Below are positions 1-48,522 of a DNA stretch of 48,522 bases, piece by piece; position 1 is the first letter of the stretch; each line of letters starts with the position of its first letter. The position numbers and the translations under genes were made by a program. The notes beneath the pieces were generated by a model. The model was not told the DNA's origin. It searched no databases and worked only from the letters and a program-made list of their open reading frames with translations. The DNA lies in assembly GCA_913776965.1 (NCBI GenBank), contig CAJYQL010000016.1:1-48522 (forward strand). The letters run 5' to 3'. The stretch is from an uncultured Xylophilus sp. (lineage in GTDB: Bacteria > Pseudomonadota > Gammaproteobacteria > Burkholderiales > Burkholderiaceae_C).

Positions 1-100
1 CCGCCGTTCCGGCCTTCACCGTTTCGCCCTGTCGTTCCCCGCGTCGGCCCTGCCGCGCTCCCTTCCTTCGCATCCGCCGGCGCATTCGCCGCGTAGTCCC

Positions 101-595
101 ATGACCATGAAGCACCTGTTCTCCGCCACCCTGATCGCCCTGGCCGCGCTCGGCGCCACCGCCGCCGGCGCCCACGAATTCAAGCAGCGCGACATCCGCA
201 TCGTCCACCCGTACGCGGTGCCCAGCCTCGCCGGCGTACCCAACGGCATGGCTTTTGTCGACCTGCAGAACCAGGGTCGTGCCGGCGACCGGCTGGTGCG
301 GCTCTCGTCACCCGCGGCGGCCGGCGTCGAGGTGCACGAGATGAAGACCGAGGCCGGCGTGATGAAGATGCGGCCGCTCGACGGCCTGGCGCTCGCGCCG
401 GGCCGGACGGTGAAGATGGCCGACAGCGGCCTGCACCTGATGCTGGTCGGCCTGAAGGCGCCGCTCAAGACCGGCGACAAGGTGCCGGTGACGCTGGTGT
501 TCGAGAAGTCCGGCGAAACCACCGTCGACTTCTGGGTGCAGGACCGGGCGACCGGCGACGCCGCGATGCACCGGCACCACGATCACAAGCACTGA
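101..595 (+). CDS. Periplasmic copper chaperone, PCuAC family
   Basis: 164-aa exported protein. Residues 1-24 form a signal peptide (Lys-containing N-end, hydrophobic Leu/Ala core, cut near AGA-H). The mature part is a PCuAC (DUF461) cupredoxin-like domain with the Cu(I)-binding His/Met set visible: H79-E-M81, M88-K-M90 and H112-L-M114. Family members hand Cu(I) to the CuA/CuB sites of cytochrome oxidase in the periplasm. The last six residues are His-rich (HHDHKH), a plausible extra metal ligand. Two in-frame ATGs (101 and 107) lie together and neither has a good ribosome site, so the start is uncertain by two codons. The usual Sco/TonB partners are not visible; the window edge is 100 nt upstream. 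Confidence 0.88.
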   Translation: MTMKHLFSATLIALAALGATAAGAHEFKQRDIRIVHPYAVPSLAGVPNGMAFVDLQNQGRAGDRLVRLSSPAAAGVEVHEMKTEAGVMKMRPLDGLALAPGRTVKMADSGLHLMLVGLKAPLKTGDKVPVTLVFEKSGETTVDFWVQDRATGDAAMHRHHDHKH

Positions 596-632
596 TCCGG
601 CGCCCCTGCGGCGCGCTGCCCGATCAGGGTCC

Positions 633-656
633 GCCCCGCGTCGTGCGGCGCGGGGC
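633..656 (+). terminator. GC hairpin after the PCuAC gene
   Basis: Perfect 8-bp stem GCCCCGCG/CGCGGGGC with an 8-nt loop, 37 nt after the stop codon of the copper chaperone gene. There is no U-tract after it, so it could be a weak or Rho-assisted terminator or just an RNA 3'-end stabiliser. Confidence 0.35.
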
Positions 657-747
657 TTGGGGTAAGCTGGCTGCGGCCTTGCGCCGCCTGCCTTTTCCCT
701 GATTCCACCCGTTCCACCGCCCCTTCAGCCACACATCGGAGCAGCCC

Positions 748-1779
748 ATGAGCGAAAGCAACGCCTTCGGTTTCGGCCAGTTCGTCCCCGGATTCGATTT
801 CCTGCAGAACCTGGTCCAGTCCGCGGCCCAGGGCGGCCGTGCGTCGTCCGGCGGCAGCACCGGCATGCCGGGACTGCCCGACTGGTCGAAGTGGGTCGCG
901 CCCACGCTGCAGGTCGAGGAGATCGACAAGCGCATCGGCGAACTGAAGACGGTGCAGTTCTGGCTGGAGCAGAACGCCCGGGCGCTGTCGGCCACGATCC
1001 AGGCGCTGGAAGTGCAGAAGATGACGCTCGCCACGCTGCGCAGCATGAACGTGCAGGCGGCCGATCTTGCGGGCGCCTTCCGCTTCGGCGGCGCGGCATC
1101 GCCGGCACCGGCGCCTTCCGGCGCGGGGGCGCCCGGGCCCTACGACGACATGTTCACCGCGCGCCCGGCCGCTTCGCCTTCCGCCGGCGCGGCGCCTTCA
1201 CCGGCGCCGAGCCCTGCGCCGGCGCCCGCCGACGCGCCGGCACCTGCTGCGGAAACCGCCTCCGCCGACGCCGACGCCGAGCCGGCCGCCGACCGCGACC
1301 ACAGCGCCGCGACCGCATCGCCTGCCGCAGCCCTCGGCGGCGCCGACCCGCTGCAGTGGTGGAACGCGCTGACCGGCCAGTTCCAGCAGATCGCCGCGAC
1401 GGCGCTGCAGGACGCCGCCCGCCATGCCCAGAGCGCCCCCGGCGCCCAGCTGGCCGACGCGGCCCGGCAGGCCTTCGACGCCGCCGGCCGCATGGCGGCG
1501 CAGGTCGCGGCCGCAGCAGTGCCCCATGCTCCTGAAAAAGGAGCGGCACGCGCAGGCGCAGCGGGCGCCAAGGCGGTCAAACCCTCTAAAAAGAAGGCCG
1601 CTCCGGCCCCCGGCAAGGTGGCAGGGGCGACCGGCTCCCCTGCACCCGCCGCCCCGAAGCGCACGGCGACGGCCGCTCCCGCACGGCGCCGGACGTCCGC
1701 ACCGCCGCCGCCCGCCGCCAAGTCGCCCGCCCCGGCCCCCGCCGGCGCGGCACGCCGCCGCAGCGGCAGCACCCGCTGA
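748..1779 (+). CDS. phaM: PhaM-like polyhydroxyalkanoate granule protein
   Basis: 343 aa. The N-terminal 100 residues match the PhaM family: an aromatic FGFGQFVPGFDFLQ block (residues 7-20), then LPDWSKWVAPTL and an amphipathic helix ending QKMTLATLRSM (about 43-100). PhaM binds and activates PHB synthase PhaC1 and ties granules to the nucleoid. The middle is Ala/Pro-rich and disordered. The last ~85 residues are a histone-H1-like Lys/Arg/Ala/Pro tail of the kind that binds DNA in PhaM. Start supported by GGAG 7 nt upstream. A ~50-bp interspersed repeat appears to code for residues ~260-277, at the start of the basic tail. The FIST gene follows after 14 nt, probably in the same transcript. 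Confidence 0.85.
   Translation: MSESNAFGFGQFVPGFDFLQNLVQSAAQGGRASSGGSTGMPGLPDWSKWVAPTLQVEEIDKRIGELKTVQFWLEQNARALSATIQALEVQKMTLATLRSMNVQAADLAGAFRFGGAASPAPAPSGAGAPGPYDDMFTARPAASPSAGAAPSPAPSPAPAPADAPAPAAETASADADAEPAADRDHSAATASPAAALGGADPLQWWNALTGQFQQIAATALQDAARHAQSAPGAQLADAARQAFDAAGRMAAQVAAAAVPHAPEKGAARAGAAGAKAVKPSKKKAAPAPGKVAGATGSPAPAAPKRTATAAPARRRTSAPPPPAAKSPAPAPAGAARRRSGSTR
1527..1576 (+). repeat. Candidate member F of the dispersed ~50-bp repeat
   Basis: Inside phaM. GCTCCTGAAAAAGGAGC forms the first hairpin, followed by GCGC-N9-GGCGC and a GCCAAGG end. The layout matches members A-D (hairpin, then GCGC..GCGC, then purine-rich GCC), but the ATAGCTG core is changed to AGGAGCGG, so membership is likely rather than certain. 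Confidence 0.45.
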
Positions 1780-1793
1780 CGCGCCCGCGCCGC

Positions 1794-3086
1794 ATGGCTG
1801 CCGACGCCCGTCTTCTCTTTCCCTGCGGCCACGCCACGCATCCGCAGTGGCGCATGGCGGTCGGCCTCGTGGTGGCGCAGCTGCGGGCGCAGATGGCGCT
1901 GCCCGACCATGCCGCCGCCCCGGCGCTGGGCCTGCTCTACATCACCGACCACTACGCCGACGCGGCCGAGGAACTGCTCGCCGCGCTGCGCACCGAGCTG
2001 CCGGGCGTGACCGACTGGGCCGGCACCGTCGGCATCGGCATCGCGGTGAACAACGCCGAATATTTCGACGAACCCGCCCTGTGCGTGATGCTCTGCGACC
2101 TGCCGTCCGACCAATACCGGGTGTTCTCGGGCGTGGCGCCGCTCGGCGGCTTCCCGGCCCACACCGCGCTGCTGCATGCCGACGCCCGCACGCCCGACAT
2201 CGCCGAGCTGATCGCCGAGATGGCCGAGCGCACCGCCACCGGCTACCTGTTCGGCGGCCTGTCTGCGAGCCGGCACGACAACGTGCAGTTCGCGGTCGGC
2301 CGGCGCGGCGGATCGCCCCAGCCGGAGTCCGATGGCGTGTTCCGCGGCGGGCTGAGCGGCGTCGCCTTCGGCGGCGGCGTGCCGCTGGTCTCGCGGGTCA
2401 CGCAGGGCTGCCGGCCGGTCGGGCCGGAGCATGCGGTCACCGCGTCGGAAGGCAACGTGATCACCGCGCTCGACGGCCTGCCGGCGCTGCCGCTGCTGCT
2501 GGCCGAATTGGGCGTGTCGCTCGACGAGCCGCAGCATGCGCTCACCACCGTGCGCCAAACGCTGGTCGGCCTGCAGGCGCCGTCCGATGGCGACGGCCGC
2601 GATGCGGTCGGCCGCACCGGCCATTTCAGCGCCGACACCCGGGTGCGGCACATCGTCGGCCTCGACCCGAAACGCGACGGGGTGGCGGTCGCCGAGCAGA
2701 TCGCGCCCGGCACCCGCATGGCCTTCTGCCAGCGCAACCCGCAGGCTGCGCGCGCCGACCTGGTGCGCATCTGCGCCGAGATCCGCGAGGAGCTGGAGCC
2801 CGAAGAGCTGACGCTGCAGGCCGCCACGACGCAGAACAGCCTCGGCGAGCCGAATACGCCGGCCGCTCGGCGCATCGCTGGTGCGGTGTACGTGAGCTGC
2901 GCCGGCCGCGGCGGCCCGCATTTCGGCGCACCGAACGCCGAGATGCAGATCGTGCGCCATGCGCTCGGCGACGTGCCGCTGGTCGGCTTCTTCGCCGGCG
3001 GCGAGATCGCCCGGCACCACCTCTACGGCTACACCGGGGTGCTGACGGTGTTCGTCGCGCCGGCCGGCGACGACGGCGCTCAATAG
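1794..3086 (+). CDS. FIST sensor-domain protein
   Basis: 430 aa, soluble. The N-terminal half has FIST_N features (GLLYITDHY, then WAGTVGIGIAVN). The C-terminal half ends with the FIST_C signature, in which VPLVGFFAGGEIA precedes LYGYTGVLTVF. FIST domains are proposed small-ligand (possibly amino-acid) sensors; the established domain description gives no single reaction. No kinase, GGDEF or chemoreceptor domain is attached, so any output must come from a partner protein. The gene lies 14 nt after phaM and converges on the YXWGXW gene, with a 7-nt overlap of the two 3' ends. Confidence 0.87.
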   Translation: MAADARLLFPCGHATHPQWRMAVGLVVAQLRAQMALPDHAAAPALGLLYITDHYADAAEELLAALRTELPGVTDWAGTVGIGIAVNNAEYFDEPALCVMLCDLPSDQYRVFSGVAPLGGFPAHTALLHADARTPDIAELIAEMAERTATGYLFGGLSASRHDNVQFAVGRRGGSPQPESDGVFRGGLSGVAFGGGVPLVSRVTQGCRPVGPEHAVTASEGNVITALDGLPALPLLLAELGVSLDEPQHALTTVRQTLVGLQAPSDGDGRDAVGRTGHFSADTRVRHIVGLDPKRDGVAVAEQIAPGTRMAFCQRNPQAARADLVRICAEIREELEPEELTLQAATTQNSLGEPNTPAARRIAGAVYVSCAGRGGPHFGAPNAEMQIVRHALGDVPLVGFFAGGEIARHHLYGYTGVLTVFVAPAGDDGAQ

Positions 3087-3442
3087 CGGTTGGGGTTGTT
3101 CGGCCGGCGGTCGTGGCGGTTCGGCACGCCGTCGCCGTCACGGTCCCAGCCGCCGCGGCGCATCTCCCAGCGGCCGCCCCGGTCCACCCACTGGGCCTCG
3201 CGGTAGCGGTAGCCCGGACGTTCCCGCAGCCAGACGCCCTTCACCCAGACGTGACGGTTGTTGCGCCACTCCCAGTGGCCCGGCGACCAGACCATGCCGC
3301 GACGCGGCGGCGGCACCACCTCGACCCGCGGCGGCGGCGGCGCGGCCTGCACGTAGATCTGGGCCTGGGCCGGCACCGCCGTCAGGGCAGCCAGCGACAG
3401 GACGGTGGCAGAGGCGGCGAACAGTGCTTTCTGGGCGATCAT
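3080..3442 (-). CDS. Exported YXWGXW-repeat protein
   Basis: 120 aa. The signal peptide (MIAQKALFAASATVLSLAAL, cut near AQA-Q) is followed by a Pro-rich linker and then a W/R-rich region. That region carries the YXWGXW-like repeat pattern (W-SPGHWEWR, HVWVKGVWLRERPGYRY, WVDRGGRWEMRRGGW) found in small envelope proteins of Burkholderiales. The tail DRDGDGVPNRHDRRPNNPNRY resembles a thrombospondin type-3/calcium-binding DxDxDGVPN loop. The start at 3442 is chosen over an upstream ATG (3475) because AAAAGGAG lies 7-8 nt before it. Molecular role unknown. Confidence 0.82.
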   Translation of the reverse strand: MIAQKALFAASATVLSLAALTAVPAQAQIYVQAAPPPPRVEVVPPPRRGMVWSPGHWEWRNNRHVWVKGVWLRERPGYRYREAQWVDRGGRWEMRRGGWDRDGDGVPNRHDRRPNNPNRY

Positions 3443-3512
3443 GGCGATCTCCTTTTGGTGTGGACACGGCGCCATCGTCCCGCTGGCATGTCAACGCCCT
3501 GTCGCCCGGACA

Positions 3513-4280
3513 CTAAGCTTTGTGTGCCGATGTGTCGCGTACCGGCCGGGTGCGGCGCATCGCGGTGAAGGCGGCGAACTCCCAGTTGCGCATCGCCAGC
3601 ACCAGGGTGTAGGCCTCGCGCTCGGATTCGGCGAGCTTCTGGTCGGCCAGATGCTGCTGCGCGAAGTCCTGGGCCACCCGTCGCAGCCGCTCCAGGAACA
3701 CCGGCGCCAGTGCGCGGCTGACCCGGCCGTGCACCAGCAGCATGCCTTCGCCCGCACCGTCGAAGCCGCCGCCGAAGTAGTCGAGCAGGGCGTTCTCGCG
3801 GAAGTACTCCATCACCGGCCCGTTCGGCCGCCAGCGGAAGGTCTTGGCCAGCTTCAGCCGGTAGCGGTTGCCCGGCCGCAGCTCGATGATGCCGAGCCGG
3901 TCGAGCTGCGCCAGCGCCCGCACGCCCTCGGCTTCGGTGATGCGGTAGGCGGTGGTCACCTGCTCCAGCGTCCACTGGCTGAGCACGCAGATCGCCATCA
4001 GCACGAGGATGCGGTCGGCCACCACCGCGCGTTCCTGCTCCAGCGTCAGGCCGTCGGTGAGCGGCTGGGCGTCGGCCACCCGGCGCGCCAGGTCCGCGAA
4101 ATCCAGCCGCAGGACCTGGCAGATCGCGTCGATCCGCGACAGCGGCATGTCGCCGCGCGCCAGCATGCGCTTGACGCTCGACTCGGCCATGCCGAGCGCG
4201 CGCGCCAGGTCGGCATAGGTCATGCGGGCAGATTTCAGTTCCTGCTTGAGGGCGACGACGAGATCGGCGGTGGTGCTCAT
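3513..4280 (-). CDS. XRE-family transcriptional regulator
   Basis: 255 aa. The N-terminal Cro/C1-type helix-turn-helix spans residues ~15-60 (YADLARALGMAESSVKRMLARGD, given here as its recognisable parts YADLARALGM and SSVKRML). The long C-terminal domain is not one I recognise; it includes a possible second winged helix (LEQVTTAYRITEAEGVRAL region) and an aromatic block (LLDYFGGGFDGAGEGMLLVHG region). The ATG at 4280 is preferred because it starts the HTH domain. It has no Shine-Dalgarno sequence; instead a perfect palindrome (4282-4300) ends one nucleotide before it. The gene is divergent from the ceramidase-like gene, so it may control itself and that operon. Confidence 0.85.
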   Translation of the reverse strand: MSTTADLVVALKQELKSARMTYADLARALGMAESSVKRMLARGDMPLSRIDAICQVLRLDFADLARRVADAQPLTDGLTLEQERAVVADRILVLMAICVLSQWTLEQVTTAYRITEAEGVRALAQLDRLGIIELRPGNRYRLKLAKTFRWRPNGPVMEYFRENALLDYFGGGFDGAGEGMLLVHGRVSRALAPVFLERLRRVAQDFAQQHLADQKLAESEREAYTLVLAMRNWEFAAFTAMRRTRPVRDTSAHKA

Positions 4281-4281
4281 G

Positions 4282-4300
4282 GGTATCGATTGTCGATACC
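4282..4300. promoter_or_regulatory. Perfect palindrome, candidate operator of the XRE regulator
   Basis: GGTATCGA-TTG-TCGATACC: 8-bp arms, no mismatch, 3-nt spacer. It ends one base before the start codon of the XRE gene and lies in the 117-nt divergent region shared with the ceramidase-like gene. Its length and dyad symmetry fit an XRE dimer site. Occupancy here would block initiation or translation of the regulator gene, giving autoregulation (inference). Confidence 0.6.
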
Positions 4301-4397
4301 GCGGGCCTGCCCGTGCGCTGCCGGGACGATTTTTCGCCACCTTCGGACCGGCTGGCCCGGAGACTGCGGGCCTGTCTCACTGCTGCCGTCTGCCGCC

Positions 4398-5306
4398 ATG
4401 CACCCTGTCCACCCGACCCCCCTCCGTCCGCCGCGCGCCCACCGGGCCGAGGTGGCCCTGCTGATCGCCGGCATCGCGCTGCTGCTGTTCGCCGTCGGCG
4501 GGCCGGTGCTGCACGACAGCATGCACCAGCACCATTTCGCCGACAGCCGGACGGTCGGGGGCATCCCCTGCGCGTTCGACGTGCTGAGCAACCTGCCGTT
4601 CGCCGTTGCAGGGTTCTGGGGCCTGGGCCGGCTGCGGCAACTGCGGGGCCGTGCGGCGCACGATGCGCTCGACCGTGGTCTGGCGGCATTGTTCTGTGCC
4701 GGTTTGGTCGCGACGGCCGCCGGCTCGGCGTACTACCACCTGCGGCCCGACGCCGCCGGCCTGTTCTGGGACCGGCTCGGCATGGTGCTGCCCTTCGCCG
4801 GTCTGCTCGGGCTGGCCGCGGCCGGCCGGGTCGGCGACCGTGCGGGCCGGTGGACAGCCGCCACCGTGCTTGTCGGCGGCCTGCTGGCGGTGCTGTGGTG
4901 GCGCCAGACCGGCGACGTGCGCGGCTGGGCGGCGGTGCAGCTCGGCGGCATGGCGGTGGTCGCGGGCCTCGCGCTGCTGCCGCGGCGCGCCGGACGCCTG
5001 GGTATCCACCTGGGCGCAGTGATCGCCTGCTACGCCGTGGCCAAGGGCTTCGAACTCGCCGACCATGCGGTGTGGCTGGCCAGCCTCGGGGCGGTCTCGG
5101 GCCACACCCTCAAGCACCTGGCCGCGGCCGCTGCGGCGGTGCCGGTGGTGCTGGCGCTCGGACGCCACACGGCCGATGGCCCCCCGACCGCGGCCGGGCA
5201 GAATGGCGCCGGTCGCGGGCCGGGCATCGTGTCCGCACGCAGCTTGCGGCCGGTGCGGAGCGCCGCCGGCACCACCCGCCCCGCCCCCCGGAGGACCCGC
5301 GCATGA
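4398..5306 (+). CDS. Ceramidase-like (alkaline phytoceramidase family) membrane hydrolase
   Basis: 302 aa with about seven hydrophobic segments. It shows the CREST/alkaline-ceramidase arrangement of conserved polar residues within membrane helices: HHFADSR and DVLSNLPF near the N-terminus, GSAYYHLRPD with a nearby WDRLGMVLPF, and a C-terminal SGHTLKH. In the superfamily these Ser/Asp/His residues build a zinc site for amide hydrolysis in a lipid substrate; bacterial substrates are mostly unknown. The last ~45 residues are low-complexity Pro/Arg-rich. Its stop overlaps the next start (ATGA at 5303-5306), so it is translationally coupled to the LplT-PlsC gene. It is divergent from the XRE regulator. 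Confidence 0.72.
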   Translation: MHPVHPTPLRPPRAHRAEVALLIAGIALLLFAVGGPVLHDSMHQHHFADSRTVGGIPCAFDVLSNLPFAVAGFWGLGRLRQLRGRAAHDALDRGLAALFCAGLVATAAGSAYYHLRPDAAGLFWDRLGMVLPFAGLLGLAAAGRVGDRAGRWTAATVLVGGLLAVLWWRQTGDVRGWAAVQLGGMAVVAGLALLPRRAGRLGIHLGAVIACYAVAKGFELADHAVWLASLGAVSGHTLKHLAAAAAAVPVVLALGRHTADGPPTAAGQNGAGRGPGIVSARSLRPVRSAAGTTRPAPRRTRA

Positions 5307-7279
5307 CACCCGATCCCACCCCCACCACCCGTCCCGCCGCGCAGGCCGCCGACGCACCGGCCGCCGACGGCGCGCACGCCGGCCAGTTCGCGCTGCTCGG
5401 CCAGCGCCGCTTCGCGCCCTTCTTCTGGACCCAGTTCGCCGGCGCGGCCAACGACAACCTGTTCAAGTTCGCCTTCACCGTGATGGTGACCTACCAGCTC
5501 AGCGTGTCCTGGATGCCACCGGCGATGGCCGGGCTCGTGATCGGCGCGCTGTTCATCCTGCCGTTCCTGCTGTTCTCGGCGACCGCCGGCCAGCTGGCCG
5601 ACAAGTACGACAAGACCCGCCTGATCCGCTTCGTGAAGACGCTGGAGATCGCGATCATGGCCATCGCCGCCGTCGGCTTCGTCGTCGGCAGCGCGGCGGT
5701 GCTGCTGGCCTGCACCTTCCTGATGGGGCTGCATTCCACCCTCTTCGGACCGGTCAAGTTCGCCTACCTGCCGCAGGTGCTGCGGCCGCAGGAACTCACC
5801 GGCGGCAACGGCATGGTCGAGATGGGCACCTTCGTCGCGATTCTGCTCGGCAACGTGGCCGGCGGCCTGCTGGTGGCGATTCCCGAGGTCGGGCACGGCT
5901 GGGTGGCCGCGGCCTGCGTGGCGCTGGCGCTCGCCGGCCGCGCGGTCGCGCAGCGCATCCCGGATGCGCCGGCGACCGACCCCGGCCTGCGCATCAACTG
6001 GAACCCGTTCACCGAGACCTGGCGCAGCCTGAAGCTCGCGCACGGCAACACGGTGGTGTTCCGCTCGCTGCTCGGCATCAGCTGGATGTGGTTCTTCGGC
6101 GCGGTGTTCCTGAGCCAGTTCCCCAGCTTCGCGAAGGACGTGCTGCACGGCGACGAACGGGTCGCCTCGCTGCTGCTGGTGGTGTTCTCGGTCGGCATCG
6201 GCACCGGCGCGCTGCTGTGCGAGGTGCTGAGCCGCCGGCAGGTGGAGATCGGGCTGGTGCCGCTCGGCGCGATCGGCATGAGCGTGTTCGCGATCGACCT
6301 GTACTTCGCCTCGCGCGGGCTGCCGGCGGTGCCGACGATGGGGCTGGGCGCCTTCCTGGCGCAGCCGGCGCACTGGCGGGTGATGGCCGACCTGGCGCTG
6401 CTGTCGCTCTTCGCCGGGCTCTACAGCGTGCCGATGTACGCGCTGATCCAGCTGCGCAGCCGGCCGACGCACCGGGCGCGGATCATCGCGGCCAACAACA
6501 TCCTCAACGCGCTGTTCATGATCGGCAGCTCGGTCATCGCCGGCGCGTTGCTGGCGGCGGGTGCCAGCGTGCCGCAGATCTTCCTGCTCACCGGCATCGC
6601 CAACGCGCTGGTGGCCGGCTACATCTTCCTGCTGGTGCCGGAATACCTGCTGCGCTTCCTGGCCTGGACGGTGTCGAACCTCGTCTACCGCTTCCGCATC
6701 ACCGGTGCCGAGCAGATCCCGGCCGACGGCCCGGCGCTGCTGGTGTGCAACCACGTGAGCTTCATGGACCCGGTGCTGCTGATGGGCGCCAGCCCGCGGC
6801 CGATCCATTTCGTGATGGACCACCGGATCTTCGCCACGCCGGGCCTGGGCGCGGTGTTCCGGCTGGCCAAGGCGATCCCGGTGGCGCCGCAGAAGGAAGA
6901 TCCGGCGATCTACGAGGCCGCCTTCGCCCGCGCCGCACAGGTGCTGCGCGACGGCGACCTGCTGGCGATCTTCCCGGAAGGGGCGATCACCACCGACGGC
7001 GAACTGCAGGCGTTCAAGGGCGGCGTCGCGAAGATCCTGGCGCAGGCCGAGGCCGACGGCCTGCAGGTGCCGGTGGTGCCGATGGCGCTGACCAACCTGT
7101 GGGGCTCGTTCTTCAGCCGGATCGAATTGCGTGGCGGCAAGCGGCGCGCGATGGTCAAGCCCTTCCGGCGCGGCTGGTTCAACCCGGTGGGGCTGCACGT
7201 CGGCGCGCCGGTGCCGGCGGCCGAGGCGCAGCCGGAGGCGCTGCGGGCGCGGGTGGCCGAGCTGCGGCGGCAGGGCTGA
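5303..7279 (+). CDS. LplT-PlsC fusion: lysophospholipid transporter plus 1-acylglycerol-3-phosphate acyltransferase
   Basis: 658 aa. Residues ~30-430 are an MFS transporter of LplT type (FWTQFAGAANDNLFKF, then GQLADKYDKTRLIRFVK). Residues ~460-650 are a PlsC acyltransferase with the catalytic HX4D motif (N483-H484-VSFM-D489) and F557-P-E-G560. The combination resembles Aas/LplT systems, which flip lysophospholipid across the inner membrane and reacylate it, but the acyl-ACP synthetase domain of Aas is absent. Start at 5303 overlaps the ceramidase-like gene by 4 nt. Likely role: recycling lyso-lipids at the inner membrane. The domain assignment is secure; the substrate is inferred. Confidence 0.88.
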   Translation: MTPDPTPTTRPAAQAADAPAADGAHAGQFALLGQRRFAPFFWTQFAGAANDNLFKFAFTVMVTYQLSVSWMPPAMAGLVIGALFILPFLLFSATAGQLADKYDKTRLIRFVKTLEIAIMAIAAVGFVVGSAAVLLACTFLMGLHSTLFGPVKFAYLPQVLRPQELTGGNGMVEMGTFVAILLGNVAGGLLVAIPEVGHGWVAAACVALALAGRAVAQRIPDAPATDPGLRINWNPFTETWRSLKLAHGNTVVFRSLLGISWMWFFGAVFLSQFPSFAKDVLHGDERVASLLLVVFSVGIGTGALLCEVLSRRQVEIGLVPLGAIGMSVFAIDLYFASRGLPAVPTMGLGAFLAQPAHWRVMADLALLSLFAGLYSVPMYALIQLRSRPTHRARIIAANNILNALFMIGSSVIAGALLAAGASVPQIFLLTGIANALVAGYIFLLVPEYLLRFLAWTVSNLVYRFRITGAEQIPADGPALLVCNHVSFMDPVLLMGASPRPIHFVMDHRIFATPGLGAVFRLAKAIPVAPQKEDPAIYEAAFARAAQVLRDGDLLAIFPEGAITTDGELQAFKGGVAKILAQAEADGLQVPVVPMALTNLWGSFFSRIELRGGKRRAMVKPFRRGWFNPVGLHVGAPVPAAEAQPEALRARVAELRRQG

Positions 7280-7399
7280 TCGGCAGCCGCGGGACGGCAG
7301 GCGCGCTGTCGCGCGGCCTACAGGCGCTTGCAGTCGGCGGGGCGACACTGCGGCCTTTCGCGCCCCGCCGCGATCCCCGCGACCCCGGAGTCCCGCCGC

Positions 7400-8548
7400 A
7401 TGACCGACACCCTCACCGTCCCGTCCTTCGACGCCCTGCGCGCCGCCCTGCAGGCCCGCATCGACGCCGGCCTGCTGCCCGGCGCGGTCGCCCTGGTGCA
7501 GCACCGCGGCCGCACCGCGTTCTTCGAGGCGCTCGGCCGCCTCGGGCCGGCCGCCGATGCGCCGCCGATGGCGCGCGACAGCCTGTTCCGCATCTATTCG
7601 ATGACCAAGCCGATCGTCTCGCTCGCCACGCTGATGCTGGTGGAGGAGGGCCGGCTGCTGCTGTCGGACCCGGTCGCGCGCTGGCTGCCCGCCTTCGCCG
7701 GGCAGACCGTGCTGCAGGCCGACGGCAGCCGGGTGCCGGTGCAGCGCGACGCCACGGTGCACGACCTGCTGCGCCACACCGCCGGCCTCAGCTACGCCTG
7801 GGAGCCCGGCCCGGTGCAGGACGCCTACCTGGCCGCCCGCATCGGCTCGCGCCGCATGACCAACGCGCAGCTGGCCGCGGCGCTCGGGCCGCTGCCGCTG
7901 GCGCACCAGCCGGGCAGCGCCTTCGACTACAGCCGCGCCACCGACGTGCTGGGCGCGCTGCTGGAGGCGGTGGAGGGCGCGTCGCTCGGCGAACTGCTGC
8001 AGCGCCGGGTGCTGGGGCCGCTCGGCATGCACGACACCGGCTTTCGGGTGCCGCCGGCCGATGTGCCGCGGGTGGCCGAGCCGCAGATGCCGGCCGCCGG
8101 CGATGCGGTGGTGGTCGCGACCACGCTGCTCGACGTGCGCGAGCCGGTGGTGTTCGAATCCGGCGGCGGTGGCCTGATCTCCACCGCCGGCGACTACGCC
8201 CGCTTCCTGGCGCTGCTGGCGGGCGGCGGCACCGCGCACGGTGTGCGGCTGCTCGGCCGCAAGACGGTCGAATGGATGATGGCCGACCACCTTGGCCCGC
8301 AGCTGCCGGTGCACGGCACGCTGCTGGCGCCGGGCCACGGCTTCGGCCTCGGCTTCGCGGTACGGCGCGAACGGGGGCTGGCGCCACGCGCCGGCTCGCC
8401 CGGCACCTGTTCCTGGAGCGGCGTGGCCGGCACGGTGTTCTTCGTCGATCCGACGGAAGACCTGTTCGCGCTGGTGCTGACGCAGGCGCCGGGCCAGCTC
8501 GACCCGCTCTGCGACCTGCTGCCCAACACGGTGTTCGGCGCGCTGTAA
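7400..8548 (+). CDS. Serine hydrolase, class C beta-lactamase/family VIII esterase fold
   Basis: 382 aa. The catalytic SxxK motif is S67-M-T-K70 (in RIYSMTKPI) and the second motif Tyr is Y177 (FDYSRATDVLG), as in EstB-type esterases. No signal peptide is visible, so a cytoplasmic esterase is more likely than a periplasmic beta-lactamase. Start chosen at 7400 because family homology begins there. The C-terminal TGCxWG-like block of the family is replaced by GTCSWSGVAGTVFFVDP, which matches the usual W-GG/A-xxxxWxD region. It lies 120 nt after the LplT-PlsC gene and converges on the PAP2 gene (16-nt gap). Natural substrate unknown. Confidence 0.85.
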   Translation: MTDTLTVPSFDALRAALQARIDAGLLPGAVALVQHRGRTAFFEALGRLGPAADAPPMARDSLFRIYSMTKPIVSLATLMLVEEGRLLLSDPVARWLPAFAGQTVLQADGSRVPVQRDATVHDLLRHTAGLSYAWEPGPVQDAYLAARIGSRRMTNAQLAAALGPLPLAHQPGSAFDYSRATDVLGALLEAVEGASLGELLQRRVLGPLGMHDTGFRVPPADVPRVAEPQMPAAGDAVVVATTLLDVREPVVFESGGGGLISTAGDYARFLALLAGGGTAHGVRLLGRKTVEWMMADHLGPQLPVHGTLLAPGHGFGLGFAVRRERGLAPRAGSPGTCSWSGVAGTVFFVDPTEDLFALVLTQAPGQLDPLCDLLPNTVFGAL

Positions 8549-8564
8549 GCGGCCGGCCGGGGTG

Positions 8565-9281
8565 TCAGCCCGGCGCAGCGGGCTGCGCCGCCCGCAGCGC
8601 CGGGCGGCGCGCCGCGCGCACCAGCGGCCAGCCCGCCAGCCGGTGGTGCAGCGCCACGCCCGCCGCGCCGAGCAGGCCGCCCGCGACCACGTCCCACACC
8701 ACATGCTGGTGGGTCGCGAGAGTCGAATGCACGATCGCCAGGCACCAGACGACGTTCGTGCCGCGCAGCCAGCCCGGCGCGCCGATCGCGCGCAGTTGGC
8801 GCGCCACCACGCAGGCGGTGAACACCGCGAAGGCCACATGCAGCGACGGGCAGGCGTTGCCCGACACGTCCACCGATTTCAGGAACTGCATCTGCGGATG
8901 CCGCGACCAGTCCACCGGCGCCGGCGGCACCTCGGTCGGGAAGATCATGAAGAGCGCGAAGCCGGCCAGGCTGATCGCGAGCGAGGCGCCGCCGACCGCC
9001 AGCAGTTCGCGCCGATCGCGTGCCAGGGCCGGCGCCGCGACTACGTATACCCACAGCGACACATAGGCGGCGAAGGCCGCCGGCCAGAACGAAAACCAGC
9101 CGTCGACCGGCGTGAGCGGCATCACCGTCACCCGGCCGACCGGATGGCGCATCACCCAGAAATAGCCGCAGAAGAACAGGGCGATGCCCAGCGTGTCGGC
9201 CGTGGCTTTCCAGCGCCAAAGCGTGCGCAGGCGCAGGCCGAGCTGGCGCCGCCAGTCGTCGGTCGGGGCGGAAGGTTGCAC
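8565..9281 (-). CDS. PAP2-superfamily membrane phosphatase
   Basis: 238 aa, about six membrane segments. Phosphatase motifs: CPSLHVAFA (PSxH motif 2) and HSTLATHQHVVWDVVAG (HxxxD motif 3), as in the PAP2_3/inositol-phosphorylceramide-synthase-like branch. Such enzymes remove or transfer a phosphate or phosphoryl head group on lipids at the periplasmic face of the membrane. There is no ATG at a suitable place. GTG at 9281 with GGGAG nine nt upstream is the best start and puts ~20 residues before the first helix. It follows poxB on the same strand after 80 nt. With its neighbours (4.4-9.3 kb) it suggests lipid turnover. Confidence 0.82.
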   Translation of the reverse strand: MQPSAPTDDWRRQLGLRLRTLWRWKATADTLGIALFFCGYFWVMRHPVGRVTVMPLTPVDGWFSFWPAAFAAYVSLWVYVVAAPALARDRRELLAVGGASLAISLAGFALFMIFPTEVPPAPVDWSRHPQMQFLKSVDVSGNACPSLHVAFAVFTACVVARQLRAIGAPGWLRGTNVVWCLAIVHSTLATHQHVVWDVVAGGLLGAAGVALHHRLAGWPLVRAARRPALRAAQPAAPG

Positions 9282-9361
9282 GTCGGAAGGCTCCCGGGCC
9301 GCGCCGGCACATGCCGGCGGGGCATTGGAGCACGGCGCCGTGTCGCAGCACCCGCGCCGGA

Positions 9362-11092
9362 TCAGCGCAGGTTGGTCTTCGCCAGGTCGATCAGCTCGCC
9401 GCCGCGGCCGTCGATCACCGCCTTCAGCATGTAGAGGCTGAAGCCCTTGGCCTGCTCGGCCGTCACCTTGGGCGGCAGCGAGAGTTCCTGGCGCGCCACC
9501 CGCACGTCCACCACCACCGGTCCGTCGTGCGCCAGCGCGGCGCGCAGGCCGGCGTCGAGCTGGCCGGGTGCGTCGATGCGGATGCCGCGGATGCCCGCGC
9601 TCTCGGCCAGCGCCGCGAAATCCGGGTTCTGCAGCGCCACGCCGGTCTCCAGCAGGCCGGCGGCCTTCATCTCCATCTCGACGAAGCCGAGCGAGCCGTT
9701 GTTGAACACCACGACCTTCACCGGCAGCCGCTGCTGCGCGAGCGTGAGCAGGTCGCCCATCAGCATCGCGAAGCCGCCGTCGCCGGCGAGCGCGATCACC
9801 TGCCGGCCGGGAAAGGCGGACTGCGCACCGATGGCCTGCGGCATCGCGCCGGCCATCGAGCCGTGCACCCAGGAGCCGAGCAGCCGGCGCCGGCCGTTCA
9901 TCTGCAGATAGCGGGCGGTCCAGATCGTCGGCGTGCCGACATCGACGGTGAACACCGCATCGTCGGCGGCGAGCCGGCTCAGTTCGTAGACCACCTGCTG
10001 CGGATGGACCATGCCGTCGTCGGCCGGGCGGGCGAGCTTGTCCAGGTCCTCGCGGCTGCGGCGGTAGTGCGAAAGGCAGGCGTCGAGGTGGTCGCGATCG
10101 TCCTGCTGCGCGAGCCGCGGCAGCAGCGCGTCGAGCGTGGTGCGCACGTCGCCGACCAGGCCGAGTTCGAGCTTCGTGCGCCGGCCGAGCTGCTCGGGCC
10201 GCAGGTCGAGCTGCACCACCTTGGCCTTCTCGGGGTAGAACTGCCGGTAGGGGAAGTCGGTGCCGAGCATCAGCAGCAGGTCGCAGTCCTTCATCGCGTG
10301 GTAGCCCGACGAGAAGCCGATCAGCCCGGTCATGCCGACGTCGTACGGGTTGTCGAACTCCACGCTCTCCTTGCCGCCGAGCGCATGCACGATCGGCGCC
10401 TGCAGCCGTCCGGCCAGCGCGACCAGCTGCGCATGCGCGCCCAGGCAGCCGCGGCCGGCCAGGATGGTGATGCGCTTCGCGTCCGACGCGAGCGCGGCCA
10501 GCGCGTCGAGTTCCTCGTCGTGCGGCCGCACCAGCGGCGGGATCGGCAGCAGCGCCCGGCGCGGCGACGGTGCGGCACCGGCGGGTGCCTCGCGCAGCGC
10601 CACATCGCCCGGGATGACGACCACCGCCACGCCGCGCAGGCCGACCGCGGCGCGGATCGCGTTCTCCAGCACGCCGGGCATCTGCGCCGGATCGGACACG
10701 GTTTCGCAGTACACGCTGCATTCGCGGAACAGCGCCTCCGGACGGGTCTCCTGGAAGTAGCCGGAGCCGATCTCGGCGCTCGGGATGTGCGCGGCGATGG
10801 CGAGCACCGGGGTGCGGCTGCGGTGGGCGTCGTACAGCCCGTTGATCAGGTGCAGGTTGCCCGGCCCGCAGGAGCCGGCACAGACCGCCAGCCGGCCGGT
10901 GAGCTGCGATTCGGCACCGGCCGCGAAGGCGGCGGCTTCCTCGTGGCGCACATGCACCCAGTCGATGTCGCCGCGGGCGCGCATCGCCTCGGTGATGCCG
11001 TTCAGGCTGTCGCCCACCACGCCGTAGACCCGCGGCACGCCGGCCTCGCAGAGGGTGTCGACGAACAGTTCGGCAATCGAGGGCTGGGCCAT
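9362..11092 (-). CDS. poxB: Pyruvate dehydrogenase (quinone)/pyruvate oxidase
   Basis: 576 aa, the normal PoxB length. It shows the ThDP-dependent three-domain layout. The N-terminal PYR domain carries catalytic Glu51 (RHEEAAAF) and GSCGPGNLHLINGLYDA. The middle domain binds FAD. The C-terminal PP domain carries the GDGGF..NN thiamine motif near residues 436-465 (GDGGFAMLMGDLL, then VVVFNNGSLGF). The C-terminus (AKGFSLYMLKAVIDGRGGEL, then LAKTNLR) matches the E. coli PoxB lipid-binding tail. The reaction is pyruvate + ubiquinone + H2O to acetate + CO2 + ubiquinol at the inner membrane. ATG 11092 is preceded by GGAG at 7-8 nt. Confidence 0.93.
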   Translation of the reverse strand: MAQPSIAELFVDTLCEAGVPRVYGVVGDSLNGITEAMRARGDIDWVHVRHEEAAAFAAGAESQLTGRLAVCAGSCGPGNLHLINGLYDAHRSRTPVLAIAAHIPSAEIGSGYFQETRPEALFRECSVYCETVSDPAQMPGVLENAIRAAVGLRGVAVVVIPGDVALREAPAGAAPSPRRALLPIPPLVRPHDEELDALAALASDAKRITILAGRGCLGAHAQLVALAGRLQAPIVHALGGKESVEFDNPYDVGMTGLIGFSSGYHAMKDCDLLLMLGTDFPYRQFYPEKAKVVQLDLRPEQLGRRTKLELGLVGDVRTTLDALLPRLAQQDDRDHLDACLSHYRRSREDLDKLARPADDGMVHPQQVVYELSRLAADDAVFTVDVGTPTIWTARYLQMNGRRRLLGSWVHGSMAGAMPQAIGAQSAFPGRQVIALAGDGGFAMLMGDLLTLAQQRLPVKVVVFNNGSLGFVEMEMKAAGLLETGVALQNPDFAALAESAGIRGIRIDAPGQLDAGLRAALAHDGPVVVDVRVARQELSLPPKVTAEQAKGFSLYMLKAVIDGRGGELIDLAKTNLR

Positions 11093-11307
11093 GCAGTGCT
11101 CCGGAATCAGGAAATGAGGGGGAAAGAGGGACTGCGGACGATTGTGGAAAGCCGGCGCGCAGGGCCGGTAAACGATCGTGCAGCGGTCGTCGGGTATCGC
11201 GGGACGATACCGATGGGCGCGATGGCCCGGACCGGTGCAGGAAAGCGATGCCCGGACGCCCGGGCGGCGGCAGGATCGCACCCTCTTTTCCACCCCAGGA
11301 GTTGTCC

Positions 11308-11787
11308 ATGCACCCCGCCGCCGTTCCCGCCCCCCGCCGCACCGCCGTCCGCCGCGACACCCGCGCCTGGCAGCTGCAGGTCTGGGCCTCGTTCGCCATC
11401 GCCGCCGCGCTGTGCGCGATCGGGCTGGCCTGGCTGCCGGGGCAGGGCATCGAGCGGGCCTTCATGGTGATGGGCTACGTGTTCTGCCTGTCGGCGGTGT
11501 TCGTGCTCGCCAAGTTCGTGCGCGACCGGGAGACAGCCGGCCGCATGCCGGGCGAGAGCGCCGACACGCCGATGTGGTCGGTGGTGGTCTGGGGCGGCTT
11601 CGCCGTCGCGATGGGCCTGACCGCCTGGGGCCTGCTGCGCATGGCGATCGACCCGACCTACAAGGCCTTCCTCGGCATCGGCTGGCTGTACCTGATCAGC
11701 GCTGCCTTCACCCTCGCCAAGATGCTGCGCGACCGCCACGAGGCGGATCTAGCCGACGCCCGCACCGCCGGCCCGGCGGCCGAATGA
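11308..11787 (+). CDS. YiaA/YiaB two-helix domain inner-membrane protein
   Basis: 159 aa. Two copies of the YiaA/B two-helix unit are visible: WQLQVWASFAIAAALCAIGL plus the helix around AFMVMGYVFCLSAVFVLAKF, and MWSVVVWGGFAVAMGLTAWG plus the helix around KAFLGIGWLYLISAAFTLAK. Four membrane helices are predicted. Each unit ends with a K-(F/M)-(V/L)-RDR basic stop, placing those ends in the cytoplasm. Start at 11308 has CAGGAG 7 nt upstream. Function in E. coli YiaA/YiaB is not well defined. Ends 23 nt before the next gene. Confidence 0.85.
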   Translation: MHPAAVPAPRRTAVRRDTRAWQLQVWASFAIAAALCAIGLAWLPGQGIERAFMVMGYVFCLSAVFVLAKFVRDRETAGRMPGESADTPMWSVVVWGGFAVAMGLTAWGLLRMAIDPTYKAFLGIGWLYLISAAFTLAKMLRDRHEADLADARTAGPAAE

Positions 11788-11810
11788 ACCATCCACCGGA
11801 GGACCGCACC

Positions 11811-12272
11811 ATGATCCGTCGCATTGCTACTTTTTTCATAGCTGCTGCCGCCCTGCTGGCGGGCGCTGCAGCCCCTTCCCATGCCCAAAGCGGTGCAGTG
11901 TCCGCATCGTCCGCGCTGTCGGTCCTGCCGGTGGCGTCGGTCGCCGGCGCCGCGGCCGGAGCGGCGGCGGTCGCGCTGCCGGTGGCGCTGTCGGTGGGCG
12001 GCGCGGTGCTGACCGTCAAGGCCGTCGAATCCACCGCCCGGGGCAGCGTGCTGCTGCTGGAGCGCGCCTCCGACGGCGCGCGGGCCAGTGTCGCGGTCGC
12101 CGGCCGTACGGCGGCGTCGGTGGCGGTGGGCGTCGGCACCGGCGTGCTGGTGAGCGTGGTCGCCGCCGGCACGCTGCTGTCGGCCGCGGGCGAGGTGATC
12201 GCCTTCATTCCGAACGAGATCGGCCGGGCGCTGCTGCACCACCACCGGCTGTCGGCCGGGGCGACGCGGTGA
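11811..12272 (+). CDS. Exported/membrane hypothetical protein
   Basis: 153 aa, not a family I recognise. A signal peptide (MIRRIATFFIAAAALLAGAA, cut near SHA-Q) is followed by a very Ala/Val/Gly-rich sequence with two long hydrophobic stretches (residues ~45-70 and ~103-130) separated by a charged segment (ESTARGSVLLLERASDGAR). The C-terminus is charged (EIGRALLHHHRL). CCGGAGGA lies ~9 nt before ATG 11811. The signal-peptide codons coincide with member A of the dispersed repeat, so the export signal itself may be repeat-derived. Stop overlaps the next gene's GTG (GTGA), so the DUF2145 gene is coupled to it. Confidence 0.75.
   Translation: MIRRIATFFIAAAALLAGAAAPSHAQSGAVSASSALSVLPVASVAGAAAGAAAVALPVALSVGGAVLTVKAVESTARGSVLLLERASDGARASVAVAGRTAASVAVGVGTGVLVSVVAAGTLLSAAGEVIAFIPNEIGRALLHHHRLSAGATR
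11824..11873 (+). repeat. Member A of the dispersed ~50-bp repeat
   Basis: Begins TTGCTACTTTTTTCATAGCTG and continues CTGCCGCC..GGCGGGCGCTGCAGCC. It has the same order as members B-D: GCTAC/T-rich arm, ATAGCTG, GCGC-type arm, GCGCT, GCAGCC end. It lies within codons 5-21 of the exported hypothetical protein. Confidence 0.65.
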
Positions 12273-13129
12273 GCCGCCGCGTGCGGAGCCGGCTGCTGGC
12301 GACGGCCCTGGGGTTGGCGATGGCCGGTACCGCCCACGCGGGCCGCGACTGCGCCGCGGCCCGGCCGACGGTCGAGGCGGTGACCCAAGGCTTGGCGCTC
12401 GCGCAGCGCACCGCCGCCGCGCTCGACGCCAGCGGCGCCCGGGTGGTGGTGCTGGCGCGCGCCGGGCAGGATCTGCAGAAGTACGGTCTGCGCTGGTCGC
12501 ACCTCGGCTACGCCTACCGCACGCCCGAAGGGCCGTGGCGGGTGGTGCACAAGCTCAATCGCTGCGGCACCGCGGTCGCCGAGGTCTGGCGCCACGGGCT
12601 GGGCGACTTCTTCCTCGACGGCCTGTGGCGCCACGAGGCGGCCTGGAGCGTGCCGGCCCCTGCGGTGCAGGACCGGCTGATGGCGCTGCTGGCCGACCCG
12701 CACCGCACGCTGCGGCTCGACACGCCGGCCTACAGCCTGGTCAGCCATCCGTGGGCCCAGCGCTATCAGCAGTCCAACCAGTGGGCGCTGGAGACGCTGG
12801 CCGCCGCGATGGAGCCCGACCGGGTGCACGACCGGTCGCAGGCACAGGCCTGGCTGCGGCTGCAGGGCTACCGGCCGACGGTGCTGCGGCTCGGGCCGCT
12901 CACACGGCTGGGCGGCCGCATCGGCAGCGCGCACATCGCCTTCGACGACCATCCGCCGGCCGACCGGTTCGCCGACCGCATCGCGACCGTCACGGTCGAT
13001 TCGGTGTTCGACTGGCTGCAGGCGAGCGGGTGGGGCGCAGCGCCGGTGGTGCTGCCCGTGGCGCCCGACGACCCGATACGAAGCAAAACCGGCTCCAGCG
13101 CATACTGCGCCTGCGCAACCAGCTATTGA
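12269..13129 (+). CDS. DUF2145 domain exported protein
   Basis: 286 aa. Signal peptide residues 1-24 (core LLATALGLAMAGTAHA), then a DUF2145 domain (SHLGYAYRTPEGPWRVVHKL, NRCGTAVAEVWRHGLGDFF, QQSNQWALETLAAAM). The HLG..R....W.V.H..N......L...G...FF pattern and the later QSNQW block suggest a papain-like (NlpC/P60-type permuted) peptidase fold, but I treat that as inference. Start is GTG 12269, overlapping the previous stop. The last ~13 codons and the stop codon fall inside repeat member B, so the natural C-terminus has probably been replaced by repeat-encoded sequence. 30 nt separate it from the next gene. Confidence 0.82.
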   Translation: MSRRVRSRLLATALGLAMAGTAHAGRDCAAARPTVEAVTQGLALAQRTAAALDASGARVVVLARAGQDLQKYGLRWSHLGYAYRTPEGPWRVVHKLNRCGTAVAEVWRHGLGDFFLDGLWRHEAAWSVPAPAVQDRLMALLADPHRTLRLDTPAYSLVSHPWAQRYQQSNQWALETLAAAMEPDRVHDRSQAQAWLRLQGYRPTVLRLGPLTRLGGRIGSAHIAFDDHPPADRFADRIATVTVDSVFDWLQASGWGAAPVVLPVAPDDPIRSKTGSSAYCACATSY

Positions 13130-13140
13130 AAACGTAGCAA
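13091..13140 (-). repeat. Member B of the dispersed ~50-bp repeat
   Basis: Read on the minus strand it starts TTGCTACGTTTTCAATAGCTG, then GTTGCGCAGGCGC..TGCGCTGGAGCC. It provides the final codons and the TGA of the DUF2145 gene and runs into the spacer before the zinc-ribbon gene. Confidence 0.72.
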
Positions 13141-13159
13141 ACGAAACAAGGAGACCTGC

Positions 13160-14299
13160 ATGGGCAAATCCCTGCGACTGTCGGAAAAGTGGTTCAACCG
13201 CGGCCTGTGGCTGCTCGCGCTGGTCTTCGCCAGCTTCCTGATCGGCCTGGGCGGCACGCTGGTCGGCGACCTGCCGCGGGTCGAGCGGGTGCTGACCGTC
13301 GACGACTTCATGGACCCGACCGCCGCCGCGGCGGCCCGCGCCACCGAGCGCGCGGCCCAGGACCGCCGCCAGCAGGCGCAGGACGCGCTGGAGCAGGCCC
13401 AGCTGCGCCAGCAGGCCGCGGCGCGGGCCTCGCAGGCGGCCCGCGAGACGTTCGCCAACTGGCTCGCCACCCGGCAGGCGACGCAGCGGCCCGAGCAGGA
13501 CCCGGAACTGATCGCCCGCACCCGCGCGCTCGACGAACTGAAGGCCGCCGAGCGCGTCGCCCAGCAGCGCACCGAGGCGCAGCAGCAGGCGCTGCTCGAA
13601 GCCCGGCAGGCCGCCGAAGGCGCGGCCCGCACGCTCGCGCAGCTGGAGGACGGCGCCCAGAGCGCCCTGCAGCGCGCCCAGCGCAGCGCCGAACTGCGGG
13701 TGTTCGGCTACCGGCTCGCGCTCACGCTGCCGCTGCTGGCCGTCGCCGGCTGGCTGTTCGCGAAGAAGCGCAAGAGCCCGTGGTGGCCCTTCGTCTGGGG
13801 TTTCATCTTCTTCGCGCTGTTCGCCTTCTTCGTCGAGCTGGTGCCCTACCTGCCGAGCTACGGCGGCTATGTGCGCTATCTGGTCGGCATCGGCCTGACG
13901 GTGGTCGGCGGCCGCTATGCGGTGCAGGCACTGCAGCGCTACCGCGCCCGCCAGGCGCTCGCCGAGGCGCAGCCCGACACGGTGCGCCGGGAGGAACTCA
14001 GCTACGACACCGCGCTCGCCCGCCTCGCCAAGGGCGTCTGCCCCGGCTGCGAACGGCCGGTGGATCTGAAGCACCCGGGGATCGACTTCTGCCCGCACTG
14101 CGGCATCGGCCTGTTCGACCACTGCGGCCGCTGCGACGCCCGCAAGAGCGCGTTCGCGAAGTTCTGCCATGCGTGCGGGACAGCGGCGGGCGTGCGGCTG
14201 CCGCGCGAGCCGGCCGTCGCCGCGGCGGCTGCGGGTGGCGCTGGTGCTGGGGACGTGGCTAGGAACGTGCCTCCGGCCCCGACCCCGGCCGGCGGCTGA
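13160..14299 (+). CDS. Membrane protein with coiled coil and C-terminal zinc ribbons
   Basis: 379 aa. A membrane helix (residues ~15-36) is followed by a long Ala/Gln/Glu/Arg coiled coil (~50-190) and three hydrophobic segments (~195-255). The cytosolic tail has CPGC..CPHC (GVCPGCERPV, DFCPHCGIGLF) and a second pair CGRC..CHAC (HCGRCDARKS, KFCHACG), i.e. two rubredoxin-like zinc knuckles. ATG 13160 has AAGGAGA 7 nt upstream. Probably co-transcribed with the DUF2145 gene. Function unknown; the layout suggests a membrane-anchored scaffold or stress-sensing protein, which is inference only. Confidence 0.78.
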   Translation: MGKSLRLSEKWFNRGLWLLALVFASFLIGLGGTLVGDLPRVERVLTVDDFMDPTAAAAARATERAAQDRRQQAQDALEQAQLRQQAAARASQAARETFANWLATRQATQRPEQDPELIARTRALDELKAAERVAQQRTEAQQQALLEARQAAEGAARTLAQLEDGAQSALQRAQRSAELRVFGYRLALTLPLLAVAGWLFAKKRKSPWWPFVWGFIFFALFAFFVELVPYLPSYGGYVRYLVGIGLTVVGGRYAVQALQRYRARQALAEAQPDTVRREELSYDTALARLAKGVCPGCERPVDLKHPGIDFCPHCGIGLFDHCGRCDARKSAFAKFCHACGTAAGVRLPREPAVAAAAAGGAGAGDVARNVPPAPTPAGG

Positions 14300-14441
14300 G
14301 ACGGCAGTCCGGGGCCGGCCTGCCGACAGCAAGGCGACGGGGCTTCCTACAGCGCCCCGCGGAAGGAATTCCGAAGACTGGTCGGTCCGCGCGGCATCGC
14401 TGCCGCCCCTGCACCGCACGCTTCTTCTTCAGGAGTTCTCC

Positions 14442-15320
14442 ATGCCCCTCGACCCCCGCACCGCCGGCCCCCGCCCGCCCTTCGACGACCAGCAGGCCCA
14501 GCAGCCGCCCGGCTCCGACGCCCGCATGTCGCCGCCCGCCGACCACGGCGAAACCTCGTATGTCGGCGCCGGCCGGCTGCAGGGCCGGCGGGCGGTCATC
14601 ACCGGCGGCGACAGCGGCATCGGCCGGGCAGTGGCGATCGCCTTCGCCCGCGAGGGCGCCGACGTGCTGATCGCCCACCTGCCCGAGGAAGACGACGACG
14701 CCCGCGCGACGCTGGCGCTGGTCACCGCCGAGGGACGGCGCGGCATCTCGGTGCCCGGCGACATCCGCGACCAGGCGCACTGCCGCGCGATCGTTGCGCA
14801 GGCGGTCGAGCAGCTCGGCGGCATCGACATCCTGGTCAACAACGCGGCCTACCAGATGGCGCACGACGCGCTGGAAGACATCAGCGCCGAGGAATTCGAC
14901 CGCACCTTCCGCACCAACGTCTACGCGACCTTCTTCCTGACGCAGGCCGCCGTGCCGCACATGCCGCCGGGCAGCGCAGTCATCAACACGGTGTCGGTCA
15001 ACGCGGACAAGCCCAACCAGTCGCTGGTCGCCTATGCCGCGACCAAGGGCGCGCTGCAGAACCTGACCGGCGGCCTGGCGCAATTGCTGGCCGACAAGGG
15101 CATCCGTGTCAACTGCGTGGCGCCCGGCCCGATCTGGACGCCGCTGATCCCCTCGACCATGCCGATCGACAAGGCCCGCTCCTTCGGCGAGCAGGTGCCG
15201 CTGAAGCGCCCCGGCCAGCCGGCCGAGGTGGCGCCGGCCTATGTGATGCTGGCCTCGGACCAGGCGAGCTACATCAGCGGCGCGACGATCGCGGTGACGG
15301 GCGGGGTGCCGATCCTTTGA
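14442..15320 (+). CDS. SDR-family oxidoreductase, YghA/YhdF type
   Basis: 292 aa. A ~45-residue hydrophilic N-terminal extension (PPFDDQQAQQPPGSDARMSP) is typical of the YghA/general-stress SDR group. The Rossmann NAD(P) motif is TGGDSGIGRA (~residues 57-66). NNAAYQM and the YAATKG active site (YxxxK) with an upstream Ser (NTVSVNA) complete the SDR set. Probable NAD(P)-dependent alcohol/aldehyde reductase; substrate unknown. Start 14442 has CAGGAG 7 nt before it. Convergent with the lipoprotein operon (57-nt gap). Confidence 0.87.
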   Translation: MPLDPRTAGPRPPFDDQQAQQPPGSDARMSPPADHGETSYVGAGRLQGRRAVITGGDSGIGRAVAIAFAREGADVLIAHLPEEDDDARATLALVTAEGRRGISVPGDIRDQAHCRAIVAQAVEQLGGIDILVNNAAYQMAHDALEDISAEEFDRTFRTNVYATFFLTQAAVPHMPPGSAVINTVSVNADKPNQSLVAYAATKGALQNLTGGLAQLLADKGIRVNCVAPGPIWTPLIPSTMPIDKARSFGEQVPLKRPGQPAEVAPAYVMLASDQASYISGATIAVTGGVPIL

Positions 15321-15377
15321 GCGCAGTGGTCTGCGCCTCGATGGCGGCACACGACCGCCGCGACGATGCCGGAACGG

Positions 15378-16016
15378 TCAGGGACGCACTGAGACGGCGT
15401 ACGGACCTACTGGGATTGCGTCCGGGCCGAACTGGATCGCCTGGTAGTTGGCCTGCCGGGTCAGCGGCATGTAGTTCGGCGCCGCCCGTGCGACGGCGGC
15501 ATTGATCGCGGCGCCGATCAGCATCGCCATCGGCGAGCCGCTGGTCTGCTGCTGGGGCGAATACCTCATGACCTGCTTGTCTTTCCAAATCTCGGTGCCG
15601 TCCTTGGCGACCATGCGGTAGTCGAAATCCACGGTTACGGTCGTCGACAGGATGGCGTACTGCGCATCCCATCGGTTGATCGTGACGAACAGGATTGCAT
15701 CCGCGCCGAACAGCCTGGCCAGCGATTCCGGAGGCTGGGCGGCGATCTGCTCGCCTTCATAGAAGCCTTCCTGTTCCAGCACCATCTTGGTGGTGTTGAC
15801 CGGGAAGACGTAGTACCCGCGTTCCGACAGCGGCACCGGCAGGGTCGAGAGCACGTAGTTGGGCGCGTCGACGTCCAGACTCTTGTTGACGGTCGGCACG
15901 ACCAGGATCGAACGCGGCTTGGCGACGTTGAAGGCCGTGTAGTCTTTCCGGGGACCCTGCGTCGCGCAGCCCGACAGCACCAGCGCCATGGTGGCGGCCA
16001 AAAGAATCTTTTTCAT
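15378..16016 (-). CDS. GNA1162-family (DUF799) lipoprotein
   Basis: 212 aa. Lipobox LVLSGC gives a mature N-terminal Cys at ~residue 17. The body matches GNA1162/DUF799 putative lipoproteins: KPRSILVVPTVNKSLDV, PVPLSERGYYVFPVN, then LFGADAILFVTINRWDAQY and AMLIGAAINAAVARA. It is the last gene of a four-lipoprotein operon and overlaps the DUF4810 gene by ATGA. In other proteobacteria the same trio travels with a CsgG homologue, suggesting a periplasm/outer-membrane complex. Biochemical role not established. Confidence 0.87.
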   Translation of the reverse strand: MKKILLAATMALVLSGCATQGPRKDYTAFNVAKPRSILVVPTVNKSLDVDAPNYVLSTLPVPLSERGYYVFPVNTTKMVLEQEGFYEGEQIAAQPPESLARLFGADAILFVTINRWDAQYAILSTTVTVDFDYRMVAKDGTEIWKDKQVMRYSPQQQTSGSPMAMLIGAAINAAVARAAPNYMPLTRQANYQAIQFGPDAIPVGPYAVSVRP

Positions 16017-16393
16017 GGTGCAGGAGCGGGTGCAGTGGCGGTCGACGACGACGAGCGCGACAGGTTGTTGATCATGGCGGTCATGAGTGCGCGGCTTTCG
16101 GGCCAGGCATCGCGTTCTTTTTCGTAATACGTCAGCGACTTCGCCTTGTTGTTGCTCTGGAGGTAGAGCGTGCCGATCTCCGCGTACACGCCGGGCGGCG
16201 CCTTCTGCTTGTTCTGCTCGAGCTGGGCGACGTGTGCCTCGAGCTTGGTCCGCATCTCTGCGGCCTGTGCCGGGTCCTTGTACTGGCGGTACAGCATGTC
16301 GTCGTAGCCGCCCCAGCTGTACAGGCTTTTTTGTGCGCAGCCGCTCAGCAGCATCACGGCTGCGGCGGTCCATATCAGGGTCGAAGTTTTCAT
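16013..16393 (-). CDS. DUF4810 lipoprotein
   Basis: 126 aa. Lipobox MLLSGC (Cys19) is followed by a short helical repeat domain of DUF4810 type: SLYSWGGYDDMLYRQYKDP, then VYAEIGTLYLQSNNKAKSLTYY, a TPR-like hairpin, ending in an Ala/Pro/Ser tail. Likely anchored in the outer membrane facing the periplasm. Its 3' end overlaps the GNA1162 start and its 5' end overlaps the stop of the preceding lipoprotein gene by 4 nt, so all four genes are translationally coupled. Confidence 0.86.
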   Translation of the reverse strand: MKTSTLIWTAAAVMLLSGCAQKSLYSWGGYDDMLYRQYKDPAQAAEMRTKLEAHVAQLEQNKQKAPPGVYAEIGTLYLQSNNKAKSLTYYEKERDAWPESRALMTAMINNLSRSSSSTATAPAPAP

Positions 16394-16737
16394 GGTGTGT
16401 TGTCTGCGCTGACTGCGATCTGGCGCCGGGCGCCGTCGCCCAGGTACACGCGTTGTTCGAAAACCGTGCGGCGGGCGATCTGCACTTGGACGAGGTGGTT
16501 GCCGGGCAGCAGCTTCAGCATGCCGGCACCGTTGCTGTAGCTGCTGAGCGCACCGACGGCCAAGCCATCGACGACCAGCTGCCCTTGCGCATTCAGCTGC
16601 GGATCGCTCACGTCGAAGCCGACGCTGGGCCGCAGATCGACGGCGCCCTGGCGCTCCGTGGGCATCTGCACGCAGCCTGCCACACCGCCGGCCGTCACGA
16701 GGACGGCGAGCAAAAGGGAGAGGGATATCCGTGTCAT
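16390..16737 (-). CDS. Small lipoprotein of the CsgG operon
   Basis: 115 aa. The signal sequence ends in VAGC, an acceptable lipobox (Cys22). The mature part is a small beta-rich domain with a PEGA-like look (LLPGNHLVQVQIARRTVFEQ, then LGDGARRQIAVSAD), but no family is assigned with confidence. ATG 16737 overlaps the CsgG-like stop. Position and lipobox suggest it is a partner of the CsgG-like protein. Confidence 0.8.
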   Translation of the reverse strand: MTRISLSLLLAVLVTAGGVAGCVQMPTERQGAVDLRPSVGFDVSDPQLNAQGQLVVDGLAVGALSSYSNGAGMLKLLPGNHLVQVQIARRTVFEQRVYLGDGARRQIAVSADNTP

Positions 16738-17735
16738 CGCGCGCCGCCTCCGTCGAACCGGACGACCAGTTGGTCGAGCGCCATGCCCTGCAGGTTGCCG
16801 GAGGTCAGGGTGGCCACCGATCCCTGGTTCATGTCGCTGTCGCCGAAGGTCGAATCGACACGCAGCGTTCCGACGCGGGTGCCCGGCAGGGCGATGTTGA
16901 AGCCGGTCTGCGCCGACTTCACGACCTTGCCCGGCATCTCCACCGAGAAAGTCATGCCGGGCACGATGCCCTGTGCCTTGCCGCCCGACAGATAGAACCG
17001 GCCCTGGTCTGCCGACAGGATGACGGTCTGCCAGGGGCGCGAGGCCAGCTCGGAGGTCATCCGGTGGACGGCGTCCGCGACGGCCTGTCGGATGGCGGCG
17101 TCGTTCAGCGTTCCGTCGTAGGCCGCCTGGGACCCGAAACCGAAGGTCGAGGCGGTCTCGGTGGAGGCTTCGCCGGCACCCGACGTGGCGAAATACACCA
17201 GACCCGAATTCAGATCGACCAGCCGGAGATCGATTTTGGCGAATGCGACCTGCCGCTTGCTGGCCGAGGCGAAACCGGTCTGCCCCACCGTCTTGCGCCC
17301 GAACTCGTTCAGTGAGCCGATCACCAGCGTGTCTACGCCGACGAGATTCAACTTGGTAGCGGTCAGCGTACTTTCGGCCTGCAGCCGACTCACATCCGGG
17401 CGCTCGAAAACGAGAAACGCGCCCGACTGGGTGAGTTCCTTGCTGAGCAGATCGGTAGTCTGCTTGCCCAGCGGATCGCCCGCCTGGTCGCGCAGAAGCG
17501 ATTGTCCGTAGGTGGTTTCGTTGGTAATCCGCCCCAGAGCGATTTTCCGCTTCAGCTGCGGCGCTGCCACGGGCGCCTGCGCTACGGCCCGCTGGGCCGC
17601 CGCCTGGCTCGCAGCGCTGGCGGGCGCCTCCTTGAGCGGTACCGGGGGCGCCTGCACGGCGCAGCCTGACAGAAGGGCGATAACGCCCGCATAAATGCTG
17701 CCTGATTTCCAGGCCGCCAAATTCTCCATATTCAC
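16734..17735 (-). CDS. CsgG/HfaB-family lipoprotein
   Basis: 333 aa. Signal sequence with lipobox LLSGC (Cys ~25), a Pro/Ala linker, then a CsgG-like domain: KIALGRITNETTYG, LSKELTQSGAFLVFERPDV, GVDTLVIGSLNEFGRKT, VDLNSGLVYFATSGAGEA. CsgG forms an outer-membrane pore for curli subunits; no curli genes are present here, so another cargo or a structural role is likely. GTG 17735 (AGGAG five nt upstream) or ATG 17729 (11 nt) can start; I list the GTG. First gene of a four-lipoprotein operon. Confidence 0.87.
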   Translation of the reverse strand: MNMENLAAWKSGSIYAGVIALLSGCAVQAPPVPLKEAPASAASQAAAQRAVAQAPVAAPQLKRKIALGRITNETTYGQSLLRDQAGDPLGKQTTDLLSKELTQSGAFLVFERPDVSRLQAESTLTATKLNLVGVDTLVIGSLNEFGRKTVGQTGFASASKRQVAFAKIDLRLVDLNSGLVYFATSGAGEASTETASTFGFGSQAAYDGTLNDAAIRQAVADAVHRMTSELASRPWQTVILSADQGRFYLSGGKAQGIVPGMTFSVEMPGKVVKSAQTGFNIALPGTRVGTLRVDSTFGDSDMNQGSVATLTSGNLQGMALDQLVVRFDGGGAR

Positions 17736-18078
17736 AAAAACTCCTCATGCCTCCATCGGGCGCGGGAATTCTAGGTTTGAGGAATTTGAATCACGGCCGA
17801 TTTTTTTTATTTGCTTCGGTCGTTGGGCAAATAAGCGACACAAACGTTGTAAATCTGCAATCAGCGTGGTGGAGGTGCGAGCGCTCGAGTTGTTAATTGA
17901 ATTGGCTACGGTGTGTTGTTCGATATCGACACATTCCGAAAAATCGCGCAGCGCGCATGGCAAGTATTTCCATTAATCGTCGGATTGTGCGTAGAGGCCT
18001 GCGTGGGTTGCGGTCACTTCGGTAAACAACGCAACGGGCAGGCGCGCCCCTGCCCAGTCAGGGCTGCGACGCCGACCC
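17736..18078. other. AT-rich intergenic region upstream of the CsgG-like operon
   Basis: 343 nt with no convincing gene. It is strikingly AT-richer than the rest of the window (for example the run of eight T at ~17811-17818 and the TTAATTGAATTGG stretch near 17894). It must hold the promoter of the lipoprotein operon. A -35-like TTGCCC and A/T-rich segments exist on the minus strand, but spacing is poor and I call no promoter. Short open frames here have neither ribosome sites nor recognisable sequence. Confidence 0.5.
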
Positions 18079-20643
<2,565 letters not shown>

Positions 20644-21732
20644 CTAGCGCGCACGCGCCAGCAGCATCGCGTCGCCGTAGCTGAAGAAGCGGTACTGCTG
20701 CGCCACCGCATGCCGGTACAGCGCCATCACTTGGTCGTACCCGGCGAAGGCGCTGGCCAGCATCATCAGCGTCGACTTCGGCAGGTGGAAATTGGTCAGC
20801 AGCATGTCCACCACTTGGAAGGCGAAGCCCGGGGTGATGAAGATGTCGGTGTCGCCCTCGGGCGCGCCGCTGCGGGCCCAGGATTCGAGCGTACGTACGG
20901 TGGTCGTGCCGACCGCCACCACCCGGCCGCCGCGGGCGCGGCAGTCGGCGATCGCCTGCTGGGTCGCCGCGGGCACGGCGTAGCGCTCGTGGTGCATGTG
21001 GTGGTCGGCGATGCGCTCCACCTTCACCGGCTGGAAGGTGCCGGCGCCGACGTGCAGCGTGACGGCGGCGCGCTGCACGCCCTGCGCTTCCAGCGCGGCG
21101 AGCACCGCCTCGTCGAAATGCAGCGCGGCGGTCGGCGCCGCCACAGCGCCCGGCGCGCGGGCGAAGACGGTCTGGTAGCGGCGCTCGTCCTCGGCCGCGT
21201 GGGCGGCGGCTGCCTGCTGCTGGTCGCGCTCGATGTACGGCGGCAGCGGCACGTGGCCGTGGCGCTCCATCAGGTCGTAGGGCGTCTCGCCGGCCGGCCC
21301 GTCGAGGCGGAATCGGAACAGCGGCCCGTCGTCCGCCGGCCAGCGGCCGAGCAGCGTGGCGCCGAAGCCGCCCGCCATCCGCAGCGTGGTGCCGACCGGC
21401 GGCTTCTTGCTGACCTTGACGTGGGCGACGATCTCCTGCCCCTGCAGCACGCGTTCGACCAGCAGCTCGGCCTTGCCGCCGGTGGGTTTCTCGCCGAAAA
21501 GCCGCGCCTTGACGACGCGGGTGTCGTTGAACACCAGCAGGTCGCCGGCCCGCAGCAGGCCGGGAAGGTCGCGGAACACCCGGTCCACCGGCGTCGCGCC
21601 GGTGCCGTCGAGCAGGCGCGAGCCGCTGCGCTCGGCGGCGGGATGCTGGGCGATCAGCGCGGGGGGCAGGTCGAAATCGAAATCGGCGACGGTGAAGTCG
21701 CGCGGCGCGGCGGCCGGGGCGGAAGGGGTCAT
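20644..21732 (-). CDS. queA: S-adenosylmethionine:tRNA ribosyltransferase-isomerase
   Basis: 362 aa, usual QueA length. It transfers and isomerises the ribosyl part of SAM onto preQ1-tRNA to give epoxyqueuosine. Family blocks: [106 protein letters not shown]. First gene of the queA-dehydrogenase-tgt run. An N-terminal Ala/Pro-rich dozen residues precede the domain. Confidence 0.96.
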
Positions 21733-21817
21733 GGCGCTTGAGGACGGGACGCGTCCGTTCCAAGGAAGGCAGGAAGACGGTGGAAAACCGGCGAACCGCG
21801 ATTCTGGCAGTACCGCG

Positions 21818-22729
21818 TCAGTCGCGCAGCCAGGGGGCCAGCAGCTCGCGCATCCAGTCCATGAACACCCGCACCCGGCGCGACAGCCCGCGCCGGTGCG
21901 CCACCACCAGCGCGACCGGCAGCGGCGGCGCCCGCAGGCCGGGCAGCACCTCCACCAGCTGGCCGCTGGCGATGTGCTTCTGCATGCCGGCGCGCGGCGC
22001 CTGGATCAGGCCGAGCCCGGCGACGCAGGCGGCCTCGTACGCCTGCACGTTGGTGACCTGCAGCACGCCCGGCATCGCGAGCGTGGCGGCCTGCCCGTCG
22101 GCGCCGGTGGTTTCCCAGCCGACCGGCCGCGCACCCAGCGCCGACACGTAATGCACCATGCGGTGGCCGCCGCCCGCCAGGTCGTCCAGCCCCTGCGGCA
22201 TGCCGTGCCGCGCCAAGTAGCCGGGGCTCGCGTAGTTGTGTTGCGGCATCGCGCCCAGCGGATGCGCGACCAGGCTGCTGTCGGCCAGCGGGCCGATGCG
22301 CAGCACGCAGTCGAAACCCTCCTGCACGATGTCGACCCGCCGGTCGGTGCTGCTCAGCTGCAGTTCCAGCGCCGGATGCGCGGCCAGAAAGTCGGGCAGC
22401 GCCGGGATCACGAGGTTGTTGGCGGTGCCGGTCGGCATGTCGACCCGCAGCCGGCCACGCAACGCTTCCCCGTCGGCGCGGAACTGGCCGTGCAGATCGT
22501 CGATCTCCGCCAGCAGCGCGGTGCCGCGATCGTAGAACGCCTGCCCGTCGGCGGTCAGCCGCACGCTGCGGGTGGTCCGGTGCAGCAGCCGGACGCCGAG
22601 GTCGGCCTCCAGCTGCCGCACCGCGACCGAGGCGGTGGCCTTCGGCAGCCCGAGCTGCAGGGCGGCCTGGGTGAAGCTGCCCTGCTCGGCCACCCGGACG
22701 AAGATCTGGAGCGCGTCGATGCGGTGCAT
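21818..22729 (-). CDS. LysR-family transcriptional regulator
   Basis: 303 aa. The winged HTH is in residues 1-60 ([41 protein letters not shown]). The substrate-binding domain follows ([20 protein letters not shown] region). It belongs to the large CrgA/DsdC-like 'LysR_substrate' branch with a C-terminal [10 protein letters not shown]. Divergent from an SDR gene with 110 nt between start codons, the classic layout for a LysR regulator and its target. Confidence 0.93.
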
Positions 22730-22839
22730 GGGATTGTTGGTCGGGGCTGAACAGTGTGATGGTGCCGTGCGGGTTTATCGCATGCGGATCGCTCAATACC
22801 ATGCATGCATCCCGATTCACTGACCGCCTGGAGCCCCGC

Positions 22840-23622
22840 ATGACCGCCACGACGACCTCTTCCTCCTCCCTCCCGCGCATCGCCCTCATCACCGGCGGCA
22901 GCCGCGGCCTCGGCCGCAGCATGGCGCTGGCCCTGGCCACGCAGGGCACCGACATCGTGCTCACCTACCGCAGCAACCGCGCCGAGGCCGACGCGGTCGT
23001 CGCTGCCATCGCCGCGCAGGGTCGCCGCGCGGTCGCGCTGCCGCTCGACGTGGCCCGCAGCGCCGGCTTCGCCGACTTCGCGGCCGAGGTCGGCCGGCAA
23101 CTGGCGACATGGGGCCGCGAGCGGATCGACTTCCTGGTCAACAACGCCGGCGTCGGTGCCTACGCGCCCTTCGCCGAGACCACCGAGCAGCAGTTCGACG
23201 ACATGGTCGCGATCCACCTGAAGGGCACCTTCTTCCTGACGCAGGCCCTGCTGCCGCTGATCGCCGACGGCGGCCGCATCGTCAACGTGTCGAGCGGACT
23301 GGCGCGCTTCTCCTATCCCGGCTATGCGGCCTACGCGATGATGAAGGGCGGCGTGGAGGTGCTGACCCGCTACCTGGCCGCCGAGCTCGGCCCCCGCCGC
23401 ATCGCGGTCAACACCATCGCTCCCGGCGCGATCGAGACCGACTTCGGCGGCGGCGCGGTGCGCGACAACGCCGACCTGAACGCCCGCATCGCCCAGAGCA
23501 CCCCGCTCGGCCGCGTCGGCCTGCCGGAGGACATCGGCGACGCGGTGGCCGCGCTGCTGTCGGAGGGCGGCCGCTGGATCAACGGCCAGCGGATCGAGGT
23601 GGCGGGCGGCATCCACGGCTGA
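22840..23622 (+). CDS. SDR-family oxidoreductase
   Basis: 260 aa. NAD(P)-binding TGGSRGLGRS (~residues 17-26), NNAGVGAY, catalytic Ser in NVSSGLA and YAAYAMMKGG (YxxxK), C-terminal GGRWINGQRIEVAGG. It resembles 3-oxoacyl-ACP reductase-like SDRs of unknown substrate. Start at 22840 agrees with the family; an in-frame ATG at 22756 lies in the divergent promoter region. Probably controlled by the adjacent LysR regulator (inference from layout). Confidence 0.88.
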   Translation: MTATTTSSSSLPRIALITGGSRGLGRSMALALATQGTDIVLTYRSNRAEADAVVAAIAAQGRRAVALPLDVARSAGFADFAAEVGRQLATWGRERIDFLVNNAGVGAYAPFAETTEQQFDDMVAIHLKGTFFLTQALLPLIADGGRIVNVSSGLARFSYPGYAAYAMMKGGVEVLTRYLAAELGPRRIAVNTIAPGAIETDFGGGAVRDNADLNARIAQSTPLGRVGLPEDIGDAVAALLSEGGRWINGQRIEVAGGIHG

Positions 23623-23673
23623 GCGGTCCCCACGGCGGCGCGACGGACCGCCGCCGGGCAGAATCGGCCACCG

Positions 23674-25944
23674 ATGCCCCGCGCTGCCCGTCCCGCCGTC
23701 CCGTCTGCTGCCGCCCCCGCTCCGTCCGCCCCGGCCCGCAAGGCGCCGCCGAGCCCCGCCCAGCAGGCGATGCACAAGCTCGGCCTGCGGCGCGACATCG
23801 ACCTGGCGCTGCACGTGCCGCTGCGCTACGAAGACGAGACCCGCATCCAGCGCATCGCCGACACCCGCAACGGCGACATCGCGCAGGTGGTCGGCACGGT
23901 GGTGCACAGCGACGTGCAGCTCGCGCCGCGCCGCCAGCTGAAGGTGCTGATCGACGACGGCAGCGACACGCTGGAGCTGCGCTTCTTCACCTTCTACCCG
24001 TCGCACCAGAAGGCGCTGGCCGAAGGTGCGCAGGTGCGGGTGCGCGGCGAGATCCGCGGCGGCTTCATCGGCCGCACGATGCTGCATCCGGCCTTCCGCG
24101 CCGCCGACGCGCCGCTGCCCGAGGCGCTCACCCCCGTCTACCCGACCAGCGCCCAGCTGCCGCAGGCCTACCTGCGCCGGGCGGTGCAGTCGGCCCTGGT
24201 CCGCGCCGACCTGTCGGAGACGCTGCCCGCCGGTGCGCCGCCGTACCCGGCCGGCGCCGGCCTGTATGGCGAAAAAGGCCCGCCGCGCCGGTGGAGCCTG
24301 CGCGATGCGCTATCGTTTTTGCACTATCCGTCGAAGGACGTGGCGCTGGCCTCGCTGGAGGACCGCAGCCATCCCGCCTGGCAGCGGCTGAAGGCGGAAG
24401 AGCTGCTCGCGCAGCAGCTGTCGCAGCTGGAGGCCAAGCGCGCCCGCGACGCGCTGCGGGCGCCGCTGCTGGCCGCGCCGCCCGCCCACGACCTGCCGGC
24501 GCAGCTGCGCGCGGTGCTGCCCTTCGCGCTCACCGGCGCGCAGGAGCGGGTGGTGGCCGAGATCGCGGCCGACATGGCCCGCGTCGCCGCCGACGGCCGG
24601 GGCGCCGTGCCGATGCACCGGCTGCTGCAGGGCGACGTGGGCGCCGGCAAGACGGTGGTCGCGGCGCTGGCGGCCTGCACCTGCATCGCCGCCGGCTGGC
24701 AGTGCGCGCTGATGGCGCCGACCGAGATCCTGGCCGAGCAGCATTTCCAGAAGCTGGTCGGCTGGCTGGCGCCGCTGCTGGAAGCGCGCGGCCAGCAGGT
24801 CGCCTGGCTCACCGGCAGCCAGAAGAAGAAGGAACGCCGCGCGGCACTGGACACCATCGCCGCCGGCACCGCCGCGCTGGTGGTAGGCACCCATGCGGTG
24901 ATCCAGGAGCAGGTGGTCTTCCACCGGCTGGGGCTCGCGATCATCGACGAGCAGCACCGATTCGGCGTGGCCCAGCGGCTGGCCCTGCGCGGCAAGGCGC
25001 CGGCGCTGGAGGCGCCGCACCCCTCCGGCGATATCGGATCGCCGGAGGCATCTAGCGCAGGCGGGGCGGGCGCAACCAGCTATGAAAAAGAGAGCGCGCC
25101 GTTCCAGGTCGAGCCCCACCTGCTGATGATGACCGCCACGCCGATCCCCCGCACGCTGGCGATGAGCTACTACGCCGATCTCGACGTCTCGACCATCGAC
25201 GAGCTGCCGCCGGGCCGCACGCCGATCGTCACCAAGATCGTCGCCGACGCGCGGCGCGACGAGGTGGTGGCCCGCATCGGCACGCAGCTGGCGCAGGGCC
25301 GGCAGGTGTACTGGGTCTGCCCGCTGATCGAGGAGAGCGAGGCCGTCGACCTGACCAATGCCACCCAGACCCATGCCGATCTGGTCGACGCGCTGCCGGG
25401 TACCGCGATCGGCCTGCTGCATTCGCGCATGCCGACGGCCGAGAAGAAGGCGGTGATGGCCGCGTTCGCCGCCGGCCACATGGGCGTGCTGGTCAGCACC
25501 ACGGTGATCGAGGTGGGTGTGGACGTGCCCAATGCTTCGCTGATGGTGATCGAGCATGCCGAGCGCTTCGGGCTTTCGCAGCTGCACCAGCTGCGCGGTC
25601 GGGTCGGGCGCGGCGCGGCGGCGTCGGCCTGCGTGCTGCTCTACGCCACCAACGAGGGCGGCCGGGTCAGCGAGACGGCGCGCGAGCGGCTGCGCGCGAT
25701 GGTCGAGACGGCCGACGGCTTCGAGATCGCGCGGCGCGACCTGGAGATCCGCGGGCCGGGCGAATTCCTCGGCGCCCGCCAGTCCGGCGCCGCGCTGCTG
25801 CGCTTCGCCGACCTGGAGACCGACGGCGACCTGCTCGACTGGGCCCGCAGCCTGGCGCCGCAGATGCTGGACCGCGACCCGGCGCTGGCGGCGCGGCATG
25901 TCGCACGGTGGCTGGGCACCAAGTCCGAATATCTGAAGGCCTGA
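23674..25944 (+). CDS. recG: ATP-dependent DNA helicase RecG
   Basis: 756 aa; longer than E. coli RecG (693 aa) through an Ala/Pro N-terminal tail and internal inserts. It remodels stalled forks and branched DNA. Wedge domain: DTLELRFFTFYP. Helicase motifs: Walker A GDVGAGKTVVA, DEQHRFGV (motif II), MTATPIPRTLA (III), STTVIEVGVDVPNASLM (V), QLHQLRGRVGRG (VI). Between motif II/RLALRGKAP and motif III lies ~30 extra residues (EAPHPSGDIGSPEASSAGG and on to SYEKESAPF) encoded by repeat member C. The frame stays open, so the enzyme is probably functional. The promoter probably lies in the 51-nt spacer after the SDR gene; a GCAGAAT -10-like element is there. Confidence 0.95.
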   Translation: MPRAARPAVPSAAAPAPSAPARKAPPSPAQQAMHKLGLRRDIDLALHVPLRYEDETRIQRIADTRNGDIAQVVGTVVHSDVQLAPRRQLKVLIDDGSDTLELRFFTFYPSHQKALAEGAQVRVRGEIRGGFIGRTMLHPAFRAADAPLPEALTPVYPTSAQLPQAYLRRAVQSALVRADLSETLPAGAPPYPAGAGLYGEKGPPRRWSLRDALSFLHYPSKDVALASLEDRSHPAWQRLKAEELLAQQLSQLEAKRARDALRAPLLAAPPAHDLPAQLRAVLPFALTGAQERVVAEIAADMARVAADGRGAVPMHRLLQGDVGAGKTVVAALAACTCIAAGWQCALMAPTEILAEQHFQKLVGWLAPLLEARGQQVAWLTGSQKKKERRAALDTIAAGTAALVVGTHAVIQEQVVFHRLGLAIIDEQHRFGVAQRLALRGKAPALEAPHPSGDIGSPEASSAGGAGATSYEKESAPFQVEPHLLMMTATPIPRTLAMSYYADLDVSTIDELPPGRTPIVTKIVADARRDEVVARIGTQLAQGRQVYWVCPLIEESEAVDLTNATQTHADLVDALPGTAIGLLHSRMPTAEKKAVMAAFAAGHMGVLVSTTVIEVGVDVPNASLMVIEHAERFGLSQLHQLRGRVGRGAAASACVLLYATNEGGRVSETARERLRAMVETADGFEIARRDLEIRGPGEFLGARQSGAALLRFADLETDGDLLDWARSLAPQMLDRDPALAARHVARWLGTKSEYLKA
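25045..25095 (-). repeat. Member C of the dispersed ~50-bp repeat, inside recG
   Basis: Minus strand: GCTCTCTTTTTCATAGCTG, GTTGCGCCCGCC..CTGCGCTAGATGCC. It is 51 nt (17 codons), keeps the recG reading frame and falls exactly in the RecG linker between helicase motifs II and III, where the normal protein has a short loop. Confidence 0.75.
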
Positions 25945-26034
25945 GCCAGCTTGCGGTACGGTCTTCGCCGGTGTGCGGGGCGCGGCCCGCGGCAGCCGTT
26001 GCGCATCCGCCGCAGGGCCGGGTTTGCGCGGTAT

Positions 26035-26050
26035 CCGGCCTGCAGGCCGG
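26035..26050. repeat. Perfect 16-bp palindrome upstream of the cupin gene
   Basis: CCGGCCTGCAGGCCGG, 68 nt before the cupin start, in the 173-nt recG-cupin spacer. It could be a hairpin or operator; GC-rich palindromes are common in this genome, so function is uncertain. Confidence 0.3.
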
Positions 26051-26117
26051 CCCTCAACAATGGCGCCGCGCAGCCGCCCCGGCTGTGCGCAAGACCACGA
26101 CAACAGGAGCTTTTCCC

Positions 26118-26576
26118 ATGCGTCGCATCCCCTTCTTCGCCGCCCTGGCCGCCGCCTTCTCGGCCGGCCTGCTGGCGAGCCACGGCCTGCCCACCGCTAC
26201 CGCCCAGGCCGACGTGCCGCTGGTGCCGCAGATCATCAAGGTCGGCCAGCTGAGCGAAGACGACATCGGTCCGGCCCGCCCGGGCCTGGACCTGCGCTCG
26301 CGCACCTACGTGAGCAAGCCGGGCGCGACGGTCGCGGTGCAGTCGGGCAACGTATTCAAGCACTACCACCGCGACGTGGACGAGATCCAGTACATCGTCG
26401 AGGGCACCGGTACCTTCTGGCTCGGCGACAAGCAGCAGACCATCGGCCCCGGCGACCTGATCATCATCCCCAAGGGCACCGCCCACGCCGGCTCGATGGC
26501 CACCACCGGCCGCTTCAAGGCAATCGCGATCAAGACGCCGCCGCAGGCCGCGGACGACACCCACCGGCTGGAGTGA
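26118..26576 (+). CDS. Exported cupin-domain protein
   Basis: 152 aa. Signal peptide residues 1-31 (core FFAALAAAFSAGLLA). A single cupin barrel with motif 1 (HYHRDVDEIQYIVEGTGTFW: His-X-His..Glu metal ligands) and motif 2 (PGDLIIIPKGTAHAG). Likely a periplasmic metal-binding protein; catalytic activity not predictable. ATG 26118 has CAGGAGC 8 nt upstream. Convergent with the LysE gene. It sits in the segment separating recG from oxyR. Confidence 0.83.
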   Translation: MRRIPFFAALAAAFSAGLLASHGLPTATAQADVPLVPQIIKVGQLSEDDIGPARPGLDLRSRTYVSKPGATVAVQSGNVFKHYHRDVDEIQYIVEGTGTFWLGDKQQTIGPGDLIIIPKGTAHAGSMATTGRFKAIAIKTPPQAADDTHRLE

Positions 26577-26692
26577 CCGGCAGGGCAGGCCGGTGACGAT
26601 GCCGGCAATCGGCAACCTGCGAGGGCAGCCGTCGGCGGACGTAAGGGGCCGGTAGGCCCGGCCTGCCGCCGGTCCGCTCCGCATCCGGCCGC

Positions 26693-27319
26693 TCAGCCCC
26701 CCGGCCGCCGCGCCGCCGCCAGCAGCAGGCCGAAGCCGACCATCATCGCGCCGCTCGCCCGGTTGAACCAGCGCAGCGCCGCACCGCGCGCGGCCAGCCG
26801 GCCGAGCCGGGCGCCGAAGGCGGCGTAGAGCGCGATGGCCGCGATCTCCAGCACCAGGAAGGTCGCGCCGACGACCACATAGCTCTGCGCATACGCATCG
26901 GGCCGCACGAACTGCGGCAGGAAGGCGGTGAAGATCAGGATCGCCTTCGGGTTGCCGATCGCGACCAGGAACTCCTGCCGCGCCAGCGCCCGCACCGGCC
27001 GCGGCGCCGTCGGCAGGCCCGCGTCGCCCACCGGCGCCGGCGCCCGCAGCAGCCGGATGCCGAGCCACACCAGGTAGGCCGCGCCGACGAACTTGAGGGC
27101 GGTGAACGCCAGCTCCGACGCCGCCAGCAGCGCGCCCATGCCGAGCCCGGTCGCCGCGATCATCGGCGCGAAGGCGACCAGCCGGCCGATGCCCGCGAGC
27201 ATCGCCGCCGCCACGCCCTGGCGCGCGCCGATGGTCACCGACAGCAGGTTGTTCGGCCCGAACGCGAGGTTGAGCGCAAAGCAGGCGGGCAGGAAGAAGA
27301 GGTAGTCGGCGAGCGGCAT
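26693..27319 (-). CDS. LysE/RhtB-family amino-acid exporter
   Basis: 208 aa, about six membrane helices. N-terminal FALNLAFGPNNLLSVTIGARQGVAA contains the LysE GPxxL motif, followed by FVGAAYLVWLGIRLLR and a cytosolic loop RQEFLVAIGNPKAILIFTAFLPQF, the family's diagnostic NPK block. It exports amino acids or related metabolites across the inner membrane; substrate unknown. Divergent from the vapB gene, 77 nt apart. Confidence 0.9.
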   Translation of the reverse strand: MPLADYLFFLPACFALNLAFGPNNLLSVTIGARQGVAAAMLAGIGRLVAFAPMIAATGLGMGALLAASELAFTALKFVGAAYLVWLGIRLLRAPAPVGDAGLPTAPRPVRALARQEFLVAIGNPKAILIFTAFLPQFVRPDAYAQSYVVVGATFLVLEIAAIALYAAFGARLGRLAARGAALRWFNRASGAMMVGFGLLLAAARRPGG

Positions 27320-27396
27320 GGCGCGATTGTCGGCGGGCAGGGTGTCGATGCATACCGGAGTTTGACCGCTGGATGTCTTGATGCCAAGATGTCGTG

Positions 27397-27630
27397 ATGA
27401 GAACCACCCTCGACCTCGATCCCTCGGTGCTGCAGGCTGCCCGCGCCCTGGCGGCGCACCAGTCCGTCAGCCTGGGCCGGGCGGTATCGGATCTGGCCCT
27501 GCGGGGCCTGCGCACGGCGGTCACCGCCCGGACCGACGACGGAGACGTCATTCCGACCTTCTACAGCCGGCCGGATGCGCAGGTGGTGACGCTGGACGAC
27601 GTCAAGCGCTGCCTGGACGACGAGACGTGA
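27397..27630 (+). CDS. vapB: VapB-like ribbon-helix-helix antitoxin
   Basis: 77 aa (78 if GTG 27394 is used). The N-terminal ribbon-helix-helix fold (MRTTLDLDPSVLQAARALAA, then SVSLGRAVSDLALRGL) is for operator binding. The C-terminal acidic tail (VVTLDDVKRCLDDE) is the kind that wraps the toxin. No good Shine-Dalgarno sequence precedes it. The stop codon overlaps the toxin's GTG start (GTGA at 27627-27630), giving coupled synthesis. VapB normally represses its own operon. Confidence 0.82.
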   Translation: MRTTLDLDPSVLQAARALAAHQSVSLGRAVSDLALRGLRTAVTARTDDGDVIPTFYSRPDAQVVTLDDVKRCLDDET

Positions 27631-28082
27631 CGGTCTCCGCCGCGCCGCGCTGGCTGCTCGATGTCAACCTGCTGCTCGCGCTGACATGGCCGCACCACCT
27701 GCACCACGCACTGGCGCGCCAGTGGTTCCTGGCGCTGCCCCGCCGGCCATGGTCCAGCTGCGCGGTCACGCAACTGGGTTTCGTCCGGGTGTCGTCCAAT
27801 CCCTCCTTTGCGGCCGACGCCGTGCCGCCGCCCGAGGCCCTGCGCCTGCTGGCCCGGTTCTGCGCGCAGACCGACCACCTGCCGCTGCCTGACCTGCCGC
27901 CGGCGGACCTGGCGCCCCTGCACGCACCCGGCCTGGTCGGCCATCGCCAGGTGACCGACGCCTACCTGCTGGGTCTGGCGCACCGTGCCGGCCACCGCTT
28001 TGCCACCCTGGACCGACGGCTGCTGCCGTTTTCGGACATCGCCACGCCCGGCGTTGCCGACTGCATCGGAATCGCCGCATGA
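27627..28082 (+). CDS. vapC: VapC-like PIN-domain ribonuclease toxin
   Basis: 151 aa. PIN-domain acidic residues are in place: Asp of LLDVNLLLAL at the N-terminus, the TQLGFVRVSSNP middle block, Asp of VTDAYLLGLA and Asp of FATLDRRLLPF. VapC toxins cleave tRNA or rRNA with Mg2+. GTG 27627 start, overlapping vapB. Its TGA overlaps the oxyR ATG (ATGA at 28079-28082), so vapB-vapC-oxyR can be read as one translationally coupled unit. Confidence 0.85.
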   Translation: MTVSAAPRWLLDVNLLLALTWPHHLHHALARQWFLALPRRPWSSCAVTQLGFVRVSSNPSFAADAVPPPEALRLLARFCAQTDHLPLPDLPPADLAPLHAPGLVGHRQVTDAYLLGLAHRAGHRFATLDRRLLPFSDIATPGVADCIGIAA

Positions 28083-29026
28083 CCCTCACCGAACTCAAGT
28101 ACATCGTCGCGGTCGCCCGCGAGAAGCATTTCGGCAAGGCGGCCGAGGCCTGCTACGTCTCGCAGCCCACGCTGTCGGTCGCGATCCGCAAGCTCGAGGA
28201 CGAGCTGGAGGTCAAGCTGTTCGAGCGCAGCGCCAACGAGGTCGCGGTCACCCCGCTCGGCGAGGAGATCGTGCGGCAGGCGCAGAGCGTGCTCGAGCAG
28301 GCCGCCGGCATCAAGGAGATCGCCAAGCGCGGCAAGGACCCGCTCGCCGGGCCGCTGATCCTCGGGATCATCTACACCATCGGGCCCTACTTGCTGCCCG
28401 ACCTGGTGCGCCAGACGATCGCCCGCACGCCGCAGATGCCGCTGGTGCTGCAGGAGAACTTCACCGCCCGCCTGCTGGAGATGCTGCGCACCGGCGAGAT
28501 CGACTGCGCGGTGATGGCCGAGCCGTTCCCCGACACCGGCCTGGCGCTGGCGCCGCTCTACGACGAGCCGTTCCTGCTGGCGGTGCCGCGGCACCATCCG
28601 CTGGCGCAGCGCACCACGGTCACCGCCGAGGAAGTGAAGAGCGAGACGATGCTGCTGCTCGGCACCGGCCACTGTTTCCGCGACCACGTGCTGGAGGTGT
28701 GTCCGGAGTTCGCGCGCTTCTCGGCCAACGCCGAGGGCATCCGCAAGAGCTTCGAGGGCTCGTCGCTGGAGACGATCAAGCACATGGTCGCCGCCGGCAT
28801 GGGCGTGACGCTGGTGCCCCGGCTGTCCGTGCCGGCCGCGGCGCTTGCCGCCGGTGCCGATGCGAACGACGACACGCACGTGCGCTACATCCCGTTCGAG
28901 GGCACGCCGCCGTCGCGCCGGGTGGTGCTGGCCTGGCGCCGCAGCGTCACCCGCTACGAGGCGATCGCGGCACTGCGCAACGCGATCTACGCCTGCGAGC
29001 TGCCGGGCGTGACGCGGCTGTCCTGA
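28079..29026 (+). CDS. oxyR: Hydrogen-peroxide-sensing LysR regulator OxyR
   Basis: 315 aa. LysR HTH (HFGKAAEACYVSQPTLSVAI) and the OxyR redox pair exactly at the E. coli positions: Cys199 (GTGHCFRDH) and Cys208 (VLEVCPEF). H2O2 oxidises the pair to a disulfide and switches on peroxide defence genes; dps is the next gene. In P. aeruginosa oxyR is paired with recG; here recG lies 2.1 kb upstream with four accessory genes between. Overlap of 4 nt with vapC. Confidence 0.97.
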   Translation: MTLTELKYIVAVAREKHFGKAAEACYVSQPTLSVAIRKLEDELEVKLFERSANEVAVTPLGEEIVRQAQSVLEQAAGIKEIAKRGKDPLAGPLILGIIYTIGPYLLPDLVRQTIARTPQMPLVLQENFTARLLEMLRTGEIDCAVMAEPFPDTGLALAPLYDEPFLLAVPRHHPLAQRTTVTAEEVKSETMLLLGTGHCFRDHVLEVCPEFARFSANAEGIRKSFEGSSLETIKHMVAAGMGVTLVPRLSVPAAALAAGADANDDTHVRYIPFEGTPPSRRVVLAWRRSVTRYEAIAALRNAIYACELPGVTRLS

Positions 29027-29141
29027 GGGACTTGGTTACCGGTCGAAGGCGATCGCTGCGATAGATTGCGTCTGTTGCCTGCGCCCCTGCGGGCGCATAC
29101 CCTGACCGATTCACCCCGTCACCATCCCGAGGAGAGAACGC

Positions 29142-29747
29142 ATGGCCAAACCCGACAAGACCCAGAAGCAGCCCAAGGGCGCTCCCATCGCCGACGCACC
29201 GGCGGCCGCCGCCGGCAAGGTGCCGACCAAGGGCGGCGCCGTCGTCGCCCCGTCGTCCGGCAGCGCCGGCGCGCCGCGCATCAACATCGGTATCGAAGAT
29301 GCCGACCGTGCCGCGATCGCCGAAGGCCTGTCGCGCGTGCTGGCCGACACCTTCACCCTGTACTTCACGACCCATAACTTCCACTGGAACGTCACCGGTC
29401 CGCACTTCACCTCGCTGCACGCGATGTTCATGGACCAGTACACCGAGCTGTGGAACTCGACGGACACCATCGCCGAGCGCATCCGCTCCCTCGGCCACTA
29501 CGCGCCGGGCTCGTATGCCGAGTTCAGCAAGATCGCCACCGTCGCCGACGTGCCGCAGCAGCCGCCCAAGGCCAAGGAGATGATCCGCATCCTGGTGCAG
29601 GGCCACGAGACGGTCTCGCGCATCTCCCGCGAGTTCATCCCGGTCGCGGAAGAGGCGGGTGACGACGCGACCGCCGACATGCTGACCGCCCGGTGCCAGG
29701 TGCACGACCAGACGGCCTGGATGCTGCGGTCGCTGCTGGAGGAGTAA
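29142..29747 (+). CDS. dps: Dps-family DNA-binding ferritin-like protein
   Basis: 201 aa, longer than typical Dps (~165) by a Lys/Ala/Pro-rich N-terminal arm of ~45 residues ([15 protein letters not shown]), the kind of tail that binds DNA. Ferroxidase residues: [13 protein letters not shown] (His), [20 protein letters not shown] (Asp, Glu, at the two-fold interface). It stores iron, consumes H2O2 and protects DNA in starvation or oxidative stress. GAGGAGAG lies 7 nt before ATG 29142. OxyR control is expected from position, but I see no good OxyR box. Confidence 0.94.
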
Positions 29748-29771
29748 GCACACCCCCAGGTTGCGCGCTTG

Positions 29772-29827
29772 CAGCGCTCCGCCTGCCCCCTTGCAGGGGG
29801 CGGCACTGGCCGACCGGCGGAGCGCTG
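29772..29827. repeat. Nested inverted repeat between dps and ubiA
   Basis: Outer arms CAGCGCTCCGCC (29772-29783) and GGCGGAGCGCTG (29816-29827) are a perfect 12-bp inverted repeat. Inside is GCCCCC-TTGCA-GGGGGC (29785-29801). It looks like a REP-type palindromic element rather than a single terminator. Confidence 0.6.
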
Positions 29828-29836
29828 AGGCACTCC

Positions 29837-29866
29837 GCCTTCCTTTGCAGGAAGGCATCGGTTTTT
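29837..29866 (+). terminator. Candidate terminator of dps
   Basis: Stem GCCTTCC/GGAAGGC around loop TTTGCA, then ATCGG and TTTTT. It is 90 nt after the dps stop, and the U-tract starts five nt after the stem. Spacing makes it a moderate intrinsic terminator. Confidence 0.5.
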
Positions 29867-29920
29867 CGGAAGGGCGGGACGCAGAATCGGCGGTCCGCCC
29901 TTCTGCTTTTGTGTGTCCCC

Positions 29921-30781
29921 ATGCCGCCTTCACGTCTTTCGCTGTATCTGAACCTGATCCGCTGGGACCGGCCTGCAGGCTGGCTGCTGCTGCTGTGGCC
30001 GACGCTGACGGCGCTGTGGATCGCCGCGGGCGGCTTCCCCGGCTGGCACCTGCTGGCCGTGTTCGTGGCGGGCACGATACTGATGCGCAGCGCCGGGTGC
30101 TGCGTGAACGACGTGGCCGACCGCGACTTCGACCGGCACGTCAAACGCACCGCCCAGCGGCCTGTGACGAGCGGCGCGATCACGCCGCGGCAGGCGCTGG
30201 TGTTCGGCGCGGTGCTGGCGCTGGCGGCTTTTGCGCTGGTGCTGACGACCAACGTACCGACGATCCTCTGGTCCTTCGGGGCGCTGGCGGTGACGCTCGC
30301 CTATCCCTTCGCCAAGCGGTACGTGTCGATGCCGCAGGCTGTCCTGGGCATCGCCTTCAGCTTTGGCATCCCGATGGCGTTCGCCGCGGTGCAGGGCCGG
30401 GTGCCGGCGCTGGCGGGCTGGCTGGTGGTGTCCAACCTGTTCTGGGTGCTGGCCTACGACACCGAGTACGCGATGGTGGACCGCGACGACGACCTGAAGA
30501 TTGGCATGAAGACCTCGGCGATCACGCTGGGGCGCTTCGACGTGGCGGCGGTGGTGGTGTTCTATGCACTGTCGTTGGCGATTCTGGCGCTGGCGCTGGT
30601 CCCGCTTGCGTTAGGTGCTCCTTTTTATGTAGCGCTGAGCTTGGCGGCGCTGCAGGCCGCACGGCACTGGAGGCTGATCCGGGACCGCAGCCGGGACGGG
30701 TGCTTCCAGGCGTTTCGGGAGAACCACTGGCTGGGGTTCACGCTGTTCGCTGGCGTGGTGGCCGGGTTCGCGCTGCGGTAG
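29921..30781 (+). CDS. ubiA: 4-hydroxybenzoate polyprenyltransferase
   Basis: 286 aa, eight or nine membrane helices. Both Asp-rich prenyltransferase motifs are present: [20 protein letters not shown] and [15 protein letters not shown]. It attaches the polyprenyl chain to 4-hydroxybenzoate in ubiquinone synthesis. Start 29921 lacks a clear ribosome site, but homology begins there ([20 protein letters not shown]). Codons around 30616-30658 may be repeat-derived (candidate member E). Confidence 0.95.
30616..30658 (+). repeat. Candidate member E of the dispersed repeat, inside ubiA
   Basis: TGCTCCTTTTTATGTAGC, then GCTGAG..GGCGGCGCTGCAGGCC. It shares the GCTCC/ATGTAGC hairpin and GGCGCTGCAGGCC end with member A but is shorter. 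It encodes the UbiA stretch [16 protein letters not shown]. Weak match; could be chance. Confidence 0.35.
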
Positions 30782-31256
30782 GGGGCGCGGCCGGCATACA
30801 GTTGCGCTTGGCTTGGCTGGCATCGCCGGGCTGGGGCTGGGTGGCGGTGTGTGGAGGGGTGCGGCGGGGCGGGTCCGGGGGGGACGCCGGGCAGGCGGCT
30901 AGCTCCGTGTCCCCCGGAAACGCCTGCGGCGTTTCCTCCTCCTGAACCTACGCTATCCGCCTGCCCGGCATCCCCGTCGAACCGAGCGCTGGAGCATAGA
31001 GGCCTGCGGTTCGGCCGTCGGTTCGTACGTGGCGCGCCGGCCGGTTCTGTCCGTACAGCGGCAGGACCGGGGCGGTGGGTGCTCCCCGCAGCGAAATCAA
31101 GGAGGAGGCCGCAGGCCGGGGGACATTCGCGGAGGGGAGTACCCGCCGACCCGGTCCGGGCTACAGAGCACGCCGCTCGCCAAGAGCCCTCAGCATCCGC
31201 GCTCCCGGATGGAACGCGGATATCAAGATGACGCCGCGTCCCTTCCTAGAGGGACC
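30782..31256. other. 475-nt structured spacer between ubiA and proC
   Basis: No gene I can support. It contains a 96-nt nested inverted repeat (30880-30975), a second G/C-rich stretch with ACCGGGGCGGTGGGTGCTCC and a TTCCTAGAGGGA end near proC. The genes converge here, so it serves as the 3' end of both. Short open frames lack homology and ribosome sites. Confidence 0.5.
30880..30975. repeat. Large nested inverted repeat
   Basis: Left arm 30880-30903 and right arm 30952-30975 are 24 nt each with two mismatches (core GCCGGGCAGGCGG / CCGCCTGCCCGGC). Inside is a perfect hairpin GGAAACGCC-TGC-GGCGTTTCC (30916-30936). This could be a REP/BIME-type element or a transposon-derived MITE; no flanking target-site duplication is evident by eye. 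Confidence 0.6.
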
Positions 31257-32108
31257 TCACCCCCGTCCGAACTCGTCCCCCAGCTCCCCCGCCCGCACCC
31301 GCGCAGCCTCCATCGCCCGCACGAAGCGCTCCTTTACCTCGTCGGCCTCCATCGAGGTCAGCGCCGCGTAGGTGGTGCCGCCCTTCGACGTGACCCGCTG
31401 GCGCAGCACCGCCGGCGCTTCGTCCGACCGGGCGGCCAGCGTCGCTGCGCCACCGAAGGTCGCCACCGCCAGCCGGTGCGCCCGCTCCGCGCCCAGGCCC
31501 ATCGCGATGCCGGCCTCGACCATCGCCTCGATGAAATAGAACACGTAGGCCGGCCCGGAGCCGGAAAGCGCCGTCACCGCGTCCAGCTGCGCTTCCGCGT
31601 CCAGCCACAGCGTCGCGCCGGTCGGGGCCAGCACCTGTTCGACCAGCGTGCGGTCCTCGGCCGTCGCCGCGGCGCGTGCGAACAGGCCGGTCATGCCCTG
31701 GCCGACCAGCGCCGGCGTGTTGGGCATCGCGCGCACGATGCGCTCGCTGCCGAGCCAGCCGGCGATGCTGTCGCTGCGGATGCCGGCGGCCACGCTCAGG
31801 TGCAGCGCGTCGGGCACCAGCGGGGCGACCGGCGCAGCCGCGTCGCGGAAGGTCTGCGGCTTGACCGCCCAGACCACCAGCGCCGCGCGGCCGAGCGCCG
31901 GCCCGGCTTCGGCCTGCGCCGAGATGCCGAACTGCTGCGCCAGCCGGGCACGGGCCTCCTCGAACGGTTCCACCACGTCGATGCGCGTGGCATCCATGCC
32001 CTGGCCGACCAGCCCGCCGATGATGGCGCTGGCCATGTTGCCGCCGCCGATGAAGGCGATCGGCAGGTCGAGCGGGGTGGGCGAGGCGAGGGCGGCGGTG
32101 TCGGGCAT
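31257..32108 (-). CDS. proC: Pyrroline-5-carboxylate reductase
   Basis: 283 aa. The NADPH site IAFIGGGNMASAIIGGL is at the N-terminus. RAMPNTPALVGQGMTG, the ALSGSGPAYVFYF block and the C-terminal proC signature VTSKGGTTYAALTSMEA are all visible. It makes L-proline from 1-pyrroline-5-carboxylate. A Thr/Pro-rich 12-residue leader precedes the domain. Convergent with ubiA; 214 nt from glpK on the same strand, with repeat member D between. Confidence 0.96.
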   Translation of the reverse strand: MPDTAALASPTPLDLPIAFIGGGNMASAIIGGLVGQGMDATRIDVVEPFEEARARLAQQFGISAQAEAGPALGRAALVVWAVKPQTFRDAAAPVAPLVPDALHLSVAAGIRSDSIAGWLGSERIVRAMPNTPALVGQGMTGLFARAAATAEDRTLVEQVLAPTGATLWLDAEAQLDAVTALSGSGPAYVFYFIEAMVEAGIAMGLGAERAHRLAVATFGGAATLAARSDEAPAVLRQRVTSKGGTTYAALTSMEADEVKERFVRAMEAARVRAGELGDEFGRG

Positions 32109-32251
32109 GGCGGTGGTCCGAGTGGTCGGAAAGATAGAAGGAGAAGCGAAGTGCGCGCGGCCGGGGCTGGGCGGCGTCGTCGAACGTGGGGGCGATTTTC
32201 GCCGCCGCAGGGAGCCCTGCCGGGCACCTCTGCCGGTTTCATACGGAAATC

Positions 32252-32300
32252 GGGCTTCTGCGCAGGTCCCGCCTGCGCAATCAGCTATCTATTCGATAGC
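32252..32300 (-). repeat. Member D of the dispersed ~50-bp repeat
   Basis: Minus strand: GCTATCGAATAGATAGCTG, ATTGCGCAGGC..CCTGCGCAGAAGCCC. It is intergenic between glpK (stop 32323) and proC, the only clearly non-coding copy and the best preserved: GCTATC-N4-GATAGC forms a perfect hairpin and TGCGCAGG/CCTGCGCA a second one. Confidence 0.78.
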
Positions 32301-32322
32301 GCTGGGCCGTGACGCGGAAGCG

Positions 32323-33828
32323 TCAGGTCGCCACCGTCTGCCGCACCGCCCGCTCCCACTGCGCCATGCGCTCCTCGGCGCGCGCCCGGTCCCATTGCGG
32401 CTCGAAGCGCCGTTCCGCCTTCCACAGCGCCGCCAGTTCGTCTTGCCCGGCGAACACGCCGGCCGACAGCCCGGCGAGCGTCGCGGCCCCCAGCGCCGTC
32501 GTCTCGACCACCTGCGGCCGCACCACCGGCACGCCCAACAGGTCGGCCTGGAACTGCATCAGCAGGTCGTTGACGCAGGCGCCGCCGTCCACCCGCAATT
32601 CCTGCACCGCGGGCACGCCGGCCTGGGCGGCGTCGCGCTGCATCGCGGCCAGCAGCGCGGCGCTCTGGAAGGCGATGCTCTCCAGCGCCGCGCGGGCGAT
32701 GTGGGCCATCGTGGTGCCGCGCGTCAGCCCGGTGATCGCGCCGCGCGCCTCGGGCTGCCAGTAGGGCGCGCCCAGGCCGGTGAAGGCCGGCACCAACACC
32801 ACGCCGCCGGCGTCGGGCACGCTCTCGGCCAGGGCCTGCACCTCGCTGCTGGCGTCGATCGCCTGCAGGCCGTCGCGCAGCCACTGCACCACTGCGCCGC
32901 CGACGAACACGCTGCCTTCCAGCGCGTACTCGGTCTGCGCCCTCGGCTGGGCGGCGCTGGTGGTCACCAGGCCGTTCTGCGAGGTCTGGAACGCGGTGCC
33001 GGTGTGCATCAGCAAGAAGCAGCCGGTGCCGTAGGTGTTCTTGGCCATGCCGGGCGCGAAGCAGGCCTGGCCGAAGGTGGCAGCCTGCTGGTCGCCGGCC
33101 ACGCCGCCGATCGGGATCGCGTGGCCGAGCAGGTCGGCCCGCACCGTGCCGAAGTCGGCGCTGGACGGCAGCACCTCGGGCATCAGGGCACGCGGGATGT
33201 CGAGGAGGGCGAGCAGCTCATCGTCCCAGGCGTTGCGGCGCACGTCGAACAGCATGGTGCGCGAGGCGTTGCTCACGTCGGTCACATGCCGCGCGCCGCC
33301 GGTCAGTTGCCAGATCAGCCAGCTGTCGACCGTGCCGAAGGCCAGTTCGCCGCGCGCCGCCTGGGCGCGGGCGTCGGGCACGTGGTCGAGGAGCCACTGC
33401 AGCTTGGTGGCCGAGAAGTACGCGTCGATGCGCAGGCCGGTCTTCCGCTGGATCTCGGCCTCGTGGCCGTCGGCGCGCAGCCGGGCGCAGGCCGGCTCGG
33501 CCCGGCGGTCCTGCCAGACGATCGCGCGGTGGATCGGCCGGCCGGTGCGGCGGTTCCAGACCACGGTGGTCTCGCGCTGGTTGGTGATGCCGACGGCCCG
33601 GACCGCATCGGCGCCGATGCCGGCGGCCTGCAGCGCCTCGCGGGCGGTGGCGAGCTGGGTCTGCCAGATATCGTCGGGCTCGTGCTCCACCCAGCCGGGC
33701 TGCGGATAGTGCTGCGGCAGCTCGCGCTGCGCCTGCGCCACGATGCAGCCCTGCGCATCGAACACGATGCCGCGCGAACTGGAGGTGCCCTGGTCCAGGG
33801 CCAGCAAGTAGGTCGTCGTCTTCGCCAT
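32323..33828 (-). CDS. glpK: Glycerol kinase
   Basis: 501 aa, full length. Phosphate-1 motif [27 protein letters not shown] with glycerol-binding [40 protein letters not shown], and [21 protein letters not shown] for ATP binding. It phosphorylates glycerol to sn-glycerol-3-phosphate for GlpD, which is divergent across 122 nt. ATG 33828 is where the kinase domain begins. No GlpF facilitator is next to it. Confidence 0.97.
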
Positions 33829-33908
33829 CGGCGCACTGTACGTCGGAGCGGCCCCGCCGTGCACGGGGGCGATCACCGGCGCGACTGCCGGCCGGCGGCA
33901 GACCGGGG

Positions 33909-33914
33909 GACAAT
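33909..33914 (+). promoter_or_regulatory. Candidate -10 element of glpD
   Basis: GACAAT followed by CGTCGGGTTCGC, the same arrangement as the -10 region at 35563 (CATAAT-CGCGGGCTTCGC). The -35 is poor. Lies 37 nt before glpD. Confidence 0.25.
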
Positions 33915-33950
33915 CGTCGGGTTCGCGTCCCGCCTGCCGACCGTCGATCC

Positions 33951-35539
<1,589 letters not shown>

Positions 35540-35543
<4 letters not shown>

Positions 35544-35568
35544 CGCGCCGTCGTACACGCCGCATAAT
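35540..35568 (+). promoter_or_regulatory. Sigma70-type promoter of the rplN ribosomal operon
   Basis: TTGACG (35540-35545), a 17-nt spacer, CATAAT (35563-35568), then CGCGGGCTTCGC. It begins at the glpD stop codon and is the only strong promoter before rplN. This gives a 5' leader of ~155 nt. Confidence 0.75.
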
Positions 35569-35672
35569 CGCGGGCTTCGCTCTCAAAAAGCGAAACATCT
35601 GCCCAGCTCAAGCGCTCCGAAATGGTTCGGCGCGTGGACGACGGGCCCAAGACTGACCGGTTTTTCGTGACG

Positions 35673-35694
35673 CCCGCCCGGGCATTCGGGCGGG
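35673..35694 (+). promoter_or_regulatory. Leader hairpin upstream of rplN
   Basis: Perfect 8-bp stem CCCGCCCG-GGCATT-CGGGCGGG, 34 nt before the rplN start. Could be an attenuator or a ribosomal-protein autoregulation site (S8/L14-type control is known for spc operons); not a terminator, since it lacks a following U-tract. Confidence 0.4.
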
Positions 35695-35728
35695 GTTCGG
35701 CCTTCCGGTACAAGTTGGGAATATAGAA

Positions 35729-36097
35729 ATGATCCAGACAGAATCCCGGTTGGAAGTCGCCGACAACACCGGCGCGAAGTCCGTCCTGTGCATCAAGGTG
35801 CTGGGCGGGTCCAAGCGTCGCTATGCGAGCGTGGGCGACATCATCAAGGTGAGCATCAAGGAAGCCGCTCCGCGTGGTCGCGTCAAGAAGGGCGAGATCT
35901 ACAGCGCCGTGGTCGTGCGCACCGCCAAGGGCATCCGCCGCGGCGACGGCTCGCTCGTCAAGTTCGACGGCAATGCCGCCGTGCTGCTCAACGCCAAGCT
36001 GGAGCCGATCGGCACCCGCATCTTCGGACCGGTCACCCGCGAACTGCGGACCGAGAAGTTCATGAAGATCGTGTCGCTGGCCCCTGAAGTTCTCTAA
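35729..36097 (+). CDS. rplN: 50S ribosomal protein L14
   Basis: 122 aa, exact family length. The start [20 protein letters not shown] and the signature [20 protein letters not shown] are canonical. It binds 23S rRNA and forms an inter-subunit bridge. It is the first gene of the cluster here: rpmC and rpsQ, which precede it in the E. coli S10-spc region, are absent; glpD is the neighbour. A poor Shine-Dalgarno (GGGA, 10-nt spacing) is notable for a highly expressed gene. Confidence 0.98.
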
Positions 36098-36106
36098 GGA
36101 CACGCC

Positions 36107-36427
36107 ATGAACAAGATTCGCAAAGGCGACGAAGTCATCGTCCTCACCGGACGCGACAAGGGCAAGCGCGGCACGGTCTCGCTGCGCAAGGACGACTCGC
36201 ACGTGATCGTCGACGGCATCAACCTGGTGAAGAAGCACACCAAGCCGAACCCGATGAAGGGCGCGACCGGCGGCATCGTGGAGAAGGCCATGCCGATCCA
36301 CCAGTCCAACGTGGCGATCTTCAATGCCGCCACCGGCAAGGCCGACCGCGTCGGCATCAAGCTGCAGGCTGACGGCAAGCGCGTGCGCGTCTTCAAGTCC
36401 AGCGGCGAAGAAATCAAGGCCGCCTGA
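36107..36427 (+). CDS. rplX: 50S ribosomal protein L24
   Basis: 106 aa. The KOW motif [20 protein letters not shown] is at the N-terminus, with [15 protein letters not shown] after it. An assembly initiator of the large subunit. Nine nt after rplN; AAGGACAC ribosome site. Confidence 0.98.
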
Positions 36428-36438
36428 GGGTTACAGAC

Positions 36439-36978
36439 ATGGCACGACTCCAGCAACACTACCGCGACAACATCGTCAAGCAGCTGACCGAGCAGTTCGG
36501 CTACACCTCGCCGATGCAGGTCCCGCGCCTGACCAAGATCACGCTGAACATGGGCGTGAGCGAAGCCGTCTCCGACAAGAAGGTGATGGACAACGCCGTC
36601 GCTGACCTGACCAAGATCGCCGGCCAGAAGCCCGTCGTCACGAAGGCCAAGAAGGCCATCGCCGGCTTCAAGATCCGCGAAGGCCAGGCCATCGGCGCCA
36701 TGGTCACCCTGCGCGGCGTGCAGATGTACGAATTCCTGGACCGTTTCGTGACCGTGGCCCTGCCGCGCGTCCGTGACTTCCGCGGAATCTCCGGCCGTGC
36801 CTTCGACGGCCGCGGCAACTACAACATCGGCGTGAAAGAGCAGATCATCTTCCCGGAAATCGAGTACGACAAGGTCGATGCGCTCCGTGGTCTGAATATC
36901 AGCATTACCACGACGGCCAAGACCGATGAAGAAGCCAAGGCGCTCCTCGCGGGCTTCCGCTTCCCGTTCAAGAACTGA
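36439..36978 (+). CDS. rplE: 50S ribosomal protein L5
   Basis: 179 aa. Recognisable blocks are [36 protein letters not shown] and [20 protein letters not shown]. It binds 5S rRNA and contacts P-site tRNA. Eleven nt after rplX. Confidence 0.98.
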
Positions 36979-36986
36979 GGTGACGT

Positions 36987-37292
36987 GTGGCTAAAGTAGC
37001 TCTGATCCAGCGCGAACTCAAGCGCGAAAAGCTGGCAGCCAAGTACGCTGCCAAGTACGCCGAACTCAAGGCCATTGCCGGCGATGCCAAGCGCAGCGAC
37101 GAAGAGCGCGACGCTGCTCGCCTCGGCCTGCAGAAGATCCCGCGCAACGCCAACCCGACCCGCCAGCGCAACCGCTGCGAGATCACCGGCCGTCCGCGCG
37201 GCACGTTCCGCCAATTCGGTCTGGCCCGCAGCAAGATCCGTGAACTGGCCTTCGCTGGCGACATCCCCGGTGTCACCAAGGCCAGCTGGTAA
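36987..37292 (+). CDS. rpsN: 30S ribosomal protein S14, zinc-free type
   Basis: 101 aa. The long form with a single Cys ([20 protein letters not shown]), i.e. the C-minus paralogue that needs no zinc. GTG start at 36987, with GAGGTGA six nt upstream. Sits in the 30S head. Eight nt after rplE. Confidence 0.97.
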
Positions 37293-37312
37293 GCAGGCAG
37301 GAGAGATTCAAC

Positions 37313-37708
37313 ATGAGCATGAGTGATCCCATCGCCGACCTGCTGACCCGCATCCGCAATGCACAGATGGTCGCCAAGGCGTCCGTTTCCGTGCCGTCTT
37401 CCAAGGTGAAGATTGCGATCGCACAAGTCCTGAAGGACGAGGGTTACATCGACGGCTTCCAGGTCAAGACCGAGGGCAACAAGTCCGAGCTCGAGATCGC
37501 ACTGAAGTACTACGCCGGTCGCCCGGTCATCGAGCGCATCGAGCGCGTCAGCCGTCCCGGCCTGCGCGTGTACAAGGGCCGTGATTCCATCCCCCAGGTC
37601 CAGAACGGCCTGGGCGTGGCCATCGTCACCACCCCGCAAGGCGTGATGACCGATCGCAAGGCACGCGCCACCGGTACCGGCGGCGAAGTGCTGTGCTACG
37701 TCGCGTAA
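37313..37708 (+). CDS. rpsH: 30S ribosomal protein S8
   Basis: 131 aa. [16 protein letters not shown] and the signature [26 protein letters not shown] (shown here as its parts) are intact. It binds 16S helix 21 and, in E. coli, represses the spc operon by binding its mRNA. Two ATGs (37313 and 37319); the first has AGGAGAG nine nt upstream. Confidence 0.98.
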
Positions 37709-37731
37709 GCAGGCATTGAGGAGAAACTGAA

Positions 37732-38265
37732 ATGTCCCGCGTAGGAAAAATGCCGGTCGCCATCCCGCAAGGCGTGGATGTGTCGATCCAGAACGACCAG
37801 ATCAACGTGAAGGGCACCGGCGGCACGCTGTCGCTGGCCACCAACGCGCTGGTGAACGTCTCGAACAACGACGGCAAGCTGAGCTTCGCTCCTGCCGACG
37901 AGTCGCGTGAAGCCAATGCGATGAGCGGCACGCTGCGCCAGCTGGTCAACAACATGGTCCAGGGCGTCAGCAAGGGCTTCGAGAAGAAGCTGTCGCTGGT
38001 CGGCGTGGGCTACAAGGCTGCCGCACAGGGCACCAAGCTGAACCTGGCCGTCGGTTACTCGCATCCGGTCAACGTTGAAATGCCGGCCGGCATCACGGTC
38101 GCCACGCCGACCCCGACCGAAGTCGTGATCAAGGGTGCCGACCGCCAGCGCGTCGGCCAGATCGCCGCCGAGATCCGCGCCATCCGTCCGCCCGAGCCCT
38201 ACAAGGGCAAGGGCATCCGCTATGCGGATGAGAAGATCGTCATCAAAGAGACGAAGAAGAAGTAA
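37732..38265 (+). CDS. rplF: 50S ribosomal protein L6
   Basis: 177 aa. Two L6 repeats; the signature [16 protein letters not shown] is near the C-terminus. Located near the GTPase-associated centre. GAGGAGA seven nt before ATG. Confidence 0.98.
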
Positions 38266-38276
38266 GGAGTCGCAGC

Positions 38277-38645
38277 ATGTCCTTGACCAAGAAAGAGCAG
38301 CGGCTCCGCCGTTCGCGCCAGACCCGCATCCGCATCGCCACACAGGGCGTGGCGCGTCTGACGGTGAACCGTACCAACCTGCACATCTACGCGACCGTCA
38401 TCTCCGGCGACGGCTCCAAGGTGCTCGCATCGGCATCCACCGCGGAAGCGGAAGTGCGCACGGCCCTCGGCGGCGTCGGCAAGGGCGGCAACGCCGCTGC
38501 CGCCACCGCGATCGGCAAGCGCATCGCCGAAAAGGCGAAGGCTGCAGGCGTCGAGAAGGTCGCTTTCGACCGCGCCGGTTTCGCCTACCACGGCCGCGTG
38601 AAGGCGCTGGCCGACGCTGCCCGCGAAGCGGGTCTGCAGTTCTAA
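38277..38645 (+). CDS. rplR: 50S ribosomal protein L18
   Basis: 122 aa. [20 protein letters not shown] and [20 protein letters not shown] mark the 5S-rRNA-binding L18 fold. AAGGAGT nine nt before ATG; 11 nt after rplF. Confidence 0.98.
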
Positions 38646-38663
38646 GCACGACGGAAGAACATC

Positions 38664-39185
38664 ATGGCTAAGTTTCAACCCAAAGTGCAGACCGAAGGCC
38701 AGGACGACGGTCTGCGCGAGAAGATGATCGCGGTCAACCGCGTGACCAAGGTCGTCAAGGGCGGCCGGATCCTCGGTTTCGCCGCACTCACCGTGGTCGG
38801 CGACGGCGATGGTCGCGTCGGTTTCGGCAAGGGCAAGTCCAAGGAAGTGCCGGCTGCCGTCCAGAAGGCGATGGAGGAAGCCCGTCGCAACCTGAAGAAG
38901 GTGTCGCTGAAGAACGGCACGCTGCACCATCAGGTGACGGGTCACCACGGCGCTGCCAACGTGTTCCTGGCGCCGGCTCCCAAGGGTACCGGCATCATCG
39001 CCGGCGGCCCGATGCGCGCCGTGTTCGAAGTGCTGGGCATCACCGACGTCGTCGCCAAGAGCCACGGCTCGTCCAATCCCTACAACATGGTCCGTGCGAC
39101 CTTCGATGCGCTCGTCAAGTCGACGACGCCTTCCGAAGTGGCAACCAAGCGCGGCAAGTCGGTCGAAGACATCTTCGCCGCCTGA
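38664..39185 (+). CDS. rpsE: 30S ribosomal protein S5
   Basis: 173 aa. The S5 signature [20 protein letters not shown] and [20 protein letters not shown] are present. Contributes to decoding accuracy and mRNA unwinding at the entry site. 18 nt after rplR. Confidence 0.98.
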
Positions 39186-39199
39186 CCGGAGTAATTCAC

Positions 39200-39382
39200 A
39201 TGACGACGCAACAAACCGTCAAGGTGCAACTGGTGCGCAGCCCCATCGGCACCAAGGAATCGCATCGCGCCACCGTTCGCGGCCTGGGCCTGCGCAAGCT
39301 CAACAGCGTGAGCGAACTGCAGGACAGCCCCGAAGTGCGCGGCATGATCAACAAGATCAGCTATCTGGTCAAAGTACTCTGA
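39200..39382 (+). CDS. rpmD: 50S ribosomal protein L30
   Basis: 60 aa. [19 protein letters not shown] followed by [11 protein letters not shown], the bacterial short L30. GGAGT ribosome site; 14 nt after rpsE. Confidence 0.97.
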
Positions 39383-39395
39383 TACGAGGCAGGAC

Positions 39396-39827
39396 ATGGA
39401 ACTCAATGGCATCAAGCCGGCCGAAGGCGCCAAGCACGCGAAGCGTCGCGTCGGCCGCGGCATCGGCTCCGGCCTGGGCAAGACCGCCGGTCGCGGTCAC
39501 AAGGGTCAGAAGTCGCGTTCGGGCGGCTACCACAAGGTCGGCTTCGAAGGCGGTCAAATGCCGCTGCAGCGTCGCCTGCCGAAGCGCGGTTTCAAGTCGC
39601 AGACGCTCAAGTTCAACGCCGAGGTGACCCTGGGTGCGCTGGAGCAGCTCGGCCTGGGCGAAGTGGACGTGTTGGCACTGAAGCAGGCAGGCCTCGTCGG
39701 CCAGCTGGCCAAGGTCGTCAAGGTCATCAAGTCGGGCGAGCTGACCAAGTCGGTCAAGCTGACCGGCGTGGGCGCGACCGCCGGTGCCAAGGCTGCGATC
39801 GAAGCAGCCGGCGGCAGCGTGGCCTGA
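39396..39827 (+). CDS. rplO: 50S ribosomal protein L15
   Basis: 143 aa. The Gly/Arg/Lys-rich N-terminus ([20 protein letters not shown]) penetrates the subunit, followed by [19 protein letters not shown] late assembly protein. Followed by secY after 45 nt. Confidence 0.98.
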
Positions 39828-39872
39828 CCCGCTTGACGCAACTTCCGAAGCAAACGATCCGAAAGCACCGCA

Positions 39873-41192
39873 GTGGCAACCAGCGCAGCAACCTTGGCTA
39901 AGACCGGCAAGTTCGGCGACCTGCGTCGTCGGCTGGTATTCCTGCTGCTCGCGCTGGTGGTCTACCGCATCGGCGCGCACATCCCGGTGCCGGGTATCGA
40001 TCCGGCACAGCTGCAGCAGCTCTTCAACGGGCAGCAGGGCGGCATCCTCAATCTCTTCAACATGTTCTCGGGCGGCGCCCTGTCGCGCTTCACCGTGTTC
40101 GCACTTGGGATCATGCCGTACATCTCGGCGTCGATCATCATGCAGCTGCTCGGCTACGTGCTGCCCAGCTTCGAACAACTGAAGAAGGAAGGCGAGGCGG
40201 GACGTCGCAAGATCACCCAGTACACCCGTTACGGCACGCTGGGCCTGGCGCTCTTCCAGTCGCTCGGCATCGCCGTGGCGCTCGAGAGCTCCGCCGGCCT
40301 AGTGCTGAGCCCGGGCTTCGGCTTCCGTCTCACGGCGGTGGTCAGCCTTACCGCAGGCACGATGTTCCTGATGTGGCTGGGCGAGCAGATCACCGAGCGT
40401 GGTCTGGGCAACGGCATCTCGATCCTGATCTTCGCCGGCATCGCTGCGGGCCTGCCCAATGCGATCGGTGGTCTGCTGGAGCTGGTGCGGACCGGTGCGA
40501 TGAGCGTTCTGGTCGCGATCTTCATCGTGCTGGTGGTCGCTCTCGTTACCTACTTCGTGGTGTTTGTCGAACGCGGTCAGCGCAAGATCCTCGTGAACTA
40601 TGCGCGGCGCCAGGTCGGCAACAAGGTCTACGGCGGACAGTCGTCGCACCTGCCGCTGAAGCTGAACATGGCCGGTGTGATCCCGCCGATCTTCGCGTCG
40701 TCGATCATCCTGCTGCCTGCCACGGTGGTGAACTGGTTCAGCGCGGGCGATTCGATGCGGTGGCTGAAGGACATCTCCGGCGCCCTGACGCCCGGTCAGC
40801 CGATCTACGTGATGTTCTACGCCACGGCGATCGTGTTCTTCTGCTTTTTCTACACCGCGCTGGTGTTCAACAGCCGCGAGACGGCCGACAACCTGAAGAA
40901 GAGCGGTGCGTTCATCCCGGGCATCCGTCCGGGTGACCAGACCGCACGGTACATCGACAAGATCCTGCTGCGCCTGACGCTGGCCGGTGCGGTGTACATC
41001 ACGTTCGTCTGCCTGCTGCCTGAGTTCCTGATCCTGAAGTACAACGTGCCGTTCTACTTCGGTGGTACATCTCTGCTAATCATCGTGGTGGTGACCATGG
41101 ACTTCATGGCCCAGGTACAAAACTACCTGATGTCGCAGCAGTACGAGTCGCTGTTGAAGAAGGCGAATTTCAAGGGTGCCAGCGGCGGTTGA
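39873..41192 (+). CDS. secY: SecYEG translocase subunit SecY
   Basis: 439 aa, ten membrane helices expected. Family features: [20 protein letters not shown] (TM1), the plug-region [60 protein letters not shown] and a C-terminal cytosolic tail. It forms the protein-conducting channel of the inner membrane. GTG start at 39873 with a weak ribosome site (GAAAG). Not followed by infA. Confidence 0.98.
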
Positions 41193-41275
41193 TCCGCCTT
41201 GGCGAATGACGATTTGTCCGCAGCCGTCGCACCCGCGATCGAGTCGGACGCATGTAGAGTTTTAGGAGAGTAGCA

Positions 41276-41389
41276 ATGAGAGTCTCGGCTTCGGTCAAGA
41301 AAATCTGCCGTAACTGCAAGATCATCCGCCGCAAGGGTGTCGTGCGCGTGATCTGCACCGACCAGCGCCACAAGCAGCGCCAGGGTTAA
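41276..41389 (+). CDS. rpmJ: 50S ribosomal protein L36, zinc-binding type
   Basis: 37 aa: starts [20 protein letters not shown] and ends [12 protein letters not shown]. The CxxC..C..H zinc set is C11, C14, C27, H32, the C-plus form. TTTTAGGAGAG is a strong ribosome site seven nt upstream. It lies 83 nt after secY and 18 nt before rpsM. Confidence 0.97.
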
Positions 41390-41407
41390 GAGTTTTAGAG
41401 GACGAAC

Positions 41408-41773
41408 ATGGCACGTATCGCTGGCATCAACATTCCGCCGCACAAGCACGCCGAGATCGGTCTGACCGCCATCTTCGGTATCGGTCGCACCCGCGCCCGC
41501 CAGATCTGCGAAGCGAGCGGCATCGCCTACTCCAAGAAGGTCAAGGACCTGACGGACGCCGATCTCGAGAAGATCCGCGACCAGATCGCTCTGTTCACGA
41601 TCGAAGGCGACCTGCGTCGCGAAACGACGATGAACATCAAGCGCCTGATGGACATCGGCTGCTACCGTGGTTTCCGTCACCGCCGCGGCCTGCCGATGCG
41701 CGGTCAGCGCACCCGCACCAACGCCCGTACCCGCAAGGGTCCGCGCAAGGGCGCTGCCGCCCTGAAGAAATAA
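41408..41773 (+). CDS. rpsM: 30S ribosomal protein S13
   Basis: 121 aa. [37 protein letters not shown] and the basic C-terminal [16 protein letters not shown] are canonical. Contacts P-site tRNA and the 50S bridge B1. AGAGGAC ribosome site. Confidence 0.98.
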
Positions 41774-41793
41774 ACCGGGACTGAAAGAGAAAC

Positions 41794-42198
41794 ATGGCCA
41801 AGTCTCCCGCCAATAACGCCGCACAGCGCGTCCGCAAGAAGGTCCGGAAGAACGTTTCGGACGGCGTGGCGCACGTGCACGCTTCGTTCAACAACACCAT
41901 CATCACGATCACCGACCGCCAGGGCAACGCTCTGTCGTGGGCTTCGTCCGGTGGCCAGGGCTTCAAGGGTTCGCGCAAGTCGACCCCGTTCGCCGCCCAA
42001 GTCGCATCGGAAGTGGCCGGTCGTGCTGCCATCGAACAGGGCATCAAGAACCTGGACGTCGAGATCAAGGGCCCCGGCCCCGGTCGCGAATCGTCGGTGC
42101 GCGCTCTCGGCGCTCTCGGCATCCGCATCACCTCGATCTCCGACGTGACGCCGGTTCCGCACAACGGCTGCCGCCCGCAGAAGCGCCGCCGCATTTGA
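41794..42198 (+). CDS. rpsK: 30S ribosomal protein S11
   Basis: 134 aa. [20 protein letters not shown] and the signature [20 protein letters not shown] with C-terminal [11 protein letters not shown]. Forms the platform near the E-site. 20 nt after rpsM; followed by a 156-nt spacer with a terminator/promoter-like structure. Confidence 0.98.
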
Positions 42199-42203
42199 GT
42201 GCC

Positions 42204-42223
42204 GAAGGCCATCGCTGGCCTTC
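42204..42223 (+). terminator. First hairpin after rpsK
   Basis: GAAGGCC-ATCGCT-GGCCTTC, perfect 7-bp stem, six nt after the rpsK stop. No U-tract; it probably works with the next hairpin. Confidence 0.4.
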
Positions 42224-42230
42224 CCCATCG

Positions 42231-42258
42231 GCCTGCGGCTATAATCGCAGGCTTTTTT
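42231..42258 (+). terminator. Intrinsic-terminator-like hairpin with a TATAAT in its loop
   Basis: GCCTGCG-GCTATAAT-CGCAGGC followed by TTTTTT. As RNA it is a good intrinsic terminator after rpsK; as DNA its loop carries a consensus -10 (TATAAT 42240-42245), though the -35 is weak. CATAAT-CGCGGGCTT at the rplN promoter has the same downstream look, so a promoter for rpsD-rpoA-rplQ is possible. Confidence 0.55.
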
Positions 42259-42354
42259 CTCGTTTCATGAAGCCCACTGCCCGTCGCTTTCTCTGCGGCT
42301 GGCTCCCGTGCGCGGAGGCGTCTCCCGTGCGGCAGATTCACCAGGACAACCACC

Positions 42355-42978
42355 GTGGCACGTTACCTCGGCCCCAAGGCCAAACTTTCCCGCCGTGAAG
42401 GCACCGACCTGTTCCTGAAGAGCGCCCGTCGCTCGATCGCGGACAAGGCAAAGTTCGACTCCAAGCCCGGCCAGCACGGCCGCACTTCGGGCCAGCGGAC
42501 CTCCGACTACGGCCTGCAGCTGCGCGAGAAGCAGAAGGTCAAGCGCATGTACGGCGTGCTGGAGAAGCAGTTCCGCCGCTACTTCGAAGAGGCCGACCGC
42601 CGCAAGGGCAACACCGGCGCCAACCTGCTGTCGCTGCTCGAATCGCGCCTGGACAACGTGGTCTACCGCATGGGCTTCGGTTCGACCCGTGCCGAAGCAC
42701 GCCAGCTGGTGTCACACAAGGCCATCACGGTCAACGGCCAGTCGGTGAACATTCCGTCGTACCTCGTGAAGACCGGCGACGTGGTCGCCGTGCGCGAAAA
42801 GTCCAAGAAGCAGAACCGCGTGGTCGAGGCTCTGCAGCTGGCCCAGCAGGTCGGCATTCCGGCCTGGGTCGAAGTGCAGATCGACAAGGCCGAAGGCACC
42901 TTCAAGAAGGTGCCGGATCGCGACGAGTTCGCCGCCGACATCAACGAATCGTTGATCGTCGAGCTCTACTCGCGTTGA
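42355..42978 (+). CDS. rpsD: 30S ribosomal protein S4
   Basis: 207 aa. [20 protein letters not shown] at the N-terminus, and the S4 RNA-binding domain [20 protein letters not shown] with [17 protein letters not shown]. Nucleates 16S assembly and, in E. coli, represses the alpha operon translationally. GTG start 42355; the Shine-Dalgarno is poor. Confidence 0.98.
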
Positions 42979-42984
42979 TCCCCC

Positions 42985-43005
42985 GGGCGCTCTCCGCGCC
43001 CTTTT
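42985..43005 (+). terminator. Hairpin between rpsD and rpoA
   Basis: GGGCGC-TCTCC-GCGCCC followed by TTTT, six nt after the rpsD stop. Short U-tract suggests partial termination or processing, tuning rpoA relative to rpsD. Confidence 0.5.
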
Positions 43006-43099
43006 CGATTGTCCATTCCCTGGCGTGCGGGGCACCGCACTGCCACGGCTTCGCAGCCTTACCGGTGTAACGAGCTGGGGGTATTGAGAGGAAGTCCGC

Positions 43100-44092
43100 A
43101 TGCAAACCAATCTGCTGAAACCCAAGGCGATCAACGTCGAACAGCTCGGTCTCAACCGCGCCAAGGTGGCGCTGGAGCCGTTCGAGCGCGGCTATGGCCA
43201 CACGCTGGGCAACGCCATCCGGCGCGTGCTGCTGTCGTCCATGGTGGGCTACGCGGCAACCGAAGTCACCATCGCTGGGGTGCTGCACGAGTACTCCTCG
43301 ATCGACGGCGTGCAGGAAGACGTCGTCAACATCCTGCTTAACCTGAAGGGTGTGGTCTTCAAGCTCCACAACCGCGACGAGGTCACCCTGTCGCTGCGCA
43401 AGGACGGCGAAGGCGTGGTCACGGCCAGCGACATCCAGACGCCGCACGACGTCGAGATCATCAATCCCGACCACGTGATCGCACACCTGTCGGCCGGTGG
43501 CAAGCTCGACATGCAGATCAAGGTCGAGAAGGGCCGCGGCTACGTGCCGGGCACGATGCGCCGCTACGCGGACGAAGCGACCAAGTCGATCGGCCGGATC
43601 GTGCTGGACGCCTCCTTCTCGCCGGTCAAGCGCGTGAGCTATACGGTCGAGAGCGCCCGTGTGGAGCAGCGTACCGACCTGGACAAGCTGGTCGTCGAGA
43701 TCGAGACCAACGGTGCGATCTCTGCAGAAGACGCGGTGCGCGCATCCGCCAAGATTCTGGTGGAGCAGCTCGCGGTCTTCGCTCAACTGGAAGGCGGCGA
43801 ACTCGCGGCCTTCGACCAGCCGGCACCGCGCGGCGGCAACACGCCGTTCGACCCGATCCTGCTGCGTCCGGTGGACGAGCTGGAACTGACGGTCCGTTCG
43901 GCGAACTGCCTGAAGGCCGAGAACATCTACTACATCGGCGATCTGATCCAGCGGACCGAGAACGAACTGCTCAAGACGCCGAACCTGGGCCGCAAGTCGC
44001 TCAACGAGATCAAGGAAGTGCTGGCTTCCCGCGGCCTCACGCTCGGCATGAAGCTCGAAAGCTGGCCGCCGGCCGGCCTCGACAAGCGCTGA
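43100..44092 (+). CDS. rpoA: RNA polymerase alpha subunit
   Basis: 330 aa. [23 protein letters not shown] and [18 protein letters not shown] for dimerisation and beta/beta' contact. [23 protein letters not shown] and [20 protein letters not shown], the UP-element/activator-binding helices. GAGAGGAAG lies six nt before ATG 43100. Confidence 0.98.
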
Positions 44093-44173
44093 TTTTTCAT
44101 CGGCCCGCGAGGGCCACGTGCACCGGGCGGTACCTGACACGGCCGCCTGTTTTTATAAAGTAAGGAAAGCACC

Positions 44174-44572
44174 ATGCGTCACGGACACGGACTCCGCAAA
44201 CTCAACCGCACCAGCTCGCACCGCCTCGCGATGCTGCAGAACATGATGAATTCGCTGATCGAGCACGAGGTCATCAAGACCACGGTGCCGAAGGCGAAGG
44301 AACTGCGCCGCGTCATCGAACCGATGATCACGCTGGCCAAGGAAGACACGCTGGCGAACCGCCGTCTGGCGTTCAACCGCCTGCGCGACCGTGACAGCGT
44401 CACCAAGCTGTTCAACGTGCTCGGCCCGCTGTCGAAGGCGCGTCCGGGCGGCTACACCCGCATCCTGAAGATGGGCTTCCGTGTGGGCGACAACGCTCCG
44501 ATGGCGCTCGTCGAGCTGGTCGATCGTCCGGCTGCAGAAGAAAATGCAGCAGACGGCGCCAAGAGCGAATAA
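44174..44572 (+). CDS. rplQ: 50S ribosomal protein L17
   Basis: 132 aa. [20 protein letters not shown] and the signature block [20 protein letters not shown] are canonical. The acidic tail ([13 protein letters not shown]) is typical of beta-proteobacterial L17. AAGGAAAG ribosome site. Last protein gene of the supercluster. Confidence 0.98.
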
Positions 44573-44578
44573 TTAGGT

Positions 44579-44584
44579 TATACT
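44579..44584 (+). promoter_or_regulatory. Candidate -10 element of tRNA-fMet
   Basis: TATACT, 11 nt before the tRNA 5' end, at the distance expected for a stable-RNA start. No good -35 is seen, so the tRNA may also be processed from the rplQ transcript. Confidence 0.35.
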
Positions 44585-44595
44585 CAGTGCCTTGC

Positions 44596-44672
<77 letters not shown>

Positions 44673-44693
44673 ATATAAGCGGTATCTGCTCGG

Positions 44694-44724
44694 AAAGCGC
44701 CCCTGGAAACAGGGGCGCTTTTTT
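44694..44724 (+). terminator. Strong intrinsic terminator after tRNA-fMet
   Basis: Stem AAAGCGCCCCTG/CAGGGGCGCTTT with a GAAA tetraloop, merging into TTTTTT. It ends the ribosomal/tRNA transcription unit and separates it from the unknown genes downstream. Confidence 0.9.
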
Positions 44725-44813
44725 GTTTGGATGGTCGCCAGAAGGTCCGCAGATCGGGATGGATTCGACAGCGGGGTCCGCTACAGTCGGAATCTCTGCG
44801 CGCTGCGACCGGC

Positions 44814-45533
44814 ATGTCCAACCCTCCCTCCCTTCTTGCGATTGAGCCGGCCGAAGCCGATGCGCCTCACCAGATCGGAAGGCAGGCGCTTGCGATCCTG
44901 CGTCGCGGGATACGGTCTGTCCGGCTCGGATGGTCGCCACGGGGCGAAGCGACGGCGCCGCCTCTGGAGGGTGCGGAAGACGGCATGATCGGCCGCTCCC
45001 TGTCGTTCTGGCGGGCGGAAGATGCCGAACGGTATCTGCGGGGCTGGCGGGGCGACGTGGTGGCGATGCACCAGCTCCGCAGCGTGCTCGCACGCACGCA
45101 GGGCCGACGCCACCTGCTGTCCTGGAGCGATGACCAGGTACTGCGCGCCCTTGCGGCGCAACTCGCGTCCGGCACGCTCAGTGTGACCGACGCGCGCGCG
45201 GACGCGAGCCCCGCGCGGACCATCGAACTGCCGATCGTCGTCGCTGCGGCGGCCGCTCCGACCGCACCGGTCGCGGTAGCGCACACCGAGCCGGTCATGC
45301 GGCCCAGTGCGATCTCGGCATTGCCGCTGCTGCCGATTCTGGAAGAGGTGCAGATCGAAGGCGCCGACGTGCTGCCCGAAATCCTGCAGTCCCTCGAACA
45401 GGTGGCCTTGACGCTGGACAACATCGATTTGGCGTCGGTCTCGCTGGAGCCCACCCCCTCCGGTGTGCCGGCCATCGCGACGGCGATCGGCGATGCGGGC
45501 AGCGGCATCGCGGCCGCACTCGCCGCGCTCTGA
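44814..45533 (+). CDS. Unrecognised 239-aa protein
   Basis: I do not recognise a family. The N-terminal ~120 residues are compact (ALAILRRGIRSVRLGWSPRG, SLSFWRAEDAERYLRGWRGD) and end in a short helical module, LSWSDDQVLRALAAQLASGT-LSV. Similar 'W/D-D-xVLxxLAxxLAxGxLxV' modules occur in proteins beside secretion-system spikes, but that link is weak. The rest is Ala/Val/Pro-rich, then amphipathic (ILEEVQIEGADVLPEILQSL). No signal peptide. ATG 44814 has no Shine-Dalgarno sequence; TTG 44727 would lie against the terminator. Thirty nt precede the giant coiled-coil gene, so the two are probably one operon. Confidence 0.65.
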   Translation: MSNPPSLLAIEPAEADAPHQIGRQALAILRRGIRSVRLGWSPRGEATAPPLEGAEDGMIGRSLSFWRAEDAERYLRGWRGDVVAMHQLRSVLARTQGRRHLLSWSDDQVLRALAAQLASGTLSVTDARADASPARTIELPIVVAAAAAPTAPVAVAHTEPVMRPSAISALPLLPILEEVQIEGADVLPEILQSLEQVALTLDNIDLASVSLEPTPSGVPAIATAIGDAGSGIAAALAAL

Positions 45534-45563
45534 TCGATCCACACCTCATCCCTCATCCGTCGC

Positions 45564-48522
45564 ATGCTGTTCGTCACCAAAGCCAGCACCGCCATCCGCG
45601 AAGGGGCCGAACGGGTAGCCGCGGCCGTCACGACCGCATCGGCGACGCTGCAGACCGAGCTGACCCAGGCGATCGCCGACGCGGGCACCACGGTGTCCGA
45701 GGTGTCGACCCAGTTGCAGGCGGCGGCCGCCAAGGTCGCCTCCACCGCACCGCCGATCGATCCGGCGGCGCTGGCCGGCGCATTGCCGGCTGCACTGGCG
45801 ACGCTGCAGTCCGATCTGACGGCAGTGACGAGCGACGCGGCGGCGCTGCCCGCGCGCCTGACCGCCATCGGTGCCCAGGCGGGCGAAGTCGCCGGTGCGG
45901 TGGCTTCGCTGGTGAGCAGCGTCGGCACGGTACCGGGGCGGTTGGCGACGATTCGTCCGGCGGTCGACGGTTTTCCGGCCCGCATCGCCGCCATCGCGAG
46001 CCGTGCCGACCGGCTGGCAGTGCCGCCCGCGGCTTCGCTTGCCGACCCGATGGCCTGGCGCAAGGACGTGATGGCGGTCGCCGACGGGCTGAAGGCGGAC
46101 TTGACCTCGATCCGGGGAGAGGTTCGTACCGTCTTCGACGGCCTGATGGCCCAGGCCGAAGGCGTGGTGCGGCCGGTCATGACCGGAATCGATGCCATCA
46201 CCGCCAGGGCCGATGCCGTGATCGCGGCGGTCGGCCAGGAGGCCGATGCGATCGTCGGCCAGGGCGATCTGCTGCAGCGGCGCACGCACGATGCAGCCGT
46301 GCTGGTCGCCACACCCCTCGCCGCGGTGGAGCTCGCGTTCGACACCACCGCGCAGCGGATCGAGGAGGTCGGCGTCGCCGTCGATACCGCGCTGGCGGGG
46401 GTAGAGACCGCGATCGGCCATCTCGACGCCAGCATCGCTAAGATCAACGGCGTGATCGACCAGTGCGTCGCCGAAGTCGACCGGTCGATCGACGAGATGA
46501 AGACTGCGCTCGGCGAGATCATGGCCGAGATCGACGCGCTGATCGCGCAGTTGCGCCAGTTGCCGGACCGGTTCGATCCGGTCCGTGCGCGCATCGACCA
46601 GGCGCGGGCGACGATCGAGGAGATCCGCGCGCGCGTCGTGTCGTTCATGGAGCGTGCGGACCGGGCACTGGCCTTGGCGAGCGATGAACTCGACCAGGCC
46701 GACGTGCGGTGCGACAACGCGATCGCGGTCTGCACCCGCTACATCTCGCGCGCGCCGGCGCTGGCGATTGCGCGCGCGCTGTTCGTCGGGGTCAAGGGCA
46801 TGATCCCCGGCATCCAGACCACGATCACCGCCGCGCGGACGACAGTCAAGAGGGCGGGCGATACGGCCCTGCATCTGCTCGACCAGGCCGTCGCCATCGT
46901 CGAGCAGCTGCGCGCGGCACTGGACGCCGCAATCGCGCAGGTGCGCGCGGCGATCGAACGGGTGGTCCAGGTCCTGCAGACGGTTCGCGAGGGCCTGGTC
47001 GCGGCACAGGCGCAGATGACCCGCGCCAGCGAGGCGATGCATACGGCGGCCGAGGCGGTCAAGCGCCGGCCGCCGGCGCTGGTGGCCCAGGTGCGCGCCG
47101 GCCGCGATCTGTTCGTCACCACCGTGCAGCCGCGAGAAAAGGTCTCGCTGGTGGCGGCGCAGGTACTCGCCGCCAAGCTGGCCGCGGTGCAGCCGGTGCG
47201 CCAGCAGATCGGTAGCGCAGAAGCGCGGGTGGTCCAGGGCATTCAGGAGGTCCAGGTCCGTATGCGGGTGCCGATGGACAAGGTGCGGAGCACGCTGGCG
47301 CCGGTGCGTGCCCAGGTCGACGCGCTGAAACTGCAGCTGGAGCGGCCGCTGACCGAACTGCGGGCGCTGTTCGCCCGGGGCGAGGCCGCGTTCGACGACC
47401 TGCTCGTCCAGGCCAGGACGAAGCTGGACGGCCTGCTGCCCGGCGGCGCCGCGACGCCGCCGCCGGCCTGGCTGACCGAACTCCGGGCCCTTGCGGCCGA
47501 TCTGCAAACCAGCGCGCAGCAGGCCGCGGCGGCAGGACAGGCCCTCGCCGCCGACCTGCAGGCCGGCCATGCGCGCATCGCGGCGGCCATCCAGCAAACC
47601 CAGGCCGGACTGCAGCAGACGGCCGGACCGCTGGCAGCGCTGCAGCAGGAGATCCTTGCGGCCGTGCAGGCCGCGGGCCAGCCGGCGCGGGACCGGCTGG
47701 CGTCCCTGCTCGGCCTAGCGGCCGCCGCCGAGCCGATCCGGCTGCAGGCCGAGGCGGCGAAGGCGGAGGCCGCCTCGCATGGCCAGCAGGCCCAAGCCGC
47801 AGCCGAGACGCAGCGCGACCGGATCGACGCGGCTCGGGCGGAGCTCGATGCCGTGCTGGACGACATGCGGGCCGCGATCACGCCGCCGCAGGACGAGGCG
47901 GAGAAGGCCCGGGCCCAGCTGGAAGCGCCGCTGGCCGCGGTCGAGCGCGAGAACGCGGCGCTCGAGGCGGAGACCCGCCAGGTGACGGAGCGGCTCCACC
48001 AGGACACCGCCGACGCCGAACGGGCCGTGACCGCGCGCCGCGACCAGGCACAGGCCGGGATCGATGCGGCCGTGGCCGAGGTGATCGCGTTACGCACGCA
48101 GACCGAGGTCGCACGGGCCGACGTTGTCAGTGCCGAAACGGTCGTGGCCGCGGAAGTGGCCAAGCATGGCGGTTCACAGGCGTCCGAGGGCGGAGATGCT
48201 GAGAAGGCATCTGGATCGGACGCTGGATCGGGCGGGGGCGCTGCAGAGTCGCAGGCGTCGGGGGGAACATCGCCAGATGCCGCGCAGGGCGGGGCGGACG
48301 GAGGGCCGGAGGGGGAGGGAGGCGGCACTGTTGCCGCGCCGGCGGCCAGGGACAGCGATGCTGCACAAGACGGTGCGGCGCCCGAACTCGACGGCACCAC
48401 GGATGGCGCTGCAGCCGCGCCGCCGCCGGGTGAGACCGACGCGGCGGCGACCGGCGAGGGCGCATCCGCGACCGGAGAGACGCACGAAGGTGATCTGGCA
48501 ACCTCCGGCGGCGCTAGCGCTG
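45564..48522 (+). CDS. Giant Ala-rich coiled-coil protein, 3' end outside window
   Basis: 986 codons without a stop up to the window edge, so the protein is partial. Residues 1-~865 are almost entirely Ala/Gln/Arg/Asp/Glu helices in repeating 'xxIDxARAxLDxV' style (e.g. IDQARATIEEIRARVVSF, IEQ/VEQLRAALDAAIAQVRAA), with short Pro breaks (GLLPGGAATPPPAWLTEL near residue 625). Residues ~868-986 are a disordered Gly/Ala/Asp/Glu/Ser linker. No signal peptide, no membrane segment, only three Cys. Such a rod plus linker often carries a C-terminal effector, enzymatic or anchoring domain, which would be past the window. Translation of all 986 codons was followed by eye. Confidence 0.75.
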   Translation, partial: MLFVTKASTAIREGAERVAAAVTTASATLQTELTQAIADAGTTVSEVSTQLQAAAAKVASTAPPIDPAALAGALPAALATLQSDLTAVTSDAAALPARLTAIGAQAGEVAGAVASLVSSVGTVPGRLATIRPAVDGFPARIAAIASRADRLAVPPAASLADPMAWRKDVMAVADGLKADLTSIRGEVRTVFDGLMAQAEGVVRPVMTGIDAITARADAVIAAVGQEADAIVGQGDLLQRRTHDAAVLVATPLAAVELAFDTTAQRIEEVGVAVDTALAGVETAIGHLDASIAKINGVIDQCVAEVDRSIDEMKTALGEIMAEIDALIAQLRQLPDRFDPVRARIDQARATIEEIRARVVSFMERADRALALASDELDQADVRCDNAIAVCTRYISRAPALAIARALFVGVKGMIPGIQTTITAARTTVKRAGDTALHLLDQAVAIVEQLRAALDAAIAQVRAAIERVVQVLQTVREGLVAAQAQMTRASEAMHTAAEAVKRRPPALVAQVRAGRDLFVTTVQPREKVSLVAAQVLAAKLAAVQPVRQQIGSAEARVVQGIQEVQVRMRVPMDKVRSTLAPVRAQVDALKLQLERPLTELRALFARGEAAFDDLLVQARTKLDGLLPGGAATPPPAWLTELRALAADLQTSAQQAAAAGQALAADLQAGHARIAAAIQQTQAGLQQTAGPLAALQQEILAAVQAAGQPARDRLASLLGLAAAAEPIRLQAEAAKAEAASHGQQAQAAAETQRDRIDAARAELDAVLDDMRAAITPPQDEAEKARAQLEAPLAAVERENAALEAETRQVTERLHQDTADAERAVTARRDQAQAGIDAAVAEVIALRTQTEVARADVVSAETVVAAEVAKHGGSQASEGGDAEKASGSDAGSGGGAAESQASGGTSPDAAQGGADGGPEGEGGGTVAAPAARDSDAAQDGAAPELDGTTDGAAAAPPPGETDAAATGEGASATGETHEGDLATSGGASA

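What the first reader, a model, noticed from the sequence alone, without database searches (positions are those of the whole stretch)
45564..48522. Giant coiled-coil protein with an unseen C-terminal domain, next to an orphan partner gene
Immediately after tRNA-fMet and its terminator, two genes with no recognisable family follow: a 239-aa protein and a rod-like protein of at least 986 residues (about 865 residues of Ala-rich helix, then a ~120-residue disordered acidic linker). The frame is open to the window edge. A long soluble rod plus a flexible linker is the layout of a delivery, tape-measure-like or scaffold protein with a payload at its C-terminus. This is the best candidate here for an undescribed system; the function is inference.
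Basis: partly seen in the sequence, partly recalled or inferred. Interest (0 to 1): 0.7.

Follow-up and report, generated by a model that had tools for sequence, protein, structure and literature searches.

The report
Two-gene companion of a secretion machine
A very long helical protein and its small partner gene occur with one particular branch of a bacterial injection machine, the type VI secretion system; relatives suggest that the long protein ends in a floppy tail rather than in a hidden toxin.

Summary
In detail: a 239-aa gene, then a frame open at the contig end whose product is predicted helical over residues 2-867 and disordered beyond. Relatives show what it is. In 14 of 14 loci the small gene lies directly upstream of the long one; all named bearers are Burkholderiales or unclassified (beta)proteobacterial bins. 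Ten homologues with complete ends carry 288-811 residues of low-complexity tail and no recognised C-terminal domain, so the proposed payload is not supported. The pair tracks one type VI secretion (T6SS) branch: present in 7 of 10 family genomes with that branch, 0 of 92 with only other T6SSs, 0 of 197 without TssC. In 5 of 14 loci it lies at an end of the T6SS cluster, and in two relatives that T6SS sits where the window has the pair (after rplQ and tRNA-Met). The branch matches Paraburkholderia phymatum T6SS-b (family i4a). No downstream gene that could give immunity is shared between lineages. Best reading: an accessory module of this T6SS, rather an elongated exported or cargo-holding protein with its dedicated partner than a toxin; a cytosolic scaffold is the main rival. 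T6SS link about 0.9; mechanism about 0.45.

The parts
44596..44672 (+). tRNA-Met (CAT), after which the pair sits; in G068 and G184 the T6SS cluster starts after the same rplQ-tRNA-Met
   Evidence: ARAGORN; T6SS position
44696..44726 (+). hairpin plus T-run, terminator-like
   Evidence: read directly
44814..45533 (+). small partner gene (P0003), 239 aa
   Evidence: homologues directly upstream of the long gene in 14 of 14 loci
44880..45203 (+). N-terminal alpha/beta domain of the partner (residues 23-130), confident in the model except about residues 41-60
45321..45530 (+). conserved C-terminal part of the partner (residues 170-239; LPILEEVQIEGA...VSLEPTPS), two predicted helices
   Evidence: alignments; model
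45564..48521 (+). long helical protein, 986 residues, open at the contig end
45564..48173 (+). helical part (residues 1-870), ending in a conserved AEV-x3-GG
46287..46352 (+). hydrophobic segment (residues 242-263): mean hydropathy 1.42 here, 1.87-2.40 in 6 of the 9 homologue rows
46707..46742 (+). RCDNAIAVCTRY motif (residues 382-393), both Cys and the Tyr invariant in 10 of 10 rows, just before a predicted helix break
48174..48521 (+). low-complexity acidic tail, incomplete

Best explanation
The pair is an accessory module of one branch of the type VI secretion system (the Paraburkholderia phymatum T6SS-b / SecReT6 i4a branch). Shown here: constant pairing, co-occurrence with this branch, frequent adjacency to its cluster, a predicted helical part followed by a low-complexity tail, and no downstream gene shared between lineages that could give immunity. 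Inferred: the small protein is the dedicated partner that holds the long protein and connects it to the apparatus, and the long protein is an elongated non-enzymatic cargo (or cargo holder) that leaves with the tube and spike, its flexible tail and end segment serving to dock it. As no immunity gene seems to travel with it, it is unlikely to poison kin bacteria; a role outside the cell or on non-bacterial targets fits better.
For: T6SS link: DotU, VasE/TssK and ImpA-type TssA upstream of the pair in G234, and VipA/TssB and Hcp downstream in G236 (Pfam). The pair follows TssA in G234 and, after one extra gene, in L033; precedes TssB in G236 and G356; and lies about 1.3 kb past TssA on the other strand in G358. 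Core of the long protein in 7 of 299 family genomes, all 7 with TssC. It is in 7 of the 10 genomes whose TssC is 69% or more identical to the window genome's and in 0 of the other 92 TssC-positive genomes; hypergeometric p 6.5e-9, or 6.6e-8 without the window genome. Two more bearers in other families of the order have the same T6SS beside the pair; all 9 bearers placed fall in one TssC clade of 12, support 100/99. In G068 and G184 this T6SS starts after rplQ-tRNA-Met, the window's site. For the exported-cargo reading: partner directly upstream (gap -1 to 30 bases in 11 loci measured); no T6SS genes beside it in 8 of 14 loci; the long protein diverges far faster than TssC (69% against 97% for G068-G155); patchy presence. 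The P. aeruginosa H3-T6SS substrate TseF is classed without an immunity gene (passages of PMC5379069 and PMC11751169).
Against: No secretion data. In the loci read the pair is not next to vgrG or the PAAR-like gene, unlike much known cargo. Each of the 9 bearer genomes has a single match, where effectors are often multiple. Three of ten branch genomes lack it (G022, G190, G259), and so do the T6SS regions of three plasmids with 78-81% identical TssC. Identities of the long protein and TssC are only weakly correlated (Spearman 0.36; 217 of 2000 permutations as high). The partner's fold matched nothing clear, so 'adaptor' rests on gene order alone.
Confidence: 0.45

Rival explanations
1. Cytosolic assembly scaffold: the long protein is not secreted but organises or tethers the apparatus (baseplate, sheath or envelope site), with the small protein anchoring it and the flexible tail reaching a partner.
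For: No enzymatic domain recognised and no downstream gene shared between lineages apart from a weakly similar LysR regulator; one match in each of 9 bearer genomes; helical part of narrow length, 870-961 residues in 12 proteins, while 10 complete tails range 288-811; at an end of the T6SS cluster in five loci; no 19-residue stretch above hydropathy 1.6 in the window protein.
Against: Not found in 3 of 10 genomes of the branch, although tssB to tssA are largely there; fast divergence; no T6SS genes beside it in 8 of 14 loci.
Confidence: 0.3
2. Membrane-active helical cargo resembling alpha-pore-forming toxins (YaxAB, XaxAB, MakA type).
Confidence: 0.1
3. Tape-measure-like protein lying in the tube lumen and setting or filling its length.
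For: Ala-rich extended helix with weak PHROGs tape-measure matches (E 1.2e-5 and 7.6e-4); helical part 870-961 residues in 12 proteins, about 130 nm for 865 residues if one straight helix.
Against: [quoted passage not shown] An SbcC-like PHROG scores better (E 2.3e-6) and other coiled-coil families about as well. 92 of 102 TssC-positive family genomes are outside the branch and have no such gene.
Confidence: 0.05
4. C-terminal payload (polymorphic toxin) hidden beyond the contig end.
For: The frame is open at the contig end.
Against: Ten complete homologues have low-complexity tails and no recognised C-terminal domain; no downstream candidate for immunity shared between lineages.
Confidence: 0.03
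5. Not related to the T6SS; the association is a by-product of shared ancestry.
For: Related genomes share many genes; no T6SS genes beside the pair in 8 of 14 loci; no housekeeping-gene tree was made as a control.
Against: 6 of 6 same-genus genomes searched lack it; bearers in three families of the order have the same T6SS branch; at an end of the cluster in five loci.
Confidence: 0.07

Closest known systems
Paraburkholderia phymatum T6SS-b (SecReT6 family i4a; section 12 of PMC8356804 read)
   Same: Cluster from tssB to tssA with a YwqK/MORN protein, a DUF4280 PAAR-like protein, an amino-acid binding protein, two sodium:dicarboxylate symporters and a racemase, as in several bearer genomes; TssC 81% identical to that of bearer G234.
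   Different: Its T6SS region (48 kb read) has no partner or long protein by profile search, best E 0.22 there; the section read mentions no such pair.
Pseudomonas aeruginosa H3-T6SS and its substrates TseF and TepB (passages of PMC5379069, PMC10442045, PMC11751169)
   Same: A P. aeruginosa plasmid copy that looks like H3 (my inference from its pyoverdine neighbours) has TssC 69% identical to G234's, a YwqK gene and a DUF4280 gene after vgrG; TseF has MORN motifs and is classed without an immunity gene.
   Different: No long protein or partner in the stretch read; TseF is 178 aa, TepB has an M91 motif and is called a metalloprotease effector.
Phage tail tape-measure proteins
   Same: Long Ala-rich helix; weak PHROGs matches.
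   Different: No phage tail genes noticed in the loci read; pair tied to a T6SS; a scan of viral contigs found no relative.
T6SS adaptor-effector pairs (DUF4123, DUF1795/Eag, DUF2169; recalled)
   Same: Small gene directly upstream of a large one, same strand.
   Different: The small protein has no Pfam match; not beside vgrG in the loci read; no toxin domain recognised.

Membership tests
Accessory module of the i4a / T6SS-b branch | Occurs with this T6SS branch and not with others | tested here: met
   7 of 10 branch genomes, 0 of 92 other TssC-positive, 0 of 197 TssC-negative; 9 of 9 bearers placed fall in one TssC clade; T6SS status of the genomes of L031, L032, L034 and L036 not tested
Accessory module of the i4a / T6SS-b branch | Physical linkage to the cluster | tested here: inconclusive
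   At an end of the cluster in 5 of 14 loci, not in the stretch read in 8, undetermined in 1
Core T6SS component | Present in every complete system of the branch | tested here: not met
   Not found in G022, G190, G259, all draft assemblies, nor in the T6SS regions of three plasmids of the branch
Secreted T6SS effector | T6SS-dependent export | not testable with these tools
   needs a secretion assay
Antibacterial T6SS effector | Cognate immunity gene beside it | tested here: inconclusive
   11 loci given to the comparison, 3 of them ending inside the gene and G234 soon after; the only family shared between lineages is a weakly similar LysR regulator; in G236 and G356 tssB follows directly. An immunity gene private to one lineage is not excluded
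Polymorphic toxin / C-terminal payload | Folded C-terminal domain after the linker | tested here: not met
   10 complete homologues; no best Pfam stretch in the tails of 7 scanned; tested on homologues, the window's own end is not available
Phage tape-measure protein | Encoded among phage tail genes | tested here: not met
   No tail module noticed in the gene listings of the loci; no relative among viral contigs
Phage tape-measure protein | Sets tube length | not testable with these tools
   needs imaging of sheaths
Alpha-pore-forming toxin (YaxAB/ClyA type) | Same fold with membrane-inserting hairpin | tested here: inconclusive
Known T6SS adaptors (DUF4123, DUF1795, DUF2169) | Family profile match of the partner | tested here: not met
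   No Pfam hit for the partner (E up to 1) or for three homologues (E up to 0.1); fold search weak

The most novel reading that the evidence does not exclude
A T6SS branch that carries a helical protein of nearly fixed length in or along its tube, held by a dedicated partner: a lumen-filling or ruler-like protein, a device not described for T6SSs in the papers seen here, whose flexible tail and end segment dock to the spike or baseplate.
Probability: 0.07. Interest if true: 0.85.

Novelty: new variant of a known kind. Interest (0 to 1): 0.47.

Why it matters
The T6SS-b / i4a branch is unusual in carrying amino-acid and dicarboxylate transport genes, and its job is unsettled. A companion pair that was found, in the genomes surveyed, with this T6SS branch only gives a handle on what the branch does and on whether T6SSs carry elongated non-enzymatic proteins. 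It also suggests how low-complexity tails can break assemblies and leave such genes cut at contig ends (here and in L034).

Tried and rejected

Rows dropped: two weak partner hits (G193, E 6e-5, with a stop inside; G209, E 4e-4, inside a 7,215-aa frame) have neither the core nor TssC and were not counted; a hit in G024 (E 1.6e-5) was not confirmed by the 10-row profile. Genes beside the pair in L031, L032, L034 and L036, and tssM in L033, were read by eye from protein starts.

Housekeeping reading rejected: absent from 6 of 6 same-genus genomes; in the five whose rplQ flank was read other genes follow. Hypergeometric p-values ignore shared ancestry; on the TssC tree the bearer label needs 4 changes, and 1 of 500 shuffles was as low. 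The three plasmid T6SSs were put in the branch by TssC identity, not by the tree.

Papers: section 12 and passages of PMC8356804; passages of PMC5511345, PMC5349215, PMC5379069, PMC10442045 and PMC11751169; outline and abstract of PMC10673891; others only in search listings. That I found no description of the pair rests on eight searches of an open-access library, none of which could use a name for the pair.

Full report
What is there. The window is the complete contig G000:C16. After rplQ (44174-44572) and tRNA-Met (44596-44672) come a 239-aa gene (44814-45533) and a frame from 45564 that is still open at the contig end, 986 residues. Structure prediction on a 10-row alignment makes residues 2-867 helical with breaks and leaves the rest unstructured; pTM is 0.37, so only secondary structure is used here. 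The tail is Ala/Gly-rich and acidic. Family libraries give only generic coiled-coil or helical matches for the long protein and nothing for the small one.

Relatives. The pair is absent from the six same-genus genomes searched. A profile of the core of the long protein finds it in 7 of 299 genomes of the family, the window's own included, and in 3 of 399 genomes of the order, again with the window's own, so two more, from two other families. A pattern scan of named genome contigs gave nine loci: Ramlibacter, Polaromonas, MOLA814 and other Burkholderiales or beta- or unclassified proteobacterial bins. After removing duplicates there are 14 distinct loci. In 14 of 14 the small gene lies directly upstream on the same strand.

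The unseen end. Ten homologues have a complete 3' end: after a conserved AEV-x3-GG (or a close variant) come 288-811 residues of low complexity, closing in most with a short segment of the kind LLDMLKQAA, LLATLKEAA, LLEGLKEAL or LLDQLKKAA, read by eye; G236, G358 and G356 end differently. In the seven scanned, no best Pfam stretch falls in the tail. L034 also stops at a contig edge inside its tail, in a Gly-Ala repeat: such tails plausibly break assemblies, which would explain the open frame here. The helical part is 870-961 residues in 12 proteins.

Link to a T6SS. In G234 the pair follows tssJ-K-L-M-A; in L033 it follows tssM, tssA and a 636-aa gene; in G236 and G356 it precedes tssB-tssC-hcp; in G358 it lies about 1.3 kb past tssA on the other strand. 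In eight loci it is not beside T6SS genes in the stretch read (in the window genome TssC is on another contig); G181 is undecided because its contig is 5.6 kb. TssC occurs in 102 of 299 family genomes. Searching with the window genome's own TssC shows a clean gap: ten genomes at 69-100% identity, the others at 56% or lower. The pair's core is in 7 of these 10 and in 0 of the other 92, p 6.5e-9; leaving out the window genome, 6.6e-8. On a TssC tree of 37 rows the nine bearers and the three non-bearers form one clade with 100/99 support. The three non-bearers do not form one group of their own, which fits an old component lost more than once, though draft assemblies could hide a gene. In G068 and G184 this T6SS starts right after rplQ and tRNA-Met, the site that holds the pair in the window.

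Which T6SS. The cluster order, the YwqK/MORN and DUF4280 genes, the amino-acid binding protein, the two symporters and, in several, the racemase match P. phymatum T6SS-b, assigned to family i4a (section 12 of PMC8356804); TssC is 81% identical to that of G234. A P. aeruginosa plasmid copy that looks like H3 is 69% identical. The T6SS regions of three plasmids with 78-81% identical TssC (P. phymatum, Paraburkholderia sp. PGU19, Cupriavidus sp. P-10; 48-49 kb each) have no long protein or partner: best profile E 0.11 over all five plasmid stretches searched.

How it may work. No enzymatic domain is recognised. Downstream of the long gene no family is shared between lineages except a weakly similar LysR regulator; three close relatives (G068, G155, G184) share their flanking genes, as do the two Polaromonas loci, so an immunity gene private to a lineage is not excluded. 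The long protein diverges fast: 18-47% identity in 33 of 36 genome pairs where TssC keeps 73-87%. With the dedicated partner and frequent separation from the cluster this fits exported non-enzymatic cargo somewhat better than a fixed machine part, but one copy per bearer and the narrow length of the helical part argue the other way. The H3-T6SS shows that a related system is thought to export a protein with an environmental role and no immunity gene (TseF). I give 0.45 to partner plus exported or cargo-holding protein, 0.3 to a cytosolic scaffold, 0.1 to a membrane-active helical cargo, 0.05 to a ruler. The T6SS link itself I hold at about 0.9.

Against my reading. No experiment bears on export. 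Distances of the long protein and TssC correlate weakly and not beyond permutation (217 of 2000). The association tests ignore shared ancestry except for the tree label test (1 of 500 shuffles as low), and no housekeeping-gene control was made. The structural neighbours of the long protein are not informative, and the partner's fold matched nothing clear.

Noticed in passing
T6SS clusters in L038, L040, L055-L056, L059, L065-L070, L111, L149, L150-L151: The T6SS branch carries an SBP_bac_3 binding protein and SDF symporters, and in several genomes an Asp/Glu racemase, between the PAAR-like gene and tssJ; not seen in G236 and G181. Published for P. phymatum T6SS-b (PMC8356804).
   Followed up: partly
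L033:5122-7029; L075 (G190, after tssA); by eye also L157:7745-9532 and L158:8108-9895: A 551-636-aa protein family without Pfam or NCBIfam match (L033 copy scanned) sits beside tssA or before tssB in this branch, with further copies elsewhere in G068, G155 and G184: a candidate effector family. The two plasmid copies were recognised by eye only.
   Followed up: partly
L018:13601-16823 and L020:13062-14985: Cassette of small genes with low GC3 (about 0.6-0.7), some hydrophobic by eye, directly downstream of the long gene in G068 and G184 and absent at the same place in G155.
   Followed up: no
L023:1921-3987 and 3866-5572: In G181 the long gene lies in two overlapping frames; may be a frameshift or an assembly error. 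Left as found.
   Followed up: no
L022:9262-10074: In G234 the N-terminal domain of the partner seems to be repeated (two matches to one query region; sequence).
   Followed up: no
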